Assembly (NCBI GenBank): GCA_020442475.1
Contig: JAGRKA010000002.1
Location: 1 to 64,000, forward strand
DNA length: 64,000 nucleotides
Origin: Alphaproteobacteria bacterium
Lineage (GTDB): Bacteria; Pseudomonadota; Alphaproteobacteria; Micavibrionales; Micavibrionaceae
Direction of reading: 5' to 3'
The position numbers and the translations under genes were made by a program. The notes beneath the pieces are model-generated. The model had not been told where the DNA came from, did not search any database, and saw only the letters and a program-made list of their open reading frames with translations. Positions 1-64,000 of this stretch are shown in pieces. Each line of letters begins with the position of its first letter. Position 1 is the stretch's first letter.

Positions 1-16
1 AAAGCAGTTTTTTCAT
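1..16 (-). CDS. 5' end of a gene leaving the window (first five codons only)
   Basis: A minus-strand ATG at 16-14 follows a strong Shine-Dalgarno sequence, GGAGG at 26-22. Five codons reading MKKLL remain before the window edge. A basic start followed by leucines would suit a signal peptide or membrane protein, but five residues cannot identify it. The gene is divergent from murJ. A minus-strand promoter candidate lies just upstream. Confidence 0.5.
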
Positions 17-58
17 GATATCCTCCTTTTTTCCAAGAGTGTTTAGGGTGAATGGCCT

Positions 59-88
59 TATTTAGCGCTCTTTTCTTTCCCTTTGCAA
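59..88 (-). promoter_or_regulatory. Promoter candidate for the minus-strand gene at the window start
   Basis: Read on the minus strand, a -35 element TTGCAA (88-83) is separated by 18 bases from a -10 element TAAATA (64-59). The start codon at 16 and its GGAGG lie about 45 bases downstream, a normal leader length. This is a pattern match only; sigma-70 type boxes at this level of match also occur by chance. Confidence 0.4.
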
Positions 89-164
89 CCGTGTGTATCG
101 AATAAAGTCGCCTGCACAATGGAGTCCGCTTTTCATTTGCGCTCTGTCCTGCTAATGAAGCCTG

Positions 165-1709
165 ATGAGACTTATTGGTGCAATGGCAACGGTTGGTGGG
201 TTGACAGGGTTATCCCGGATTGCAGGTTTTGCAAGGGATATCATGACGGCGGCCATTTTGGGGACGGGGCCTGTCGCGGACGCGTTTTTCGTCGCACTCA
301 AATTGCCGAATTTCTTTCGCCGTGTGACGGCGGAAGGCGCTTTCAGCGTTTCCTTTGTCCCTGTTTACAGTGAATCTCTTGAGAAGGAGGGGCGGGAAGA
401 GGCTGATAATTTTGCATTGAACGTCTTTTATATCATGCTGGGCGGGTTGGGCGTGCTCTCGCTTTTGGCTGTCTGGGCGATGCCCTTCGTCATTTATGCC
501 GTTGCGCCGGGATTTTCGGGGGATGAAATCCGTTACGATCTCGCGGTTGAGTTTTCACGCGTGACCTTTCCCTATCTGCTCTTAATGTCCTTAACGGCTT
601 TGCTCGGCGGTGTGCTTAATGCGCAAGGGAAATTTGCACCCTTCGCCTTTGCGCCTGTCCTGTTCAATCTGGCGCTGATTGCGGCCTTGCTGCTGAGTGA
701 TCTGGCCGAAACGGCGGGGCACGCTTTGTCGTGGGGCGTGTTAATCGCCGGTTTTTTACAATTCGGATGGTTGCTGATCAATGCAATCAGGGCTGGATTT
801 ATTTTCAAATTCAAGGCGGTCCGTTTTGACATCAAAACCCGAAAGGTTCTCAAGCTTATGGGGCCGGGCGTTATTGGTGCAGGCGTTATGCATATAAATC
901 TGTTTGCCGATCTGATTTTGGCCTCTTTTCTGGCGACTGGCTCCGTATCCTACCTTTACTATGCGGATCGGCTCAATCAACTCCCGCTCGGCGTGGTCGG
1001 AATTGCAGTCGGCACGGCGCTTTTGCCGATGCTTTCACGCGCGCTGGGTCGGGGCGATATGAAAGAAGGACGGAATTTGTTGAACAGAGCACTTGAATAT
1101 TGCCTGTTGCTGGCACTTCCGGCGGCAGCCGCGCTTGTCGCCGTGCCATACGAATTGATTACAGTTTTGTTTGAGCGCGGCGCATTTACCGCAGCCGATA
1201 CGAAGGTGACGGCTTTTGTTCTGACATGTTACGCAATGGGATTGCCTGCTTATATCTCTGTGAAAGTCTTTTCAACAGCCCACTGGGCGCGGCAGGATAC
1301 GGTAACGCCGGTGAAAATTTCGGTCGTGGCGACCGTGACCAATATCGTGCTGAGCTTGCTTCTGATTCCGGTTATAGGCGTGGCGGGTATCGCGCTGGGT
1401 ACTGGCCTGACCGGCTGGATGCAGTTTCTTCTCCATATCCGTGCGCTCAGAGACCATCCGGCAATGCATTTTGATGCGCGCTTTAAACGGAACGCCCTTC
1501 GGATCGTCCTCTCCACTTGTTTTATGACGATTGTTTTGGTTATGGTTGCCTCAGCTTTGAAGATTGCGGATCACGGGGGGCAGGCAACTTACCAAATTTC
1601 AGCATTGGCAACCCTCATTCTGGCGGGCGCAGTTTCGTACGCTCTGGCCGTGATCATTAGCGGCGTGATTAAAGTTCAGGACATGAAGAGATATTTATCA
1701 AGAGGTTAG
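165..1709 (+). CDS. murJ: Lipid II flippase MurJ (MviN)
   Basis: The product moves lipid-linked peptidoglycan precursors across the inner membrane. The 514-aa length is normal for MurJ. The N-terminus reads TGLSRIAGFARD followed by GTGPVADAFFVALKLPNFFRR, matching the conserved opening of the MviN family (arginines of the SRxxGxxRD and PNxxRR signatures). Hydrophobic segments run through the whole protein, as expected for about 14 membrane helices. The ATG at 165 is used because the family motif begins within 15 residues of it. trpS starts one base after the stop codon, so the two are probably cotranscribed. Confidence 0.96.
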   Translation: MRLIGAMATVGGLTGLSRIAGFARDIMTAAILGTGPVADAFFVALKLPNFFRRVTAEGAFSVSFVPVYSESLEKEGREEADNFALNVFYIMLGGLGVLSLLAVWAMPFVIYAVAPGFSGDEIRYDLAVEFSRVTFPYLLLMSLTALLGGVLNAQGKFAPFAFAPVLFNLALIAALLLSDLAETAGHALSWGVLIAGFLQFGWLLINAIRAGFIFKFKAVRFDIKTRKVLKLMGPGVIGAGVMHINLFADLILASFLATGSVSYLYYADRLNQLPLGVVGIAVGTALLPMLSRALGRGDMKEGRNLLNRALEYCLLLALPAAAALVAVPYELITVLFERGAFTAADTKVTAFVLTCYAMGLPAYISVKVFSTAHWARQDTVTPVKISVVATVTNIVLSLLLIPVIGVAGIALGTGLTGWMQFLLHIRALRDHPAMHFDARFKRNALRIVLSTCFMTIVLVMVASALKIADHGGQATYQISALATLILAGAVSYALAVIISGVIKVQDMKRYLSRG

Positions 1710-1710
1710 A

Positions 1711-2721
1711 GTGAAAAAACGTATATTATCATGCATGCAGCCTACCAGTCATTTGCATCTGGGAAATTATTTGGGGGCGCTCAAAAACTGGGTGAAGCTG
1801 CAAAACGAGCCAGACAGTGAATGCCTGTACGGCGTTGTGGATTTGCACGCTATTACACAGCCTTATGAGCCGGGCGCTCTGGCGCAGGCAACGCGGGAAA
1901 TCGCGGCGGCCTATATTGCGGGCGGGATCGACCCCGCAAAGTCCACGCTTTTTGTACAGTCTGCCGTTCCGGGGCACTCCCAGCTTATGTGGATGCTGTC
2001 TACATTGACGCAGATGGGTAAGCTGGAGCGCATGACTCAGTTCAAGGACAAGGCCGGCAAGAACGCGGAGCGCGCAGGGCTGGGGCTGTTCGCCTATCCG
2101 GTGCTGATGGCTGCCGACATCTTGCTTTACAAGGCAACGCATGTACCGGTGGGAGAAGACCAGAAGCAGCATCTCGAACTGGCCCGCGAAATCGCCGGAA
2201 CGTTCAATCATCGTTTTGGAGAAGAATTCTTTCCGCTGCCCGAGCCTTATATTACGGGTGCAGCCACACGGGTCATGTCCCTGCGGGACGGTACGCAGAA
2301 AATGAGCAAATCCGCTGAATCCGACATGAGCCGGATTAATCTGACGGACGATGCGGATGTGATCGCAAAAAAGATCAAGAAGGCGAAAACGGACGCCGAT
2401 CCGCTGCCGGGTACGATGAAGGCGCTGGAAGGGCGGCCTGAGGCGAAAAACCTTGTCACGATCTATGCGGCCTTGTCCGAAAAGAATGAAGATACCGTTT
2501 TGCAGGAATTTGAGGGGAAAGGTTTTGGCGATTTTAAACCGGCTCTGATTGATCTTGCAATTGCAAAGGTTGCGCCTGTTACGGCCCGGATGACTAAGCT
2601 CATGGCTGATCCGGCTCATATTGACAAGATTTTGGCTGCCGGAAACGTTAAGGCAAACATTATCGCGCAGGATGTTCTGGAGGATGTGCAGCGCATGATG
2701 GGTTTTTGGAGGAAAGGTTAG
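1711..2721 (+). CDS. trpS: Tryptophan--tRNA ligase
   Basis: A class I aminoacyl-tRNA synthetase that charges tRNA-Trp in the cytoplasm; 336 aa, the usual bacterial length. The HIGH-type signature is HLHLGNYLGAL near residue 16 and the KMSKS loop is exact near residue 195. The start is a GTG one base after the murJ stop, and the protein opens MKKRILSCMQPT, as trpS proteins do (commonly SGMRPTG; here Cys and Ser replace two glycines). Tight spacing suggests translation coupled to murJ. Adjacent murJ-trpS is, from memory, common in Alphaproteobacteria. Confidence 0.97.
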   Translation: MKKRILSCMQPTSHLHLGNYLGALKNWVKLQNEPDSECLYGVVDLHAITQPYEPGALAQATREIAAAYIAGGIDPAKSTLFVQSAVPGHSQLMWMLSTLTQMGKLERMTQFKDKAGKNAERAGLGLFAYPVLMAADILLYKATHVPVGEDQKQHLELAREIAGTFNHRFGEEFFPLPEPYITGAATRVMSLRDGTQKMSKSAESDMSRINLTDDADVIAKKIKKAKTDADPLPGTMKALEGRPEAKNLVTIYAALSEKNEDTVLQEFEGKGFGDFKPALIDLAIAKVAPVTARMTKLMADPAHIDKILAAGNVKANIIAQDVLEDVQRMMGFWRKG

Positions 2722-2827
2722 GTAGAGGTGCGGAGTATTCCGTAAAATATCTTAACCCTTTCTTTGCCTTTTGGCTGGCATAATGGGCCGTAATTTGATA
2801 TTCTTTATGAATAAAGGGCGGTTCTTG

Positions 2828-3484
2828 ATGTTTAAAAAATCCTTGTTATCTCTGGCTGTTGCGGCGTCTTTCTCAGTTTTTTCTTTGCCGGCGTCCGCTG
2901 ATATTTTCGTCTGGCAGGACCCGGAGATTAAACTCAGCGTGACCTACCCTGACCGGTGGGACCGGGTGATTGCCCGCCAGCCGGATGAGCTTTTTGCCGT
3001 TGCCGCGCCGGGAGAGAATGATCATGCGATATGCCGCCTGCGTACCCGTGCGGATCGCCGCTTCGCGATTTATCCGCCCCGCTTATCGCCGAATGTCCAG
3101 CATCTGGGTGTCAGCTATGATTTTTGGGAATCTTATGTCGGAGAGTATGATAACGCGGTTCTGCATAAAGTTTCAGATGATGCGGCTCTTGGGCGCGGTT
3201 TCGGGAGCTATGCCGATGTGTCTTATTTCACAGCGACAGGGTCAAAGATGCAAAAGCGCGGGCTGATGTTCGCATCTCTCTATAACAACACGCTTTATGT
3301 TCTTGATTGTTCTGCGGAAGCCAGCGCTTACTACAAATGGCATGACTCTTTCCTGAGCGTTGCAAAATCTGTCGATTTCCGTAAGGAAATTCACGAGCTT
3401 CCCAATGGGGACTACCGGACTTTCTGGAAGGACCCAAAGCTGAAAATCCACGGTCTGCGTGATGTAGACGCGGTTTATTATTAG
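2828..3484 (+). CDS. Exported protein of unknown function
   Basis: A 218-aa protein whose N-terminus (MFKKSLLSLAVAASFSVFS, then LPASA) is a clear Sec signal peptide with predicted cleavage after ASA near residue 24. The ATG at 2828 is preferred over an in-frame ATG at 2771, because the longer form puts 19 extra residues before the signal peptide. The mature part is mixed hydrophilic with many aromatic residues (VWQDPEIKLSVTYPDRW and a C-terminal FWKDPKLKIHGL). Both ends carry a WxDP-like phrase, perhaps a weak duplication. I do not recognise the family. It probably acts in the periplasm. It stands alone, about 100 bases after trpS. Confidence 0.75.
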   Translation: MFKKSLLSLAVAASFSVFSLPASADIFVWQDPEIKLSVTYPDRWDRVIARQPDELFAVAAPGENDHAICRLRTRADRRFAIYPPRLSPNVQHLGVSYDFWESYVGEYDNAVLHKVSDDAALGRGFGSYADVSYFTATGSKMQKRGLMFASLYNNTLYVLDCSAEASAYYKWHDSFLSVAKSVDFRKEIHELPNGDYRTFWKDPKLKIHGLRDVDAVYY

Positions 3485-3623
3485 GGTGAAACGCTATAGA
3501 GGGCTCATGGGCATCTAAAAATTATCGGTATGCCCTGATTTTATGGACATAATTTTTTCTTGCTGAATACTGTGCAGTGCGCTACATAGTCTTCCATATT
3601 ATGTATTATGAAGGGGCTGTGAA

Positions 3624-4046
3624 ATGAGCAGGCAAGAAGATCCTCAGGTTTTACAACAGGCGCGCGTTACGGATAAATTTCTTCAAGTCCTGTTTAATAC
3701 CTTTGCAGCATTGACTTGTGCTTCTCTTTCCGCAGGGATTGACGATCAGGTAGAATGGTCCGATATCCGCCGGGAAATACAGGCAGCAGCGCATACTATC
3801 TGCGAAAAAGATTACAGGCAGGTGGTTAATGGTGAAAAAGATCCAACACCGTTAGAGCAAAAATTTCTTCAGGCGGGGACGTACCGGGAGGCCTGTATGA
3901 CTCAAATCCAAGAGATACCAGAGCGCTCGTCGATAGCCGATATTGCAAGGAGTACATCTTTAATAACCGGCGCTTTATCTGTAGGAAGTCTTGGCCTTTG
4001 GGCCTCGCACCGGAGACGTTATCAGTGGCTTGACGGCCCTTCCTGA
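3624..4046 (+). CDS. Small protein of unknown function with a possible C-terminal membrane helix
   Basis: A 140-aa protein starting at an ATG preceded by a GGGG-rich ribosome-binding site. There is no signal peptide. The first 110 residues are polar and contain four cysteines, at LTCAS, HTICEKD, EACMTQ and nearby. Residues about 115-132 (SLITGALSVGSLGLWAS) are hydrophobic and are followed by HRRR, which would suit a single tail-anchoring helix with a positive cytoplasmic end. I do not recognise the family. It lies alone between the exported protein and the TauE permease, with gaps of more than 100 bases on each side. Confidence 0.6.
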   Translation: MSRQEDPQVLQQARVTDKFLQVLFNTFAALTCASLSAGIDDQVEWSDIRREIQAAAHTICEKDYRQVVNGEKDPTPLEQKFLQAGTYREACMTQIQEIPERSSIADIARSTSLITGALSVGSLGLWASHRRRYQWLDGPS

Positions 4047-4158
4047 ATTATTAATGGGAAATTTTGCAGGAACAATATCGATATGGCAATTCTTGCCTTG
4101 AATGAGGCCGCGCTATAGGGCATTGTGCGCATGAACAGGTACCGATCCGGTTTTTGTC

Positions 4159-5076
4159 ATGCAGATTTACCTTCCTATTGCCGAGATGGCCGTTTCTGCG
4201 GAAACGATTTTTCTGTTGAGCGCCTTTGTGGGCTTTCTTTCCGGTGTGTTTGGCGTCGGGGGCGGGTTTTTGACAACGCCGTTCCTGATCTTTACCGGGA
4301 TTCCGCCGGCGGTCGCGGTCGGCTCTCAGGCCAGCCAGCTTGTCGCTTCGGGCGTTTCAGGCGTTCTGGGACATTTACGGCGGGGGAATGTTGATATCAA
4401 AATCGGAACCGTGATGCTGGCGGGCGGGATGATCGGCTCGTTTTTCGGTATTATGATTTTCAAGCTTCTACAATATCTGGGGCAGATCGACTTTGCGCTG
4501 TCCTTTCTTTATGTCGTTCTACTCGGCAGCGTCGGGTCTTTAATGATCGTTGAAAGTTTGGGAACGCTTTTCAAACGCCGCAAGAAAAATGTGCGCTCGG
4601 AGTTCAATGTTCAACGTGTTTCGCCCTGGATGGCGCGCTTGCCGTATAAAATGAGATTTCCCCGTTCCAAGCTCTATATGAGCGCGCTTATTCCGGGAGG
4701 AATCGGCTTTGTTGGCGGGCTTTTGACAGCAATTATGGGGATTGGTGGCGGGTTTTTGCTCGTGCCGGCCATGATTTATATTCTGGGTATGCCGATCCTG
4801 TTGGTGGCTGGAACATCCCTGTACCAGATTATTTTTGTGACGGCACTGGCGACAATCATGCATGCAGTTTTTAATAATACTGTCGATATTATGCTGGCCT
4901 CCATTTTGATCTGCGGCAGTGTGATCGGAACACAAATCGGCGTCTCTTTTGCGCGTTTTATCAAGCCGCTCCATGCGCGGATTATTCTGGCGATCCTGAT
5001 TATGGTCGTGTGTATTCAATTGGGGAGCCAGCTTTTTATCCGCCCTGCCGAACTGTTTTCAACGGCGGTGCTGTGA
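4159..5076 (+). CDS. TauE/SafE-family sulfite exporter-type permease
   Basis: A 305-aa inner-membrane permease of the TauE/SafE family, whose members move sulfite, sulfoacetate or related organosulfur anions. Two copies of the family's glycine-rich signature are visible: GVFGVGGGFLTTPFLIF near residue 33 and AIMGIGGGFLLVPAMIYI near 196, the hallmark of the internal duplication. Hydrophobic segments fill most of the chain, with one basic loop (FKRRKKN) at mid-protein. The opening MQIYLPIAEM is typical of alphaproteobacterial homologues and supports this start. Its stop codon overlaps the next start codon as TGATG, so translation is coupled. The substrate is not evident from sequence. Confidence 0.9.
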   Translation: MQIYLPIAEMAVSAETIFLLSAFVGFLSGVFGVGGGFLTTPFLIFTGIPPAVAVGSQASQLVASGVSGVLGHLRRGNVDIKIGTVMLAGGMIGSFFGIMIFKLLQYLGQIDFALSFLYVVLLGSVGSLMIVESLGTLFKRRKKNVRSEFNVQRVSPWMARLPYKMRFPRSKLYMSALIPGGIGFVGGLLTAIMGIGGGFLLVPAMIYILGMPILLVAGTSLYQIIFVTALATIMHAVFNNTVDIMLASILICGSVIGTQIGVSFARFIKPLHARIILAILIMVVCIQLGSQLFIRPAELFSTAVL

Positions 5077-5837
5077 TGGAAAGAAAATCCATGCTCTCAG
5101 GCCTCTTCCTCTTGCTCTCATGTCTTATCATGGCAGTGGCGCCGGTGCGGGCTGGGGCAGAGAGCTTAACGGTCGATCTAGCCAAGGATCATGTCGATAT
5201 TACCACCGGTTTTACGGGTGCCGAGCTGGTCCTGTTCGGTATGGCGGAGGAGGGGGCCGATGTCGCCGTTGTCATACGCGGGCCGCGCAAAGATGTTATC
5301 GTTCGGCAAAAGGGCCGTTTTCTAGGGGCTTGGCTTAACCGTGAGGGCATGACATTCGAAGATGTTCCGCTTTTCTATGATTACGCGCTCAGCCGTCCTG
5401 AAGATGAATTTATGGATGAAGCCTCACGTCATAATCATGAGATAGGCTTGTCCGGATTGCCGTTTAAGCCACAATCCGGGCGTTATCATAAGGAAATGGT
5501 TGAAGAGTTTGAAAAGGCCCTGATCCGGAACCGTCAGGCAATCGGGCTTTTCCCGCAGGAGCCCCGTACTGTAAGTTTTTTAAATAGCCAGCTTTTCAAG
5601 GTTGTGATGCATGTACCCGCCAATGTTCCGACAGGGACATATGAGATTCAAACCTTTTTGGTTAAAGGAAAAGATGTTAAAGAGGTACGGACAACAAAAC
5701 TTACGGTTGCGCAGGTAGGTTTCAGTGCCGGCGTTTATAAATTTTCGCATAGCTATGCCTTTTCTTACGCTTTGCTATGCTTGTCTTTCGCCGTCTTTGC
5801 AGGATGGTTTTCAAACAGGGCCAGCGGAAGAGGATAG
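5076..5837 (+). CDS. Alph_Pro_TM family (TIGR02186-type) membrane protein
   Basis: A 253-aa protein of the alphaproteobacterial Alph_Pro_TM family, of unknown function. The start ATG at 5076 shares its first base with the TauE stop codon. Residues 1-25 form a signal peptide or first helix (LFLLLSCLIMAVAPV). They are followed by the family-like opening LTVDLAKDHVDITTGFTGAEL and a conserved beta-rich external domain with VVIRGP. A C-terminal helix (YALLCLSFAVFAGWF) ends in a short basic tail. From memory, this family usually sits directly after a TauE permease, as here, so it is probably a periplasmic partner of the transporter. That role is inferred from context only. Confidence 0.85.
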   Translation: MERKSMLSGLFLLLSCLIMAVAPVRAGAESLTVDLAKDHVDITTGFTGAELVLFGMAEEGADVAVVIRGPRKDVIVRQKGRFLGAWLNREGMTFEDVPLFYDYALSRPEDEFMDEASRHNHEIGLSGLPFKPQSGRYHKEMVEEFEKALIRNRQAIGLFPQEPRTVSFLNSQLFKVVMHVPANVPTGTYEIQTFLVKGKDVKEVRTTKLTVAQVGFSAGVYKFSHSYAFSYALLCLSFAVFAGWFSNRASGRG

Positions 5838-5849
5838 GAGATAACGGAT

Positions 5850-6359
5850 ATGGGTACAACTCCCAGTCATAAGGACGCAGATCCTGCGGAAGAGGCGAAT
5901 ATGCTATCCGGCGATGGCGGGATTTATCTCGTTGTTGCAGATGAAACTGCAGAATTTGAACTCGCTATGAAATATGCAGCCCATATGGCCGCTCAGAATA
6001 AGGGGCATGTGGCTGTCTTGTATGCGTTGCCGGATCAGGATTTCCAGCACTGGGGTAATATTCAGGAGCGTATGCGCCGCGAGCAGCGTGAAAAGGCAGA
6101 GCGTTTCTTGTGGGACGTTGCAGGAAAACTGAATGCGTTCAACGATACAAAGCCGTCATTTTTACTGGAAGAAGGCAGTATCCAAGATGCTCTGGTCCGG
6201 ATTATCGACCGTGATCTCAATATACGGGTCTTGGTTTTGGGGGCGGGGACAGAGTCCTCTGGACCTGGGCCGCTTGTGTCCTATTTTACAACGAAAGGTC
6301 TTACGCGCTTGCGTATTCCGATGTTGCTCGTTCCCGATCATGTGCGTGTACAAAAATAG
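5850..6359 (+). CDS. Universal stress protein (UspA family)
   Basis: A 169-aa protein with a single Usp fold. After about 27 polar residues the first strand reads GIYLVVADET, and the C-terminal part carries VLVLGAGTESSGPGPLVSY, which resembles the nucleotide-binding G2xG9xG(S/T) loop of ATP-binding Usp proteins but is not an exact match. Family members are cytoplasmic and respond to starvation or stress; the target cannot be read from sequence. It follows the Alph_Pro_TM gene by 12 bases and precedes nfuA by 50, so the four genes from TauE to nfuA look like one transcription unit. Confidence 0.88.
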   Translation: MGTTPSHKDADPAEEANMLSGDGGIYLVVADETAEFELAMKYAAHMAAQNKGHVAVLYALPDQDFQHWGNIQERMRREQREKAERFLWDVAGKLNAFNDTKPSFLLEEGSIQDALVRIIDRDLNIRVLVLGAGTESSGPGPLVSYFTTKGLTRLRIPMLLVPDHVRVQK

Positions 6360-6409
6360 GGGCGTAATCTTTAAGGTGAACGCCCTCTAAGAAAAAGGTG
6401 AAATAGTTA

Positions 6410-6991
6410 ATGTTTATCCAGACTGAGAACACGCCTAATCCGGCGACTTTGAAGTTCTTGCCCGGCCAGACGGTCCTTAAGGCAGGGACCGCCGAGTTTA
6501 AAACACCGGAGGACGCAGCCGATGCGCCGCTTGTTCAGCGTCTTTTTACACTACAGGGCGTCTCAGGTGTCTTGCTGGGGGATGATTTTGTCGCGGTCAG
6601 TAAGGCGGAAGACACGGACTGGTCCATGCTTAAGCCTATGGTGCTGGGAGCTTTGATGGAGCATTTTTCTACCGGTCAGCCGGTTTTGCTTGAGTCAGCG
6701 GCACAGCGCCTTGAGGCAGGGCAGGCCGCTTCCGAGGGTGATCATTCTGCAGACGATGACGAAATTGTAACGCAGATCAAAGTGTTGCTTGCCGAGCGTG
6801 TACGCCCCTCCGTGATGATGGATGGTGGGGATATTGAATTTGAAAGTTTCGAAGAGGGGGTTGTGTATTTACGGATGCGCGGTGCATGTTCGGGCTGTCC
6901 CAGTGCGACGATGACTTTGAAATCCGGTATTGAAAATATGCTTAAGCACTTTATTCCAGAGGTGGTCGAAGTGCGCTCTGTTCCGGGGTAG
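6410..6991 (+). CDS. nfuA: NfuA-type iron-sulfur cluster carrier
   Basis: A 193-aa protein with the two-domain form common in Alphaproteobacteria and mitochondria. An N-terminal Nfu_N domain (opening MFIQTENTPNPATLKFLPG) is followed by a C-terminal NifU-like domain holding the cluster-binding CxxC as GACSGCPSA, C160 and C163. It carries 4Fe-4S clusters to apo-proteins in the cytoplasm. The preceding linker is acidic (SEGDHSADDDE). A Shine-Dalgarno-like AAAAAGGTG lies just before the start. The last 41 bases overlap the 3' end of the convergent minus-strand deacetylase-like gene. Confidence 0.94.
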   Translation: MFIQTENTPNPATLKFLPGQTVLKAGTAEFKTPEDAADAPLVQRLFTLQGVSGVLLGDDFVAVSKAEDTDWSMLKPMVLGALMEHFSTGQPVLLESAAQRLEAGQAASEGDHSADDDEIVTQIKVLLAERVRPSVMMDGGDIEFESFEEGVVYLRMRGACSGCPSATMTLKSGIENMLKHFIPEVVEVRSVPG

Positions 6992-8045
6992 GAAGATCTG
7001 GCGTCTGCTCCTTATATAGCAGCATACCAAACCAGCGCCAGAGCGGTCCATTTTCGCCTTCTCCCGCAGGCATTGTGCAATTGATCCGCGTTCTGGCGTC
7101 AGTGAGCGGGGCCTGTAATCTCAGCTCAACCCGGAGGCCTATAATTTCCAGAGACGGCGGTGTGCTTTGTCCAGAGACGAAGCAAACAAGGTCCTGAAGG
7201 TCATTTTGAATTTCGGGGGTGACGGAGAAGCCAATCAGAGGGCGGTCTTCTTGAATATAGGGGTTTTCGGGTTCAATTTCGGTTACGGGCAGGGGGAGCG
7301 TGTCCGCGATCAGCCCAAATCGTTCCGGTGTGCCGTAATGCTCGGTCATTGAAAAACGGGGGAGGGCAAACATATCCGATCCCGCATAGGCTGCGCCGGA
7401 ATGTAGGCCTAAAGCAGCCTCGAACCCCTGATGCTTGACCATATCTTTGATATTCGAGGATATCTCTCCAAACGGATAGGAAAACAAAGCAGCTTCTTCA
7501 CCGAACATGTCACGGTGGCGCTGGCGAGCTTTATTAATCAAGCGCAGGGCTTCTTCCGGTGTTTCACCGATGAGATGTGTGTAGGCAGAGGGGAGAACGC
7601 CCAGTGTAACATTTTTATGTCTATGAAGAAAACTTAACTCTTTCCAGCCAAGATAGTCCCGTCTTCCCGTGTCCGCATTGTCAGCGGCATAGAGGACTGT
7701 AAAAGGGATATTTTTGCTCAGGAGGATCGGCATCGCATTTTCAAAGGCTGAGCGGTAAGCGCCTTCAAAAGTAATGGCCAGCGTTCCGGGAGGAAGCGTT
7801 TCTCCATTCTTGATTGCGCGGAGAATATCAGGTAAGGCGGCGACTTTATAGCCGCCTTCTTCAATCATTTGTATGTGGGCAAGAAATTGTGCTGTCTGCA
7901 GGCTGTTATCCGGTTCAAAGTCTTCGCCGATCCTGTGATAGGCAAGAATGACGGCAGAGGATGAATCTGCAGCGATTCCAGCGTAGGCTATGCTTGGAAA
8001 AAGGCAGATAAAAAGCAGCAGAAGGCATATTGCAGGTTTACGCAT
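6951..8045 (-). CDS. Exported polysaccharide deacetylase-fold protein, probably catalytically dead
   Basis: A 364-aa protein with a clear signal peptide (MRKPAICLLLLFICLFPSIA, cleavage after AYA near residue 22). An in-frame ATG at 8075 would add ten residues before it. The NodB-type domain is recognisable: VILAYHRIGE near residue 32, then LAITFEGAYRSAFE around 89-102, the position of the family's TFDDG(Y/A)R(S/D) motif. Here the paired metal-binding or catalytic aspartates read E94-G95. The HxxxH zinc motif normally found as S-H-T-x-x-H is also absent (LGVLPSAYTHL). YPFGE further on is kept. The protein is therefore probably a periplasmic pseudoenzyme, or acts by other residues. Its stop lies inside the convergent nfuA gene. 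Confidence 0.8.
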   Translation of the reverse strand: MRKPAICLLLLFICLFPSIAYAGIAADSSSAVILAYHRIGEDFEPDNSLQTAQFLAHIQMIEEGGYKVAALPDILRAIKNGETLPPGTLAITFEGAYRSAFENAMPILLSKNIPFTVLYAADNADTGRRDYLGWKELSFLHRHKNVTLGVLPSAYTHLIGETPEEALRLINKARQRHRDMFGEEAALFSYPFGEISSNIKDMVKHQGFEAALGLHSGAAYAGSDMFALPRFSMTEHYGTPERFGLIADTLPLPVTEIEPENPYIQEDRPLIGFSVTPEIQNDLQDLVCFVSGQSTPPSLEIIGLRVELRLQAPLTDARTRINCTMPAGEGENGPLWRWFGMLLYKEQTPDLPTPEQSALRPPLE

Positions 8046-8135
8046 TGAAAAAGGCCTTTTATTCTGGCGCTCCATAATTCAAAAGTTCAAAAGTTGAAAC
8101 AGGATCATAGACGGTAAAAAGGAGTTTTTCCACAA

Positions 8136-8840
8136 ATGGGTGATGGGCAGGGGCATATTTTAGCAATTGATACGGCGATGAATGCTTGCTCAGTGGCATG
8201 CTACAACGCCGAGAGCGGAAGCGTTCATGCCCGGAGCGTTCCAATGCCCCGCGGGCAGGCTGAGTCTTTGGTCCCTATGGTGCAGGAGGTCGTTGGTGAG
8301 GCTGGGCTGGCGTTTGAGGTGTTGGGGGCTGTCGTTACGACAACGGGGCCGGGTGCCTTCACGGGCTTACGGGTCGGGCTTTCCGCCGCTAAAAGCTTTG
8401 CGCTTGCGCTGGGTGTGCCGCTTTGGGGGATTAGCACGTTTCAGGTTCTAGCCCTTGCCTATATTGAGAAATATCCGCAAGCAGAGGGTTTCACCGTTTT
8501 GATCGAAACAAAGCGGGAAGATCTTTATATTCAATCCTTTGACGCTAAGGGGAGCGCCTCGTCGGAGCCTTTATCCATGAGGGCGGAAGATATCGCAGCC
8601 GGACACCCCGCCGGTTCTATTTTTATTGGCGATGCCGTGGCCCGTTTTAAAGGCATGCTAAAGCATGATATATTCCAATATGTTGAAGGATTTGATTTTC
8701 CAGACCCTTCTGTCATGGTAACGGCTTTTACCGACCCCAAGATGCGGGAAACTTTTTTCGCCGAAGGGGTAAGTCCGCTCTATCTGCGTGCACCTGATGT
8801 AAGTGTCCCGAAAATTTCGGCGCGTGTTGTGGAATTTTGA
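8136..8840 (+). CDS. tsaB: tRNA threonylcarbamoyladenosine modification protein TsaB
   Basis: A 234-aa ASKHA-fold partner of TsaD in making t6A37 on tRNAs that read ANN codons. The nucleotide-binding opening ILAIDTAMNACSVA and the family signature TTGPGAFTGLRVGLSAAKSFA are clear. The ATG at 8136 has AAAAAGGAG about 13 bases upstream. In many Alphaproteobacteria tsaB is followed by the acetyltransferase gene rimI; here it is followed by mucR instead. From memory, tsaB and a mucR-like gene near nfuA is also a familiar arrangement in this class. Confidence 0.94.
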   Translation: MGDGQGHILAIDTAMNACSVACYNAESGSVHARSVPMPRGQAESLVPMVQEVVGEAGLAFEVLGAVVTTTGPGAFTGLRVGLSAAKSFALALGVPLWGISTFQVLALAYIEKYPQAEGFTVLIETKREDLYIQSFDAKGSASSEPLSMRAEDIAAGHPAGSIFIGDAVARFKGMLKHDIFQYVEGFDFPDPSVMVTAFTDPKMRETFFAEGVSPLYLRAPDVSVPKISARVVEF

Positions 8841-8850
8841 TCTAAAGCGC

Positions 8851-8881
8851 TTGCTTTAAATATTTGAAGTCCCTATATGAT
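8851..8881 (+). promoter_or_regulatory. Promoter candidate for the MucR gene
   Basis: A -35 element TTGCTT (8851-8856) is followed after 17 bases by TATATG (8874-8879), or after 19 bases by TATGAT (8876-8881). Transcription would begin near 8888, giving a leader of about 30 bases before the ATG at 8919. The position directly after the tsaB stop implies that mucR has its own promoter. Confidence 0.5.
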
Positions 8882-8918
8882 ATTTTCACGGTACTTGAAC
8901 AAAATGGAAAGTTTTAAA

Positions 8919-9347
8919 ATGACCGAAAATAATAATCATGAAGAATTACTCGCCCTCACAACTGAAATTGTTTCAGCATATGTTGCTAATAATACGATAA
9001 ATGTCAAAGAAATTCCAGCTGTTATCGAACAGATCTTCAAAACACTTGCAACTGTTCGGGCGGATGATAAGGCTGGCGTAGCGAGCAGACCTCAACCTGC
9101 GGTTCCTATCAAGCGCTCTGTAACGCCTGACTACATTGTATGTCTTGAGGATGGTAAGAAGCTGAAAATGCTCAAGCGCCATCTGAAGACAACCTATGAT
9201 ATGACGCCTGAGGCCTATCGCGAGCGCTGGGGCCTGTCGGCAGACTATCCGATGGTTGCCGAGAATTACGCGCGTCAGCGGAGTGAATTGGCTAAGAAAA
9301 TCGGTCTGGGCAAGAAAACGACCCGGAAAAAGAGCAAAGCGGCATAA
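8919..9347 (+). CDS. MucR/Ros-family zinc-finger transcriptional regulator
   Basis: A 142-aa DNA-binding protein of the Ros/MucR family, which are H-NS-like silencers and regulators of surface polysaccharide, motility and cell-cycle genes in Alphaproteobacteria. The C-terminal half has the family core YIVCLEDGKKLKMLKRHL followed by KTTYDMTPEAYRERWGL, and ends in a lysine-rich tail (KKTTRKKSKAA). One cysteine of the usual C2H2 finger is replaced (Y/I before VC), as in many MucR proteins. The start at 8919 is chosen for GGAAAG eight bases upstream; an in-frame ATG at 8877 lies inside the promoter region. Confidence 0.92.
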   Translation: MTENNNHEELLALTTEIVSAYVANNTINVKEIPAVIEQIFKTLATVRADDKAGVASRPQPAVPIKRSVTPDYIVCLEDGKKLKMLKRHLKTTYDMTPEAYRERWGLSADYPMVAENYARQRSELAKKIGLGKKTTRKKSKAA

Positions 9348-9359
9348 GAGCGCTTTGTC

Positions 9360-10169
9360 TTATTGATTGAGAGCCTTTCCGCGGTCTCTGGCCGCGGAGA
9401 GCGCCTTTTCAAAGATATCCTGCATTTCCCCATTCATTAGAACCTTAAGAGCGGCCTCTGTCGTCCCGCCGGGGCTTGTCACGTTTTGACGTAAGGTCGC
9501 CGCATCGGTTTCAGGATTCTCTTCCGCAAGCGCTGCGGCGCCGATGACTGTTTGCCGGGCGAGCTTAACAGACAGGTCCGGCGGCAGACCGTTACGGATG
9601 CCGGCCTCGCTCAAGACTTCAATCAGGTAAAACAGATAGGCCGGGCCGCTCCCGGACAGGGCCGTAACGGCGTCCAGAAGCGATTCATCTTCCAGCCAGT
9701 CCAGCGTACCGGCGCATTCAAGGAGGCGGGTCGTCCGGGCTTTATCGTCCGGCGAGGTGTTTTTATTGGCAACAGCGACACTCGCGCCCTTGCCGATGGC
9801 GGCGGGCGTGTTGGGCATAACGCGGATCACGGGCTGGGCAGGGCCAAAAACCTGTTCAAAACTTTGAATTGTTTTACCGGCTGCGATAGATAGAATCAGT
9901 GCCGTTTCCGGTACGAGCGGTTTTAAATCGGCGCAAATTCCGGCCATGATCTGCGGTTTGACGGCCAGCACGATCATGTCGGCTTTTGCGAGGCGTGCTG
10001 CGGCGCTCTGTACGGAGGAGGCGTAATAAACAGATCGAGGCAGGGAAAACGAAAGAGGGGAGGGGTTTATAACTGTAAAATCGGCTTCGATTTTGCCTTT
10101 GATCCAGCCATTCAGCAGGGCGCTTCCCATTTTGCCACAGCCCACCAGCGCAAGATTCAAAGGGGGCAT
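9360..10169 (-). CDS. proC: Pyrroline-5-carboxylate reductase
   Basis: A 269-aa NAD(P)H-dependent reductase that makes proline from pyrroline-5-carboxylate. The N-terminal Rossmann motif reads LALVGCGKMGSALLNGW. The C-terminal family signature is complete, from ALSGSGPAYLFYLIEVLSEAG through LARQTVIGAAAL to TSPGGTTEAAL. The start at 10169 gives the usual length and falls four bases after the ybjN stop; a start at 10193 would overlap ybjN. It is the last gene of the minus-strand ubiK-ybjN-proC operon. Confidence 0.95.
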   Translation of the reverse strand: MPPLNLALVGCGKMGSALLNGWIKGKIEADFTVINPSPLSFSLPRSVYYASSVQSAAARLAKADMIVLAVKPQIMAGICADLKPLVPETALILSIAAGKTIQSFEQVFGPAQPVIRVMPNTPAAIGKGASVAVANKNTSPDDKARTTRLLECAGTLDWLEDESLLDAVTALSGSGPAYLFYLIEVLSEAGIRNGLPPDLSVKLARQTVIGAAALAEENPETDAATLRQNVTSPGGTTEAALKVLMNGEMQDIFEKALSAARDRGKALNQ

Positions 10170-10173
10170 CGTC

Positions 10174-10680
10174 TTATGACTCGCCCTTCGCATCCATCAG
10201 GGCGAGGGTCAGGGTCTGGTCGTTGGCGACGCGGACTTCTGAGAGGAGATAAAAGGCCGTGTAAAAGCGCTCACACTGTGCGAGGGAAATATCGACCAAA
10301 TCTTCTATTTGTCCGGCACTCACGGCGTTATCAAGGCCTCGGAACAGAGATGTTTTCCGAAAGGTGGGAATGCGCGTATCTTTTGGGATGTCAAAATGAC
10401 CCATCCAGAGATTTTCATTGATGGACATCAGAACGGAAGCCGCCCGTTCAAAATTTCCCGGTGTGACGTGTAAGTCATACTGGCAGCAGAATTGGAGCGC
10501 ATCCATATCGTCTTGCCAGATGAAAAACAGCCGGTAGGCACAGTATTTTCCTTTGACCTGAACGATCAGCTCTTCGTCGCTGACGCGGTTGAAAACCCAA
10601 CTGTTCGAATCCAGAACGTCCTCTACGCGGTCTAGCGGGTTGATGGCGCAAGGTTCGAAATTGTCAAACGGATCATTCAT
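10174..10680 (-). CDS. YbjN-domain protein
   Basis: A 168-aa cytoplasmic protein of the YbjN/DUF1790 sensory-transduction-like family. Visible family traits are an opening with PLDRVEDVLDSNSWVFNR, the strand pair LIVQVKGKYCAYRLFF, and the central VLMSINENLWMGHFDI. Its biochemical role is unknown; E. coli YbjN affects motility, biofilm and stress responses. The start overlaps the ubiK stop (ATGA at 10680-10677) and proC starts four bases after it. From memory, ubiK-ybjN-proC is a conserved alphaproteobacterial string. Confidence 0.88.
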   Translation of the reverse strand: MNDPFDNFEPCAINPLDRVEDVLDSNSWVFNRVSDEELIVQVKGKYCAYRLFFIWQDDMDALQFCCQYDLHVTPGNFERAASVLMSINENLWMGHFDIPKDTRIPTFRKTSLFRGLDNAVSAGQIEDLVDISLAQCERFYTAFYLLSEVRVANDQTLTLALMDAKGES

Positions 10681-10976
10681 GCCTTGGTCTTCTTTGCTTT
10701 TGAGGTTGTAGAGACTTTGGTTTTCGTCTTTGCCTTTGTATCGGGCACTGTAGACTCAAGGCGGGCCTCCAGCTTCTCCAGCCGTGAGAGCGCTTCACTC
10801 AGCATCAGTTCCAGCCTTTCGAATTCTGCGCGGGGGACAAGGTCCAGACGTAGGGCCGTTTCATCAATCCGACCACGAATATCTTCCCGGATACTATGGT
10901 TCAGGCCACTGAAAACACCAACGGCACCGCCTGCAACCCGCGCAATATCGTCGAGAATTTTATCCTTGCCTTGCAT
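10677..10976 (-). CDS. ubiK: UbiK/BMFP accessory factor (ubiquinone biosynthesis)
   Basis: A 99-aa small protein of the BMFP/UbiK family, which trimerises by a C-terminal coiled coil and assists ubiquinone-synthesis enzymes at the membrane. The amphipathic N-terminal helix (ILDDIARVAGGAVGVFSGL) and the coiled coil from about residue 40 (VPRAEFERLELMLSEALSR, then LEKLEARL) are typical. A lysine/threonine-rich tail (TKAKTKTKVSTTSKAKKTKA) ends the protein. The ATG at 10976 has AGGAAAG nine bases upstream; the in-frame ATG at 10985 lies directly against that site. The TGA overlaps the next gene's start. Confidence 0.88.
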   Translation of the reverse strand: MQGKDKILDDIARVAGGAVGVFSGLNHSIREDIRGRIDETALRLDLVPRAEFERLELMLSEALSRLEKLEARLESTVPDTKAKTKTKVSTTSKAKKTKA

Positions 10977-11125
10977 GGCTGCCATCTTTCCTGCTTGTGG
11001 GCGGCATTTTTAACACGGCCTGCCAAGATGTGACAACATTTTTCGGCTACCGGTTGGAGTAGAAAATGTGGATGTTTTTAAAAAAAGCTCTTTCCCGGCT
11101 GGCTGCTTCCCTTTAGAAATCGAGC

Positions 11126-11962
11126 ATGCTTTTTGATTTGCCGCTGGAATTTCCAAATATAGACCCGGTCGCGCTTGCGCTCGGCCCCATACAGATTCGC
11201 TGGTATGCGCTAGCCTATCTGGCGGGGTTCTTACTGGGCTGGCGCTATTGCCTGCATCTGGCCGGGCTGTCCGCCAGGGCAGGGGCGCAGCGGCCAAACC
11301 GTGAAGATATAGACGATTTTTTGCCGTGGGTTATTCTGGGCGTTATTCTTGGTGGAAGAATAGGTTACGTCCTGTTTTATCAGTTCGAGCTTTATGCACA
11401 GCACCCGCTCGAAGCGCTGAAAATCTGGCATGGCGGTATGTCCTTTCATGGCGGGGCTCTCGGGGTGATTGCAGCGCTGATTATCTATCCGATTGTTCGG
11501 AAATTCCCTCATTTGCGCCTTGCCGATATGGTCTGCGCCTGTGTGCCGATCGGTTTGTTTTTCGGGCGGGTTGCCAACTTTATCAATGGCGAATTGTTCG
11601 GACGGATCACGGACTCTCCTCTTGGTATGGTTTTTCCCGGCGGTGGGCCTTTTCCACGCCATCCAAGCCAGCTTTATGAAGCGGCTCTGGAGGGGGCGGC
11701 TTTATTCGTGATCTTATCAGCCTTGATTCATATAAAAGCGGTGCGCGAGCGACCGGGGATTATTTCAGGCGCTTTTCTTTTTGGATACGGATCGTTCCGT
11801 ATATTTGTTGAGCAGTTTCGTGAGCCTGATATACAGCTTGGTCTGTTCTTTGATCATTTTTCGATGGGGCAACTTCTCAGCGCGCCGATGATGCTCGCCG
11901 GGCTGGGGTTGATCGCCCATGCCCTGTTTATTAAGAAGAGGCCTGAAGAGGAAGGCGTATGA
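11126..11962 (+). CDS. lgt: Prolipoprotein diacylglyceryl transferase
   Basis: A 278-aa inner-membrane enzyme that attaches diacylglycerol to the lipobox cysteine of prolipoproteins, the first step of lipoprotein maturation. The sequence has the opening IRWYALAYLAGFLLGWRY, the loop PWVILGVILGGRIGYVLFY, and the Lgt signature GRVANFINGELFG, with HPSQLYEA after it. Several lipoproteins in this window (30274 and 32417 genes) would be its substrates. The 3' end overlaps midA as ATGA. Confidence 0.96.
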   Translation: MLFDLPLEFPNIDPVALALGPIQIRWYALAYLAGFLLGWRYCLHLAGLSARAGAQRPNREDIDDFLPWVILGVILGGRIGYVLFYQFELYAQHPLEALKIWHGGMSFHGGALGVIAALIIYPIVRKFPHLRLADMVCACVPIGLFFGRVANFINGELFGRITDSPLGMVFPGGGPFPRHPSQLYEAALEGAALFVILSALIHIKAVRERPGIISGAFLFGYGSFRIFVEQFREPDIQLGLFFDHFSMGQLLSAPMMLAGLGLIAHALFIKKRPEEEGV

Positions 11963-13044
11963 GCACGCCTCTACAGGATATTCTGGCTCAGCGTATCCGG
12001 GATAATGGTCCTCTTAATATCGGCGAATTTATGGCTGAGGCCCTGACGCATCCGCAACATGGCTATTATATGGATAAAGATCCGTTCGGCAGAGCCGGGG
12101 ATTTTACGACAGCGCCGGAAATTTCACAGATGTTTGGGGAAATGATCGGGGTGTGGGCCGCTGATTTATGGCAGCTGATGGGGGCGCCTGAATCCTTTAT
12201 CTGGTTAGAGTGCGGTCCCGGTCGAGGGACACTGAGTGCGGATGCTTTGCGCGCGACCCGGCATGTTCCGGGTTTTCATGAGGCGGCGGAGATTCATCTG
12301 CTGGAGGCCAGCCCTGTTTTGAAAAAGGCGCAGGCACAGGCTTTGGCGGGATTTAAACCTGTCTGGCATGAGACATTAGAGACACTTCCGGCAGGCAAGC
12401 CTTTGATTCTAATCGCTAATGAGTTTCTGGACGCGCTGCCTATCCGGCAAATGCTGAAAACGGCGAAAGGGTGGGAAGAGCGCGTGGTCGCTACTGACAT
12501 CGGCGGTACGGGGCTGGTCTATGCCAGCCGCGATCTCACATCTGAGGATCGGGCGCGTATTCCCACTCATATAACAGGCACGCCGGAGGGTACAATTTTT
12601 GAATTCAGTCCGGCCCGCGATCTGTTTATCAAAGCGGTTTGCAGGTGTTTGCGGGAGCATGGTGGTGCGGCGCTCTTTATAGATTACGGCTATGAACGAA
12701 GCGCACCCGGAGAAACATTACAGGCCGTGCGCGCTCATGAATATGTCCCCGTGCTGTCCAAACCTGGAGAATCGGATATATCCGCGCATGTTGATTTCGG
12801 GCAATTGCTACGGACTGCAAGAGATAGCGGTGTTCATACTCTTGGTCCGGTTCCGCAGGGGCGTTTTCTTCAGACGCTGGGGATTGGCCTGCGGGCGCAG
12901 ACTTTGGCGCAAAAGGCGTCTTCGGTACAACGCGAAGAGCTGGAAAAAGCATTGCATCGTCTAACGGATTCGGCTCAAATGGGAGCGTTATTCAAGGTGG
13001 CAGGCTTATATTATGGAACAAAAACCGTCCCCACGGGATTTTGA
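11959..13044 (+). CDS. midA: MidA-family SAM-dependent methyltransferase (NDUFAF7-like)
   Basis: A 361-aa protein of the DUF185/MidA family. The eukaryotic homologue NDUFAF7 methylates an arginine of a complex I subunit during assembly, so a role in NADH dehydrogenase maturation is plausible here. Visible features are the opening IGEFMAEALTHPQHGYYM, then FGRAGDFTTAPEISQMFGEMI, the SAM-binding WLECGPGRGTL, and ANEFLDALPIRQ. The start overlaps the lgt stop by four bases. The 3' end overlaps pgeF by 32 bases. Confidence 0.92.
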   Translation: MSTPLQDILAQRIRDNGPLNIGEFMAEALTHPQHGYYMDKDPFGRAGDFTTAPEISQMFGEMIGVWAADLWQLMGAPESFIWLECGPGRGTLSADALRATRHVPGFHEAAEIHLLEASPVLKKAQAQALAGFKPVWHETLETLPAGKPLILIANEFLDALPIRQMLKTAKGWEERVVATDIGGTGLVYASRDLTSEDRARIPTHITGTPEGTIFEFSPARDLFIKAVCRCLREHGGAALFIDYGYERSAPGETLQAVRAHEYVPVLSKPGESDISAHVDFGQLLRTARDSGVHTLGPVPQGRFLQTLGIGLRAQTLAQKASSVQREELEKALHRLTDSAQMGALFKVAGLYYGTKTVPTGF

Positions 13045-13849
13045 CCCCGTTTATTATGACATGGAAGGCTTTGCAGATAATGAGGCAGGCCCGGTTTTTC
13101 ATGCTTTTTTCGGGAGGCAGGGCGGTGAAAGCAAGGGGGTTTATGCCGGCTTGAATTGCGCTCTTGGCTCACAGGACAATCCGGACACTGTTTTGGCCAA
13201 CAGAAATGTTGTTGCTGAGATAGCAGGGTGCGATCCGGAGGCGATCGCAACCGTTTATCAGGTTCACAGCAATGTTTGTGTCTATGCGGACAAGCCCTTT
13301 GCCCCTGAGGAGAGACCCAAAGCCGATGCGCTTGTAACGGATGTACCGGGGGTGGCGCTTGGGATTCTAACGGCCGATTGCGTGCCGGTTCTATTCTATG
13401 CGGAGAAAGCTGACGGTAGGCCGCTGGTTGGTGCGGCGCATGCAGGCTGGGGTGGTGCGTTGAAGGGCGTGCTGGAGTCTACGGTGCGGGAGCTGGAAAA
13501 ACTGGGCGCGGCACCTTCGGGGATCAAGGCGTGTATCGGTCCGTGTATCGGCCCTGCATCTTATGAGGTAACAGAGGATTTCGCAGAGGCCTTTATAGAA
13601 GAAAACCATGAAAATGAACGTTTTTTCAGGGCCGCTCACCGGACAGGGCATCTTATGTTTGATCTGGCAGGGTATTGTGCATTCAAACTTGCCGGATTGG
13701 GTTTGAAAAAAATTTTCATCAAGGATCTGGATACGTATTTTAATGAGGAGGATTTTTTTAGCTATCGCCGCTCTGTTCATCGCGAAGAGGAGGATTACGG
13801 GCGCCAGATTTCGCTGATTATGATTAAAGAAGAGGGGCAATCCCCTTGA
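13013..13849 (+). CDS. pgeF: PgeF/YfiH-family purine nucleosidase / multicopper-like protein
   Basis: A 278-aa member of the YfiH family, long annotated as polyphenol oxidase. Characterised members act on purine nucleosides or edit misincorporated residues in peptidoglycan precursors. The zinc-site motifs are present: VYQVHSNV, LTADCVPVLF, and VGAAHAGWGGALKGV, with CIGPCIGPASYEV following. The ATG at 13013 lies inside midA; an in-frame ATG at 13059 just after the midA stop is an alternative that would remove 15 residues. The lgt-midA-pgeF string is, from memory, conserved in Alphaproteobacteria. Confidence 0.9.
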   Translation: MEQKPSPRDFDPVYYDMEGFADNEAGPVFHAFFGRQGGESKGVYAGLNCALGSQDNPDTVLANRNVVAEIAGCDPEAIATVYQVHSNVCVYADKPFAPEERPKADALVTDVPGVALGILTADCVPVLFYAEKADGRPLVGAAHAGWGGALKGVLESTVRELEKLGAAPSGIKACIGPCIGPASYEVTEDFAEAFIEENHENERFFRAAHRTGHLMFDLAGYCAFKLAGLGLKKIFIKDLDTYFNEEDFFSYRRSVHREEEDYGRQISLIMIKEEGQSP

Positions 13850-13943
13850 TTTTCAGGTTATTTTTTTTATAGTGCGCTCGCACACACAAGTGTAACGCAG
13901 TACGTATAGATCGTTAAATCTAATAAAGGTTAGGGCATCCTCT

Positions 13944-14873
13944 ATGAAACTGATTGCCGGAAATGCGAATAAACCTTTGGCTGAAGCCGTTTCCGCCTAT
14001 CTCAACGTGCCGCTGACGCAGGCCAATATCAAGCGCTTTTCCGATATGGAGATGTTTGTCGAGATTATGGAGAATGTGCGCGGTGAGGATGTCTTTTTTA
14101 TTCAGCCGACTTCTTACCCTGCAAATGATCACCTCATGGAGCTTCTGATCGCTGTTGATGCGCTTAAGCGCGGGTCTGCGCGGAGGATTACAACTGTTTT
14201 GCCTTATTTCGGTTATGCGCGGCAGGACCGAAAAACCGGCGGGCGGACGCCGATTTCGGCCAAGCTGGTCGCGAATCTTATCACGGCGGCAGGGGCGGAC
14301 CGGGTTTTAACAATGGAGTTGCATGCCGGACAAATTCAGGGTTTCTTCGATATTCCGCTGGATAATCTAATTGTCGCGCCGGTTTTCGTGCCGCAGATTC
14401 AGCAGCGCTTCAATGATGAAAAAGTATGTATTGTCTCTCCCGATGTTGGCGGCGTTGTCCGCGCGCGCGCGTTGGCCAAGCGTCTGGATGCCGATCTTGC
14501 TATTATCGATAAACGCCGGGAAAGTGCCGGTGTTTCGGAAGTGATGCATGTCATCGGCGAAATTGCCGGGAAAGTCTGCATTCTGGTGGATGATATTGTT
14601 GATTCCGGTGGAACACTCTGCAATGCCGCGGCAGCCTTGAAAGAAAAGGGTGCAAAGGAGGTCCATGCTTATGTCGTGCATGGCGTGTTGTCCGGTCAGG
14701 CCGTGGAGCGCGTTGAGAACTCGCCTTTGGAAAAGCTGGTCATTACGGATAGTATTGCCGCAACGGAAGAGATTGCCGCCTCTGCAAAAATTGAGCAACT
14801 CTCTGTCGCAGCCCTGATGGGAGAGGCGATTTTGAGAATCAGCGAAGAACGTTCCATTTCGGCGCTGTTTTAA
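13944..14873 (+). CDS. prs: Ribose-phosphate pyrophosphokinase
   Basis: A 309-aa enzyme that makes PRPP from ribose 5-phosphate and ATP for purine, pyrimidine, NAD, histidine and tryptophan synthesis. Family motifs are [13 protein letters not shown] near residue 90, the divalent-cation site [20 protein letters not shown] near 127, and the PRPP loop [14 protein letters not shown] near 212. There is a weak AAAGG ribosome-binding site some 15 bases before the ATG. The 94-base gap upstream contains a short inverted repeat (GTGCG-CT-CGCAC near 13872) and no strong promoter match. Confidence 0.96.
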
Positions 14874-15007
14874 GTGGTCGGGCGATACTAGCCCTGCGCA
14901 CGTCGAATTTTCTTGAAATTCATGGGGAAACCCTCTATCAATCAGCCGCGAACGGGTATGGCACCCCTGGAGGCCATCCGTAAATCTATAACGTAAGGAA
15001 TTGAACG

Positions 15008-15688
15008 ATGTCCAAGAACTATGCTTTTGCAGCGGAAAAGAGAGAGCGGGCCGGCAAAGGGGTTGCCCGGGCTCTGCGCCGCGACGGGAAAATCCCGGCC
15101 GTAATTTACGGCGATAAAAAAGAACCCATCAAGATCGCTTTGCCTGCGAATGAGGTGAACGTGGAATATAACAGAGGGCACATGTTTACAACGCTGTGTG
15201 ACCTGAAGGTTGATGGAGACAAGCATCTCGTGCTGGCGCGTGATGTGCAGCTTAACCCTGTTACCGATATTGTCGAGCATGTCGATTTTCTGCGTGTTAC
15301 GAAGAAAACAACGATTGCCGTCAAGGTTCCGGTCCATTTCATTAATGAAGACAAATCACCTGGCATTTTTGCCAAGGCGATCTTGAACGTTGTTCGCCAT
15401 GAGGTTGAGCTGGTTTGCAGTGCAACGCATATTCCGGAGCAGATCGAGGTCAATCTGGAAGGGAAGGAGACAGGTTCCTCCGTCCATATCAGTGATGCGA
15501 TTCTGCCCGAAGGCACAAAGCCTGTGATTGAAGGGCGTAACTTTACGATTGCGACGCTTGTTGCGCCGAAAACGGCGGCACAGGAAGAGGCTGAGGAAGC
15601 TGAGGCTGCTGCTGAGGGCGCTGAAGGTGAAGAGGCTGAGGCTGAATCTTCTGAAGGCGGCGAAGAAGCTGCTGAAGGGGCTGAATAG
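15008..15688 (+). CDS. rplY: 50S ribosomal protein L25 (long, CTC-type form)
   Basis: A 226-aa L25/TL5-family protein that binds 5S rRNA. The N-terminal domain has the family opening AFAAEKRERAGKGVARALRR followed by GKIPAVIYG. A second beta domain (about 95-190) makes this the long CTC form. The C-terminal 40 residues are a low-complexity acidic tail of alternating E, A and G. TAAGGAATTG precedes the ATG. A good rho-independent terminator lies 32 bases after the stop, so the gene is separated from pth. Confidence 0.95.
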   Translation: MSKNYAFAAEKRERAGKGVARALRRDGKIPAVIYGDKKEPIKIALPANEVNVEYNRGHMFTTLCDLKVDGDKHLVLARDVQLNPVTDIVEHVDFLRVTKKTTIAVKVPVHFINEDKSPGIFAKAILNVVRHEVELVCSATHIPEQIEVNLEGKETGSSVHISDAILPEGTKPVIEGRNFTIATLVAPKTAAQEEAEEAEAAAEGAEGEEAEAESSEGGEEAAEGAE

Positions 15689-15720
15689 GCTTTTTTACAC
15701 GACTCTCAATAAGAGATATG

Positions 15721-15762
15721 AAGGCCATGAAGATGTTTGAAAATCTTTATGGCCTTCTTTTT
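15721..15762 (+). terminator. Rho-independent terminator after rplY
   Basis: A 14-base stem, AAGGCCATGAAGAT (15721-15734) paired with ATCTTTATGGCCTT (15743-15756) through one G-U pair, closes an 8-base loop. It is followed by CTTTTT. This is the strongest terminator in the window. It separates the ribosomal protein gene from pth. Confidence 0.85.
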
Positions 15763-15824
15763 AGTTTCTGTTCTTCGTGTTAAACGTAGTTATGTTTTTC
15801 TTTTCAAAGAAAAGTGGTCAGAAG

Positions 15825-16409
15825 ATGTGGCTATTTGTCGGTCTGGGTAATCCCGGTGCAAAATATGCGCATAATCGCCACAATATCGGCTTTATGGTCG
15901 TCGATGCCATTGCTGACGGCGCTGTGAATTTTCCTTCTTATCGCAAAAAATTTGAAGCCGAGATTTCGGAAGCGTCGGTTGCGGGTACAAAAGTGCTGTT
16001 GATGAAACCGCAAACCTTTATGAATGAGTCAGGGCGCGCCGTTGGTGCAGCGGCAAAATTTTATAAGATCCCGCCGGAGCGTATCGTTGTTTTCCATGAT
16101 GAACTTGATCTCAAACCTGGTGAAGTGCGTGTTAAAAAAGGCGGTGGCAATGCCGGGCATAATGGTCTGAAATCTATTCAGGCTCATTTGGGGACGCCGG
16201 ATTTCTGGCGTGTGCGGATCGGAATCGGCCATCCGGGTGATCGTAATCAGGTCAGCAACTATGTGCTGAGTGATTTTGCGAAGAGCGAGCAGGCGTGGGT
16301 CGACGATGTTCTTATCTCTACGGCTGATACGTATCAAACGCTCTCGAAAGAGGGAGCGGAGGCCTATGGTCGTGAGGTTGCAACTCGTATAGAGGCGCGT
16401 AAAGGGTAA
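15825..16409 (+). CDS. pth: Peptidyl-tRNA hydrolase
   Basis: A 194-aa enzyme that recycles peptidyl-tRNA released from stalled ribosomes. The motifs LFVGLGNPGAKY, the catalytic-histidine segment NRHNIGFMVVD, KPQTFMNESGRAV, the FHDELDL aspartate segment and GGGNAGHNGLKSI are all present. The start at 15825 puts the family motif at the N-terminus and gives normal length. In-frame starts at 15777 (GTG) and 15792 (ATG) would add 11-16 residues without family similarity. ychF follows 20 bases later and rplY precedes; rplY-pth-ychF is a widespread string. Confidence 0.95.
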   Translation: MWLFVGLGNPGAKYAHNRHNIGFMVVDAIADGAVNFPSYRKKFEAEISEASVAGTKVLLMKPQTFMNESGRAVGAAAKFYKIPPERIVVFHDELDLKPGEVRVKKGGGNAGHNGLKSIQAHLGTPDFWRVRIGIGHPGDRNQVSNYVLSDFAKSEQAWVDDVLISTADTYQTLSKEGAEAYGREVATRIEARKG

Positions 16410-16429
16410 AAGATAAGGAGAACTGGATT

Positions 16430-17533
16430 ATGGGTTTTAATTGCGGAATTGTTGGTTTGCCGAATGTCGGAAAATCAACCTTGTTTAACGCACTGACGGC
16501 TACTGCAGCGGCGCAAGCAGCAAATTTTCCCTTTTGTACGATTGAGCCGAATGTCGGGCGGGTGGCTGTTCCTGATGCACGGCTTGACCAGATCTCCAAA
16601 ATTGCAAGCTCTGCGAATATCGTTCCTACGCAGCTTGAGTTCGTGGATATCGCAGGTTTGGTTAAGGGAGCCAGTAAGGGGGAGGGGTTGGGCAATCAGT
16701 TCCTCAGCAATATCCGCGAAACGGATGCGATCATCCATGTGCTGCGCTGTTTCGAAGATTCGGATATTACTCACGTTGAGGGCAGTGTTGATCCTTTGCG
16801 TGATGCGGAAACGATTGAAACAGAATTGATGCTGGCGGATCTTGAGAGCGTGAGCAAGCAGGTTGCCAATATCGAACGCAAGGCCAAGGGTGCGGATAAA
16901 GAGGCAAAAGCGCAGCATGAATATATGTTGCGTTTGCGCTCTGCGTTAGAAGGCGGCAATACCGCACGGACAGTATCTGCCGATAATGAGGATGAAATGC
17001 GCTGGGCCAAACATGCCGCACTTTTGACTTCAAAGCCTGTCCTTTATGTATGCAATGTCTCGGAGGAAGATGCTGCGCAAGGAAATGATTTTACCCGCAG
17101 CGTAGAAAAGATGGCTGCACAGCAAAACGCGCAAATGGTCGTGATTTGTGCAGCTATAGAATCTGAGATTTCTCAGCTTGATAGTGTAGAGGAGCGTAAG
17201 GAGTTTCTGGAGGCTGCCGGGCTGGAGGAGGCCGGGTTGGATAGGATCATCCGTGCGGGATATACGCTTTTGGGGCTGCAAACTTATTTCACAGCCGGGC
17301 CTAAAGAGGCACGAGCATGGACCATTCCTGTCGGCGCAACGGCGCCCGAGGCGGCAGGCGTTATTCACACAGATTTCCAGAAGGGGTTTATCAAGGCCGA
17401 GGTGATTTCTTTCGCAGATTTTGTTGCGCTTGGCGGTGAGCAGGGTGCAAAAGAATCCGGAAAAATGCGTCAGGAAGGCAAGTCCTATATCGTCGCGGAT
17501 GGTGATGTCATTCTTTTCCGGTTTAATGTCTAA
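16430..17533 (+). CDS. ychF: Redox-sensitive ribosome-associated ATPase YchF
   Basis: A 367-aa Obg-family protein that binds ATP rather than GTP and associates with ribosomes. The P-loop is GLPNVGKSTLFNAL near residue 8. The switch II region reads DIAGLVKGASKGEGLGNQFL. The NKxD position is the atypical CNVSEED, which is characteristic of YchF. The C-terminal TGS-like domain ends with GKSYIVADGDVILFRFNV, the usual YchF ending. TAAGGAGAACTGG precedes the ATG. Confidence 0.97.
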   Translation: MGFNCGIVGLPNVGKSTLFNALTATAAAQAANFPFCTIEPNVGRVAVPDARLDQISKIASSANIVPTQLEFVDIAGLVKGASKGEGLGNQFLSNIRETDAIIHVLRCFEDSDITHVEGSVDPLRDAETIETELMLADLESVSKQVANIERKAKGADKEAKAQHEYMLRLRSALEGGNTARTVSADNEDEMRWAKHAALLTSKPVLYVCNVSEEDAAQGNDFTRSVEKMAAQQNAQMVVICAAIESEISQLDSVEERKEFLEAAGLEEAGLDRIIRAGYTLLGLQTYFTAGPKEARAWTIPVGATAPEAAGVIHTDFQKGFIKAEVISFADFVALGGEQGAKESGKMRQEGKSYIVADGDVILFRFNV

Positions 17534-17551
17534 ACCGTTTTTTGAAGCAGC

Positions 17552-20500
17552 TTACGTTCCCGGTGCGGTGGCGGGGGTGGCACTTGCTGCGCGGGCGACT
17601 TGAATCTGCATATCTTCCTGCTGACGGATATACAGGTCGCGGCGTTCTCCATATGAGCCGTGCCGGTAGCTTTCCAGTTCGTTAAAACGGACGATATCGT
17701 AATCCTTATAAGCCTCAAGCTCGGATTCGAGTTTATAGAGAAGCTCCGGTCTGCCAGCCAGTTTCTCCCGGACATCGTCGAGCTTCTGAGTGTAATCATG
17801 GTCCCGGCCATCACCCAGAAGGCCGTCATATTCTTTTTCAAGGGACGCCCAGTTCACACGCATATAGGCCCAGAGGGGTAAATCTTTGGGCTGCCCATAG
17901 AGCGTATTCCACTCCGGTGCGCGGTAATTTGCATGGCGACCCATATAGGATTCGTAATAATTCATGACGGCGTCGTGGATATTCGTGTTTTTATCATCAT
18001 GCAATATTGACCCGGCCATTAATTTACCGGTCAGTTCACGCCTGTCGAAATCTTGCAATCTTTTGCCGTTATCGTCATAGCCGCTGACGAGGGCTTCGCG
18101 GCTGATCCCAAGAATATCTTTAGCCTGATCGTCCGTCATTCTGTTGACCAGAAAATCAAGCGGCGGGAGCGTGTTGCTGTTGGCGAGATAAGCGATTTTT
18201 TGCCAGACAGCATGATCGTCGATTGCCGGTTTTTCGAGCGTTTCAAATACAAGGCGCTGGTCTTCCAGATTTTGCATGAAATGGATCGTTTTACCATCAG
18301 AATTTTTATACAGCCCCATCATGGCTTCGGATATTTTGTTGATTGGGATGCCCAGTTCTGCTGCGCGATCTTCCATTTTGTTGCGCACATATTGCGCAAC
18401 ATCGGCTTTGCTCATGGGCTTATTTTTGTATTTTTCCGGCACGTTCCCTTCGCCGTAAACCAGCCGTGGATCTACTGCGCCGCGCATGCGCAAGATAGCG
18501 TAGGCATCTTTGTGCGCCAGCAGGCCGATTTCAACATTAAGAGAGTTTCTGAATTTTTTGTGCTGGTCCGGATCGTAATCCTTGCCGGTAAACATGAGAT
18601 CAAGAAGACCATAAACGGATTTATATTGCTCTATATATTCCGGAGAAATTTCATTTCCTGAGGCGGAGGACTGATAGAAATTTTCTAAATTCCACAGAGC
18701 AATAATATGGGAGTCGAAATCGCTATCATCGCCGTATCCGGATTTAAGTTTTCTGTATAGCTCGCCTTGCTTAAACTCCTCAATGCTTTTGCTGCGGAGT
18801 TTTTGCTGCAGTTCATCTGCAATATCCGGGTGCCCCGATCTTTGTATGATAGCTTGTGTCAGGCGTACGCGTTCTGCCTCTTTGTCCGCAGCGGGGGTGA
18901 CGTGTTTGTCCCCGTAAGCATCCATCATAGCCAGAATGGCCCCGTGGGGATTTTGTGCCTGTGCAAAAAGGCTTTCTTTATCTTTCAGATCCGCAACGCG
19001 GTTTGCACGTTTAATTTCACCATTTTGTTTTTTGCTGACTTCATAAATATGCCCGTAATCATCTTTGTTTGGGTCCAGGGCGATCTCATAAGTTTTAACA
19101 TTTTGCCCACTACCTATAATAAGGTGTCGCAGCATATTGTCGTTTGGCCCTGCGCTACTCCTTTCTGAGCTTGCATAACGTTCAAAAGTATCCTCAATAA
19201 AATCGGCAACTTTTTGCTGCGTATTCAGGTCGTAAATCACATCATTGAGCGTCGATCCATGATCTCCGAAACTATATTGTGTGCGCAAAATTTTTGCAGC
19301 AAAAGGGATCGGGTATAGCGCGGCAGCTTGTAGAGCTAAAGAGGATAGGGCTGTATCATCGTCCGGCAGGATAGCTGTCGGCGTTTCGTCTTCTGCCGCT
19401 GCCATATGTACGCGTTCTGTCCCGGTGTCTGTAGTCAGTGTTTCTCCGTCTGCTTTACTCTGCGCGGATACATCAGGTTGTTCGACAAGGGCGTGCATTC
19501 TAAGTTTGAGCGCCTCCTCAATGTCTTTGCCGGTTTCAGGATATTTCGTTACATAGTTGTGCAGTTCCGTATCCAGCGCGATCCTTGCTTCAACTTGCTT
19601 GCGCCGTTCTTCCGGAAGAGAATCAAGGTTGTTTATCTCTTCCTCTTTTAACCCCAGCGTATTCGAGCTGATATAAATCTGGGCAAGGCTGTTTAAGAAA
19701 CCGTTTTCAAGCGGGTGATAAGGATTTACGGTGATATCAAAGCCCTGAGTATTTGGAAACGCGCCGCTTTCGGCGATGGCGTTCGTCAGGCTTTTGAGTT
19801 TGAACGTATCAATGTCCTGTATGGCAGGCACACGTTCATTCGGGAATTTGTGCTTCAACTCCATCCTGTCCCGAACGAGTGGAGGCAGTTTTTTCGTTAG
19901 ATCGGCCAGCCCGTCTCCGATATTTGGTAGATGTGTATTGTTCGGGATGATTTTGAAATAGGCATCGAGAAAATCCTTATTGTAAGGATCGTTGATATTC
20001 GGGTCCGACAGGTAATTGTATTTGTGCAGAAGCGCCGCCATGTCTTTTATGACATTCCCGACATCCGGACTGTCTAGCCCCATATTAACCTGAGTGGCGA
20101 GTTGCAAATTTTCAGATGAAAAACGTTTTTCAAAAGCTTCTTTGCTTTTGTTGAAATCAGCAATAGCAGCTTCCGTTTTCTCTTCAGCAGAATCTCCGGT
20201 GATCATATCAAGAAATTCAGCAACGGATTGATTGAGCGCTTCTAACGGCAGAAATTGGGGGATTAGTAAAACCGGAGAACTCCCAGAAAAAAGTCTAAAT
20301 TTATCAGCCAAAGTTGGTTCGCGTCCTGCGCCTGTAGCGACAATATTTTTTATAGTCTCTTCGTCTAATCTCTCCAGAGTATTCATAGTTAGTTTCAGGC
20401 GGGTTGCCAGAGCCGGGCTCCATTTGCCGTCAACCGGCAGCGGGGCACCGTCATCGCCGAGGGATTTGAGGGACAGTGCAATGAGTTCATTCTCTGAAAG

Positions 20501-20737
20501 CTTATTCAGCGAACGGGCAAGATTGCTTAAATAAAGCTTATTAGCCTTGTAAAAATCATCACCGGTTGTCGTATCAATGGCCAAAGGGATGGGCGTGGTT
20601 TTCAGGCCCTTTAAAATACCGGGGTCGTTAAAATCCACTTTAGCGCTCTTCAGGAGGCCTGAATTATTCAGAACCTTCTTATAGGCTTTCACAATTTCAG
20701 GGTCGAGAGCGCTGCTCTCAAGGGCAGAGTCCGCCAT
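17552..20737 (-). CDS. Very large protein of unknown function (1061 aa, no cysteine)
   Basis: I do not recognise this protein. The ATG at 20737 has GAGAGGG six bases upstream and is preferred over the GTG at 20743. It has no signal peptide, no convincing membrane helix and, by reading the whole translation, no cysteine. It looks mostly alpha-helical and charged. An early segment, GAPLPVDGKWSPALATRLKL near residue 100, resembles the VDGxxGPxT turn of peptidoglycan-binding repeats but is too weak to call. A polar stretch rich in T, D and E near residues 430-460 may be a linker. The C-terminus is an Ala/Thr/Pro tail (ARAASATPATAPGT). It is convergent with ychF and stands alone. Confidence 0.85.
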   Translation of the reverse strand: MADSALESSALDPEIVKAYKKVLNNSGLLKSAKVDFNDPGILKGLKTTPIPLAIDTTTGDDFYKANKLYLSNLARSLNKLSENELIALSLKSLGDDGAPLPVDGKWSPALATRLKLTMNTLERLDEETIKNIVATGAGREPTLADKFRLFSGSSPVLLIPQFLPLEALNQSVAEFLDMITGDSAEEKTEAAIADFNKSKEAFEKRFSSENLQLATQVNMGLDSPDVGNVIKDMAALLHKYNYLSDPNINDPYNKDFLDAYFKIIPNNTHLPNIGDGLADLTKKLPPLVRDRMELKHKFPNERVPAIQDIDTFKLKSLTNAIAESGAFPNTQGFDITVNPYHPLENGFLNSLAQIYISSNTLGLKEEEINNLDSLPEERRKQVEARIALDTELHNYVTKYPETGKDIEEALKLRMHALVEQPDVSAQSKADGETLTTDTGTERVHMAAAEDETPTAILPDDDTALSSLALQAAALYPIPFAAKILRTQYSFGDHGSTLNDVIYDLNTQQKVADFIEDTFERYASSERSSAGPNDNMLRHLIIGSGQNVKTYEIALDPNKDDYGHIYEVSKKQNGEIKRANRVADLKDKESLFAQAQNPHGAILAMMDAYGDKHVTPAADKEAERVRLTQAIIQRSGHPDIADELQQKLRSKSIEEFKQGELYRKLKSGYGDDSDFDSHIIALWNLENFYQSSASGNEISPEYIEQYKSVYGLLDLMFTGKDYDPDQHKKFRNSLNVEIGLLAHKDAYAILRMRGAVDPRLVYGEGNVPEKYKNKPMSKADVAQYVRNKMEDRAAELGIPINKISEAMMGLYKNSDGKTIHFMQNLEDQRLVFETLEKPAIDDHAVWQKIAYLANSNTLPPLDFLVNRMTDDQAKDILGISREALVSGYDDNGKRLQDFDRRELTGKLMAGSILHDDKNTNIHDAVMNYYESYMGRHANYRAPEWNTLYGQPKDLPLWAYMRVNWASLEKEYDGLLGDGRDHDYTQKLDDVREKLAGRPELLYKLESELEAYKDYDIVRFNELESYRHGSYGERRDLYIRQQEDMQIQVARAASATPATAPGT

Positions 20738-20889
20738 AAACACCCTCTCTATACACCATCGCCGTTTATCCGTTTTTTATAGTTCTAATTCTTATTATTG
20801 AGGCCAGCATACAGGACCGGCTGGAAAAAGTCAAATTTTCCAGTTTTTACAGAGCGTTAACGATTTGTTAAGAATTGGTGCCGTTTACC

Positions 20890-21804
20890 CTAGGCGCCGT
20901 TCGCTCTTGCGGCCTTCGCAGTGGAGGGCGCCCGTCCGTGGACGAGATCCTCATAATCGCTGCGGATTGTCCGCGTGATCGGGCCGACTTCGTAGGTTTT
21001 GTCGTCGATTTTACCGACAGCCGTAATCTCGGCAGCCGTCCCGGTGAGGAAGATTTCTTCAAAGGATTCAAGCTCTTCCGGCTTTATACGTCGCTCTTCA
21101 AGCGGGATTCCGTTGGCCTTGGCCAGATCCATCGCTGTACGGCGGGTGATCCCGTTCAGGAAGCGGTCCGCGATGGGGGTGATGAGCTTTCCGTCTTTAA
21201 CGGCGAAGAGATTTGCGCCCGTCGATTCGGCGACATACCCCTCATGGTCCAGCATAAGGGCATCGGTATAGCCGTCTTGTTTGACTTCGTATTTCGCTAT
21301 GCAGCTTAAATTATACAAGGATGCACTTTTGCTTTGAGTCGGGGCCGTATCCGGTGCAGGTTTGCGCCAGCGCGAGGTTTTAAGCGATATGCCCTTTTCA
21401 CGGACGGCCGGGTCGAAATAACTGCCCCAATCCCAAGCTGCGACAGCCATATGGGTTTGTGTGCCGGCCGTATCAATGCCCATCTGTTCGCTGCCACGCC
21501 AAGCAGCGGCGCGGATATATGCATTTTCAAGCTTATTAACCTTCAGGACCTCATATTTGATCTCTTCGATCTGGTCGGCCGTGTAATGCATCTCCATATG
21601 GATGATGTCCGCAGAACGGAGTAGGCGCTCGGAATGTGCCAGCGATTTGAAGATTTTTCCGCTATAGGCGCGCTCACCTTCAAAGACTTGCGTACCGTAA
21701 TGGAGCGCATGGGTCAGGAAGTGAACCCTGGCTTCGCGCCAAGGGAGCATTTGGCCATCCATCCAGATAAAGCCGTTGCGGTCGTCAAAGGGTATACCAG
21801 CCAT
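20890..21804 (-). CDS. ilvE: Branched-chain amino acid aminotransferase
   Basis: A 304-aa PLP-dependent class IV aminotransferase that forms leucine, isoleucine and valine from their keto acids. The opening FIWMDGQMLPWREARVHFLT, then HALHYGTQVFEG, is characteristic. The PLP lysine is in SKSASLYNLSCIAK. The later segment VAESTGANLFAVKDGKLITP and FLTGTAAEITAVG complete the fold-type IV pattern. It stands alone on the minus strand between the 1061-aa gene and the two-component pair. It works with ilvD at 53.7 kb. Confidence 0.95.
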   Translation of the reverse strand: MAGIPFDDRNGFIWMDGQMLPWREARVHFLTHALHYGTQVFEGERAYSGKIFKSLAHSERLLRSADIIHMEMHYTADQIEEIKYEVLKVNKLENAYIRAAAWRGSEQMGIDTAGTQTHMAVAAWDWGSYFDPAVREKGISLKTSRWRKPAPDTAPTQSKSASLYNLSCIAKYEVKQDGYTDALMLDHEGYVAESTGANLFAVKDGKLITPIADRFLNGITRRTAMDLAKANGIPLEERRIKPEELESFEEIFLTGTAAEITAVGKIDDKTYEVGPITRTIRSDYEDLVHGRAPSTAKAARANGA

Positions 21805-21889
21805 GATGTCTATTTCTTCTTTGTAGTTTCGAGTTTCGGCGTTTATGATCTAGCTATAAGCGAAAAACACGGAATTTGTAAACAGTTTC

Positions 21890-22633
21890 ATGGTAGGACT
21901 TTCTTTGGACAGAGTGCACGATCTGGCGGCGTTGCCCCATGTGCTCGTCGTTGATGACGACCGGCGTATCCGTGAACTTGTCTCCCGCTATCTGGAGGAG
22001 CATGATTTCGTTGTTTTGACGGCAGCGAATGCCTCAGAAGCCCGCACGCTGCTGGAGCATTTTGCCTTTGATATTCTTGTTGTTGACGTGATGATGCCGG
22101 GAGAAACGGGGCTTGAACTGACACGAGCCTTAAGGGGGCAGGAGATTTATGCCGGAATGCCTCTGCTACTTTTGACGGCGCTTGGAGAATCCGGAGACCG
22201 GATTGAAGGGCTTGAAGCCGGGGCTGACGACTATCTTCCTAAGCCTTTTGAGCCTCAGGAGCTTGTTTTACGTTTAAAGGCTATTTTACGGCGTGCAGCC
22301 GTTTTCCGGCAGACAGAGGAGGTTGCCTTAAAATCGTTTAAGGTTGGACGCTGGCGTTTCGACCCGGATCGTGATGAATTGCGGGATGGAGATGAGCGGA
22401 TCATGCTGACAACAGTTGAGGCCAATTTACTAAAGGCGCTGGCGGCCAGACCGGGAGAGGTTCTTTCTCGGGAGGAGTTGGCTGCGCAATGCGGGATGGA
22501 CGATGCGGGGGAGCGCACGATAGATGTGCAGGTGACCCGGTTGCGCCGTAAAATTGAAGAAGATACGAGGGCGCCGCTCTATCTGCGGACGGTCCGTGGC
22601 AAGGGCTATATGCTGAGGGTGGAGGCATTGTGA
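21890..22633 (+). CDS. OmpR-family response regulator
   Basis: A 247-aa two-component regulator with a receiver domain (VLVVDDDRRIRELVSRYL opening; phospho-acceptor D66 in LVVDVMMPGETGLEL; switch residues in LLTALGESGDRIEGL; lysine in YLPKPFEPQEL). A winged-helix DNA-binding domain follows, ending TIDVQVTRLRRKIEED and RTVRGKGYML. The start GTG of the kinase lies on its stop codon (GTGA), so the pair is translationally coupled. The pairing and domain order are those of OmpR-EnvZ. Target genes cannot be read from the sequence. Confidence 0.95.
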   Translation: MVGLSLDRVHDLAALPHVLVVDDDRRIRELVSRYLEEHDFVVLTAANASEARTLLEHFAFDILVVDVMMPGETGLELTRALRGQEIYAGMPLLLLTALGESGDRIEGLEAGADDYLPKPFEPQELVLRLKAILRRAAVFRQTEEVALKSFKVGRWRFDPDRDELRDGDERIMLTTVEANLLKALAARPGEVLSREELAAQCGMDDAGERTIDVQVTRLRRKIEEDTRAPLYLRTVRGKGYMLRVEAL

Positions 22634-24024
22634 CGGATCAGACGCGTAAAGAGCGGGAGCGCCCTGTGCGGCAGGATGAGCGGTCCGGGAAAGGGCTGAT
22701 AAAACGCCTTTTGCCCAGAACGCTTTTTGGACGTTCGCTCTTGATCCTGATTACGCCGGTTTTGTTGATTCAGGTCATCGCAACTTATGTCTTTTTTGAC
22801 CGGCACTGGGGCAAAATGACAACGCGTCTGGCCTATGCCGTTGCCGGAGAAATCGGGATGATTGTGGACCTCGTGGAAAGTGAGTCCCTCTCTGACGATC
22901 TCGCTTTTTCAGGCATTCAAACGGAGTCTGTCAGGCATCTCGACTTGGATATTCTTTTTAGACCTGATGAATCATTTTTAAGTGGGAAGAAGCTGGAGGC
23001 GGGGCTATATGGTTGGGAATTCATGGTCGCCAAACGACTGTCACTAGAACTTCAGGCTCAGCTTGAGCATCCTTTTTCAATGGATATTGATTTTCCACAA
23101 AAACAAATCAAAGTGTCGGTTTTGCTGGATGGCGGCATTTTGGATATCTCCTTTCCGCAAAGGCGCCTCTTTTCCTCTTCGGGTTATATTTTCCTGCTTT
23201 GGGTTATGTGCAGCTCTGTTGTTTTGCTGGTGATCGCTATTGTCTTTATGCGCAATCAGATCCGCCCGATCCGTAAGCTCGCCGCAGCAGCGGAGCGCTT
23301 TGGTAAGGGGCGGGATGCGCCTTTCTTCAAGGCGGAAGGCGCTTCGGAGGTTCGTCAGGCCGCACATGCGTTTTTGGATATGCGCAGGCGTATTCAGCGT
23401 CAGGTCTCTCAGCGAACGGAAATGCTCGCCGGTGTTTCTCACGACCTCAGGACACCGTTGACCCGGCTTAAGCTGCAACTGGCCATGCTTGAGCAAACGC
23501 CTGACACAGAAGCCATGAAGGCTGATATCCAAGATATGGAAAAAATGATTCAGGGCTATCTCGATTTTGTGCGCGGTCAAGGGGATGAGGTGGCCGTTCC
23601 GGTGGATATGGATTCGTTTTTCAAGAGACTGCTTGGGCGGACCAGTCATTCAGGCGTAGAAATTACGGAGCAGATCGAGGCTGGGCTTGAGGCTGTGATC
23701 CGGCCTGTGGCATTCGAGCGGGCGCTGACAAATTTATTAAGTAATGCGGCGAAATATGCGTCCCACATCTGGTTGAGCATGCATAAAGATGGAAAAGTGA
23801 TTGAAATTCGCGTTGAGGATAACGGTCCCGGCATTGCGCAGGAGCAGTATGAAGAGGTTTTTAAGCCGTTTTACCGGGTAGACAGCTCACGTAATGCGGA
23901 AACAGGGGGGACGGGGCTCGGGCTACCAATTGCGATGGATATTGTTCACAGCCACGGCGGTAAGATATGGCTTGAGGAGAGCGAGCATGGCGGCTTGAAG
24001 GTTATTGTCCGTATACCGCTTTAG
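22630..24024 (+). CDS. EnvZ-like sensor histidine kinase
   Basis: A 464-aa membrane kinase, partner of the preceding regulator. The first helix is near residues 36-60 (LLILITPVLLIQVIATYVFF). A periplasmic domain of about 130 residues follows. The second helix is near 188-212 (GYIFLLWVMCSSVVLLVIAI). A HAMP linker (RNQIRPIRKLAAAAERFGKG) leads to the H-box with H271 in GVSHDLRTPLTRLKLQL. The ATPase N box (NLLSNAAKYA), G1 (VEDNGPGI) and G2 (GGTGLGLPIAMDI) are all intact. The start is a GTG overlapping the regulator's stop. Confidence 0.94.
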   Translation: MTDQTRKERERPVRQDERSGKGLIKRLLPRTLFGRSLLILITPVLLIQVIATYVFFDRHWGKMTTRLAYAVAGEIGMIVDLVESESLSDDLAFSGIQTESVRHLDLDILFRPDESFLSGKKLEAGLYGWEFMVAKRLSLELQAQLEHPFSMDIDFPQKQIKVSVLLDGGILDISFPQRRLFSSSGYIFLLWVMCSSVVLLVIAIVFMRNQIRPIRKLAAAAERFGKGRDAPFFKAEGASEVRQAAHAFLDMRRRIQRQVSQRTEMLAGVSHDLRTPLTRLKLQLAMLEQTPDTEAMKADIQDMEKMIQGYLDFVRGQGDEVAVPVDMDSFFKRLLGRTSHSGVEITEQIEAGLEAVIRPVAFERALTNLLSNAAKYASHIWLSMHKDGKVIEIRVEDNGPGIAQEQYEEVFKPFYRVDSSRNAETGGTGLGLPIAMDIVHSHGGKIWLEESEHGGLKVIVRIPL

Positions 24025-24034
24025 GCTCTTTTCT

Positions 24035-24373
24035 CTAGTGCAGCCGTTCACCATTTGGGACAGCTGCGTCCGGTCTAATCAGGCTGATATTCCCGTTTGT
24101 GTCTGTAAAGCCAAGAACGAGCACTTCCGACATAAAGGGACCGATTTGCCGGGGCGGGAAGTTAATAACGGCTGCAATCTGCTTTCCGATCAGGCCTTTG
24201 GGTGTATAGCGGGCCGTAATCTGTGCAGAAGAGCTTTTCAGGCCGATATCCGGCCCGAAATCAATGCGGAGCTTATAAGCCGGTTTTCTAGCTTCAGGAA
24301 AGGGAGCGGCCTCCACGATTGTCCCTACGCGAATATCAATCCTTAGGAAATCGTCGAAGGATGCCGTAGACAT
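24035..24373 (-). CDS. csaA: CsaA-type tRNA-binding protein
   Basis: A 112-aa single-domain OB-fold protein of the CsaA / tRNA-binding family, related to the C-terminal domain of methionyl-tRNA synthetase. The family features IDIRVGTIVEAAPFPEARKP and AYKLRIDFGPDIGLKSSSAQ are clear, as are IGKQIAAVINFPPRQIG and EVLVLGF. CsaA has been described as a secretion-linked chaperone in Bacillus. It converges on the kinase gene with only ten bases between stops. The phasin gene lies just upstream on the same strand. Confidence 0.92.
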   Translation of the reverse strand: MSTASFDDFLRIDIRVGTIVEAAPFPEARKPAYKLRIDFGPDIGLKSSSAQITARYTPKGLIGKQIAAVINFPPRQIGPFMSEVLVLGFTDTNGNISLIRPDAAVPNGERLH

Positions 24374-24396
24374 AAGCTCAGTCTGTACAAAAAATG

Positions 24397-24843
24397 CTAT
24401 GCAGCCTTCGTGTCTTTTTCAAGAAGTGTCTTGATTTCATTCATCGATGCGGAAACACGTTTATTGATAATCTCGGACGCTTCCTGACCGGATTTTCCGA
24501 TCATGTCCGACATGTCCTGAAGGTTTCTAATATTGCGTTCATAAACGGTCTTAAATATGTCGGCATTTTTCGCCATTTTTTTCTCAGGAGAGCCTTCCGC
24601 CATAATTTCACGCGCAATCACCGAGTTATCTTCGATCATCTGGGAGAGGGCTTCGCTCTGTTTTTGTGCCAGTGCCCGCATATTTTCAATAGCTAGAGCC
24701 TGCGCTTCCGTCATGGCTTGCATGTTTTTTCTTTGCGACTCAAGAAACAGCGCCATGTCAAAAGGTGCAGACGAAGAGCCTCCCAGCAGTTTTGAAATAT
24801 CATTCTGGGAAAAGAAATCAGTAAACGGGTTGGATTGAGACAT
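24397..24843 (-). CDS. Phasin family protein
   Basis: A 148-aa alpha-helical protein of the phasin family, which coats polyhydroxyalkanoate granules. The region about residues 30-80 (FLESQRKNMQAMTEAQALA then IENMRALAQKQSEALSQM) matches the conserved phasin helix, with a second amphipathic helix near 100-145. The ATG at 24843 follows AAGAGGTG with good spacing; a GTG at 24852 would add three residues. A 6-base inverted repeat GCAATT/AATTGC (24914-24933) lies in the upstream region. It should act with the PHA synthesis genes at 39-43 kb, 15 kb away. Confidence 0.88.
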   Translation of the reverse strand: MSQSNPFTDFFSQNDISKLLGGSSSAPFDMALFLESQRKNMQAMTEAQALAIENMRALAQKQSEALSQMIEDNSVIAREIMAEGSPEKKMAKNADIFKTVYERNIRNLQDMSDMIGKSGQEASEIINKRVSASMNEIKTLLEKDTKAA

Positions 24844-25086
24844 AGCAGGCACCTCTTAGGCAAATTACAGGCGAGCAGGTCAAACGCAGCGCTCCCCAGC
24901 AAGGCACTATTACGCAATTAGGATGTGAATTGCCAGTCTTTTTTTATAGAGCACGTATTGTATGCGTGAGGCATTAGAAGGCAGACTGGAAAGTGTTTTA
25001 TTTTGCGGTCCTTAGCAAGTTATTAACTGTTTTCAGGCACATTCAGGGCAGGGTGGCGCATTGTCTTTCAAGAGCCATATATAAAA

Positions 25087-27735
25087 ATGGATAATATTGA
25101 ACAGGGTATTGTAGAACAGGACGGTACGGTTTTTGCGAACTATTCGCAAAAGGCCCGTCTTTTTTCGCGCCTGCTTCAGCTCGTGGTTCTTCTTGCGGGG
25201 AGCGCGCTTAGCCTTGCTGCGTTCCTCAGTTTAAAGGTTATCATTACCGACACTGTTAAAAGTAATGATGCTCGCGTCATGAAGCAAGCGGAACTCAGTA
25301 TCCGTGAGCGATTGTCTGTTATGGAACATACGATTGCAAATATGGCGGTGGCTATTTCCCTGTCCGGTGAAGAAAATCATGCGCTGACCGCTTCAAGGGT
25401 CAAGGCCCTTGAGGGCGATTTTATGCCGTTTCGTCAGATATTATGGGTTTATCAGACGTCTCCCGGGCGCTGGGGTTTTTCAAGGCTCTATGAAGAGGAC
25501 GGCGTTTTGCAGGGGGCTGACATCTACCGGCTTGTCGTTGACCAGGAGGTGCTCAAGCGTTTCGTTAGTGGCGGCTTTTTTGCGGATGAATCTCCTAAGC
25601 TTGTTATGAATTTACCCGGAATGCGCATCGAGCAGGGAGGGGGCACCACCACGAGTGTGTCACGTCCGTTGGCGCTGGTTCAGACGGTTAAGGCCGGTGA
25701 CATGCGCAAGGGCTTGCTTGTCGCCCTAACTTCATCAAGCAGAATGTTTATGTTCAGCGCGCCGGAAGTGCGAGAGCGTTTGTCTATGATTGATGTCTAC
25801 GGGCTTGAGGATGGCCGTAGCATATACAGAGCTCTTTGGGATCGCCCGGTGCCTCTCATCGGACAAGGACAAACTCTGACCCAGAGCTATAATTTGCGCT
25901 TTGCCGGTTCGGAGTGGGAGATAAAAGCCGGCTTCTCGGAAAGCCGGTATGCAGGGCTGGTTGCCTTGTCTTCATATGCGGCCTTGACTCTGGGGCTGAT
26001 TGTAACGGTCATTTTAACACTTTATCTGCGGATGCATAACAACCAGTCGTTGCGTGTGATGGAGTTAAACGATGTTTTGGAGCGCAATAATAAGAAGCTG
26101 CGGAAAGAAATTAGCAAAAGAACGGCTTTGAACAGTGCCTTGCAGAAGGCAGAAAAAGAAAACAGGGCCATTATCGACTCTGTGAGCGATATTATCTTTG
26201 AAGCGGATACGAGCGCGAAAATTCTTTTTCTAAGCGCGACTTGGCAGAAGGTCACGGGTTTTGATGTCGAGCAATCCAAGGGACTTGAGCTGTTTCAAAT
26301 GATCTGTCCGAGTGATCTTGAGCAGCAAAGGAAAAATTTTGAACAATTGGTTAGCGGGCAGAAAGAATCGTCCAGAACTTTTACAAAGCTGAGGACATCG
26401 GACGGAAAATTCCGGGCCGTTGAGTTAACCTTATCCAAAATCAGGCTGGACACGGACGATAGTATCCGGGTGGTTGGGACATTTACGGATGTTGAGGAGC
26501 GCAGACGCGCAGAGCGGGCTTTGGCCGAAACCGAGCGTAAATACAGGACGATTGTTGAGAATGCCGCCGGAGGAATTTATCAGCTGACGCCGGAGGGGCT
26601 GTATTTGAGTGCAAACCCTGCTATGGCGCGTATTTTGGGGTATCACAGTCCGGAAGAGATTCTCCGGAGCGTGAAAAATGCAAATTGTGAAGTTTACGGC
26701 GATATTCGTACGCGGGAAAAGTTTATCCGCAGGCTTGAGGAGGAAGGGAGCGTTACAAACAACGAGATCAAGGTCCGCCGGAAAGACGGCTCCGAGGTCT
26801 GGGTTAATGAAAATGCGCACGTCGTCAGGGATGAGAGTGGTGTTGTGCTCTATTATGAAGGAAGCCTTGAGGATATTACGTCGCGGAAGAAAACGGATAC
26901 GGTGTTGCGGGAGGCTAAAATTCGTTCTGATCTGGCAAACAGGGCAAAGTCCGAGTTTCTAGCCAATATGTCCCATGAGCTTCGCACGCCGCTAAATGCG
27001 ATTATCGGGTTTTCGGAGATGATCAAGAACGAGGTTTTCGGACCCGTCGGGCAAAAGGCTTATTGGGAATATGCGCGGGATATCAATGATAGCGGACAAA
27101 AACTCCTGACAGTTATCAACGAAATTCTGGATATTTCAAAGATTGAGGCCGGGGAGCGGCAATTGAACGAAAGCGTCGTAGATGTTCGCGCTGTCGTTGG
27201 CCGGTGTCTGGAACTGTTGGATGATAAGATCAAAGGCAACAAAATGAGCGTAACCAACACGCTCCATAATTTGCCGGGTATTATCGGGGAAGAGTTGGCA
27301 ATTAAGCAGATTGTCACCAACCTGTTGTCGAATGCGGTCAAATTTACACCCAGCGGAGGGCGGATCACGATTTCTTCTGAGATGGATGAAAAGGGGCGTT
27401 TCCATCTATCCTTTACAGATACGGGGATCGGGCTTGACGAGAAAGAGGTCGAAAAGGCGCTTTCTCCGTTTGGGCAGGTCAATAGCGAGCTTGACCGGAG
27501 CGGGTCCGGAACCGGTCTCGGGTTGACGCTTGTTGATGCGTTATTGAAACTTCATGGGGGAGAGATGGAACTTTTCTCCCAAAAAGGGATTGGGACGACC
27601 GTTACGATTATTTTCCCTGCTGATCGGGTAAATATTAGAATCTCAGGGCGGAAAAATGGATCTCCGGGAACGGGTGAAACTCAAGATTTCAGTGTCCGCG
27701 CAAACGCAGATAAAGCTACAGATCCTCAGTCTTGA
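25087..27735 (+). CDS. Orphan membrane histidine kinase with two PAS domains
   Basis: An 882-aa sensor kinase. Helices near residues 30-55 and 290-318 bracket a 240-residue external domain, whose ordering (ILWVYQTSPGRW, LVALTSS, WEIKAGFSE) resembles CHASE sensors, though I cannot confirm the family. A short coiled coil (about 325-360) leads to PAS1 (SVSDIIFEADTSAKILFLS) and PAS2 (NAAGGIYQLTPEGLYLSAN). The phospho-acceptor is H630 in LANMSHELRTPLNAIIGFS. The ATPase has NLLSNAVKF, DTGIGLDEKE and GSGTGLGLTLVD. No response regulator gene is adjacent. The last 20 bases overlap recX on the opposite strand. Confidence 0.93.
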   Translation: MDNIEQGIVEQDGTVFANYSQKARLFSRLLQLVVLLAGSALSLAAFLSLKVIITDTVKSNDARVMKQAELSIRERLSVMEHTIANMAVAISLSGEENHALTASRVKALEGDFMPFRQILWVYQTSPGRWGFSRLYEEDGVLQGADIYRLVVDQEVLKRFVSGGFFADESPKLVMNLPGMRIEQGGGTTTSVSRPLALVQTVKAGDMRKGLLVALTSSSRMFMFSAPEVRERLSMIDVYGLEDGRSIYRALWDRPVPLIGQGQTLTQSYNLRFAGSEWEIKAGFSESRYAGLVALSSYAALTLGLIVTVILTLYLRMHNNQSLRVMELNDVLERNNKKLRKEISKRTALNSALQKAEKENRAIIDSVSDIIFEADTSAKILFLSATWQKVTGFDVEQSKGLELFQMICPSDLEQQRKNFEQLVSGQKESSRTFTKLRTSDGKFRAVELTLSKIRLDTDDSIRVVGTFTDVEERRRAERALAETERKYRTIVENAAGGIYQLTPEGLYLSANPAMARILGYHSPEEILRSVKNANCEVYGDIRTREKFIRRLEEEGSVTNNEIKVRRKDGSEVWVNENAHVVRDESGVVLYYEGSLEDITSRKKTDTVLREAKIRSDLANRAKSEFLANMSHELRTPLNAIIGFSEMIKNEVFGPVGQKAYWEYARDINDSGQKLLTVINEILDISKIEAGERQLNESVVDVRAVVGRCLELLDDKIKGNKMSVTNTLHNLPGIIGEELAIKQIVTNLLSNAVKFTPSGGRITISSEMDEKGRFHLSFTDTGIGLDEKEVEKALSPFGQVNSELDRSGSGTGLGLTLVDALLKLHGGEMELFSQKGIGTTVTIIFPADRVNIRISGRKNGSPGTGETQDFSVRANADKATDPQS

Positions 27736-28324
27736 TGCTCAATACATGCTGTATCGTATCATATGAAAATCCTGCTCTGGCCATAGAGGCCATAGCCTTT
27801 TCTCGATTCTGATCGGGATCGGCAGCGTAGGGGCCGAAACGTTTTTTTCGCGCAAAAACCAAGGCGGCTTGTCGTTCGGCTTCGCCTTGATCTTCACATT
27901 CATCGTGATCGAGATATACAAGCTGTTCCTGAATAAGATCCTGCGGCAAGCCTTTCGCGCCAAGCCGCAGCAGGATCAACCGCCGGGAGTGGCCGCGTTG
28001 GCGGAGAGATCGTACCATCATGCGTGCATAGTCTTCGTCATTGAGAAGGCCTGTTTCTTGAAAACGCAGAATTAATGCATCAAGCAATGTTACGCATGCC
28101 TCAAAGTCCTGATCAGTATGGGCATGGCAGGACCGCTTGATTTTTCTGAGCATTACCTCACGGAAATGGCCGCTGCTGGCTGAAAAACGCTGGAGGTAGT
28201 ACAGGCCTGCATTATGCAGATAACTTTCCGTGATCCTGCGCGGCGTTTTCCTGCCCTGCATTTTTCGGTTTTGTCTTTCTTGTATAGGGGCGTGGCCCCT
28301 GCTGTCTTCATGCTTGATCTTCAT
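27716..28324 (-). CDS. recX: RecX-family regulator of RecA
   Basis: A 202-aa protein of the RecX family, which restrains RecA filament formation. Three-helix repeats are visible: RITESYLHNAGLYYLQRF, then FREVMLRKIKR, LLNDEDYARMMVRSLRQRGHS and RLILLRLGAKGLPQDLIQEQL. The start is uncertain. The ATG at 28324 lacks a clear ribosome-binding site, and the ATG at 28261 lies closer to the conserved domain. The reading frame stays open well beyond 28324, but the extra sequence is unlike RecX. recA is not in the window. Confidence 0.85.
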   Translation of the reverse strand: MKIKHEDSRGHAPIQERQNRKMQGRKTPRRITESYLHNAGLYYLQRFSASSGHFREVMLRKIKRSCHAHTDQDFEACVTLLDALILRFQETGLLNDEDYARMMVRSLRQRGHSRRLILLRLGAKGLPQDLIQEQLVYLDHDECEDQGEAERQAALVFARKKRFGPYAADPDQNREKAMASMARAGFSYDTIQHVLSIKTEDL

Positions 28325-28381
28325 AATGTAAAGCGTATGGTGTGAAGTCGATGGCGTTACAATGAGTTTTGACCCTGATCT

Positions 28382-29173
28382 ATGAATCCCGAACCAAGAG
28401 TTATCACCCGCATCAATTATACCGGTCTGCGTACGCTTGTCGAACGTGAAGTTGGCCGGTTTTTGAATGTCTACACGCAGACCGTTATTGCGCCTGTTGT
28501 AACGACCTTGATGTTTTACACGATTTTCGCGCTGGCTTTTGGTGGAGCCGGACGGTCGGTCGGTGCGATCCCTTATATGGAGTTCCTTGCACCGGGTTTG
28601 ATTATGATGACAATGGCGCAAAATGCCTTCGCAAATAGCTCCTCTTCAGTCGTCATCTCTAAAATACAGGGTAATATCGTTGATGTTTTGATGCCGCCTT
28701 TGTCCAGTTTCGAGATTTTTGCCGGTTATATTACAGCCTCCATGGTTCGAGGGTTGATTGTGGGTACGGCAGCCGTAATTGTTTTGAGCCTCTTCGCGCC
28801 GATCCATATTCGGGCGCCGGGAACTTTGTTAATCCATGCGGTGCTTGGGACCTATATGATGGGTGCTCTGGGTTTGGCAGCCGGAGTCTGGTCAGAGAAG
28901 TTTGATCACATAGCAGCCGTAACAAATTTTGCAGTCACACCGCTGACATTTCTGTCCGGGACGTTTTATTCCATTGGCCAACTCCCAGAGATTTGGCAGA
29001 AGATTGCAGCCTGTAACCCGTTTTTCTATATGATCGACGGGTTTAGGGCCGGATTTCTGGAGCAGAGCGATGCGCATATCTTTACAGGTATCGGCGTTTT
29101 ATGTGCCGCAAACGGCTTTTTAACCCTGCTCGTACTGCTCATGCTGGAGCGGGGCTATAAGATTAAATCCTAA
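28382..29173 (+). CDS. ABC-2 type transporter permease subunit
   Basis: A 263-aa inner-membrane permease of the ABC-2 (YadH/DrrB-like) family, with about six hydrophobic helices. Family features are VEREVGRFLNVYTQTVIAPV at the start, the FLAPGLIMMTMAQNAF loop, and the C-terminal TPLTFLSGTFYSIGQLP followed by PFFYMIDGFRAGFL. No ATP-binding subunit lies beside it. From memory, in related bacteria the ATPase gene is often adjacent or elsewhere. The substrate could be a polysaccharide, lipid or drug and is not evident. It is divergent from recX and 48 bases upstream of hslO. Confidence 0.9.
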   Translation: MNPEPRVITRINYTGLRTLVEREVGRFLNVYTQTVIAPVVTTLMFYTIFALAFGGAGRSVGAIPYMEFLAPGLIMMTMAQNAFANSSSSVVISKIQGNIVDVLMPPLSSFEIFAGYITASMVRGLIVGTAAVIVLSLFAPIHIRAPGTLLIHAVLGTYMMGALGLAAGVWSEKFDHIAAVTNFAVTPLTFLSGTFYSIGQLPEIWQKIAACNPFFYMIDGFRAGFLEQSDAHIFTGIGVLCAANGFLTLLVLLMLERGYKIKS

Positions 29174-29206
29174 GCGCGTGTTGGAAGAGAGCCAAACCGT
29201 TTTTCA

Positions 29207-29215
29207 TGTTATAAT
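29207..29215 (+). promoter_or_regulatory. Extended -10 promoter immediately before hslO
   Basis: The sequence TGT followed by a perfect TATAAT (29210-29215) is a textbook extended -10 element. No good -35 lies at the proper distance, which extended -10 promoters tolerate. Only six bases separate the box from the hslO ATG at 29222. Transcription would therefore start at or next to the start codon, giving a leaderless mRNA. Confidence 0.6.
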
Positions 29216-29221
29216 AGTCAT

Positions 29222-30238
29222 ATGAGCGATAATACCGGCCAGAAAGATGAGGGTGCTGTGTTTGATCCGGAAAACCTCAAAGAGGCGGATGAGGATGTAA
29301 TTCAAAGCTTTCAGCTTGAAAGCTCCGGTTTGCGCGGGCGCGCTGTAAGGCTTGGCGCAGCCTTGGATGGTGTCCTTTCGGCGCATGATTATCCGTACCC
29401 GGTCGCGCATTTGGTTGCAGAGACGATCACGCTGGCGGCCATGTTGTCTTCCATGTTGAAATATGAAGGTATTTTTACCTTGCAGGCCAAGGGAGACGGG
29501 CCGGTCGGTATGCTCGTGGCAGATATGACCTCTAAGGGGGCAATCCGCGGCTGTGCAAGTTATGATGAAGAACGGCTCCAAAATGCACGCGAGCAGTTGG
29601 CGGCGCTTAAAACACCTGAGGGTTCTTCCAATCATTTGGCGCAATATCTGGGGAAAGGCTATATCGCTTTTACCGTCGATCAGGAGGGTGGCAAGGATCG
29701 TTACCAAGGCATTATCGATCTGCGCGGCGCCTCTCTTGTTGATTGCGTTCAGCATTATTTCACACAATCCGAGCAAATTGCGACAGGGATCAAGATGTCT
29801 GTAGGTTTGCGTGACGGAAAATGGCGAGCGGGCGGCATTATGCTCCAGAAAATGCCGGAGGAGGGCGGACATACCCCTCGACCGGGTAATATGGAGGAGG
29901 ATGACTGGCGACGCGCAATGATTTTGATGGATAGCTGCACGGATGATGAGTTTCTGGATGAGGGGCTTCATTCGAACGCTCTTCTGTTCCGGTTGTTTCA
30001 CGAAGAGGGTGTGCGAGTGTACAAACCGCTTTTTGTCAGGAAAGAGTGTCGGTGCAGCACTGAAAAGGTTGAAAATATCCTTGCCACACTGCCCGCGGAT
30101 GATATCGAGTACCTGACCGATGATGGCCGGATATCAATGCGTTGTGAGTTTTGCAGCCGTGATTTTATATTTGATCTGGATACGGTTTATCGAAAGCTCA
30201 GAGGTGAGCCGCTTCCGGATACTGCCGGATCATCTTGA
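29222..30238 (+). CDS. hslO: Hsp33 redox-regulated chaperone
   Basis: A 338-aa cytoplasmic holdase chaperone activated by oxidation. The C-terminal zinc/redox switch has four cysteines as CRCSTEK and CEFCSRDF. The N-terminal domain shows the family opening LRGRAVRLGAALDGVLSAHDYP. There is no Shine-Dalgarno sequence in the six bases between the TATAAT box and the ATG, supporting leaderless translation. A lipoprotein gene with its own promoter follows. Confidence 0.95.
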   Translation: MSDNTGQKDEGAVFDPENLKEADEDVIQSFQLESSGLRGRAVRLGAALDGVLSAHDYPYPVAHLVAETITLAAMLSSMLKYEGIFTLQAKGDGPVGMLVADMTSKGAIRGCASYDEERLQNAREQLAALKTPEGSSNHLAQYLGKGYIAFTVDQEGGKDRYQGIIDLRGASLVDCVQHYFTQSEQIATGIKMSVGLRDGKWRAGGIMLQKMPEEGGHTPRPGNMEEDDWRRAMILMDSCTDDEFLDEGLHSNALLFRLFHEEGVRVYKPLFVRKECRCSTEKVENILATLPADDIEYLTDDGRISMRCEFCSRDFIFDLDTVYRKLRGEPLPDTAGSS

Positions 30239-30264
30239 AAAACAGATCGTATCGGGCGTATGAT
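30235..30264 (+). promoter_or_regulatory. Promoter candidate for the lipoprotein gene, overlapping the hslO stop
   Basis: A -35 element TTGAAA (30235-30240) and a -10 element TATGAT (30259-30264) are separated by 18 bases. The lipoprotein ATG at 30274 follows nine bases after the -10 box, so the mRNA would have almost no leader. The -35 box overlaps the hslO stop codon. Confidence 0.5.
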
Positions 30265-30273
30265 GGCTCCATT

Positions 30274-30876
30274 ATGAAACGCATGATGTTCACCCGTAAA
30301 ACCTCCCGTTCTTTTCTGGCGCTATGCACGTCTCTTGCCTTGTGTTCCTGTGGCGGAGGTGGAGCGCTCTCGGATGGAAAGCCGTTGCCGCGTTTGACGT
30401 TTGCGCATCTTGCGCCATTAAAGGTTAATGTTGGCCGGGTTGATATCGTCGACGCCTCTGCCGGCGATCCCTTGCCTGTTGGCTTCGTTGCCGATCCGGC
30501 GCGGGTGGCGCAGCGCTATTTTGGATCACGTTTTGAGGCAGCAGGGACGCACGGCACGCTCTTTGTAAGGCTGGAGGAGGCATCTGTCGCCCATGAGTTC
30601 GTACCCTCAGTTGAGAAAATTGCCAGAGCATTCAAGGTTGGGGGAGCAGACCGTTACACGGTACGGGTCAGGATGCTTCTGGAGCATCGCGATGAACGGG
30701 ATCGTTTGTTGTACTCTCAGGCTGTAACAGGCATGCGCGTCATGAATATTTCCGAATATGCGTCCCCTGCGGAACGCGAAGCGCACCAGATGCAAGGGTT
30801 GGAAACGCTGTTCAGAGAAATAGATAACAAAATCCCCGATATGGTGCTGCACGGCATGGGGATTGGCCTTTTATAA
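30274..30876 (+). CDS. Putative lipoprotein of unknown function
   Basis: A 200-aa exported protein with a basic start (MKRMMFTRKTSRSF) and hydrophobic core. A lipobox-like LALC-SC puts the acylated cysteine at about residue 22 or 24, followed by a GGGG linker. The mature domain is mixed alpha/beta (PLKVNVGRVDIVD, RYFGSRFEAAGTHGTLFVRL, YTVRVRMLLEHRDERDRLLYS) with no motif I recognise. A longer reading from a TTG at 30235 would add 13 residues and destroy the signal-peptide fit. It is convergent with trkH, 15 bases apart. Confidence 0.75.
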   Translation: MKRMMFTRKTSRSFLALCTSLALCSCGGGGALSDGKPLPRLTFAHLAPLKVNVGRVDIVDASAGDPLPVGFVADPARVAQRYFGSRFEAAGTHGTLFVRLEEASVAHEFVPSVEKIARAFKVGGADRYTVRVRMLLEHRDERDRLLYSQAVTGMRVMNISEYASPAEREAHQMQGLETLFREIDNKIPDMVLHGMGIGLL

Positions 30877-30891
30877 CGTTGTTCTCGTTCC

Positions 30892-32334
30892 TTAGGGTCT
30901 CCAGAATTTTGGCGACAACATCACAAGAATTGTAAAAATTTCCAGCCGTCCGAGCAGCATTCCGGCGCTCAGAATCCATTTTGCATCGTCCGGGAGGGGG
31001 GCAAAGGTGCCTGTCGGTCCTATAATATCACCAAGCCCCGGCCCTACGTTGGAAATAGCCGTGGCTGCGCCAGACATAGCCGTCAGAAAATCAAGTCCGA
31101 CGAAAGACAGGGCAATAGCCAATAGAGAAAAGCAAACGGCATAGACAAAGAAGAAACTCATCACCGACATAGGGACATCCGGAGGGATCGGCTTATTGTT
31201 ATAGTGTGCAATAAAAACGCCATGGGGGTGAAGAAGCTTTTGCATCTGGACATGGGTGACAGCGTAGAGGACTTGAAAGCGAAAGATTTTGATCCCGCAA
31301 CTTGTTGATCCGGCGCAGCCTCCGACAACCATCAGGAAGAAGAAGAGGCTGATCACAAATCCTCCCCACATATTGTAATCACCGTTCACATAGCCTGTGC
31401 CGGTGATAAGGGAGATAATATTGAAAGAAGAGCGGCGGAGTGCTTCTCCAATCGTTTCATCCTGTTGCACGACAAGATAGAAGGTTGTGGCAACAATTGA
31501 GGCAGCGACAATCGACAGAAACCAGCGGACCTGAGAATCCTGAATAAAGGGCCGGATATTGCCGCGGACGGCCTTGAGATACAGAACGAACGGCATGCCG
31601 CCTAGGAGCATAAAAACGATGGCTACAATCTCAGCCCAAGGATCATTATAGTGCCCGAAAGAGGTATCAAATGTTGAGAAACCACCGGTGGAAATCGTTG
31701 TCATGGCATGTGCGATCGCATCAAAGGTCGTTAGGCCGGTCATCATGTAAAGGATGGCACAAAGAATAGTCAGCCCCAGATAAATCAGGCCGATAGCGCT
31801 TGCCAGTGTTGCTTCACGCGGCAGAGCCTTTTCGCTTTCCGAGAGCTCGGTTCGAAAAATCTGCATACCGCCGACTTTCAGGAACGGCATGACCGACATG
31901 GCCATCAAGATGATCCCGATTCCACCGAGCCACTGAAGAATGGCACGCCAGAGGAGGATGCCGGGCGGGGCGTCGTCGAGGCCGGTAATAACGGTGGCTC
32001 CCGTCGTTGTGATGCCCGACATGGATTCGAAAAAGGCGTCCGTAAAGCTAAGGTTCAGCTCTGAGAAACGAAAGGGGAGGGCACCGAACGTCACGATCGT
32101 CATCCAACTCGTAAAGGTTAGGAAGAAGACTTGCCGGATGGACATTTTAAATTTTTGACCGGCATTGCTGAGAACCAGAGAGCCTCCAAAAAAAGCGGTT
32201 ACAATGATGCACAGGAAAAAGACTTTCCAGTCAGAATGCCCGACATAAAGGTCTGCCAGCATCGGTAGGATGAGGCTCAACGACATAATGGACAGAAGCA
32301 TGCCGCTGACATACAGGACGGGTCTTATATCCAT
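30892..32334 (-). CDS. trkH: TrkH-family potassium uptake channel subunit
   Basis: A 480-aa inner-membrane K+ translocation subunit. Four pore-loop filter segments are visible: SGITTTGATVI, TTISTGGFSTFD, SLITGTGYVNGD and AISNVGPGLGD, each with the glycine typical of Trk/Ktr selectivity filters. The rest is hydrophobic helices. Trk channels need a TrkA/KtrA RCK-domain regulator; none is in this window, so it must be encoded elsewhere. It is convergent with the lipoprotein gene and lies downstream of the OmpA gene on the same strand. Confidence 0.94.
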   Translation of the reverse strand: MDIRPVLYVSGMLLSIMSLSLILPMLADLYVGHSDWKVFFLCIIVTAFFGGSLVLSNAGQKFKMSIRQVFFLTFTSWMTIVTFGALPFRFSELNLSFTDAFFESMSGITTTGATVITGLDDAPPGILLWRAILQWLGGIGIILMAMSVMPFLKVGGMQIFRTELSESEKALPREATLASAIGLIYLGLTILCAILYMMTGLTTFDAIAHAMTTISTGGFSTFDTSFGHYNDPWAEIVAIVFMLLGGMPFVLYLKAVRGNIRPFIQDSQVRWFLSIVAASIVATTFYLVVQQDETIGEALRRSSFNIISLITGTGYVNGDYNMWGGFVISLFFFLMVVGGCAGSTSCGIKIFRFQVLYAVTHVQMQKLLHPHGVFIAHYNNKPIPPDVPMSVMSFFFVYAVCFSLLAIALSFVGLDFLTAMSGAATAISNVGPGLGDIIGPTGTFAPLPDDAKWILSAGMLLGRLEIFTILVMLSPKFWRP

Positions 32335-32416
32335 GGTTCCCCCGAGGCTGTGGGCAAGAAAAAACCGAAGCGCAGAATATGGGCGCTCCGGTCTATGATT
32401 CTATGCCAAGCGTGCT

Positions 32417-33331
32417 CTAGTTGAAAGAGATATTCACACGGCGGTTGGCCGGTTCGCGGACGTTGTCCGGCGTAGGCACCAGAAGTTCGCTTTCACCGCG
32501 CGCATCAACCATGATCGTTGAGGCGTCAACGCCGCGCTTAACCAGCGCATCTTTAACCATATTTGCGCGTTTGAAGGCCAAGCGCTGGTTATAGGCTTCC
32601 GGACCGGACGTGTCGGCATGGCCGACGACATTGATCGTACCGGGCGGGTTTTTGGCAACCTCTTCGGCAACGGCTTCAAGCACGTTCATCGCGCCGGAGC
32701 TTAGCTCCGTTGAATCCCAGTTAAAGAAGACGAGGTACATCGCATCTTCCGTAGCCATCGGCTGTGAGGCATCGACATCGAAAGCGGAAGGGGCTTCAAT
32801 AACTTCAGGTTCGGCTGCGGGTGGCTGAAGGGTGCTTTCCAGATCATTCATCGCAGCGATGAAGTCATTCTTGCAACGCATTCCTTCGGAATCGTTCCAA
32901 TCCTCTTCCTGCCCTTCAATCCAGCAGTCGAAGCGGGCCTGAGCTCTCGCTGCAAGATCTGGAGAGGTTTCGCGTGCGCCCAGATCGTAGGCAAGGATCA
33001 GGCGACCACGGGCGGCCCCTAACTCTTGAATATGATTTTCACTCAGGTTCCAGTCTGCAACAGGCTCAGGCAGAACCGTTTCGCCGGCAGCGGCAGCCAG
33101 TCCCTTGCGGGCGAAATGGAGGGCGTCCGGGTAATCCATCATCTGTTTGAGTTCTCTGTTTGCGAACTCGCGATATTCACCGGCAAGAGCCTGCGTAAAC
33201 GGGCTGCCAACGGCTTGCGCTTCGTTTAGTGCGTGGACTTCGCTAAAGCTGTTAAATGCGGAACAGCCGCTCAGCGAGCCCCCGAGGGCGACGGCACCGG
33301 CCGTAAGGATAACGTTGCGCAGCATCTTCAT
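32417..33331 (-). CDS. OmpA-family lipoprotein
   Basis: A 304-aa exported protein. The signal peptide ends in a good lipobox, LSGC (Cys near residue 23). A predicted helical middle domain with two cysteines (FDCWIEG and MRCKND) follows. The C-terminal OmpA peptidoglycan-binding domain has MYLVFFNWDSTELS, VGHADTSGPEAYNQRLAFKR, the arginine in RANMVKDAL, and PANRRVNISFN. It probably ties the outer membrane to the cell wall, in the manner of Pal-type proteins, but it is not the tol-pal gene because no tol genes are near. AAGGAG precedes the ATG. Confidence 0.92.
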   Translation of the reverse strand: MKMLRNVILTAGAVALGGSLSGCSAFNSFSEVHALNEAQAVGSPFTQALAGEYREFANRELKQMMDYPDALHFARKGLAAAAGETVLPEPVADWNLSENHIQELGAARGRLILAYDLGARETSPDLAARAQARFDCWIEGQEEDWNDSEGMRCKNDFIAAMNDLESTLQPPAAEPEVIEAPSAFDVDASQPMATEDAMYLVFFNWDSTELSSGAMNVLEAVAEEVAKNPPGTINVVGHADTSGPEAYNQRLAFKRANMVKDALVKRGVDASTIMVDARGESELLVPTPDNVREPANRRVNISFN

Positions 33332-33630
33332 AATTTGCTCCTTAAACTTGGGCGTACAAAATCTACAATCGAGAATCTGCTTTTAATCAGGTAGAGCGGA
33401 AATGTAAAGCCAGTTCCATAATTTACGGCAGATTTTTTGTTAAAAATTTTCAGGGGCGGGGTTGGAAAATTGGTTGGCGGTGGGTTATTCAGGGTAAATG
33501 CTGCTTCGCAGTGTATTAAAGCTTGACTTTTTTTCGTAAAGAGACCAACTAGCAACTCTAAAAAATGGTTCTTAGCCTCCTTAGGGGGCGCGCCTTGAAA
33601 TATTAATAAGAAAAAATAAGGAGTTACGGT
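33332..33630. other. Divergent intergenic region between the OmpA lipoprotein and DJ-1 genes
   Basis: About 300 bases without a recognisable gene; both neighbours are transcribed away from it. AT-rich tracts are present, and an inverted repeat AATTTTC...GAAAATT with a GC-rich 13-base spacer lies near 33450-33477. The plus-strand end has a clean ribosome-binding site (AAGGAG) for the DJ-1 gene. The minus-strand end has AAGGAG for the OmpA gene. No ORF with a start and ribosome-binding site of its own is evident. I see no tRNA-like fold. Confidence 0.5.
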
Positions 33631-34206
33631 ATGAACAAACCGCTGGTCGTTCAGAGAAAAGTCGCCGTTTTGGTTGCAAACGGTTTTATCGAGCGCGATT
33701 TAACGCGCATTCAGCAATATATGTTGCCTTTGGGCGCTGATTTACGGATTGTTAGCATGGATCACGGGTTGGTCAATAGCTGGGACGGTACCGGATGGGG
33801 GCTAAATTTTGCAGCGGATAAAACGCTGAATACGGCTTTGGCCGCAGACTTCTCAATGCTGGTTATCCCCGGCGGTCGCCGCAGCGTTGAAAAGCTGAAA
33901 CTGACAGCCCATACAAGGCGCTTTATTGGAGGGTTTCTAGAGTCGGGCAAGCCTGTTGTAGCTTTAAACGATTCTCTCGATTTGCTGGTTCATGCCGAAA
34001 AGCTGAGCGGAATGCGCGTGGCTGGTCCTCAAGAACTCCGTGAGATGGCGATTGCAGCCGGTGCAGATTGGAGCGATGAAGAAACAGCCGTCTGTGATAA
34101 TCTGATGACTGGAATTTTAGACGACACGACGGCGGAGCCGTTCCTTAGCGTGTTATCCGCATTTCTCATTGAAATGGAAGATCATCAGGAGGCGGTTGCC
34201 GCTTAG
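33631..34206 (+). CDS. DJ-1/PfpI-family protein lacking the nucleophile cysteine
   Basis: A 191-aa protein with the class I amidotransferase-like fold: opening VAVLVANGFIERDL, then LVIPGG with the family's glycine turn. At the nucleophile elbow the family reads A-(I/V)-C-H-G; here it is VALNDSLDLL, with N113 in place of cysteine and Asp in place of the following histidine. The elbow lacks its nucleophile, so protease, glyoxalase or chaperone chemistry that depends on it should be absent. AAGGAG precedes the ATG. The protein may be a binding or regulatory descendant. prfB follows 72 bases later. Confidence 0.85.
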   Translation: MNKPLVVQRKVAVLVANGFIERDLTRIQQYMLPLGADLRIVSMDHGLVNSWDGTGWGLNFAADKTLNTALAADFSMLVIPGGRRSVEKLKLTAHTRRFIGGFLESGKPVVALNDSLDLLVHAEKLSGMRVAGPQELREMAIAAGADWSDEETAVCDNLMTGILDDTTAEPFLSVLSAFLIEMEDHQEAVAA

Positions 34207-34277
34207 CAAAGCCTTTTATGCCATGGGGAGCCCACGGGTGGCTTTTCGACAAACCTGTTCGGGGGAGGGGCGCCAAA

Positions 34278-35406
34278 ATGCGTATGGAAATCGAAGCGAT
34301 TGTCAGGGATATTGAAAATGCCCTGACATTGCTAAGGAGGCATCTTTGACTGGGATCGCGCGCTCAAACGCTTGGAGGAGCTCGATTCGTTAAGCGAAAA
34401 CCCTGATTTATGGTCCGATCCGGATAAAGCCCAGAATATCATGAAAGAGCGCACGCGGCTTGATCAGCAGATCGGCGGCGTGAAGCATGCCGAGCAGACT
34501 CTCAAGGATAATGTAGACTTTATCGCTTTGGGCGAGGAGGAGGGCGATCCGGAGGTTGTTGCTGAGGCTGAAAGGGTGCTTGAAAATCTCAAGGCAGAGG
34601 TTGAGCGCAGGCAGCTTGAAAGTATGCTGTCCGGTGAGGCTGACTCTTGTGATGCGTACCTTCAGGTCAATGCCGGGGCCGGTGGGACTGAGGCGCAGGA
34701 TTGGGCCGATATGATCTTGAGAATGTATATCCGCTGGGCCGAGCAACACGGACATAAAGTCTCTTTGCTTGAAAAGAGCGACGGCGAGGAGGCAGGCCTA
34801 AAATCCGCTACGATCAGGATCGAAGGGGAAAATGCCTATGGCTGGTTGAAAGCCGAAACAGGTGTTCACAGGCTGGTACGGATATCTCCTTTTGATTCGA
34901 GTGCGCGGCGCCATACAAGCTTTGCATCTGTTTCCGTGTCGCCTGTAGTGGATGAGTCTATCGAGATTGAAATCGAGGATAAAGATTTACGGATCGATAC
35001 GTATCGTTCCCAAGGCGCAGGCGGCCAACACGTTAACACAACGGACAGCGCCGTGCGTATCACACATATCCCGACAGGGATTGTTGCGGCCTGTCAGAGC
35101 GAGCGGTCCCAACACCAGAACCGGGCGCATGCTATGGCGCTTCTCAAGGCCAGATTATACGAAGAAGAGCTGCGCAAGCGTGAGGAGGAGCAGGCCCGAA
35201 TTCATGGTGAAAAGACAGATATAGGTTGGGGACATCAGATTCGCTCCTACGTCTTACACCCCTACCAGATGGTTAAGGATGCGCGTACCGGCGTTGAAAC
35301 GACGGCGTCTCAAGCGGTGCTGGATGGAGATTTGGATATGTTTTTAGAGGCCTCTCTTGCACACAGGCTGAGTACGGGGGGGGCGGAGTCTGGTGGGAAA
35401 GATTGA
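34278..35406 (+). CDS. prfB: Peptide chain release factor 2, made by +1 programmed frameshifting
   Basis: RF2 terminates translation at UGA and UAA. The gene is in two overlapping frames. Codons 1-23 start at the ATG at 34278 (after a GGGGGAGGGG ribosome-binding site) and end at an in-frame TGA at 34347. The rest runs in the +1 frame from 34348 to 35406. The product is 375 aa. The second part has the tripeptide anticodon SPF in VRISPFDSS and the GGQ motif in SQGAGGQHVNTTDS. Annotation that starts at 34372 is truncated. A strong promoter for the next gene overlaps the stop. Confidence 0.97.
34334..34350 (+). promoter_or_regulatory. prfB programmed +1 frameshift site
   Basis: AAGGAGG (34334-34340) acts as an internal Shine-Dalgarno three bases before the slippery CTT TGA C (34344-34350). 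Ribosomes pause at TGA when RF2 is scarce, slip by one base, and continue into GAC. The layout (SD, three bases, CTT-TGA-C) is the same as in the well-studied E. coli prfB site. Confidence 0.95.
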
Positions 35407-35431
35407 AAATTATCTGTGTCCTGCCTATGAT
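35403..35431 (+). promoter_or_regulatory. Promoter for the TcpQ-like gene
   Basis: A -35 element TTGAAA (35403-35408) and -10 TATGAT (35426-35431) have an ideal 17-base spacer. The -10 lies inside a short palindrome GCCTAT-G-ATAGGC (35423-35435), which might also serve as an operator. The ATG at 35461 is preceded by AGAAGGAG. The promoter overlaps the prfB stop codon. Confidence 0.6.
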
Positions 35432-35460
35432 AGGCGCTCTAACCCGAGAAGGAGAATAAG

Positions 35461-36060
35461 ATGCGTTACCTGACCGCGATCGCTTTGGTGCCTGGAACCG
35501 TTCTGATTCTGGGGGGGCAGGGGCTCTACGCCGCTCATGCCGAGGAGCGTCTTATAGACCCTTATCCTTTATCCGATGCTGCGGCACCGGATATAGCGCC
35601 ACAGCATGAGGTGTCATCACAAACTCTGGAGAAGAGCAAGGAGAAGAAGCCGCTCAAAATTATCCTCCTGCCGTCCAAAGAGGATCGCGAGGCAAGCCGG
35701 GCGCAAGCGGCCCGCGAGGCGCTTGAGGCGGTTTTCGTTCCTGAAACACAGGCGCAGGCCCTCTCTTCCTCTGTGCCGGCAGCGGGATACGAGGGTTCAT
35801 GGGAGGCTCCTGTAGGGGCGGATCTTTCACAAACGCTTGCGGCATGGTCCGAGGAGGGTGGCGCTGATCTTGTCTGGGATACGCAAGAGCGCTTTATTCT
35901 AAGGGAGCCGTTGCAAATCAAGGGCCCTTACGAAAATGCGGTTCAGGCTGCGCTGGACCAGTATAGAAATGATGCTTTGCGCCCTGTTGCGCGGCTTCAT
36001 GTGGATGAAACGACAGGTGAGCGGGTGCTTGTCGTTAGGGTCTCTGGGCAACGTTTTTAA
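35461..36060 (+). CDS. Exported TcpQ-like (toxin-coregulated pilus biosynthesis Q family) protein
   Basis: A 199-aa protein with a signal peptide (cleavage near AAHA, residue 27). A low-complexity polar linker (about 28-115, rich in Q, A, S, E, K) follows. A C-terminal domain near residues 117-197 reads WEAPVGADLSQTLAAWSEEG, then LVWDTQERFILREPLQI. That order of a GADLxxTLxxW helix and two strands matches the TcpQ/PilL C-terminal domain, also seen near secretins and envelope-spanning machines. No pilus or secretin gene is adjacent. It sits directly before the 909-aa coiled-coil protein, 140 bases apart. Confidence 0.8.
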   Translation: MRYLTAIALVPGTVLILGGQGLYAAHAEERLIDPYPLSDAAAPDIAPQHEVSSQTLEKSKEKKPLKIILLPSKEDREASRAQAAREALEAVFVPETQAQALSSSVPAAGYEGSWEAPVGADLSQTLAAWSEEGGADLVWDTQERFILREPLQIKGPYENAVQAALDQYRNDALRPVARLHVDETTGERVLVVRVSGQRF

Positions 36061-36200
36061 TATTTAGGATTTTCTTATCCACAGGCAAGCCTTCCAGCCC
36101 TATCCAGCGATTTTAATTTAGAGTGAGCCGTTGTAGGCTTTGGCAAAGGTTTATCTGGAAGAATCGCCTTTCTTCCCACCTATGTTCGGAGCCCTCTATC

Positions 36201-38930
36201 ATGCGTATTCGCCCCCTTCTTTTATCGTCTGCCGCGGCTATCGCGGTTTTATTAGGCTCGACTTTCGCGATACCCGGCGCTTTAGCACAGAAAGGAGGCA
36301 TATTATCCCCGTCTTCTCAGTGGGTTGTTACGAAAGCGGGAGATCAACCGGATAGTGCAGGCACATATTGTGCTCTGGCTAAGAGATTTCAGTCGGGCGC
36401 CGTATTAACCGTTGCGCGTAATCAAGCCGGAGAGAGCTCTTTGGCTGTGAACTTTCATTCCCGGCAGTTTGATGTAAACCGTTCTATCCCTGTTACGCTG
36501 GACCCCGGCGTGGGGCAGCAGCGGGATTATGAAATTGTTCCCGCGTCAGATAAGGCGCTTGTGGTCAGGATGGGGGTGGATTCGACTTTTTTTGATGCGC
36601 TTGAGAAAACCGGATATTTGCGGGCGGAAATTGAAGGGCGCTCTTATAATTTTGATCTGGCGGATATTGAGCGTGGGCAGGGGCAGCTTGCGGCCTGTGT
36701 CGCTAACCTCGTAACACCGGCAGCCGGTGAGGAGGTGGACGGTTCCGGCGACGCATACCGCGATGAAATTAATGCACTCCGGCAACAAGTCGAGGCGTTA
36801 AAGCGGCAAAATGACGATTTGAGGCAAGCTGGGCAGGGAGATATCGCCTCTTTTTCTTCTGATCCTGAGCAGGAGAGGGTATTGGAAGGGCTCAAAGCGG
36901 AGAATGTACGCTTGAGAGAGGCCGTACAGGATTATAACGGCGAGAAGGCGCATGGCCGGGAGCAGATAGCTTCATTAGAGGCACGCATTCAGGCGCTTGA
37001 GGCTGAAAATAAGATTTTGTCGGGTAATGTCGAGCAGAATCGGGCGGAGGCGCAGTCGCATTTCGAAGCAGAAATGCGGCGTTATCAAGATGAAAATGCT
37101 GACCTTAAGGCTGAGCTGAATAAGGTGAAAGCGCTGTCGCAGGCTGCTGAGCTTCAATTGACGGCGATACAGGCTGAAACTTCGCAGGATACCGGGGCGG
37201 CTCTGAAGGCCTTACAGGCCGAAAAAGAGCAACTTACGCTCGCGCTTGCTGAAGCGAACCATGCGTTGGAGTCTGCACAGGCAGATAGGGAGCAGGCTTT
37301 GGAAAAGGCGGCGACTGCCGTGGACAAAACAGCATCTTTGGAGGAATCTACAGCGCAGATTGAGGCTGCGCGGCTTGAGGCTGAACAAATCAGGGCTGAG
37401 CGCTTAAAGGCTGACGAGGCGCTACAAGCAGCCTCCCTGCGGGTTACGGCTCTGGAAGAAGATTTAGGGCGCATGCAGCAGGAGAATAAGAAACTCATTG
37501 CCCAAATAGCAGCGCTGGAGGCTGATAAGGCACAGGCTTCAGCCGGGCAAGCAGAGGAGGTGGCTGCGCTGAGAGCGGATAATAAACGCCTTCAGGCCGA
37601 TATAGCAGAGAAATTGCTGGCTTTTGAGCAGGAGAGAGGTGAGCATGAGATTGCGCTGACGGCTTTGAGGCAGGATAATGAAACATTACAAGAGGATAAC
37701 AAAAGGCTGCGCACCGCCTTGGCTGAACAAGAAATAGCCTCGCAGCAGGCCCTTAACCGCTTAGAGGCTAGTGCCGCAGAGGGGGCGGGTGAGGAGGCTG
37801 GATTAACACACGCTGAGGCCGAGATATTACGCGAAGAAAACACACGCTTGAAGGCGGACATGGAGGCGCTGGAAGCGCGTTTACAAAGTGCTGATCTTGA
37901 AAAGCAAAAAGAGATGCAGGATCTTGCCCGGCAATATATCCGTGTGAAGCGCCTGTATGAAGATAGCCTTGCTCGTCAGGCCGCGCCGACGGTAGAGAGT
38001 ATGAACAATAATGAAGCTGAGGGCGGCGAAATTCTTAAAGCTCAAAAAGTTTCCGCAGTCGTTTCAACCCTATCTGGGGAACCTGTCGCCGTTTCTTCGC
38101 AGCCTGTGCCGGAGGAGAGCACGGTTGAAATCAAAGTTGCAGACAGTAGTGATATCGCTCTTACGGAGGCGCAGCGCTTTGAAGAAGGTATGAAAGTGCA
38201 CAGAGTCGAGGAGCCCATGCCGATTCTTCCAGAGAAGGTAGAGGAGGGCACCTCAGGTGATCAATCTGTAGCGCATGAACAAGATTTAGGCGCTCAGGAG
38301 AAGGGCCGTGCAGCCCCGTCCGCCTATGCGATTCTACCGGAAGGACTTGTGCCACTGGGGGAACCGGAAAATACTTCAACTGCCGTTGTGGAAGAAAGAC
38401 CCGAGAGTTTTCCATTTGACCGCCGTGACAGCGCCGTAGATCATCATCCTTTATCGTCTTCTGCGGCGGAAGGGGGGCTTTACAGGCCATCCTTTGCTTT
38501 GGAAGAGTTGCTCGATCAGGCTCAATTGGTGCGATCTGCACATCTGGATGTCGTTCAGGCTGCGTCCGGACCGGATATGCTGGCCTATCAGTGGAAAGAG
38601 GACAAAGTTTTTGCTTCGGCGGAACAAAAACCGTTGCCGGATAGTGCAGCGTTTGATCATTTTGTTATGGATTATCTTCAGCGGACACAAGCGCGCTGCC
38701 CTTCCGCAAATTTTGCTATCCTTCCTGATGATACTGCGCAGTCGGGGGGCATGCGGATTGATAGCTATGAGGTAGCATGTGTTGGCGATGGCGTTTCTTC
38801 ATCTGCATCGTTACTGTTCTTCAACAAGGACGGAACCTTTACAGCTATGGCGCATGAGGCCCCGACTGAAAATATGGAAGAGGCTATGACCTTGCGTGAT
38901 CGTGTATTTAAAGCGATCACAGAATCTTAA
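36201..38930 (+). CDS. Exported long coiled-coil protein of unknown function (909 aa)
   Basis: I do not recognise the family. The ATG at 36201 begins a signal peptide (cleavage near ALA, residue 29). An N-terminal domain (about 30-170) has cysteines C57 and C166. A coiled coil of roughly 430 residues (about 195-625) follows, with regular Leu/Asn heptads such as LRADNKRLQADI and LREENTRLKADM. A disordered acidic linker (about 635-770) leads to a C-terminal domain with C833 and C860. Cysteine pairs at each end would suit disulfide bonds in the periplasm. An upstream in-frame ATG at 36123 would add 26 residues ahead of the signal peptide and is unlikely. Confidence 0.88.
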   Translation: MRIRPLLLSSAAAIAVLLGSTFAIPGALAQKGGILSPSSQWVVTKAGDQPDSAGTYCALAKRFQSGAVLTVARNQAGESSLAVNFHSRQFDVNRSIPVTLDPGVGQQRDYEIVPASDKALVVRMGVDSTFFDALEKTGYLRAEIEGRSYNFDLADIERGQGQLAACVANLVTPAAGEEVDGSGDAYRDEINALRQQVEALKRQNDDLRQAGQGDIASFSSDPEQERVLEGLKAENVRLREAVQDYNGEKAHGREQIASLEARIQALEAENKILSGNVEQNRAEAQSHFEAEMRRYQDENADLKAELNKVKALSQAAELQLTAIQAETSQDTGAALKALQAEKEQLTLALAEANHALESAQADREQALEKAATAVDKTASLEESTAQIEAARLEAEQIRAERLKADEALQAASLRVTALEEDLGRMQQENKKLIAQIAALEADKAQASAGQAEEVAALRADNKRLQADIAEKLLAFEQERGEHEIALTALRQDNETLQEDNKRLRTALAEQEIASQQALNRLEASAAEGAGEEAGLTHAEAEILREENTRLKADMEALEARLQSADLEKQKEMQDLARQYIRVKRLYEDSLARQAAPTVESMNNNEAEGGEILKAQKVSAVVSTLSGEPVAVSSQPVPEESTVEIKVADSSDIALTEAQRFEEGMKVHRVEEPMPILPEKVEEGTSGDQSVAHEQDLGAQEKGRAAPSAYAILPEGLVPLGEPENTSTAVVEERPESFPFDRRDSAVDHHPLSSSAAEGGLYRPSFALEELLDQAQLVRSAHLDVVQAASGPDMLAYQWKEDKVFASAEQKPLPDSAAFDHFVMDYLQRTQARCPSANFAILPDDTAQSGGMRIDSYEVACVGDGVSSSASLLFFNKDGTFTAMAHEAPTENMEEAMTLRDRVFKAITES

Positions 38931-39051
38931 AGATAATATTCATAGAAGTTGCCTGTGACTATCTCTTGTCATCCGGAGCTTAATCTTGAGCGCAAGACGA
39001 TGTTGCGTTCTAAATACATTTTAGAATGTGTTCCCAAATCATATATTCAAA

Positions 39052-39080
39052 GCCCCCACTGTCGCGGGGGCGTGGTTTTT
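39052..39080 (+). terminator. Terminator between the coiled-coil gene and phaR
   Basis: GCCCCC (39052-39057) pairs with GGGGGC (39066-39071) across an 8-base loop and is followed by GTGGTTTTT. The strong GC stem and T-run terminate plus-strand transcription about 120 bases after the 909-aa gene. A weaker hairpin TTCTAAA/TTTAGAA (39008-39026) lies just before it. The phaR gene converges from the other side. Confidence 0.75.
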
Positions 39081-39110
39081 CTAAATGGTCAGGATGTAAG
39101 CCTTGTTTTT

Positions 39111-39665
39111 TCAGGAATTTGTTTTCTTCCGATGGTCTTCATCTGTTTCGTTAGAGGATTCCCCGGCTGCAAAGGGAGAGAACATTTTCATCGCCCGTTC
39201 GAACATCTCCATATTCTTTCTGGTGATGTCTTCGAATGAAGGTGTAGAGGAAGAAACGGAAGGAAACATACCCGGCATGTGGCCCATGCCTTCCAGAGAT
39301 TTACTGAGTTGCTCCCGGATGCTTTCCTGATTTTTAACGAAGACATCCAGCGTTTGTTCCAGATAGTTGGGAACAACAGGTTGCATGTTGTCGCCGTAAA
39401 AACTGATCAGGTTTCTAAGGAAACCAATGGGGAGAAGATTGTTGTCGTCTTTGGATTCCTGATCGAGAATAATCTGGGTCAGAACCGTACGGGTGATGTC
39501 TTCACCTGTCTTGGCATCACAGACAACGAAATCATGTCCTTCTTTGACCATCTCGCATAAATCGTCAAGAGTGACGTAGCTGCTGCGCCCTGTATCATAG
39601 AGACGACGGTTTGCATATTTTTTGATGATCGTGGGCTCTCCGGCCCCGCGTCTTGTCCTGGCCAT
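39111..39665 (-). CDS. phaR: PHA synthesis repressor PhaR
   Basis: A 184-aa repressor that binds PHA granules and the promoters of phasin and PHA genes. The DNA-binding N-terminal domain is unmistakable: TIIKKYANRRLYDTGRSSYV, then TLDDLCEMVKEGHDFVVCD and DITRTVLTQIILDQE. A poly-polar C-terminal region ends with SNETDEDHRKKTNS. It is divergent from phaC, with a palindrome in the shared upstream region that is a candidate self-regulating operator. Confidence 0.95.
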   Translation of the reverse strand: MARTRRGAGEPTIIKKYANRRLYDTGRSSYVTLDDLCEMVKEGHDFVVCDAKTGEDITRTVLTQIILDQESKDDNNLLPIGFLRNLISFYGDNMQPVVPNYLEQTLDVFVKNQESIREQLSKSLEGMGHMPGMFPSVSSSTPSFEDITRKNMEMFERAMKMFSPFAAGESSNETDEDHRKKTNS

Positions 39666-39746
39666 TTTAAACCTACCTTTTTAAAATGCTGCAATGAAGT
39701 ATAAAACCCATTATGCACAATTTTTCTGAATTGAAAAGCCTTCTGT

Positions 39747-39764
39747 GTTATGCTTTGGCATAAC
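39747..39764. promoter_or_regulatory. Palindrome between phaR and phaC, candidate operator
   Basis: GTTATGC (39747-39753), spacer TTTG, GCATAAC (39758-39764): a perfect 7-base inverted repeat in the divergent phaR/phaC control region, overlapping a -10-like TATGCT. Its TGC...GCA core is the type of sequence bound by PhaR in Paracoccus, as I recall. A stem followed by CTTTTT also resembles a short terminator, but a terminator between divergent genes makes little sense. Confidence 0.5.
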
Positions 39765-39802
39765 CTTTTTATGTTGCAGATATGTTTCGTGGAAGATGTG
39801 AA

Positions 39803-40954
39803 ATGGACCGTTCAAAAATACGTGCTTTATCACCCCATATTGGAATGGTGTCTTCATACTGGAGGCATGTGTATGCGAATGAGCATGAGGATGATATAGG
39901 AGGCGCTGCTTCTTGCACAATAGAGTGCATGATGAAAGGTGTTCAGGCTTATCGTGCGCATCCTTATGAAAGGGTGCCGGGTGATACCGAAATATTGTGG
40001 CAAGAGGGCTCCGTCAAACTGCTTGCATTGCAAGAGGCCGATGTAGCGCGAGACACTAAAAAGGACGTGCCTGTTATTCTTCTTATTCCATCCCTGATTA
40101 ATCGTGCCTTTATATTCGATCTTAAAAAAGAGCGTTCTTTTTTGCGCTGGCTTAACGGGCAGGGAGCTAAGGCCTATTTGCTTGACTGGGGAGAGTTGAG
40201 CGAAGATCAGGATTTGCATTGTGTCGAGGATGTCATTGAAAAATATTTGCTGGCAGCTACGCGTTATCTTGCGGAAAAAGAAGGCCGGCCCGTTCATGCG
40301 TTGGGCTATTGCCTTGGCGGCACGCTTTTGGTTGGCGCGGCTGCGCATACACCGTCTTTGTTTTCGTCACTGACTTTACTAGCAGCGCCATGGGATTTTC
40401 ATGCAGGTTCGCAGGCGCTTTTGAAGCGTGTGCAGTTTTGGACGCTCTCCGCATTACAGGCTATAGATGTTGAGAAAAAAATGCCACCGGAATGGGTGCA
40501 GGCGCTCTTTGCATCTTTGGACCCTATGTTCACAGTTGAGAAATTTTCAAAATTTTCACAGATGGATCAGGGGGCAGAGGAGGCTGAGTTATTCGTCGCT
40601 GTTGAGGACTGGTTGAATGATGGCGTAGCGCTTCCTGCCGGCGTAGCAAAAGAATGCATTGAAAACTGGTTTTTAAAAAATGAAACCGGTGAGGAGGCAT
40701 GGTGCATTTCGGGGCAGAATGTAGGACCTCAAAATTTACCTATGCCTGTATGCGTTGTTACATCCCGTAAGGACAGGTTGGTTGAATATGAGACGGCAAT
40801 TCCTCTTGCCAAAAATATTCCGGGTGCCGAGATTTTGGACCCTGAGTGCGGGCATATCGGGATGATTGCCGGGCGTAATTCTGTCGAGAATGTATGGCCA
40901 AAAATTCTAGACTTTATATATAGGCATGATACTTGCAAAGTTCCTGCGGCCTGA
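39803..40954 (+). CDS. PhaC-type polyhydroxyalkanoate synthase, short form
   Basis: A 383-aa alpha/beta-hydrolase with the PHA-synthase nucleophile elbow GYCLGG (C170), the aspartate segment SRKDRLVEY and the histidine in CGHIGMIAG, which together form the Cys-Asp-His triad. PVILLIPSLINRAFIFDL and KAYLLDWG are typical PhaC phrases. The length is much shorter than class I enzymes (about 590 aa) and lacks their N-terminal domain; it resembles class III size (about 355 aa), yet no phaE lies nearby. The ATG at 39803 has GGAAG upstream; an ATG at 39782 would add seven residues. phaA follows 46 bases later. Confidence 0.82.
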   Translation: MDRSKIRALSPHIGMVSSYWRHVYANEHEDDIGGAASCTIECMMKGVQAYRAHPYERVPGDTEILWQEGSVKLLALQEADVARDTKKDVPVILLIPSLINRAFIFDLKKERSFLRWLNGQGAKAYLLDWGELSEDQDLHCVEDVIEKYLLAATRYLAEKEGRPVHALGYCLGGTLLVGAAAHTPSLFSSLTLLAAPWDFHAGSQALLKRVQFWTLSALQAIDVEKKMPPEWVQALFASLDPMFTVEKFSKFSQMDQGAEEAELFVAVEDWLNDGVALPAGVAKECIENWFLKNETGEEAWCISGQNVGPQNLPMPVCVVTSRKDRLVEYETAIPLAKNIPGAEILDPECGHIGMIAGRNSVENVWPKILDFIYRHDTCKVPAA

Positions 40955-41000
40955 TATTGTGCGGCAGGGGTAACATGAATAAGCAAAGGATGAATTTACG

Positions 41001-42215
41001 ATGAGTGCGGATGACAAAGCGATAGTGATTGTGTCAGCAAAGCGGACGGCGATTGGTGCGCTGGGCGGTGGTTTGAAAACGGTCGATGCTGTTGAGTTGG
41101 GGAAGAGCGCAATCAATGCTGCGCTTGAGGAGGTATCGCTGAATGCAAGTGACGTTGATGAGGTAATCATGGGGCAGGTTTTGACGGCTGGAGTGGGACA
41201 AAACCCTGCGCGTCAAAGTGCCATCCGTGCGGGTGTTCCGGAAGACCGGATCGCTGTGACCGTCAATCAGGTTTGCGGGTCCGGTCTGCGCAGCATCGCT
41301 CTGGGGATGCAGTCTATTTTAGTTGGAGACTCCTCTGTCGTCGTCGCGGGCGGTCAAGAAAATATGAGCCGTTCGCCGCATTGTATTTTGATGCGCGAAG
41401 GGATCAAGTTCGGCGAAGCCAAGATGGATGATACGATGATCCGTGACGGGCTGTGGGATGTTTTTAACGATTACCACATGGGGATTACGGCGGAAAATAT
41501 TGCCGAGCGTTACCAGATTACGCGGGGCGATCAGGACGGTTTTGCCGCGCGTTCCCAGAACCGGGCAGAAGCAGCGATTGCCGCCGGAAAGTTTAAGGCG
41601 GAAATCGTACCTGTAACGATCAAAACGCGTAAGGGAGAAACCGTATTCGATACGGATGAATTCCCACGGGCGGGCGTTACACCGGAAGGTCTGGGCGCAT
41701 TAAAGCCGGCCTTCAAGAAAGACGGGACGGTTACAGCGGGGAATGCTTCCGGGATTAATGACGGCGGTGCAGCCGTTATTCTCATGACGCAAGGCGAAGC
41801 CCGCAAGCGTGGTCTTGTGCCATTGGCGCGGATTGCCTCATGGGCCAGTGCGGGTGTTGATCCGAGTCTGATGGGCACGGGGCCAATTCCGGCATCGCGC
41901 AAGGCACTGGAAAAAGCCGGGTGGAGTGTTGCCGATCTTGATCTCATCGAGTCCAACGAAGCATTCGCTGCGCAGGCTTGTTGCGTAATGAAAGAGATGG
42001 GTTTTGATCCGGAGAAAACAAACGTCAATGGTGGTGCGATTGCATTGGGTCATCCGATCGGTGCTTCGGGGACACGGGTTCTTGTGACGTTGCTCCATGA
42101 AATGGCGCGCCGCGACTCTCAAAAAGGTCTTGCGACTTTGTGTATTGGCGGCGGCATGGGGATCGCTATGTGCGTCGAGCGTCCATCCGGTGATGAGTGG
42201 AAAAAAGTAGCTTAA
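41001..42215 (+). CDS. phaA: Acetyl-CoA C-acetyltransferase (beta-ketothiolase)
   Basis: A 404-aa thiolase that condenses two acetyl-CoA to acetoacetyl-CoA, the first PHB step. Catalytic segments are all present: the active-site cysteine in [15 protein letters not shown], the histidine in [16 protein letters not shown], and the second cysteine in [27 protein letters not shown] is the usual conserved helix. AAGGATG precedes the ATG. It is followed by phaB, and the order phaC-phaA-phaB is the common PHB operon order. Confidence 0.95.
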
Positions 42216-42270
42216 TTTAATTTCATGAAAATTTTGTAGACGGACACTATATATAAGGAGTTCACAGTAA

Positions 42271-42993
42271 ATGACATCTGTTGCAATTGTTACGGGCGGT
42301 ACGAGAGGGATAGGGCTGGAAATTTCAAAGGCGCTGGCTGCGGACGGCTTTCAGGTCGCGGCTATTTATCATGGCAATGAGGGCGCAGCAAAAGCCTTTA
42401 AAGAAGAGACCGGGCAGGCTGCGTTTAAGGCTGATGTTTCAAAAGCTGAAGATTGTGCAGCCGTGGTCGAGAAAATTGAAAAGAAACTCGGCCCAGTGAC
42501 CGTGTTGGTGAACAATGCTGGGATCACGCGTGACGGGATGTTACACAAGATGAGCGATGAGGACTGGCACAGTGTGATAGAGACGAACCTGACATCTTGC
42601 TTCCTTATGACGCGCGCCGTGATTAAGGGTATGCGTGATCGTGCTTATGGCCGGGTGATTAATATCAGCTCGATCAATGCGCAAAAAGGGCAGCTTGGGC
42701 AAGCAAACTATTCCGCTGCAAAAGCTGGGATGATTGGTTTTACAAAAGCGCTTGCGTTGGAAAGTGCACGTAAAAATATTACGGTTAATGCCGTATGCCC
42801 GGGCTATATCAAGACGGATATGACGGCAGCGATTGACTCGGCGGTTCTGGAAAGTATTATTAAGCAAATTCCAGCAGGCCGCATGGGTAAGCCGAGCGAG
42901 ATTGCTGGAATCGTCTCTTTTCTTGCGTCTGATAAAGCCTCTTTTATTAATGGTGCAACCATCTCAGCCAACGGTGGTCAATATATGGCTTAA
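42271..42993 (+). CDS. phaB: Acetoacetyl-CoA reductase
   Basis: A 240-aa short-chain dehydrogenase that makes (R)-3-hydroxybutyryl-CoA with NADPH. It has the TGGTRGIG cofactor loop, the VNNAGITRDGMLHKM segment typical of PhaB, and the catalytic Ser-Tyr-Lys set in INISSINAQKGQLGQANYSA and AAKAG. PGYIKTDMTAAI follows. FabG paralogues look similar, but the operon context and the ITRDGMLHKM phrase favour PhaB. TAAGGAG precedes the ATG. Confidence 0.93.
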   Translation: MTSVAIVTGGTRGIGLEISKALAADGFQVAAIYHGNEGAAKAFKEETGQAAFKADVSKAEDCAAVVEKIEKKLGPVTVLVNNAGITRDGMLHKMSDEDWHSVIETNLTSCFLMTRAVIKGMRDRAYGRVINISSINAQKGQLGQANYSAAKAGMIGFTKALALESARKNITVNAVCPGYIKTDMTAAIDSAVLESIIKQIPAGRMGKPSEIAGIVSFLASDKASFINGATISANGGQYMA

Positions 42994-43021
42994 AACCATA
43001 GGATGAGTTATAGTTTCTTCC

Positions 43022-43555
43022 ATGTCAAAAGAATCAGTTATCCTTGAAAGACGTTTTATTCCTGCTGGCACTCTGGTCGTAAGACAGGGAGAGGATGGCA
43101 GTTCGGCTTATCTAATTCAGTCCGGTAAAGTTCGCGTATATACGGAGCATGATGATAAAGAGGTTGAGCTTGCGATTCTTGATATGGGCCAGATTTTTGG
43201 TGAAATGGCCCTAATTTTTGATGAGCCGCGGACAGCGACCGTTAAAACAATTGAGGATTGCAACCTGATTATTATCACGCGCCAAACGCTTAAGCAAAAG
43301 CTTGGAAAGACAGACCCGACAGTCCGCGCGATTGTGGAGATGCTCACACGGCGGGTGATTACGGGTAATAACTCAGTCATGAAAAGGCAGGATAGAGTCG
43401 AAGATTTGACTGAAACGGCAAACACTATTTATCAAAACATATTATCGGGTTTGCCGTCTGAGCAAAGAGGGGCGTTTGAGTCTGAGATATTGCCCAAACT
43501 TGATACATTTCTTAATGCTCTGCGGAATTTTCAAAAAGGTTTCCACGAAGTATAA
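43022..43555 (+). CDS. Cyclic nucleotide-binding domain protein without a DNA-binding domain
   Basis: A 177-aa protein. Residues 5-110 form a cNMP-binding beta-roll, with GEDGSSAYLIQSGKVRVY and the phosphate-binding cassette FGEMALIFDEPRTATV, which keeps the Glu and Arg that contact the nucleotide. The C-terminal 65 residues are helical, without a helix-turn-helix. It might respond to cAMP, or use the domain as a protein-binding module. It follows phaB by 28 bases but has a -10-like TATAGT seven bases before the ATG and no ribosome-binding site, so it may be leaderless. Confidence 0.88.
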   Translation: MSKESVILERRFIPAGTLVVRQGEDGSSAYLIQSGKVRVYTEHDDKEVELAILDMGQIFGEMALIFDEPRTATVKTIEDCNLIIITRQTLKQKLGKTDPTVRAIVEMLTRRVITGNNSVMKRQDRVEDLTETANTIYQNILSGLPSEQRGAFESEILPKLDTFLNALRNFQKGFHEV

Positions 43556-43586
43556 ATCTTTTTAGCCTATCCCAGTCTGCTATAAA

Positions 43587-43601
43587 CCCTATATTATAGG
43601 G
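43587..43601. promoter_or_regulatory. Palindrome upstream of the AsmA gene
   Basis: CCCTATA-T-TATAGGG is a perfect 7-base inverted repeat around a single T, about 33 bases before the ATG of the AsmA gene. It contains -10-like sequences on both strands (TATATT, TATAAT on the complement). It could be an operator overlapping a promoter; no strong -35 is visible. Confidence 0.4.
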
Positions 43602-43633
43602 ATCGGCGCTTTTGCCGGGCAGAGGACAGGATT

Positions 43634-46600
43634 ATGAAACGCACTATTATTCTTATTTTTTCCATAGTTTTTTTGCTTTTGGGAGCGCTTATCGTTGCGC
43701 CCAGCTTTGTGGATTGGAGCAAATATAAGCCGCAGGCTATGCAACAGCTCAAAGATACGCTTGGTTATGATATGTCCATAGACGGAGATCTTTCGATGCG
43801 TCTTATCCCATCGCCTCGTCTATCTGCTGGAAATGTTTCGGTTAAAAATGGGGAGGAGGCGCAGGCGGCCTTTGCCTCTTTTGAACGTTTGGATGTTCAT
43901 GTCGGGCTTTGGCCTTTGTTGAAAGGGCAGATAGCCGTTGATTCTGTCAGCCTTATAAAGCCGTCCCTGTCTCTGGAGCGTGGTGCGGACGGTGTATGGA
44001 ACTGGATGAGTCCAAAGCTGGAAGCTGTTCTTGAGAGTAATCGCCAGAAGAACGCATCGGAAGAGGGACGTTCAGGCAATAATGCGGGCGGCGGCGCATT
44101 AGCGGCTGTTTCTTTGGAAAGTTTGAAAATTGAACAAGGGACGCTCCGTTATAAGGATATGAAATCGGGAACGATAACAGCGTTCGATCACATAAATCTG
44201 GCGCTGAAAGCGGAGTCGCTTCAAGGTCCCTTTCAGGCGGAAGGGGATGTGAGCGCAGCCGGACGGACTCTCTCCTTTAAAGCGGCTGTCCGGAAACTCG
44301 ATATGAACACGAAAACCGTTTCACTAAACGCCGATATCCTGTCTGCGGATGAAGCGCTAAGCCTGGCTGGGGTTGTGGGGTTCGGTGAAAATCCCGATTT
44401 CCAAGGGGAGGTCGCCATCTCTAAAAAAGCCGTGCCTGCATTGAATGGGCAGTCTGTAAGCCTGAAAGGCTTGGTCACGGCGTCTGCAAAAGCGGTTGAG
44501 TCTAAAGATATAGAGATGACCCTTGGGAAAGCAGTTGTGTCAGGAACGATTAAGGCAAATTTCTCTCCTGTTTCGGTAGGCGGCGCGTTTATAGCTAAAG
44601 AACCCCTTAATCTGGATGGGTTTCTATCATCTTCTTCCTCCTCAGCGCCAAAGGCTAAAAAAACTGAGTTTAAAGATGTGAATGCTATAAGAACAATTAT
44701 AGCCGGTATGATACCGCAAAAATTTTTTCTACCTCTACCTATCAGCGCTGACATAAATTTTTCTACGCCGAGCGTGATATATAAGGGGTATGTATATGAA
44801 GATGTTTCGGTAAAACTTCTAAAAAATCAAACACAGGAAAACATCGATGTGACGATAACCAAGGTTCCAGGTGGCGGAACCTTGGCGCTGTCAGCCGCGC
44901 AATCACAGATCAAGCTACATGATCGAAAAGAGGATGTTCCTGCCGGATATGCTTTTCGCGGGGATATAAAAGCAGATATTCAGAATCTGCCAAAACTGGT
45001 TGAGGCGGCCTTAGGGAATCGCTCTTTCGACATTTTGCCGTTTGAACAGGCCAAAGGGACCGCCGAGTTTATTTTTGATCCATATCAGTTGGGATTTTCA
45101 ACATGGCTACGCTTTGAAAATGAGGGAAATTTCCATGGGGCGGTTAATCTCGGGAAACAAGGATCCTCCGGCAATCTATTAAGGGTAGAGCTTTCTGGTA
45201 AAAATATTGATTTTGATAAGCTCTTGAGGCCCGCGGGTATGCAGGGGCAGGCTTCTCAGAGTGGTACGAAAGATATGACCGCCGCAGTTAAAAACTTTTC
45301 GCTCCCTTTTAACCTTGATTTCAACGTGAATGGTCAGAATTTAACGTATAAAGGGCAAACGTTTAAGACTGTTGGCTTGGAGGGGAGATACAATAAAGAG
45401 GAAGGGCTGTTTTTGGGAGGGCTTGGAAACGAAAACGGCCTTTCAATTGAAGATGGAAATGGGAACGGGGTCTATGCGCGGGTGATTGTTAAAGATCTCC
45501 AAAATTTGAGTGGTATAGAAATTGATCCTTTGTCTCTGTCACTTAAGGAACCGCAGAAATCAGCCGCAGCTTTCGGAATGGATTTGTCCAAGTGGCCCGT
45601 TGGCAATGAACCGCTCAGGATTGATGCGGCTTTGTCCGGGAGTATTGAATCCCTTGATACGCGGGCTGATGTCAAAATTGCAGGAGGTAGTGTCATTGCC
45701 AAGGGAGCAGTTAAAAATATTTTGGGTACGCCTTCCGTAGATAAGCTGAGTTTGCAGGTCAAGCACCCCGATACGGCAAAAATGATTGGTGTACTGGCTC
45801 CTTCTGCACCTCATTATGCGTCTTTGGCGAAACCGCTCGATCTCCAGGCGAATATTGTTGATAATAAAGGTGTTTACGAACTTCAGGGGTTTAAGGGTAT
45901 ATTTGCCGGCACTGGCGTTAACGGGTCAATGACCCTTGATGCAGGTGCAAAGCCAATGAGGGTTGTCGCCGATCTGACATTGGGGGACCTCGTCTTAAAA
46001 ACAGGGCGCTCTACACAAACCTCCGGTAAAGGGCAGTCCGCACAGAGCCCTCAGGGCGTCTCACGCTGGTCCAGCCAGCCGATTGACACAGGCTGGATGG
46101 CGGCACTGGATGCACAGGTGGGCGTAAATGCGAACTCAATTATTTATCAAAACTGGGATTTGCAAAAGCCGAGTCTGCAGGTCGTTTTGAATAAAGACGG
46201 GCTGAATATTCAGGACCTAAAAGCGGGTCTTTATGGCGGGCAAGCAGCCTTTAGCGGCCTGATTACACCGCGGTCCGGCGGAGAAAAAGGCATCAATATG
46301 AAGGTGCAAGGCAGCACGACCAACGTATCTTTAGAAAATCTTGTCAAATCGCTGGCCGGGGGCGCAATTATCAAGGGCCGGGGACAGATTAATATGGACG
46401 TAAATCTTCAAAGTGCGGGAGAAAGCCAGCAAGCGCTTGTTTCTGCACTTTCCGGGCAGGGAACGACCACCGGGCAGGCAATTGCAATTGAGGGGATGGA
46501 TTTGAACCGCTTTGCACAGGCCTTGTCGGCGGAAACGAAACCTAGTGATACGCTTTTGGGCTTGTGGAAAGGGACGACCAAGGGCGGCGTGACAGCGTTT

Positions 46601-47065
46601 GACACGCTTGATGGTGCGTTTTCGGTTCAAAATGGGGTTGTTAATGTCTCTAAAATGGATCTTGACGGGCCGCGCGCTGCGATTAAGACAACCGGGCGCG
46701 TAGACCTCCTGCGTTGGCTCCTTGAAACAGCGCATGAGATTACTCTGAAAGATCGGCCAGATGTTCCACCCTTTACGGTTAAAATCGCAGGGCCACTGGA
46801 TAACCCCGGACAGACCTTTGCACAAGGGGCGCTTAATGATTATTTGAACCGGAAAATCAATCGTAAGCTGGAAAAACTGATTACTGATAAGCTAGGTCTG
46901 CCTTCTGCGCAAGAATCTGCGCCCGCACCTCAGGAATCGCAACAGCAAATGGATGGTGGAAGCGGTACCCAATCTCAAGAACAGCAAGCACCTCAGCAGC
47001 AGGTACCACAGGAGATTAAACCTGAGGAGGCCCTTCGGGGGCTACTCGAGGGGCTGTTGCAGTAA
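43634..47065 (+). CDS. Giant AsmA-family inner-membrane protein
   Basis: An 1143-aa AsmA/TamB-like protein. A short N-terminal helix (residues 5-24, IILIFSIVFLLLGALIVAPS) anchors it, followed by the family phrase FVDWSKYKPQAMQQLKDTLG and a long beta-strand-rich periplasmic part. The C-terminal AsmA_2-like domain has GGQAAFSG, KGRGQINMDVNLQS and a run ending LKDRPDVPPFTVKIAGPLDN. The C-terminus is glutamine-rich (QESQQQMDGGSGTQSQEQQ). Such proteins are proposed to conduct phospholipids between membranes. AGGACAGG precedes the ATG. It is the largest ORF in the window. Confidence 0.9.
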   Translation: MKRTIILIFSIVFLLLGALIVAPSFVDWSKYKPQAMQQLKDTLGYDMSIDGDLSMRLIPSPRLSAGNVSVKNGEEAQAAFASFERLDVHVGLWPLLKGQIAVDSVSLIKPSLSLERGADGVWNWMSPKLEAVLESNRQKNASEEGRSGNNAGGGALAAVSLESLKIEQGTLRYKDMKSGTITAFDHINLALKAESLQGPFQAEGDVSAAGRTLSFKAAVRKLDMNTKTVSLNADILSADEALSLAGVVGFGENPDFQGEVAISKKAVPALNGQSVSLKGLVTASAKAVESKDIEMTLGKAVVSGTIKANFSPVSVGGAFIAKEPLNLDGFLSSSSSSAPKAKKTEFKDVNAIRTIIAGMIPQKFFLPLPISADINFSTPSVIYKGYVYEDVSVKLLKNQTQENIDVTITKVPGGGTLALSAAQSQIKLHDRKEDVPAGYAFRGDIKADIQNLPKLVEAALGNRSFDILPFEQAKGTAEFIFDPYQLGFSTWLRFENEGNFHGAVNLGKQGSSGNLLRVELSGKNIDFDKLLRPAGMQGQASQSGTKDMTAAVKNFSLPFNLDFNVNGQNLTYKGQTFKTVGLEGRYNKEEGLFLGGLGNENGLSIEDGNGNGVYARVIVKDLQNLSGIEIDPLSLSLKEPQKSAAAFGMDLSKWPVGNEPLRIDAALSGSIESLDTRADVKIAGGSVIAKGAVKNILGTPSVDKLSLQVKHPDTAKMIGVLAPSAPHYASLAKPLDLQANIVDNKGVYELQGFKGIFAGTGVNGSMTLDAGAKPMRVVADLTLGDLVLKTGRSTQTSGKGQSAQSPQGVSRWSSQPIDTGWMAALDAQVGVNANSIIYQNWDLQKPSLQVVLNKDGLNIQDLKAGLYGGQAAFSGLITPRSGGEKGINMKVQGSTTNVSLENLVKSLAGGAIIKGRGQINMDVNLQSAGESQQALVSALSGQGTTTGQAIAIEGMDLNRFAQALSAETKPSDTLLGLWKGTTKGGVTAFDTLDGAFSVQNGVVNVSKMDLDGPRAAIKTTGRVDLLRWLLETAHEITLKDRPDVPPFTVKIAGPLDNPGQTFAQGALNDYLNRKINRKLEKLITDKLGLPSAQESAPAPQESQQQMDGGSGTQSQEQQAPQQQVPQEIKPEEALRGLLEGLLQ

Positions 47066-47076
47066 AAAGGGGAGCG

Positions 47077-47280
47077 CTATAGCCTGCTTTGCAGGCCTTT
47101 CAGGAGATAAACCCGGATTGCGCTGGACAGATTTTCTTCGCGCATTTCATCAATCTCGGCAATCAAGGCGTTGATGGATTTGCCCTGCCTTCCCGCTTCG
47201 TCTTTTAATTCATCCCAAAAAGCGTCCTCCAGCGTGATGCTGGTGGCGTGACCTGCGATTTTAACGGAGTGTTTTTTCAT
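47077..47280 (-). CDS. Ribbon-helix-helix domain protein (RHH_4 type)
   Basis: A 67-aa protein with the RHH_4 fold found in Alphaproteobacteria: KHSVKIAGHATSITLEDAFW forms the strand and first helix, and SINALIAEIDEM the second helix, with a C-terminal LSSAIRVYLLKGL. It could bind DNA as a dimer, but its target is unknown. There is no toxin gene beside it; the neighbours are AsmA (convergent) and a small ORF (divergent). From memory, RHH_4 genes often lie near fumC in this class. Confidence 0.85.
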   Translation of the reverse strand: MKKHSVKIAGHATSITLEDAFWDELKDEAGRQGKSINALIAEIDEMREENLSSAIRVYLLKGLQSRL

Positions 47281-47287
47281 AGCTTTG

Positions 47288-47316
47288 TTGTATTATTTTA
47301 AAAATTTCCCTATATT
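47288..47316 (+). promoter_or_regulatory. Promoter candidate for the 47-aa small ORF
   Basis: TTGTAT (47288-47293), 17-base spacer, TATATT (47311-47316). Transcription would begin near 47323, about 27 bases before the ATG at 47350, and the leader contains GGGAGG. A second TTGACA (47315-47320) has no matching -10 at the right distance. Confidence 0.5.
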
Positions 47317-47349
47317 GACATTTTTATTACAAAGCAGTAGGGAGGTACT

Positions 47350-47493
47350 ATGGATATAGGACAAAAAGTTAAAAAAATATTTACTTCTGCCGCTCAGTGG
47401 ATTGATTCTGCTGTTGATCTCTGTATTCCAGAATCAGTAGTTAATTTTGCGGAAGAGGACTCAGGCTATAAATTCTCTAGTAATGATCGGTAA
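47350..47493 (+). CDS. Small ORF, 47-aa protein of unknown function
   Basis: ATG at 47350 with an excellent ribosome-binding site (GGGAGG, four bases of spacing) and a matching promoter upstream. The product starts MDIGQKVKKIFTSAAQWIDS and ends with SGYKFSSNDR. The first half is an amphipathic helix with KVKK; it has one cysteine and no membrane helix. The reading frame is clean and the stop at 47491-47493 lies five bases before the end of fumC on the other strand. The family is not recognised. Confidence 0.6.
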   Translation: MDIGQKVKKIFTSAAQWIDSAVDLCIPESVVNFAEEDSGYKFSSNDR

Positions 47494-47498
47494 GGGGT

Positions 47499-48899
47499 TT
47501 ATCCCTTCGGCTTAATCATATCCAGCGGGTTGACCCATTCATCAAACTGCTCTGCCGTCAGCAGGCTTAGCGCGAGAGCGGCTTCTTTGAGCGTTGTGCC
47601 TTCCGCATACGCTTTTTTTGCGATTTTTGCGGCATTATCGTAGCCGATATGCGGGTTCAGAGCCGTGACCAGCATCAGGGAATTTTCCATGAGCTGCTTA
47701 ATGCGTCCATAGTTTGGCTCTATCCCGTTTACGCAGTGATCTGTGAAGCTCACGCAGCTATCGGCGATCAGGCGGATAGATTGCAGGATGTTGTAAATCA
47801 TCACGGGTTTGAACACATTCAATTCAAAATGCCCCTGTGAGCCGGCGACGGTCACGGTCGTGTGATTGCCCATCACTTGCGTGCAAACCATAGTGAGCGC
47901 TTCACACTGCGTCGGGTTGACCTTGCCGGGCATGATGGAGGAGCCTGGTTCGTTAGCAGGAAGAATGATTTCCCCGATCCCGCTGCGTGGCCCGGAGCCG
48001 AGCAGGCGGATGTCGTTCGCGATTTTCATCAGGCTGACAGCCAGAACATTGAGTGCGCCGGACGTTTCAACAAGTGCGTCGTGTGCAGCGAGTGCTTCGA
48101 ATTTATTGGGTGCGCTGACGAAAGGGAGTCCCGTCAGGTCTGAAATTGTTCCAGCGAATTTTTCAGCAAATCCGGCGGTAGAGTTTATTCCTGTGCCCAC
48201 AGCCGTCCCGCCTTGCGCCAGTTCAGACAGGCGCGGTAGTGTGTCTTTGACCCGCTTGATTCCATTCTCAATTTGTCGCGCATAGCCGGAAAACTCTTGC
48301 CCGAGCGTGAGCGGTGTGGCGTCCTGCAAGTGAGTCCGGCCATTTTTAACGATATCGGAAAAGGCATTGGCCTTGGCATCCAGTGCTGTGTGGAGTTTCT
48401 GAAGGGCTGGGATCAACAAACCGTTGATTTCCCGCGCAGCTGCGATGGACATGGCCGTAGGGAAAGTATCGTTCGAGGATTGGCTCATATTCACATGGTC
48501 ATTCGGGTGAACGGGGCTTTTTCCCCCGCGTGTCTCGGACAAAATCTCATTGGCGCGGCCCGCAATGACTTCATTCGCATTCATATTAGATTGTGTGCCG
48601 GAACCCGTTTGCCACACGGCGAGCGGGAATTCGTCCATTAACGTACCGTCGAGGATTTCATCAGCAGCTTGCGTAATAGCCTTGCCCAGCATTTCATCGA
48701 GCAGGCCCAAAGACATATTCGTCAGGGCTGAGGCCTTTTTTTGGAGCGCTAACGCCTCCACCAAGGCTGCGGGCATTTTTTCTGTCCCAATATCGAAATT
48801 CTGTAACGAGCGCTGTGTTTGTGCGCCCCAATAGCGGTTTGCGGGGACTTCGATCTCTCCTATGGAGTCGGTTTCTATGCGGGTGTTGCGGTCTTTCAT
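47499..48899 (-). CDS. fumC: Fumarate hydratase class II
   Basis: A 466-aa tetrameric, iron-independent fumarase of the TCA cycle. The substrate-binding signature [20 protein letters not shown] is complete, and the N-terminal [20 protein letters not shown] matches the family. [16 protein letters not shown] and [15 protein letters not shown] are also present. The start at 48899 gives the usual length. An in-frame ATG at 48920 would add seven residues and overlap the purK stop by 17 bases; the choice is uncertain. It lies downstream of purK on the minus strand. Confidence 0.95.
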
Positions 48900-48903
48900 C
48901 AAT

Positions 48904-49983
48904 TCAGCCTTTACGGACATCGTTTTTCTCTTTCAAAATCGTCACATGGCCCATTTTCCGGCCCGGTTTCACATCATGCTTGCCGTAGAGATGAATGCAA
49001 GCATTTTTATCCCGTCTATAGGACTCAAGATGGTTTATGTCCTCACCAATCAGGTTGATCATTTCGCAATCGCTATGGCGCCCCGGTGGCAGGACAGGAA
49101 GGCCGCAAACCGCCCGGACGTGATTTTCAAATTGTGAGACCGCGCAAGAATCAATGCTCCAATGGCCGGAATTATGAGTACGCGGCGCGATTTCATTGGC
49201 CAGCAGCGTGCCGTCTTTGGTTACGAATAGCTCCAGCGCCAGAACCCCGCGTAAATCTACGGATCTGGCCAGTGTTCCCGTCATCTGAAGCGCTTTATCT
49301 GCAAGGGCGGATGATACGGGTGCAGGGACTGTGCTTTTGTGAAGAATGTGGTTTTTATGTGTGTTTAGAGCGGGGCCATAAAATTCCATATGGCCATCTT
49401 TATCGCGGGCGACGATTACGGAGATCTCAAAGTCAAAATCGACAATTTCCTCCATAATGACAGGTTGATTATCTATTTCGATCCATACTGTTTCGATTTC
49501 TGAAGTGTTTGATACGCGCCACTGGCCCTTTCCATCATATCCGAAACGTGTCGTTTTCAATATACAGGAGGCAGCCCCCCATTCAGTAAGGGTCTTTTCG
49601 ATATCTGCGGGGGTTTCGGGTGTAGCCCAGCGTGCTGTGTCGATCTTGATCGAATTCAGGAAAGATTTTTCCTTCACGCGATCCTGAGCGACCTCAAGGA
49701 GGCGTTCATCTGGATAAACAGGTTTAAGAGTCTTGAGGTATTTTATTGTTTCTACAGGAATATTTTCGAATTCATAAGAGATAACATCAACTTTTTCGGA
49801 AAAAACGCTCAGGGCGTCCTCGTCCGTATAATTGGCCACAATCGTCTCTTGGGCGACCTGAGACGCTGGGGAATCTGGTTCCGGGGTAAAGATTACGGTC
49901 TGAATTCCAAGTTTTTCCGCGGCTTGTGCGCTCATGCGCCCAAGTTGTCCGCCACCGAGTATGCCAAGGGTTTTATGTGTCAT
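48904..49983 (-). CDS. purK: N5-carboxyaminoimidazole ribonucleotide synthase
   Basis: A 359-aa ATP-grasp enzyme that converts AIR to N5-CAIR in purine synthesis. The start motif [20 protein letters not shown] fixes the ATG at 49983 (an in-frame start at 50019 adds only 12 unrelated residues). ATP-grasp segments include [15 protein letters not shown] and [28 protein letters not shown] is the usual purK ending region. It pairs with PurE, encoded 550 bases away, but an unrelated plus-strand gene lies between them. Confidence 0.94.
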
Positions 49984-49998
49984 GGCTCTATTATTAAT

Positions 49999-50059
49999 CA
50001 CAGATAGACGCAGATACACACCGATTTTTTGTTCTTTTTTTTATCGATGTTTATCTGTG
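49999..50059. repeat. Imperfect dyad built on CACAGAT / ATCTGTG
   Basis: The left arm CACAGATAGACGCAGATACA (49999-50018) continues as CACCGAT (50019-50025). The right arm ATCGATGTTTATCTGTG occupies 50043-50059. They form an interrupted inverted repeat with two CAGAT direct units on the left side. It sits in the divergent region upstream of purK and the 120-aa gene. Similar CACAGAT-type repeats occur dispersed in many bacterial genomes, from memory; only one copy is seen here. Confidence 0.4.
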
Positions 50060-50119
50060 CTTGACGGTTTGTATTATGTCTATTATGTTGCTGCCTGATT
50101 AAAGTAACAGGAGTTAAAA

Positions 50120-50482
50120 ATGGTATATGACTGGGTATTAGAGAATTCTGAAGCTGAGCAGTATGAAGATTTCCCCTTGTACCAATATTTCCCGCGTACA
50201 ATGGGAAAGGGGCATCCTGATGCAGGGCGTATGGTGCGGTTAGGTACCATTTATGATACTCATTCACGCGGCGTGGATCATAAAACTGCTCAAGGACACC
50301 TCACACAAATGTTTGGAGATAATGCCCTGCTCGTGGCTATTGATGGTTCTAAGCCCGATATGCTGAACGGTTGGCGTTGTGAGGATGTTCGCTTTTATTG
50401 GGTGGATAAGACAGATACTCCTGACATAAAGGTGGAAAGCCCGTATCGCTTTCCATCAGCGGCCAGAACAGCAGAGCCTTGA
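50120..50482 (+). CDS. Protein of unknown function (120 aa) between purK and purE
   Basis: The ATG follows AACAGGAG with ideal spacing. No signal peptide or membrane helix. The chain is rich in Asp, His, Tyr and Trp (GWRCEDVRFYWVDKTDTPD), with a central TAQGHLTQMFGDNALLVAIDG. The family is not recognised. It lies on the plus strand, divergent from purK and convergent with purE. It separates the two genes, which are normally adjacent. Confidence 0.65.
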   Translation: MVYDWVLENSEAEQYEDFPLYQYFPRTMGKGHPDAGRMVRLGTIYDTHSRGVDHKTAQGHLTQMFGDNALLVAIDGSKPDMLNGWRCEDVRFYWVDKTDTPDIKVESPYRFPSAARTAEP

Positions 50483-50529
50483 GTTATTGTCCTGAGTAAG
50501 CTTGCGGTATAGCTTGATTGTATCGCCCG

Positions 50530-51027
50530 TTAGGGTTTCGGTGTCTTTTTAACGTCATTCGTCTGTTTTTGACGGTATTCATCCAGTCGCGCAGCTAAAG
50601 TTTCGTCGGTCGTGGCTAGAATGGCAGCGGCGAGGAGGCCTGCATTTTTAGCGCCGGCTTTTCCGATGGCGAGCGTACCGACCGGAATGCCGCCCGGCAT
50701 TTGCGCAATGGACAGAAGGCTGTCCATGCCGCTGAGCGCCTTGCTTTCGACGGGAACGCCAAGAACGGGCAGAGAGGTCAGGCTTGCCGTCATGCCGGGA
50801 AGGTGTGCCGCACCGCCTGCGCCTGCGATAATAACCTTCAGGCCGCGCTCCTTAGCGGTTTTGGCGTAGTCTACCATGCGATCCGGCGTTCTGTGCGCGG
50901 AGACGATCCGCACTTCGTGTGGAATGCCAAGGCTGTGAAGGATGTCATGGGCTTCCTTCATGGTGTCCCAGTCTGATTGGGAGCCCATAATGATGCCGAT
51001 TTCCGGATATTCGTCAGAATGTGTCAT
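50530..51027 (-). CDS. purE: N5-carboxyaminoimidazole ribonucleotide mutase
   Basis: A 165-aa class I PurE. It has [30 protein letters not shown] and [20 protein letters not shown], then [22 protein letters not shown] with the typical PurE spacing. It converts N5-CAIR to CAIR after PurK. The next gene upstream on the strand is the DUF465 protein, 29 bases away, so they may be cotranscribed. Confidence 0.95.
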
Positions 51028-51056
51028 GGGGTAGCTTTATAAAGGAATGGCGTTAT

Positions 51057-51260
51057 TTACGCAATAATATCGTCGATCAGGGCGCTTTCAAGCTTACGGA
51101 TCATATCTTTAAGCCAGAGCTTTTTCTTCTTAAGCTGCTGAATTTGAAAAAGATTGACCGGCTGGCCGCAATCCATCACCCGCTCGATCATCGCGTCAAG
51201 CGCTTGGTGCTCGGTCTTATATTCGGCCAGCTTCTGGGCGAGTTCTTCCTGATCTTCCAT
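51057..51260 (-). CDS. YdcH-family (DUF465) small coiled-coil protein
   Basis: A 67-aa helical hairpin protein of the YdcH/DUF465 family. It has the usual LKKKKLWLKDMI near the C-terminus and a charged N-terminal helix (EELAQKLAEYKTEHQALDAM). Function is unknown across the family. It lies upstream of purE and divergent from pfkA; from memory, this small gene accompanies purE in many Alphaproteobacteria. Confidence 0.88.
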   Translation of the reverse strand: MEDQEELAQKLAEYKTEHQALDAMIERVMDCGQPVNLFQIQQLKKKKLWLKDMIRKLESALIDDIIA

Positions 51261-51297
51261 GTGAGAGGGGTCGCTTAACTTTGTGTAACCTTAAGCT

Positions 51298-51349
51298 AAA
51301 ACTATACCACATAATAGCCTGTTTGGTAAGATGAAATTATGGTAGTTTT
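51298..51349. promoter_or_regulatory. Imperfect dyad in the DUF465/pfkA divergent region
   Basis: AAAACTATACCACATAAT (51298-51315) is nearly the inverse complement of ATTATGGTAGTTTT (51336-51349), differing by two 2-base gaps. A hairpin or a two-site operator could form. It lies between the two divergent genes with a 20-base spacer. The call is weak. Confidence 0.3.
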
Positions 51350-51395
51350 CTTCGGATAGGAAAAGTTTATCCTGAGCAAAAGGAAAATCATATAA

Positions 51396-52475
51396 ATGTC
51401 CCGGAAATTGGCGATTTTAACGAGTGGTGGGGATTGTGCCGGCTTGAACGCAGTCATGAGGGCTGCGGTTTTACGGGCGGAGCGTTTTGGTTATGAGGTT
51501 CTGGGTGTGGAGAACGGCTCAGCCGGTCTTCTAGAGGAGCCGCCGAAAGTCCGTGCTTTGAAATCGGCTGAGTTTGATGGCTTTCTGATGCGAAGGGGCG
51601 GTACAATTTTAGGGACGACGAACAGCCGCGATCCGTTCCGCTACCTGATGGCGGATGGTAGCATAAAAGATCGCTCGGAAGAGGTGATCTCGGCTTTCAA
51701 GGCTCTGGGTGTCGAGGCTTTGATCGGTATAGGGGGGGATGGAAGCTTTGATATTCTAAGCCGTCTTGCGAAACAGGGTGGGCTGAATTTTATCGGCATC
51801 CCCAAGACGATTGATAACGATCTGGATATGACAGATTTTTCCGTTGGGTTTGATACGGCTGTTTCTGTGGCAACGGAGGCGCTTGACCGTCTTCAGCCGA
51901 CCGCGGCCAGTCATGACCGGGTCATGATTTTAGAGGTAATGGGGCGTGATGCCGGGCATATTGCACTCAATGCCGGGATCGCGGGCGGCGCGGACGTAAT
52001 CCTGATCCCTGAAATTCCTTATAAGATCGAGCACGTGGCCGCCAAGATCCAAAACCTTAAGGATGAGGGGCGCAATTTTGCTCTGGTAATCGTATCGGAG
52101 GCTGTGAAGTCTCCGGATGGGGAAAAACTGGAGGTTGTCTATCATGGCGGCGAAAAGCGCTATGGCGGAATCGGTGAATATCTGGGGCCGAAAATCGCTG
52201 CGGCAACGGGTTCTGAAACGCGGGTAACGGTTTTAGGGCATGTGCAGCGAGGCGGGTCGCCTACATGGAATGACCGGCTCCTTGCCTCTGCGCTTGGGGT
52301 GCGGGCTGTCGATCTGGTTAAGGAGGGGCGTTTTGGGCGCATGGTGGCTTGGCAGAATCGGCAAGTGGTTGATGTGCCTGTTGAAGAGGCTATTCAGCGC
52401 TGTCGTGTAGTGAATGTGGAGGGAACGCTTGTCCATACAGCGCGGGCGCTTGGTATTTCTTTCGGGGACCGGTAA
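51396..52475 (+). CDS. pfkA: 6-phosphofructokinase, group III (mixed-substrate) type
   Basis: A 359-aa glycolytic kinase. Catalytic motifs are ILTSGGDCAGLNAVMRAAV, GGTILGTTNSRDPF, GIGGDGSFDILSRL and IPKTIDNDLDMTD. The residue after the GGD motif is glycine (as in ATP-dependent enzymes) while the P-K-T position has lysine (as in PPi enzymes); from memory, the Gly104/Lys124 pair marks group III ATP-PFKs such as that of Streptomyces. AAAAGGAAAA precedes the ATG. Many Alphaproteobacteria lack PFK and use the Entner-Doudoroff route, so a complete Embden-Meyerhof route is possible here. Confidence 0.93.
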   Translation: MSRKLAILTSGGDCAGLNAVMRAAVLRAERFGYEVLGVENGSAGLLEEPPKVRALKSAEFDGFLMRRGGTILGTTNSRDPFRYLMADGSIKDRSEEVISAFKALGVEALIGIGGDGSFDILSRLAKQGGLNFIGIPKTIDNDLDMTDFSVGFDTAVSVATEALDRLQPTAASHDRVMILEVMGRDAGHIALNAGIAGGADVILIPEIPYKIEHVAAKIQNLKDEGRNFALVIVSEAVKSPDGEKLEVVYHGGEKRYGGIGEYLGPKIAAATGSETRVTVLGHVQRGGSPTWNDRLLASALGVRAVDLVKEGRFGRMVAWQNRQVVDVPVEEAIQRCRVVNVEGTLVHTARALGISFGDR

Positions 52476-52561
52476 AACCGGCCTTGCGGGACAGAGGGGG
52501 GCGAAGTACACTATTGTACCGCGTAATTGTACCGCGTAACGAAGCGACTAAGGATATTTGA

Positions 52562-53092
52562 ATGCTTTATGTACAGCAATCTCTCGGCCCGGACGAGGAA
52601 CTCGTCCATATCGGGAAGTTTCACTGGATGTACACGGTGAATGCTTTTTTCTCAATTATTTGGGGGATGGTGTTCAGCATATTTATTATTGCCGGTGCTG
52701 TCATTGTGTACCAAAATCTTGGGAAGTTACCGCCGGGGACAGACTGGTTACAGGCTGTTCGCGAATTGCACCCGTTTTTGAGGATTGGGGCTTTTGTTAT
52801 GTTTCTCTTAGGGGTGTGGGGCTTTGCGGTTAAGATGGTGACCAAGGCAACGACTGAAATAGCGATCACAAGCAACCGCTTGGTTTATAAGCGTGGCTTG
52901 ATTGCGCGGCAGGTCGGTGAAATCAGTATTGACCGGATTGAGGGCGTAAACGTCCTGCAATCCATTAGTGGCCGGTTGTTCAATTACGGGCGGTTGGCGA
53001 TCCGGGGGATGGGGGTTGGGGAGGTTGTCTTGCCGCCGATCGAAGACCCTATCAAATTCAGGCAGGCTATAGAAAGGGCGCGGTCACTATGA
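52562..53092 (+). CDS. Membrane protein with a bacterial PH (bPH2) domain, first of two
   Basis: A 176-aa protein with two N-terminal helices (about 27-55, SIIWGMVFSIFIIAGAVIVY, and 75-95, LRIGAFVMFLLGVWGFAV). A bPH2 domain (about 100-175) follows: ATTEIAITSNRLVYKRGLIA, then EISIDRIEGVNVLQSISGRL and NYGRLAIRGMG. Family members are poorly understood membrane-surface proteins. The stop overlaps the start of the second PH gene by four bases. Confidence 0.88.
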   Translation: MLYVQQSLGPDEELVHIGKFHWMYTVNAFFSIIWGMVFSIFIIAGAVIVYQNLGKLPPGTDWLQAVRELHPFLRIGAFVMFLLGVWGFAVKMVTKATTEIAITSNRLVYKRGLIARQVGEISIDRIEGVNVLQSISGRLFNYGRLAIRGMGVGEVVLPPIEDPIKFRQAIERARSL

Positions 53093-53634
53093 GTGAAGAG
53101 CAGAAAAAGGGGCGTTCCTCCCCGCTTCGTAAAGGTTCAAAAGCGGCTGTGCAGGATTTACTGGTCAAGGGTGAGGAAATCGTTATGCAGGCCGAGATTA
53201 GTCCGGCCATATACTGGAAATCCTTTGCGGTTTTGCTGGCCTCGTTTCTACTGGCGCTAGTGGCGGTTCCGCTTGGCATCGTGTTGGCCGTTGCCGCGCT
53301 GCTTATGTTTATCCATGCCACGATCAAAAAAGAGATATTGATGTTTGTTTTGACGAACAAACGCATTCTCGTCCGCTACGGGATATTGCAGGTCGATGTC
53401 GTCGATATGCATTTTTCCAAAGTGGAAAGCATTGAGTTAGAGCGGATGATTCCAGGTTATATTCTCGGCTATGCCAGCCTGATCGTCATGGGAACCGGGC
53501 AGCGTTTTATCGGTATCCCTTACGTGCAAAATGCACGAGAACTGCGGCGGGCCTATAACGGTCTGGTGTTGGAGGCCGAAGAGGGCGGCGAGTCCGCTGA
53601 ATCTGGAGCTATCTCTGATTCTCAAGAAAACTGA
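53089..53634 (+). CDS. Membrane protein with a bacterial PH (bPH2) domain, second of two
   Basis: A 181-aa protein translationally coupled to the first (ATGA). Two close hydrophobic helices (about 46-84, SFAVLLASFLLALVAVPLGI then LAVAALLMFIHA) are followed by a bPH2 domain with MFVLTNKRILVRYGILQVDV, FSKVESIELERMIPG and YASLIVMGTGQRFIGIPYVQ. Compared with the first copy the topology and order are the same, so the pair may be an old duplication. A Ser/Glu-rich tail ends the protein. Confidence 0.88.
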   Translation: MSEEQKKGRSSPLRKGSKAAVQDLLVKGEEIVMQAEISPAIYWKSFAVLLASFLLALVAVPLGIVLAVAALLMFIHATIKKEILMFVLTNKRILVRYGILQVDVVDMHFSKVESIELERMIPGYILGYASLIVMGTGQRFIGIPYVQNARELRRAYNGLVLEAEEGGESAESGAISDSQEN

Positions 53635-53666
53635 TTGCTGAAATTAATTTAAGAAAGAGTATTTAA

Positions 53667-55391
53667 ATGTCTGAAAAATGGGATAAATCGAAACTGGTAA
53701 GCCGTTATGTAACGGTGGGACCAAAATCCGCGCCGCATCGTGCGATGCTCCGGGCGATGGGGCTAAGTGACGAAGATATCGCCAAGCCGCTGGTGGGTGT
53801 GGCGACATGCTGGAATGAGGCGGCACCGTGCAACATCAACCTCGGGAAATTCGCACAGAATGTGAAGAAGGGCGTAACGGAAGCCGGGGCGACGCCGCGC
53901 GAATTTACGACAATCACGGTGACGGATGGAATCGCGAACGGGCATGAGGGGATGCGCTCCTCTCTGGCCAGCCGCGAGGTGATTGCGGATTCCGTCGAAT
54001 TGACGATGCGCGGCCATTGTTACGACGCGCTGGTTGGACTGGCTGGCTGTGACAAATCCTTGCCGGGAATGATGATGGTTATGGCGCGTTTGAATGTGCC
54101 GAGCGTGTTTCTCTATGGCGGAACGATCATGCCGGGTACCTATAAGGGACACGATGCGGACATTATCACCGTGTTCGAAGCGGTTGGCGAACATTCCGTT
54201 GGCAAAATCAATGATGAAGAGCTTTATAGCTGTGAGTGCGGGGCGCTCCCCGGAGCGGGGGCCTGCGGTGGGCAGTTTACAGCGAATACGATGTCCTGCG
54301 TGGCGGAAACGCTGGGGCTGGCCGTTCCCGGTGCGAATGGTATTCCGGCAATCTATGAGGAAAAAGGCGATTTTGCAGAAGCTTCGGGGCGTGTCGTTGT
54401 TGACCTGCTTCGCAACGGTGGACCGCGTCCGCGCGACATTATTACGCGCAAGAGTCTTGAGAATGCGGCAGCGATTGTCGCGGCCACTGGTGGCTCGACC
54501 AATGCGGCTCTGCACTTGCCCGCGATTGCGCATGAGGCTGGGATTGATTTCAATCTGTTTGATGTGGCTGAAATTTTCAAAAAAACCCCGTATATCGCGA
54601 ATTTACGTCCCGGCGGAGCGTATCTGGCCAAGCATCTGCACGATATAGGGGGGGTGGGCGTTGTCATTAAGGAATTGCTGGATAACGGCCATCTCCACGG
54701 CGATTGTATTACGGTGACGGGCAAGACTTTGGCTGAGAATTACGAGGGTGTAACCCTGCCGGAGGGGCAGGACATTGTCTATCCGGTTAAAAAGCCCATC
54801 CATCCCAGCGGCGGCGTTGTGGGCTTAAGGGGGAACCTTGCGCCGGAAGGGGCCATTGTGAAAATTGCAGGGCTAAAAGAGCTTGTGTTCGAAGGGCCGG
54901 CGCGTGTGTTTGACGGTGAGGATGCCTGTTTTGAGGCTGTCCAGAACCGGGATTATAAGGACGGAGAGGTTCTTGTGATCCGTTATGAAGGTGCCAAGGG
55001 TGGCCCCGGTATGCGGGAGATGCTTTCTACTACGGCGGCTCTTTACGGGCAGGGCAGCGGCGGCAAGGTCGCGCTGATCACGGATGGACGTTTCTCCGGT
55101 GGAACGCGTGGTTTCTGTATAGGGCATGTCGGGCCGGAGGCGGCTGTGGGCGGTCCTATCGCCTTGCTTAAGGATGGGGACATGATCCGGATTGATGCTG
55201 AAAAGGGTACGTTGGAGGTTCATCTGAGTGATGAAGAGCTGGAAGCGCGTAAAAAAGAGTGGAAACCCCGTAAAAATAACTACCAGTCGGGGGCGCTCTA
55301 CAAATATGCGCAGCAGGTCGGCCCGGCCCGTGACGGGGCCGTGACACATCCCGGTGCGAAGGCTGAGACACATACTTTTGTAGATTTATAA
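53667..55391 (+). CDS. ilvD: Dihydroxy-acid dehydratase
   Basis: A 574-aa iron-sulfur enzyme of branched-chain amino acid synthesis. It has VATCWNEAAPCNINL, GCDKSLPGMMMVMARL and GACGGQFTANTMSCVAE, which supply cluster cysteines, and the C-terminal VALITDGRFSGGTRGFCIGH with YQSGALYKYAQQV. The ATG at 53667 opens SEKWDKSKLVSRYVTVGP, as in the family. It feeds the keto acids used by ilvE at 20.9 kb. Confidence 0.97.
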   Translation: MSEKWDKSKLVSRYVTVGPKSAPHRAMLRAMGLSDEDIAKPLVGVATCWNEAAPCNINLGKFAQNVKKGVTEAGATPREFTTITVTDGIANGHEGMRSSLASREVIADSVELTMRGHCYDALVGLAGCDKSLPGMMMVMARLNVPSVFLYGGTIMPGTYKGHDADIITVFEAVGEHSVGKINDEELYSCECGALPGAGACGGQFTANTMSCVAETLGLAVPGANGIPAIYEEKGDFAEASGRVVVDLLRNGGPRPRDIITRKSLENAAAIVAATGGSTNAALHLPAIAHEAGIDFNLFDVAEIFKKTPYIANLRPGGAYLAKHLHDIGGVGVVIKELLDNGHLHGDCITVTGKTLAENYEGVTLPEGQDIVYPVKKPIHPSGGVVGLRGNLAPEGAIVKIAGLKELVFEGPARVFDGEDACFEAVQNRDYKDGEVLVIRYEGAKGGPGMREMLSTTAALYGQGSGGKVALITDGRFSGGTRGFCIGHVGPEAAVGGPIALLKDGDMIRIDAEKGTLEVHLSDEELEARKKEWKPRKNNYQSGALYKYAQQVGPARDGAVTHPGAKAETHTFVDL

Positions 55392-55483
55392 TCTATAAAT
55401 TGTCATATAAACATAACCTGCTCTTAAGGCTTTCGTGCTAGGATTGGACTGTCGGTTCAGACATTCAAAGCTGGGGACAGGGG

Positions 55484-57241
55484 ATGTACCGCATAGGACG
55501 ATTTTTAAGAACTCTTTGTGTTGCTATATTGTTTGCATCTGCGCTTTTGGTGCTTCAAGGAGGCGCATGGGAGGTCTATGCGGATCGCTTGGGGAGTGAA
55601 AAAGGTTCTTTTGGTGCTTATTCGAACCTAAAACAGGATTCTCAAGAGGGTTATTTTGAGCAGGCATTGGCGCAAGGCAGGGCCGATGGCGCGACTTTTA
55701 TTGATTCAGCAGCTTTACAGAAATTTTATGCACAGCGTGATAATTACCCTTACTGGACAGGAACGCCCGGTGTCAGAGGGCGTGCAGACGCGTTAAGGGA
55801 AACATTAAAAGCGTCATGGAAACACGGTCTTAACCCGCATAGCTATCATTTGGACAGTATCGACTCACTTTGGGGAGCAACCGGTATACAAGAGCAGGGT
55901 ACATTGGAACTCCTGCTAAGTGACGCTTTTGTGCGCTATGTCAGAGATCTGTCAGGCATCCGTGTCGATCCCTCTAAGTTACGCAGCGGGTCGGAATACT
56001 GGCGGAAGGCCCCTGAAGCCTCTGAGGTGCTGGAAATGTTGTCCGGGAGGCAGCGTATTCAGGATATTCTCCGCGCCGTTGAGCCAAAAGGCGCGACTTA
56101 CAAGGCGATGCAGGCTGAGCTGGTCCGCCTGAGTACGGCACCGGAAGAGCCATATGCGGCTATATTGCCTATTGATTTTGACGGTGCTTTGATGCGCCCT
56201 GGCTGGCGGCATAAAAGCGTTCCTGCTTTGCGGGTCAGGCTTGGGGTCCAACCACAGACGCAGGACGAAAAGCTCTACGATGACCGTTTAGCAGCGGCTG
56301 TTATGCGTTTTCAGCGTGATAACGGATTAGAGCCTGATGCTATTATCGGGTCGACAACGCTTCAAATGTTGAACCAAACGAACCAAAAACGGATCATGCA
56401 ACTGATTGCGAATATGGAACGGTTGCGCTGGGTCCCTGAGGACAAACCGGATCGTTTTGTCGTTGTAAATATTCCTTCAGCAACTTTATGGGCAATTGAC
56501 AAGGGGCGGGTGCGTTTTGAGATGCCTGTTATCGTAGGCTCTCCTGCGCGTCCGACCAGCAGTTTTATTACGCAGATTGAAGGTGTGCGCTTTAATCCGG
56601 ACTGGACGGTGCCCTCTACGATTAAACGTTTCGACATTTTGCCAAAAATTCAGGCTGAACCGGATTATCTTCAGAATAAGGGTATTGAGATTATTAAAGG
56701 TTACGGAGAAGCTGCCCGGACACTTGATCCTGCTTCTATTAACTGGGCCACGATCAGTGCGGCAGAATTGAATAGTTTGCGTATGGTCCAGATTCCGGGA
56801 GAGCATAACCCTCTGGGACGTATTCGTATTTTGATGCCGAATAAATATAATATTTATCTGCATGATACGAACCACCCGGAATATTTTGAAAAGGCCGCAC
56901 GGGCGGTTTCTTCAGGGTGTATCCGGCTGTATAACCCGGAAAAAATGGCGTCTTTTATCATGGAGGGGCGTTCTGGCTGGAGGGGCGAGGATATGAGAGC
57001 TGTGCTCGAAACTCTGAACACGACAGATATCGAAATCCAGAATTATATACCGGTCTATGTCCTGTACTATACGGCGTGGTTAGACGAAAACGGTCGGGTT
57101 ATCTATGGCCCTGACATATATAAGCAAGATCAAAAGTTATTGAAAATGCTTTCAAATCTTGACGCTTTATATATTCCTGTGGATAATAATCACCAGAAGG
57201 CTCAGGATTTACGCCCGGCCTCGCTTGTTTCTGCGCGCTGA
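55484..57241 (+). CDS. L,D-transpeptidase of the LdtD (YcbB) type
   Basis: A 585-aa exported enzyme that forms 3-3 crosslinks in peptidoglycan. It has a signal anchor (about residues 8-28), a YcbB scaffold domain with YYAQRDNYPYWT-like and KHGLNPHSYHLDSI segments, and a peptidoglycan-binding motif (MRFQRDNGLEPDAIIGSTTL). A YkuD catalytic domain follows, with the active-site cysteine C479 in RAVSSGCIRLYNPEKMA and the histidine in YLHDTNHPEYF. A MepK-like gene follows, as in E. coli ycbB-ycbK. Confidence 0.92.
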   Translation: MYRIGRFLRTLCVAILFASALLVLQGGAWEVYADRLGSEKGSFGAYSNLKQDSQEGYFEQALAQGRADGATFIDSAALQKFYAQRDNYPYWTGTPGVRGRADALRETLKASWKHGLNPHSYHLDSIDSLWGATGIQEQGTLELLLSDAFVRYVRDLSGIRVDPSKLRSGSEYWRKAPEASEVLEMLSGRQRIQDILRAVEPKGATYKAMQAELVRLSTAPEEPYAAILPIDFDGALMRPGWRHKSVPALRVRLGVQPQTQDEKLYDDRLAAAVMRFQRDNGLEPDAIIGSTTLQMLNQTNQKRIMQLIANMERLRWVPEDKPDRFVVVNIPSATLWAIDKGRVRFEMPVIVGSPARPTSSFITQIEGVRFNPDWTVPSTIKRFDILPKIQAEPDYLQNKGIEIIKGYGEAARTLDPASINWATISAAELNSLRMVQIPGEHNPLGRIRILMPNKYNIYLHDTNHPEYFEKAARAVSSGCIRLYNPEKMASFIMEGRSGWRGEDMRAVLETLNTTDIEIQNYIPVYVLYYTAWLDENGRVIYGPDIYKQDQKLLKMLSNLDALYIPVDNNHQKAQDLRPASLVSAR

Positions 57242-57379
57242 TTGCATGGGGATGTACCACTAATTTATGTCTTTACATGTCCGGCATATCCCGTTAGGAC
57301 ATGTCCGTTCGTTCTTTCTTTTGAGTCAGAGAAAAAATTTATCTGTTCTGATTTTTTCAATTTAAGGTGAGGTTTTTAA

Positions 57380-57964
57380 ATGTTTCAAGATGAAAACGGA
57401 GCATCTCGCGATTTGTGGGGGGGCGCGATGGAGCGCCGCGATGTCCTGAGGTTTGGCCTAATGGGAGCGCTGGCTTCCGCATTACCGTTATTTGCTTCGG
57501 GTCCGGCACAGGCGGCGTCGCAAGCAGCTTGGAAGGTTTCTTTCCATCATGCGCACACAGGTGAAAGTTTTAATGGTGTTTACCGGGTGGGCGATAAGTA
57601 TCTGCCTGAAGCGTTTGAGCGGATAAACTATATCCTGCGGGATTTTCGAACCGGGGAGGCTTTCCCGATGGACCCGCGTGTTCTGGATATTGCCAGCCGT
57701 ATTCAGGCAAAAATGGGACTGAGTACTCCTTTTGAGGTGCTCTCCGGCTACCGTTCTCCGAAAACAAATGCAATGTTGCGCCGTGTAAGTACAGGGGTTG
57801 CAAAGAATTCCTTCCATATGTATGGGCAGGCTATGGATCTCAGGGTTGCCGGCAGAACGCGGAAGCTAAGGGATACGGCTAAAAGCCTGCGTGCGGGTGG
57901 TGTCGGCTACTATCCTAAAAGCGGCTTTGTTCACGTTGATACTGGAAATATTCGTACATGGTAA
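57380..57964 (+). CDS. MepK-like DUF882 peptidoglycan endopeptidase, probably Tat-exported
   Basis: A 194-aa peptidase M15-type protein. The Tat-like signal is MERRDVLRFGLMGALASALP near residue 17. The catalytic domain has SGYRSPKTNAMLRR, the zinc ligands in FHMYGQAMDLRVA and GFVHVDTG, as in YcbK/MepK. E. coli MepK cleaves 3-3 crosslinks, which the upstream L,D-transpeptidase makes. The ATG at 57380 has AAGGTGAGG; an in-frame ATG at 57428 begins directly at the Tat motif and is an alternative. Confidence 0.88.
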   Translation: MFQDENGASRDLWGGAMERRDVLRFGLMGALASALPLFASGPAQAASQAAWKVSFHHAHTGESFNGVYRVGDKYLPEAFERINYILRDFRTGEAFPMDPRVLDIASRIQAKMGLSTPFEVLSGYRSPKTNAMLRRVSTGVAKNSFHMYGQAMDLRVAGRTRKLRDTAKSLRAGGVGYYPKSGFVHVDTGNIRTW

Positions 57965-58008
57965 TGTAAGGTAGCGCCTTTCTGTCCATGTGGAGGGAGG
58001 GCGCAGCC

Positions 58009-58515
58009 TTGATACTTATTGCTTTTGGCGCAAACTTGCCCGGGCCCTTAGGCTCTCCGGAGCAGGCTTTGAGGGCCGCCGAGTACCGTCTCGGGCCTTT
58101 GGGTGTTTCAGTCGAAAAATCTTCCCGTATCTGGCGTAGTGCGCCTGTTCCTGCTTCAGACCAGCCATGGTATTGTAACAGCGTTGCCCGTGTTCGCACA
58201 TCGCTATCCCCAGAGGAGCTTTTAGCAGCCTTACAGGTCCTTGAGCGGGATTTTGGGCGTATCAGAACCATCCGTAACGCGGCGCGCGTGCTCGACATGG
58301 ATATTATTGCGTATGATGAGCATCTCTTTGATGAGCAGGGGCTTACGCTGCCGCATCCACGTATGTGCGAGCGGGCTTTTGTTTTATATCCCTTGCGCGA
58401 TGTGGCGCCTGCTTGGGTGCATCCTGTCTCGGGTAAAAGCATTGATGATTTGATCGATAATTTACCGCCTGAGCAGCAAATCGAGCCTGTGGATCATGAG
58501 GAGGAGAATGCGTGA
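58009..58515 (+). CDS. folK: 2-amino-4-hydroxy-6-hydroxymethyldihydropteridine diphosphokinase
   Basis: A 168-aa folate-pathway kinase. The family opens with xILIAxGANLxG, here ILIAFGANLPGPLGSPEQAL, which fits a TTG start at 58009 eight bases after GGAGGGAGGG; the ATG at 57988 lies just before that ribosome-binding site and would add seven residues. The active-site segments SRIWRSAPVPASDQPWYCNS and ARVLDMDIIAYDE, then LPHPRMCERAFVLYPLRDV, are intact. folP starts on its stop codon. Confidence 0.92.
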   Translation: MILIAFGANLPGPLGSPEQALRAAEYRLGPLGVSVEKSSRIWRSAPVPASDQPWYCNSVARVRTSLSPEELLAALQVLERDFGRIRTIRNAARVLDMDIIAYDEHLFDEQGLTLPHPRMCERAFVLYPLRDVAPAWVHPVSGKSIDDLIDNLPPEQQIEPVDHEEENA

Positions 58516-59369
58516 TGAACCAGCATAGTGGTGCAAAATCACATCTTTTTTCAGGTGGTCCGCATATTATGGGGGTGGTCAATGTGACCCCGGACAGCTT
58601 CTCTGATGGTGGAAAATATATTAATCCGGATAAGGCTATAGAGCATGGCCTTCGTCTGCTTCATGAAGGTGCATCCATTTTGGACGTTGGTGGGGAGTCT
58701 ACACGTCCGGGCGCAGAACCAGTTGATATAGAAGAAGAAATTAGGCGTGTCGTTCCTGTGATTGAGGGCTTGCGTCCTTATACGGATCAAATCTCAATTG
58801 ATAGCCGAAACGCAAAAGTGATGGAGGCTGCATTAAGAGCTGGGGCAACAATAATAAATGATATCAGCGCATTATCATATGATTCTCGAAGTGTTGGTGT
58901 GGTTGCGGAGGCGCAGGGCCCTGTGTTCTTTATGCATTCAAAGGGAAACCCTCAGTCTATGCAGGAAAATCCGTTTTATAATAATGTTGTAGAAGAGGTT
59001 TTTGAGTATTTGCAGCGGCGTATTTCATTTTTCGAAACGAACCGTATCGAGGTTCATCGGCTTGTTTCCGATCCCGGTATAGGTTTTGGGAAAACTCTTG
59101 AGCATAATCTCTTATTACTCAGAAATATAAAGAAGTTTCATGATTTGGGGGTGCCAGTTATGCTCGGCATATCCAGAAAGAGCTTCATCGCTCGCCTGTC
59201 GGAGGGTGAACCGGCGCATGACCGGATTCCGGGTTCTATCGCTGCAGCGCTTTGGGGGCTATCTCAGGATGTACAGTTTTACAGAGTCCATGATGTGGCC
59301 GAGACAAAACAAGCCTTCAAAATTTATCAGGCGATCAAAGGTACTGAGATAAAAGACGTACAGGTCTAG
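58515..59369 (+). CDS. folP: Dihydropteroate synthase
   Basis: A 284-aa enzyme that joins the pterin made by FolK to p-aminobenzoate; it is the sulfonamide target. Motifs are MGVVNVTPDSFSDGGKY, LDVGGESTRPGAEPV, ISIDSRNAKVMEAAL, DPGIGFGKTLEHNLLLL and LGISRKSFIARL. The ATG at 58515 overlaps the folK stop (TGATG), so folK and folP are translationally coupled. A GTG at 58512 would add one residue. Confidence 0.96.
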   Translation: MNQHSGAKSHLFSGGPHIMGVVNVTPDSFSDGGKYINPDKAIEHGLRLLHEGASILDVGGESTRPGAEPVDIEEEIRRVVPVIEGLRPYTDQISIDSRNAKVMEAALRAGATIINDISALSYDSRSVGVVAEAQGPVFFMHSKGNPQSMQENPFYNNVVEEVFEYLQRRISFFETNRIEVHRLVSDPGIGFGKTLEHNLLLLRNIKKFHDLGVPVMLGISRKSFIARLSEGEPAHDRIPGSIAAALWGLSQDVQFYRVHDVAETKQAFKIYQAIKGTEIKDVQV

Positions 59370-59393
59370 CTGTTCTGTTTCCTAAAACAGCTA
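59367..59393. terminator. Hairpin between convergent folP and histidine phosphatase genes
   Basis: TAGCTGTT (59367-59374) is a perfect inverse complement of AACAGCTA (59386-59393), with an 11-base loop that holds an alternative inner hairpin CTGTTT/AAACAG. It begins at the folP stop codon and lies in the 31-base gap between convergent genes, where a bidirectional terminator is expected. The T-run is weak (GGTTATTATT), so efficiency is doubtful. Confidence 0.45.
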
Positions 59394-59400
59394 TAGGTTA

Positions 59401-60021
59401 TTATTCCTCATCCGGGTGGTAAAGTGCAGAGCGCTTCCGGATAAGGGCACCATCTTCATAATCATAATGGAATACGTCCCATGGGAAGATGCTGTCGGTT
59501 CTAGGAACAAATTCATGTAAATGGCAGTTTCTGAACATGGCTGGTGGCTCCAGTCCGTACATTTTGCCAAAACCCCGGAAAACGCCGCCATGGGAGACGA
59601 TCAGTACGGGGCCTTTGAGCGTATTGAGGGCTTTTGTCTTGCCGCGCGCGAGGCGGGTGCAGAAATCATGTGTTGTTTCACCATCCGGTGCGTTTTTCCA
59701 GTCAACCAGGTGCTCCCAGCATTCATCGTAAGATAGCCCTTCCCATGATCCGGCATGAATTTCCGCCAGATCCGCGTCTTCGTGAATGGGAGCCCCGAGA
59801 GCCTCGTTGATGATAGAGGCAGTTTCCCGTGCACGGGAAAGGTGGCTATGTATCACAGTTTGCGGCTTTTCATGCAGATGTTCGAGGATTTTATGAACCG
59901 CGCGCGCCTGTGTCCGGCCTGTATCGGTTAGGGGGGAGTCGAGGCTTCCTGCCATAATCATGGCACGGTTGGCTTCAGTTTCGCCGTGGCGGATCATAAA
60001 AAAGCGTTTGGATGGTATCAT
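59401..60021 (-). CDS. Histidine phosphatase (phosphoglycerate mutase-like) family protein
   Basis: A 206-aa phosphatase-fold protein with the catalytic RHGETEANRAMIMAGSLDSP, a LAEIHAGSWEGLSYDE loop and the second-histidine segment VLIVSHGGVFRGFG. The substrate cannot be told from the sequence; relatives include cofactor-dependent mutases, CobC and broad sugar phosphatases. The upstream NadX gene is two bases before its ATG, so they form an operon. Confidence 0.92.
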   Translation of the reverse strand: MIPSKRFFMIRHGETEANRAMIMAGSLDSPLTDTGRTQARAVHKILEHLHEKPQTVIHSHLSRARETASIINEALGAPIHEDADLAEIHAGSWEGLSYDECWEHLVDWKNAPDGETTHDFCTRLARGKTKALNTLKGPVLIVSHGGVFRGFGKMYGLEPPAMFRNCHLHEFVPRTDSIFPWDVFHYDYEDGALIRKRSALYHPDEE

Positions 60022-60023
60022 AT

Positions 60024-60803
60024 CTATAAAACCACAAGTGAGTTGTTAATATCACGCAAGGTCGCGACAATGCTTTGCGCGGCGAGCATAGAGCTCTTTG
60101 GATTGGCTGGGTCCGGCGTATTCGTCACCTGAACCCGGATTGTACTAAATTCGCCTTCGACCGTCACTTCATGTGTGTTTCCAAAGGCCTCCGGGTCTGC
60201 CCAGACCTCGACATCTGTCTGTTCCGGTCCAATACCCGCAAGGCTAAGCGTTGCGGCAACATTAGCATTGGCTGGAAACCCTTTGGCCGCCTCCAGCGCA
60301 TTACCGGCAAAAAGACGCTCTTTGCGCCTGATTTGCATCAAATCTATCCCCATTTTTTCCACATGGGGCGCGCCTAAAAGCCCTTTAGGTGGCTTGGTTG
60401 AAACGATTTTGCTCCTTTTAATGCCAAGTTCTTTCAATGCTTTAATGCCATCCATGCCCGTTAGAGCTCCAGATGGAACGTAAATGCGACTTGTGGATTG
60501 TTTATGATTTTCAAGGATGTTAGGAAACATCAGTAAGGCGCATGAACTGATCAAGGTCAGGTCTTTATTGCGGGCGAAGGTCGCCTGTGTAAGGGCAGGA
60601 ACTGCTTGCGGCGGAAGACATTCTACAATGAGGTCGCAGCTTTCGGTGAGCACATCAAAATCCACGTAAGGCACGCCGATATCCAGATTTTGGCGTAGAT
60701 CTGAGATCGCACCCAGTTCCAGCCCGTCTATGCCCTCAAGTAGCGCCTTGGCAACGGCTTTGCCGATTGCGCCTGTACCTGCGATCCCTACTTTTTGTGT
60801 CAT
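60024..60803 (-). CDS. Aspartate dehydrogenase-like protein (NadX family)
   Basis: A 259-aa protein with the Rossmann loop VGIAGTGAIGKAVAKALL, the middle segment YVPSGALTGMDGIKALKELG, and the C-terminal PANANVAATLSLAGIGPEQT with DVEVWADPEAFGNTHEVTVE, all features of L-aspartate dehydrogenases, which may feed iminoaspartate to NAD synthesis. Members also include dehydrogenases of other amino acids, so the substrate is uncertain. The stop is two bases from the start of the phosphatase gene. It is divergent from recO. Confidence 0.87.
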   Translation of the reverse strand: MTQKVGIAGTGAIGKAVAKALLEGIDGLELGAISDLRQNLDIGVPYVDFDVLTESCDLIVECLPPQAVPALTQATFARNKDLTLISSCALLMFPNILENHKQSTSRIYVPSGALTGMDGIKALKELGIKRSKIVSTKPPKGLLGAPHVEKMGIDLMQIRRKERLFAGNALEAAKGFPANANVAATLSLAGIGPEQTDVEVWADPEAFGNTHEVTVEGEFSTIRVQVTNTPDPANPKSSMLAAQSIVATLRDINNSLVVL

Positions 60804-60841
60804 GACTGGTTTTTCCGATCTGTTCGTCCTATTCTAGTGCC

Positions 60842-61609
60842 ATGGAACTCTGGCAGGATCAAGGCATAGTCTTATCAGCCCGCCCACATGGTGAAAACGG
60901 GGCGGTCATTTCTGTTTTGACGGTGCATAATGGCCGCCGCCTAGGCTATGTACGCGGCATCCACACACAGAAAATACGCGGCACACTGGAACCGGGATCT
61001 CTGGTCGATGCGCGTTGGCAGGCGCGAACGGCGGACAGTTTGGGAACATTCTCTCTTGAATTATCAAGAGGAGCCGCCGCCCCTTTGCTGGGTGAACCGT
61101 TAAAGCTTGCAGCGCTTCAATCGGCCTGCGCTTTGTCGGATGCGGCCATCCCTGAGCGCGAAGGCGGCGAGGGCGTTTTTCAAGGGTTAAAGGCGCTACT
61201 GGAGATGCTCGACAGCGATATCTGGGGTGAGGCCTATGTGATGTGGGAGATTGCTTTGCTGCGGGAGATGGGCTTTCCCCTCGCGCTTGACCGGTGCGCG
61301 GGCGGTGGGGAGAGCACTGATCTGGCTTATGTCAGCCCAAAAACCGGACGCGCCGTCAGTAAGGCGGCAGGTGAACCCTATAAAGAGCGGTTGCTGCCTT
61401 TGCCCGGTTTTCTACGTCCCGGTAGTGTCGGAGAGGATGGAAAAGAGGGTGTTTTAGAGGGGCTAAAGCTTACTGCCTGTTTTCTTGAGCACTGGGTCTT
61501 TGCGCATCATACGCGTGGAGTCCCCGAATTCCGGCGAGTTTTTCAGCAGAAAATTGAAAAAAGCCTTGGTTTTTCGGATGCCCTCACGCTAAATAACGCC
61601 CATGGCTAA
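60842..61609 (+). CDS. recO: DNA repair protein RecO
   Basis: A 255-aa protein of the RecFOR pathway that loads RecA at gaps. The family features are the opening [20 protein letters not shown] with the OB-fold strand [15 protein letters not shown], and the central [19 protein letters not shown], the usual C-terminal domain segment. A -10-like TATTCT lies six bases before the ATG. The 3' end overlaps parC by eight bases. Confidence 0.93.
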
Positions 61610-63836
61610 GAGCGAATCCGTGGAAGAGAATAACGTCGTCGATCAGCCGTTCGGGGAAATCCTTTCCGGGCGGTATTTGTCCTATGCGCTTTCGACGATT
61701 ATGAGTAGGTCCTTGCCGGATGTCCGCGACGGGCTGAAACCTGTGCATCGCCGTTTGATGTATGCGATGTATCAGCTCAAGCTTAATCCGCAGCAGGCGC
61801 CTAAAAAGTCAGCGCGGGTGGTCGGAGACGTGATCGGTAAGTTTCACCCACACGGCGATACGGCCGTTTATGACGCCATGGTCCGGCTGGCGCAGGATTT
61901 TGCACAGCGTTATCCACTTGTGGATGGGCAGGGGAATTTCGGAAATATTGACGGCGATAACGCCGCAGCCATGCGGTATACGGAGGCGCGCCTGACGGAT
62001 GTGGCCTTGCTGCTGCTGGACGGAATCGAGGAAAACGCCGTTGATTTCCGGCCGACCTACGATGGCTCCGAAAATGAGCCTGTCGTGTTGCCGGGGGGCT
62101 TCCCGAATTTGCTGGCTAACGGTGCAAGCGGGATTGCGGTGGGGATGGCCACCTCTATTCCCCCCCATAACGTCGCAGAGCTGTGCGAGGCGATGGAGTT
62201 GATGCTCGAAAAGGACGCCTCCATTGCAGAGATTGCGCAGATCGTTAAGGGCCCGGATTTTCCAACGGGCGGAACTTTGGTCGAAGATCCACAGGATATT
62301 GTAACTGCATATGAAACGGGGAAGGGCGCTTTCCGCGTTCGGGCCAAATGGGTTAAAGAGGACCTCAAGCAAGGCCTGTATCAGATTGTTGTCACAGAAA
62401 TTCCGTATCAGGTTCAAAAATCCAGACTGATCGAGAAGATCGCAGATCTGATCAATGCCCGGAAATTGCCGATGTTGGATGATGTGCGCGATGAAAGCGC
62501 AGAGGATATAAGGCTTGTTCTGGTGCCGAAAAACAGAAATGTTGAGCCGGAACTTCTGATGGAAGCACTTTTTCGTCATACGGAGCTGGAGTCGCGTTTT
62601 AGCCTCAATATGAACGTTCTGGATAGCGGGCTTGTGCCTAAGGTCATGAATATTAAGGACGTTCTTCAGGCCTGGATGAACCACCAGCAAGAGGTTCTTG
62701 TTCGCCGTTCAGCCTATAGGCTGGAGAAGGTTATTCACCGGCTGGAGGTTCTTGATGGCTATTTGATCGTTTATTTGAACCTTGATGAAGTCATTCGTAT
62801 TGTACGCGAAGAAGACCATCCACGGCAGGTTTTGATGGAAACCTTCAAGCTGAGTGAGGTTCAGGCTGAAGCGATATTGAATATGCGCTTAAGGTCGCTC
62901 CGGAAGCTGGAGGAAATGGAAATCCGGACGGAGCGCGATAAGCTTGCTGCCGAGCGCGATGAGTTGGAAAAATTGATCGGTTCAGAGGCACGCCAATGGA
63001 CGCGGATCAAGAAACAGATCGGCGCTTTGAAAAAGATGTTTGGGCCTGAAACGCTATTGGGAGCGCGCCGAACAGTGATCGGGGCGGCGCCTGCGCCTGT
63101 GACGGTCAATCTGGAAGAGGCGATGATCGAAAAAGAGCCGATTACAGTGATTTGCTCTTCCAAGGGGTGGGTGCGCGCGATGAAGGGGCATGGCCATAAC
63201 CCTGCTGACCTTAAATATAAGGATGGAGATCGCGGCAGCTTTGTTCTCGAGGCTCAAACGACTGACAAGCTGTTGGTTTTTGGAACAAATGGGCGTTTCT
63301 ACACGCTGGGCTGCGATGCTTTGCCGCCGGGGCGCGGTTTCGGGGAGCCTCTGCGTTTGATGATCGATTTGCCGAACGATGCGGATATTACGGACTTAAA
63401 GCTCTTTGAAGCAGGACGGAAAATGATTGTCGCTGCAACGACCGGGCATGGCTTTATCGTCAAGGCCGAAGACGTGCTGGCGCAGACAAAATCCGGAAAA
63501 CAGATTTTGAACGTCAAGGCGCCCGCTGAGGCCGCTCTGTGCGTCAATATCGGCGCAGGTGACGACCATGTGGCGGTCATCGGAAAAAACCGGAAAATGC
63601 TGGTTTTCGTGCTGGATGAAATCCCGGAAATGGCGCGCGGCAAAGGTGTAATCCTTCAGAAATACAAGGATGGCGGGGTATCCGATCTAAAGAGCTTTGC
63701 TTTGGGTGCAGGTCTAGGGTTCAAGTACGGGTCAGGTGAAACGCTCGTCGAGGATCTGTCTCCATGGCTCGGCAAACGCGCACAGGCTGGGCGGATTCCT
63801 CCAAATGGTTTTCCGAAGAGTAATAAGTTTGGTTAG
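61602..63836 (+). CDS. parC: DNA topoisomerase IV subunit A
   Basis: A 744-aa type II topoisomerase subunit that decatenates daughter chromosomes. The N-terminal domain has the QRDR region [21 protein letters not shown] and the active tyrosine in [26 protein letters not shown] lies between. The C-terminal beta-pinwheel is typical of ParC, with [18 protein letters not shown] and [14 protein letters not shown]; the GyrA box is absent, as expected for ParC. It is coupled to recO by an eight-base overlap. Confidence 0.96.
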
Positions 63837-63838
63837 GG

Positions 63839-63997
63839 CTACATCTCAATTTCGGGTTTTTGGGCGACAAAAAGTTTACAGCGAATGTCGCCATCTTTAT
63901 TGTTCCTGTATGCTGTAAACTCTTCAGGTTCTTCAAGAAGAATAAGTCCCTCTCTGGATAGTGTTTCCATAGTTTCGTTTGGGTTTATAATGTTCAT
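63839..63997 (-). CDS. Small protein, or the end of a gene cut by the window edge
   Basis: A minus-strand frame from an ATG at 63997 reads 52 residues, opening MNIINPNETMETLSREGLIL and ending FVAQKPEIEM, to a stop at 63839. Only three bases lie beyond it, so a start further upstream cannot be excluded. It is convergent with parC with a two-base gap. No family recognised. Confidence 0.55.
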   Translation of the reverse strand: MNIINPNETMETLSREGLILLEEPEEFTAYRNNKDGDIRCKLFVAQKPEIEM

Positions 63998-64000
63998 ACA

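Follow-up and report, generated by a model that had tools for sequence, protein, structure and literature searches.

To our knowledge, the proteins with which epibiotic predators among the Micavibrio-type bacteria attach to other cells and penetrate their walls are hardly known, RTX-type proteins apart. Micavibrio in culture preys epibiotically (PMC3189940), and RTX lipases and S-layer RTX proteins have been described as lacking cysteine (PMC3034196). Here we describe a gene, called gene X below, that lies in a 64,000-nucleotide stretch of a Micavibrionaceae genome (the window) and encodes a large protein that shares some features of these systems and lacks others.

Gene X and its family at the slot beside ychF

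The features of the locus are as follows.

17552 to 20737, minus strand: gene X, encoding a 1061-residue cysteine-free protein (open reading frame and translation; same-slot homologues in 26 genomes)
16430 to 17533, plus strand: ychF, the conserved convergent neighbor, 18 bp from gene X (synteny)
20890 to 21804, minus strand: branched-chain aminotransferase-type (ilvE-like) gene, the conserved upstream neighbor (synteny and relatives)
20806 to 20834, minus strand: promoter-like site of gene X, TTGACT-17-TATGCT (pattern scan; such sites are not rarer in shuffled sequence)
20821 to 20843, no strand assigned: palindrome CTGGAAAA-N7-TTTTCCAG around the -35 element of gene X (single copy in the window)

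The coding span of gene X runs from an ATG at 20737 to 17555, followed by a stop codon at 17552-17554, and AGAGAGGG, a good ribosome-binding sequence, lies 5 nt before the ATG. An in-frame GTG is also present upstream at 20743, and AGAGAGGG is placed for the ATG. These observations agree with an earlier note on this DNA, which had described an unbroken open reading frame of more than 3 kb with a good ribosome-binding site, alone between two housekeeping genes; the strand, which the note had left out, is the minus strand. Crude scans revealed neither a Sec nor a Tat signal and no transmembrane helix, in line with the note, which had seen no signal peptide and no clear membrane helix. The aminotransferase gene is on the same strand, 152 bp upstream. 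The sigma-70-like site lies 69-97 bp upstream of gene X, and shuffled sequence holds such sites no less often. The palindrome is perfect, unique in the window and found in 0 of 100 shuffles, and it is absent from the relatives' loci. Elsewhere in the window (36123-38930, plus strand), a 935-residue open reading frame that has no Pfam hit at E 1e-5 carries a signal-like hydrophobic stretch after an internal Met.

When X was compared with 57 relatives by BLAST, two matched besides X itself, over short stretches only, and a search of a genome contig collection with X as the query found no relative. A weak match in one relative (G010) adjoins ychF. The ychF region was collected from about 50 related genomes. 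In these, a large open reading frame facing ychF often fills the slot flanked by ychF and the aminotransferase gene, and these frames were joined into one family by all-against-all comparison and profiles. Homologues at the slot were found in 26 genomes of the Micavibrionaceae (24 by profile, and G011 and G025 through BLAST links), with lengths of 428-2046 residues; the genes in G084 and G086 run into the ends of their contigs, and the lengths given for them are lower bounds. The core of X matches the family profile at E 6e-61, a value to which X contributes as a row of that profile, and independent pairwise BLAST comparisons of X give E 4e-19 with the G006 protein and E 2e-15 with the G085 protein. 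X itself lies between ychF and the ilvE-type gene, and the examined members occupy the slot; on every contig that includes the aminotransferase gene, they come immediately after it. In G107 the neighborhood is rearranged such that the homologue follows the aminotransferase gene and does not face ychF, and in G004 the homologue and ychF are separated by a helicase gene.

The family profile matched 24 of 142 genomes of the order, all of them in the window's own family, and nothing elsewhere in the order. Among 385 genomes of the class it gave a single match outside the family (G385, E 0.003, 52 residues), which we treated as chance. Plasmid and phage searches and scans of viral contigs found no homologue of X. 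In a tree of four neighboring genes, the core-bearing members fall in one clade with at least one apparent loss, in G001, whose ychF and aminotransferase genes are separated by just 13 bp. As judged from synteny and profile matches, X is not an orphan: it is a member of one family at one fixed slot, so far unnamed, confined to the Micavibrionaceae and, by the gene tree, vertically inherited. The earlier note's statement that the protein has no recognizable family is thus true of the public libraries but not of its own taxonomic family.

Other occupants of the region were also seen. In a single-contig genome (G022, locus L031), an adenosine deaminase-like gene fills the slot instead of X. G007 and G085 hold a second cysteine-free protein of 471 and 477 residues, respectively (L004, 4123-5535, plus strand; L083, 6371-7801, minus strand), which lies between the X homologue and the aminotransferase gene and is unrelated to X by BLAST. 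A second family, of proteins of 1.2-1.9 thousand residues (for example L224, 10104-14948, plus strand), occurs in 16 genomes of genera g5, g6 and g29, the same genera that have the short, cysteine-tailed forms of X.

Repeat units, core domain and structure model

Four features were delimited within the protein.

20384 to 20581, minus strand: repeat unit, residues 53-118, which holds VDGKWSPALATRLKL (match to unit profile A6 at E 1e-19, not independent in that the X copy is a seed row)
19148 to 19315, minus strand: segment resembling the repeat unit, residues 475-530 (helix, YDLNT, helix; alignment A3, by eye)
18188 to 19075, minus strand: core domain of the whole family, about residues 555-850 (iterated profile search and alignments)
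17555 to 19330, minus strand: confidently folded C-terminal part, residues 470-1061 (AlphaFold2, mean pLDDT 82)

The earlier note had remarked that VDGKWSPALATRLKL faintly recalls peptidoglycan-binding repeats, a resemblance that is real as a repeat unit and weak as homology. The segment is part of a unit of about 64 residues with the pattern FLxxY ... Q..L ... VTGxWDxxTxxAL. Profile A6 was built from nine such units and used in six-frame searches of 104 genomes. Its non-seed matches include a G062 slot protein that this profile alone links to the family, a PG_binding_1 protein (PF01471, E 1e-10), a protein in G008 with SLT and PG_binding_1-like regions, and a 1615-residue protein in G108; the remaining three or four weak matches look like chance. 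In addition, the slot protein of G021 carries SLT and PG_binding_1 domains above the Pfam cut-offs. Direct comparison is weak: X has no match to PF01471 over the curated cut-off, a PGBD model made from members of the clade reaches X at E 4 (residues 100-112), and a profile comparison of the unit with PGBD gives a probability of 34%, where column-shuffled controls reach up to 6%. Given the non-seed matches and the G021 protein, we regard the unit as real and its kinship with PG_binding_1 as likely, if unproven, and X itself is not classed as a PG_binding_1 protein. The pattern at residues 475-530 also occurs in relatives and is missed by the unit profile. The G108 protein, with its PG_binding-like unit, belongs to the L224-type second family, and a 529-residue SLT-type protein encoded outside the ychF slot (L225, 8404-9990, plus strand) has two PG_binding-like units.

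The core domain bears the motif ISxAMxxGxFxPxxxDxxL, with D826 invariant. In an AlphaFold2 model computed from 22 sequences, residues 470-1061 form a predicted domain made up largely of helices, with one small sheet of four strands. The model is poor for the N-terminal half, with most of residues 29-114, in the repeat region where a three-helix PGBD fold would lie, at pLDDT values below 50. Scans of X and its relatives against Pfam, PHROG, NCBIfam and PADLOC produced nothing credible, and Foldseek searches with the full and domain models of X gave no match at E <= 0.001. VIA matches reached a best Z of 6.9 over local helical pieces of 70-80 residues, and those such as a sigma factor or TRPV1 were taken as common helix packing. 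A PDB sequence match, 23wm_A (PP507), at E 0.0023 consisted of weak helical pieces with no domain significant. The fold search for an effector, phage or wall-binding fold that the earlier note had proposed thus returned no PDB match for residues 470-1061; nor did it, or the homologue searches, turn up a common enzyme fold or a close homologue known to act inside the cell. The lack of a convincing match among solved and viral structures does not by itself prove a new fold.

Cysteine content, evolutionary rate and rival explanations

The absence of cysteine from the translation, also recorded in the earlier note, holds for all 1061 residues of X and has a P of ~2e-4 at the window's cysteine frequency of 0.81%. 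Taken alone it is unremarkable, a weak oddity, since other long cysteine-free open reading frames exist in the window (an AsmA-like protein of 1143 residues) and in related loci (5 of 63 other long frames). At the level of the family, the depletion is extreme: the 12 long forms have 5 cysteines in 18,338 residues versus 149 expected, or 3% of expectation. Eight slot proteins of other types have 0 in 5,348 residues versus about 43 expected. The short forms, from genera g5, g6 and g29, do contain cysteine, with 63 of 75 residues falling in the last 150 amino acids, mostly paired at a spacing of 8-10 residues in repeats such as C[YF]ADDxxGPC. Such paired tails are, indirectly, what would be expected of proteins that work in an oxidizing place.

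The rate of change was estimated from the closest pair of genomes (G100 and G101), for which the dN/dS of X is 0.088 and its dN exceeds the ychF value about 10-fold and that of a neighboring histidine kinase about 2-fold. These values indicate a real gene under purifying selection that is nonetheless evolving fast.

Scaffold proteins of the cytoplasm, too, can lose cysteine and evolve fast, which counts against reading these properties as signs of export. The main rival explanation is that X is a scaffold or structural protein of the cytoplasm, in which both properties would simply follow from a helical architecture that is elongated and under weak constraint. The mostly helical model, the housekeeping neighbors and the lack of a signal peptide, a transmembrane helix and an exporter neighbor would all suit such a protein. 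However, depletion to 3% of expectation in the long forms and spaced cysteine pairs in the tails of the short forms are difficult to account for if the protein stays in a reducing cytosol, and the SLT and PG_binding_1 domains of the G021 slot protein also speak against it. On balance we find a scaffold role somewhat doubtful.

Fast divergence and great length variation would also fit an effector that is passed into prey or competing bacteria and has its activity in the variable parts, and the longest forms have a glycine-zipper-like hydrophobic segment (about residue 1566 of the G007 protein) that, like the epibiotic predation of cultured Micavibrio (PMC3189940), would fit this explanation. 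We nevertheless judge it distinctly unlikely: the scans matched no family of toxins, nucleases, proteases or pore-formers, the gene is single copy in a slot without an immunity-like partner gene, and it is the middle core that is most conserved and not a swappable C-terminal toxin. That X is a phage-derived injection protein (ejectosome or tape-measure) domesticated in the chromosome seems very improbable, given that X has no PHROG match or match in phage or viral collections, no phage neighbors were seen and inheritance appears vertical, against which stand its large, helical, cysteine-poor character, the SLT domain of one slot protein and the presence of phage ejectosome and tape-measure proteins among statistically empty Foldseek rows.

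Proposed role and comparison with known systems

We infer export, wall contact and a role at the surface, and tentatively propose, with a probability of roughly 0.45, that X is a Sec-independent, modular protein whose place of action is the wall or surface and not the cytoplasm. The suggestion of a non-Sec route was made in the earlier note and is partly supported: the family-wide cysteine depletion, the paired tail cysteines, the PG_binding_1-like units and the G021 protein all favor it indirectly, whereas the absence of RTX repeats, of an adjacent exporter gene and of a demonstrable export signal does not. Three HlyD-type exporter adaptors are encoded on other contigs of this genome (C48, C87 and C111), so a candidate export route exists; since nearly every genome of the family has one or more, their presence does not discriminate. 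A motif, NAxDxTG, stands 25-36 residues from the end of 12 relatives, as found with a regular expression made after seeing the data, and is absent from X. Although it looks strong by that expression, we do not put it forward as a C-terminal sorting motif, since an unbiased Gibbs search of 26 tails scored no better than searches of shuffled ones.

X is modular: its N-terminal half is variable and carries PG_binding_1-like units, its core is conserved and largely helical, and its tail is polar; the long relatives have a variable C-terminal extension as well. According to the proposal, X would be synthesized as a cytoplasmic protein lacking a Sec signal and cross the envelope through a non-Sec exporter, for which the HlyD-type systems of the cell are possible candidates. 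Its repeat units would then touch peptidoglycan and its core would hold partner proteins, at the wall or on the cell surface, and the rapid change in length and sequence may reflect changing partners, for example prey surfaces. It is a bolder and rather unlikely extension that this giant, cysteine-free, Sec-independent, wall-facing family mediates Micavibrio-type cell contact, diversifies with the partner and has a core fold absent from the PDB. With its fixed place, rebuilt length (428-2046 residues) and sequence, cysteine purged from the long forms and wall-binding-like units, the family is a good candidate for a Micavibrio-type surface or delivery protein. X is also a worked example of an apparent orphan that synteny resolves where similarity has nearly vanished.

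RTX and other type I-secreted proteins, including S-layer RTX proteins, resemble X in being large, acidic and cysteine-free without a Sec signal. They differ in that X has no GGxGxD repeats, no nearby exporter genes (the adjacent genes being housekeeping genes) and no demonstrated C-terminal signal. Since RTX repeats are absent, X should not be called an RTX protein or a type I substrate, and a type I route specifically for X is not supported. The slot proteins of G035, G060, G062, G030 and G026 share with X its genomic slot and lack of cysteine, and the first three also a VTGxWDxxT unit, but they are 533-699 residues long and have no detectable core domain. Compared with PG_binding_1 domains, the units of X are longer (about 64 residues), have an extra FLxxY start and lack a PF01471 match, but their end, [VI]TGxWDxxTxxAL, resembles the PGBD motif DGxxGxxTxxA, the unit profile recovers PF01471 proteins blind, and the slot protein of G021 truly belongs to PG_binding_1. 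Finally, SLT proteins with PG_binding domains differ from X, which has no SLT domain, but two of them (L225, 8404-9990, plus strand; L027, 3445-5238, minus strand) are like X in having a PG_binding-like unit and no evident Sec signal, and the L027 protein shares its slot with X.
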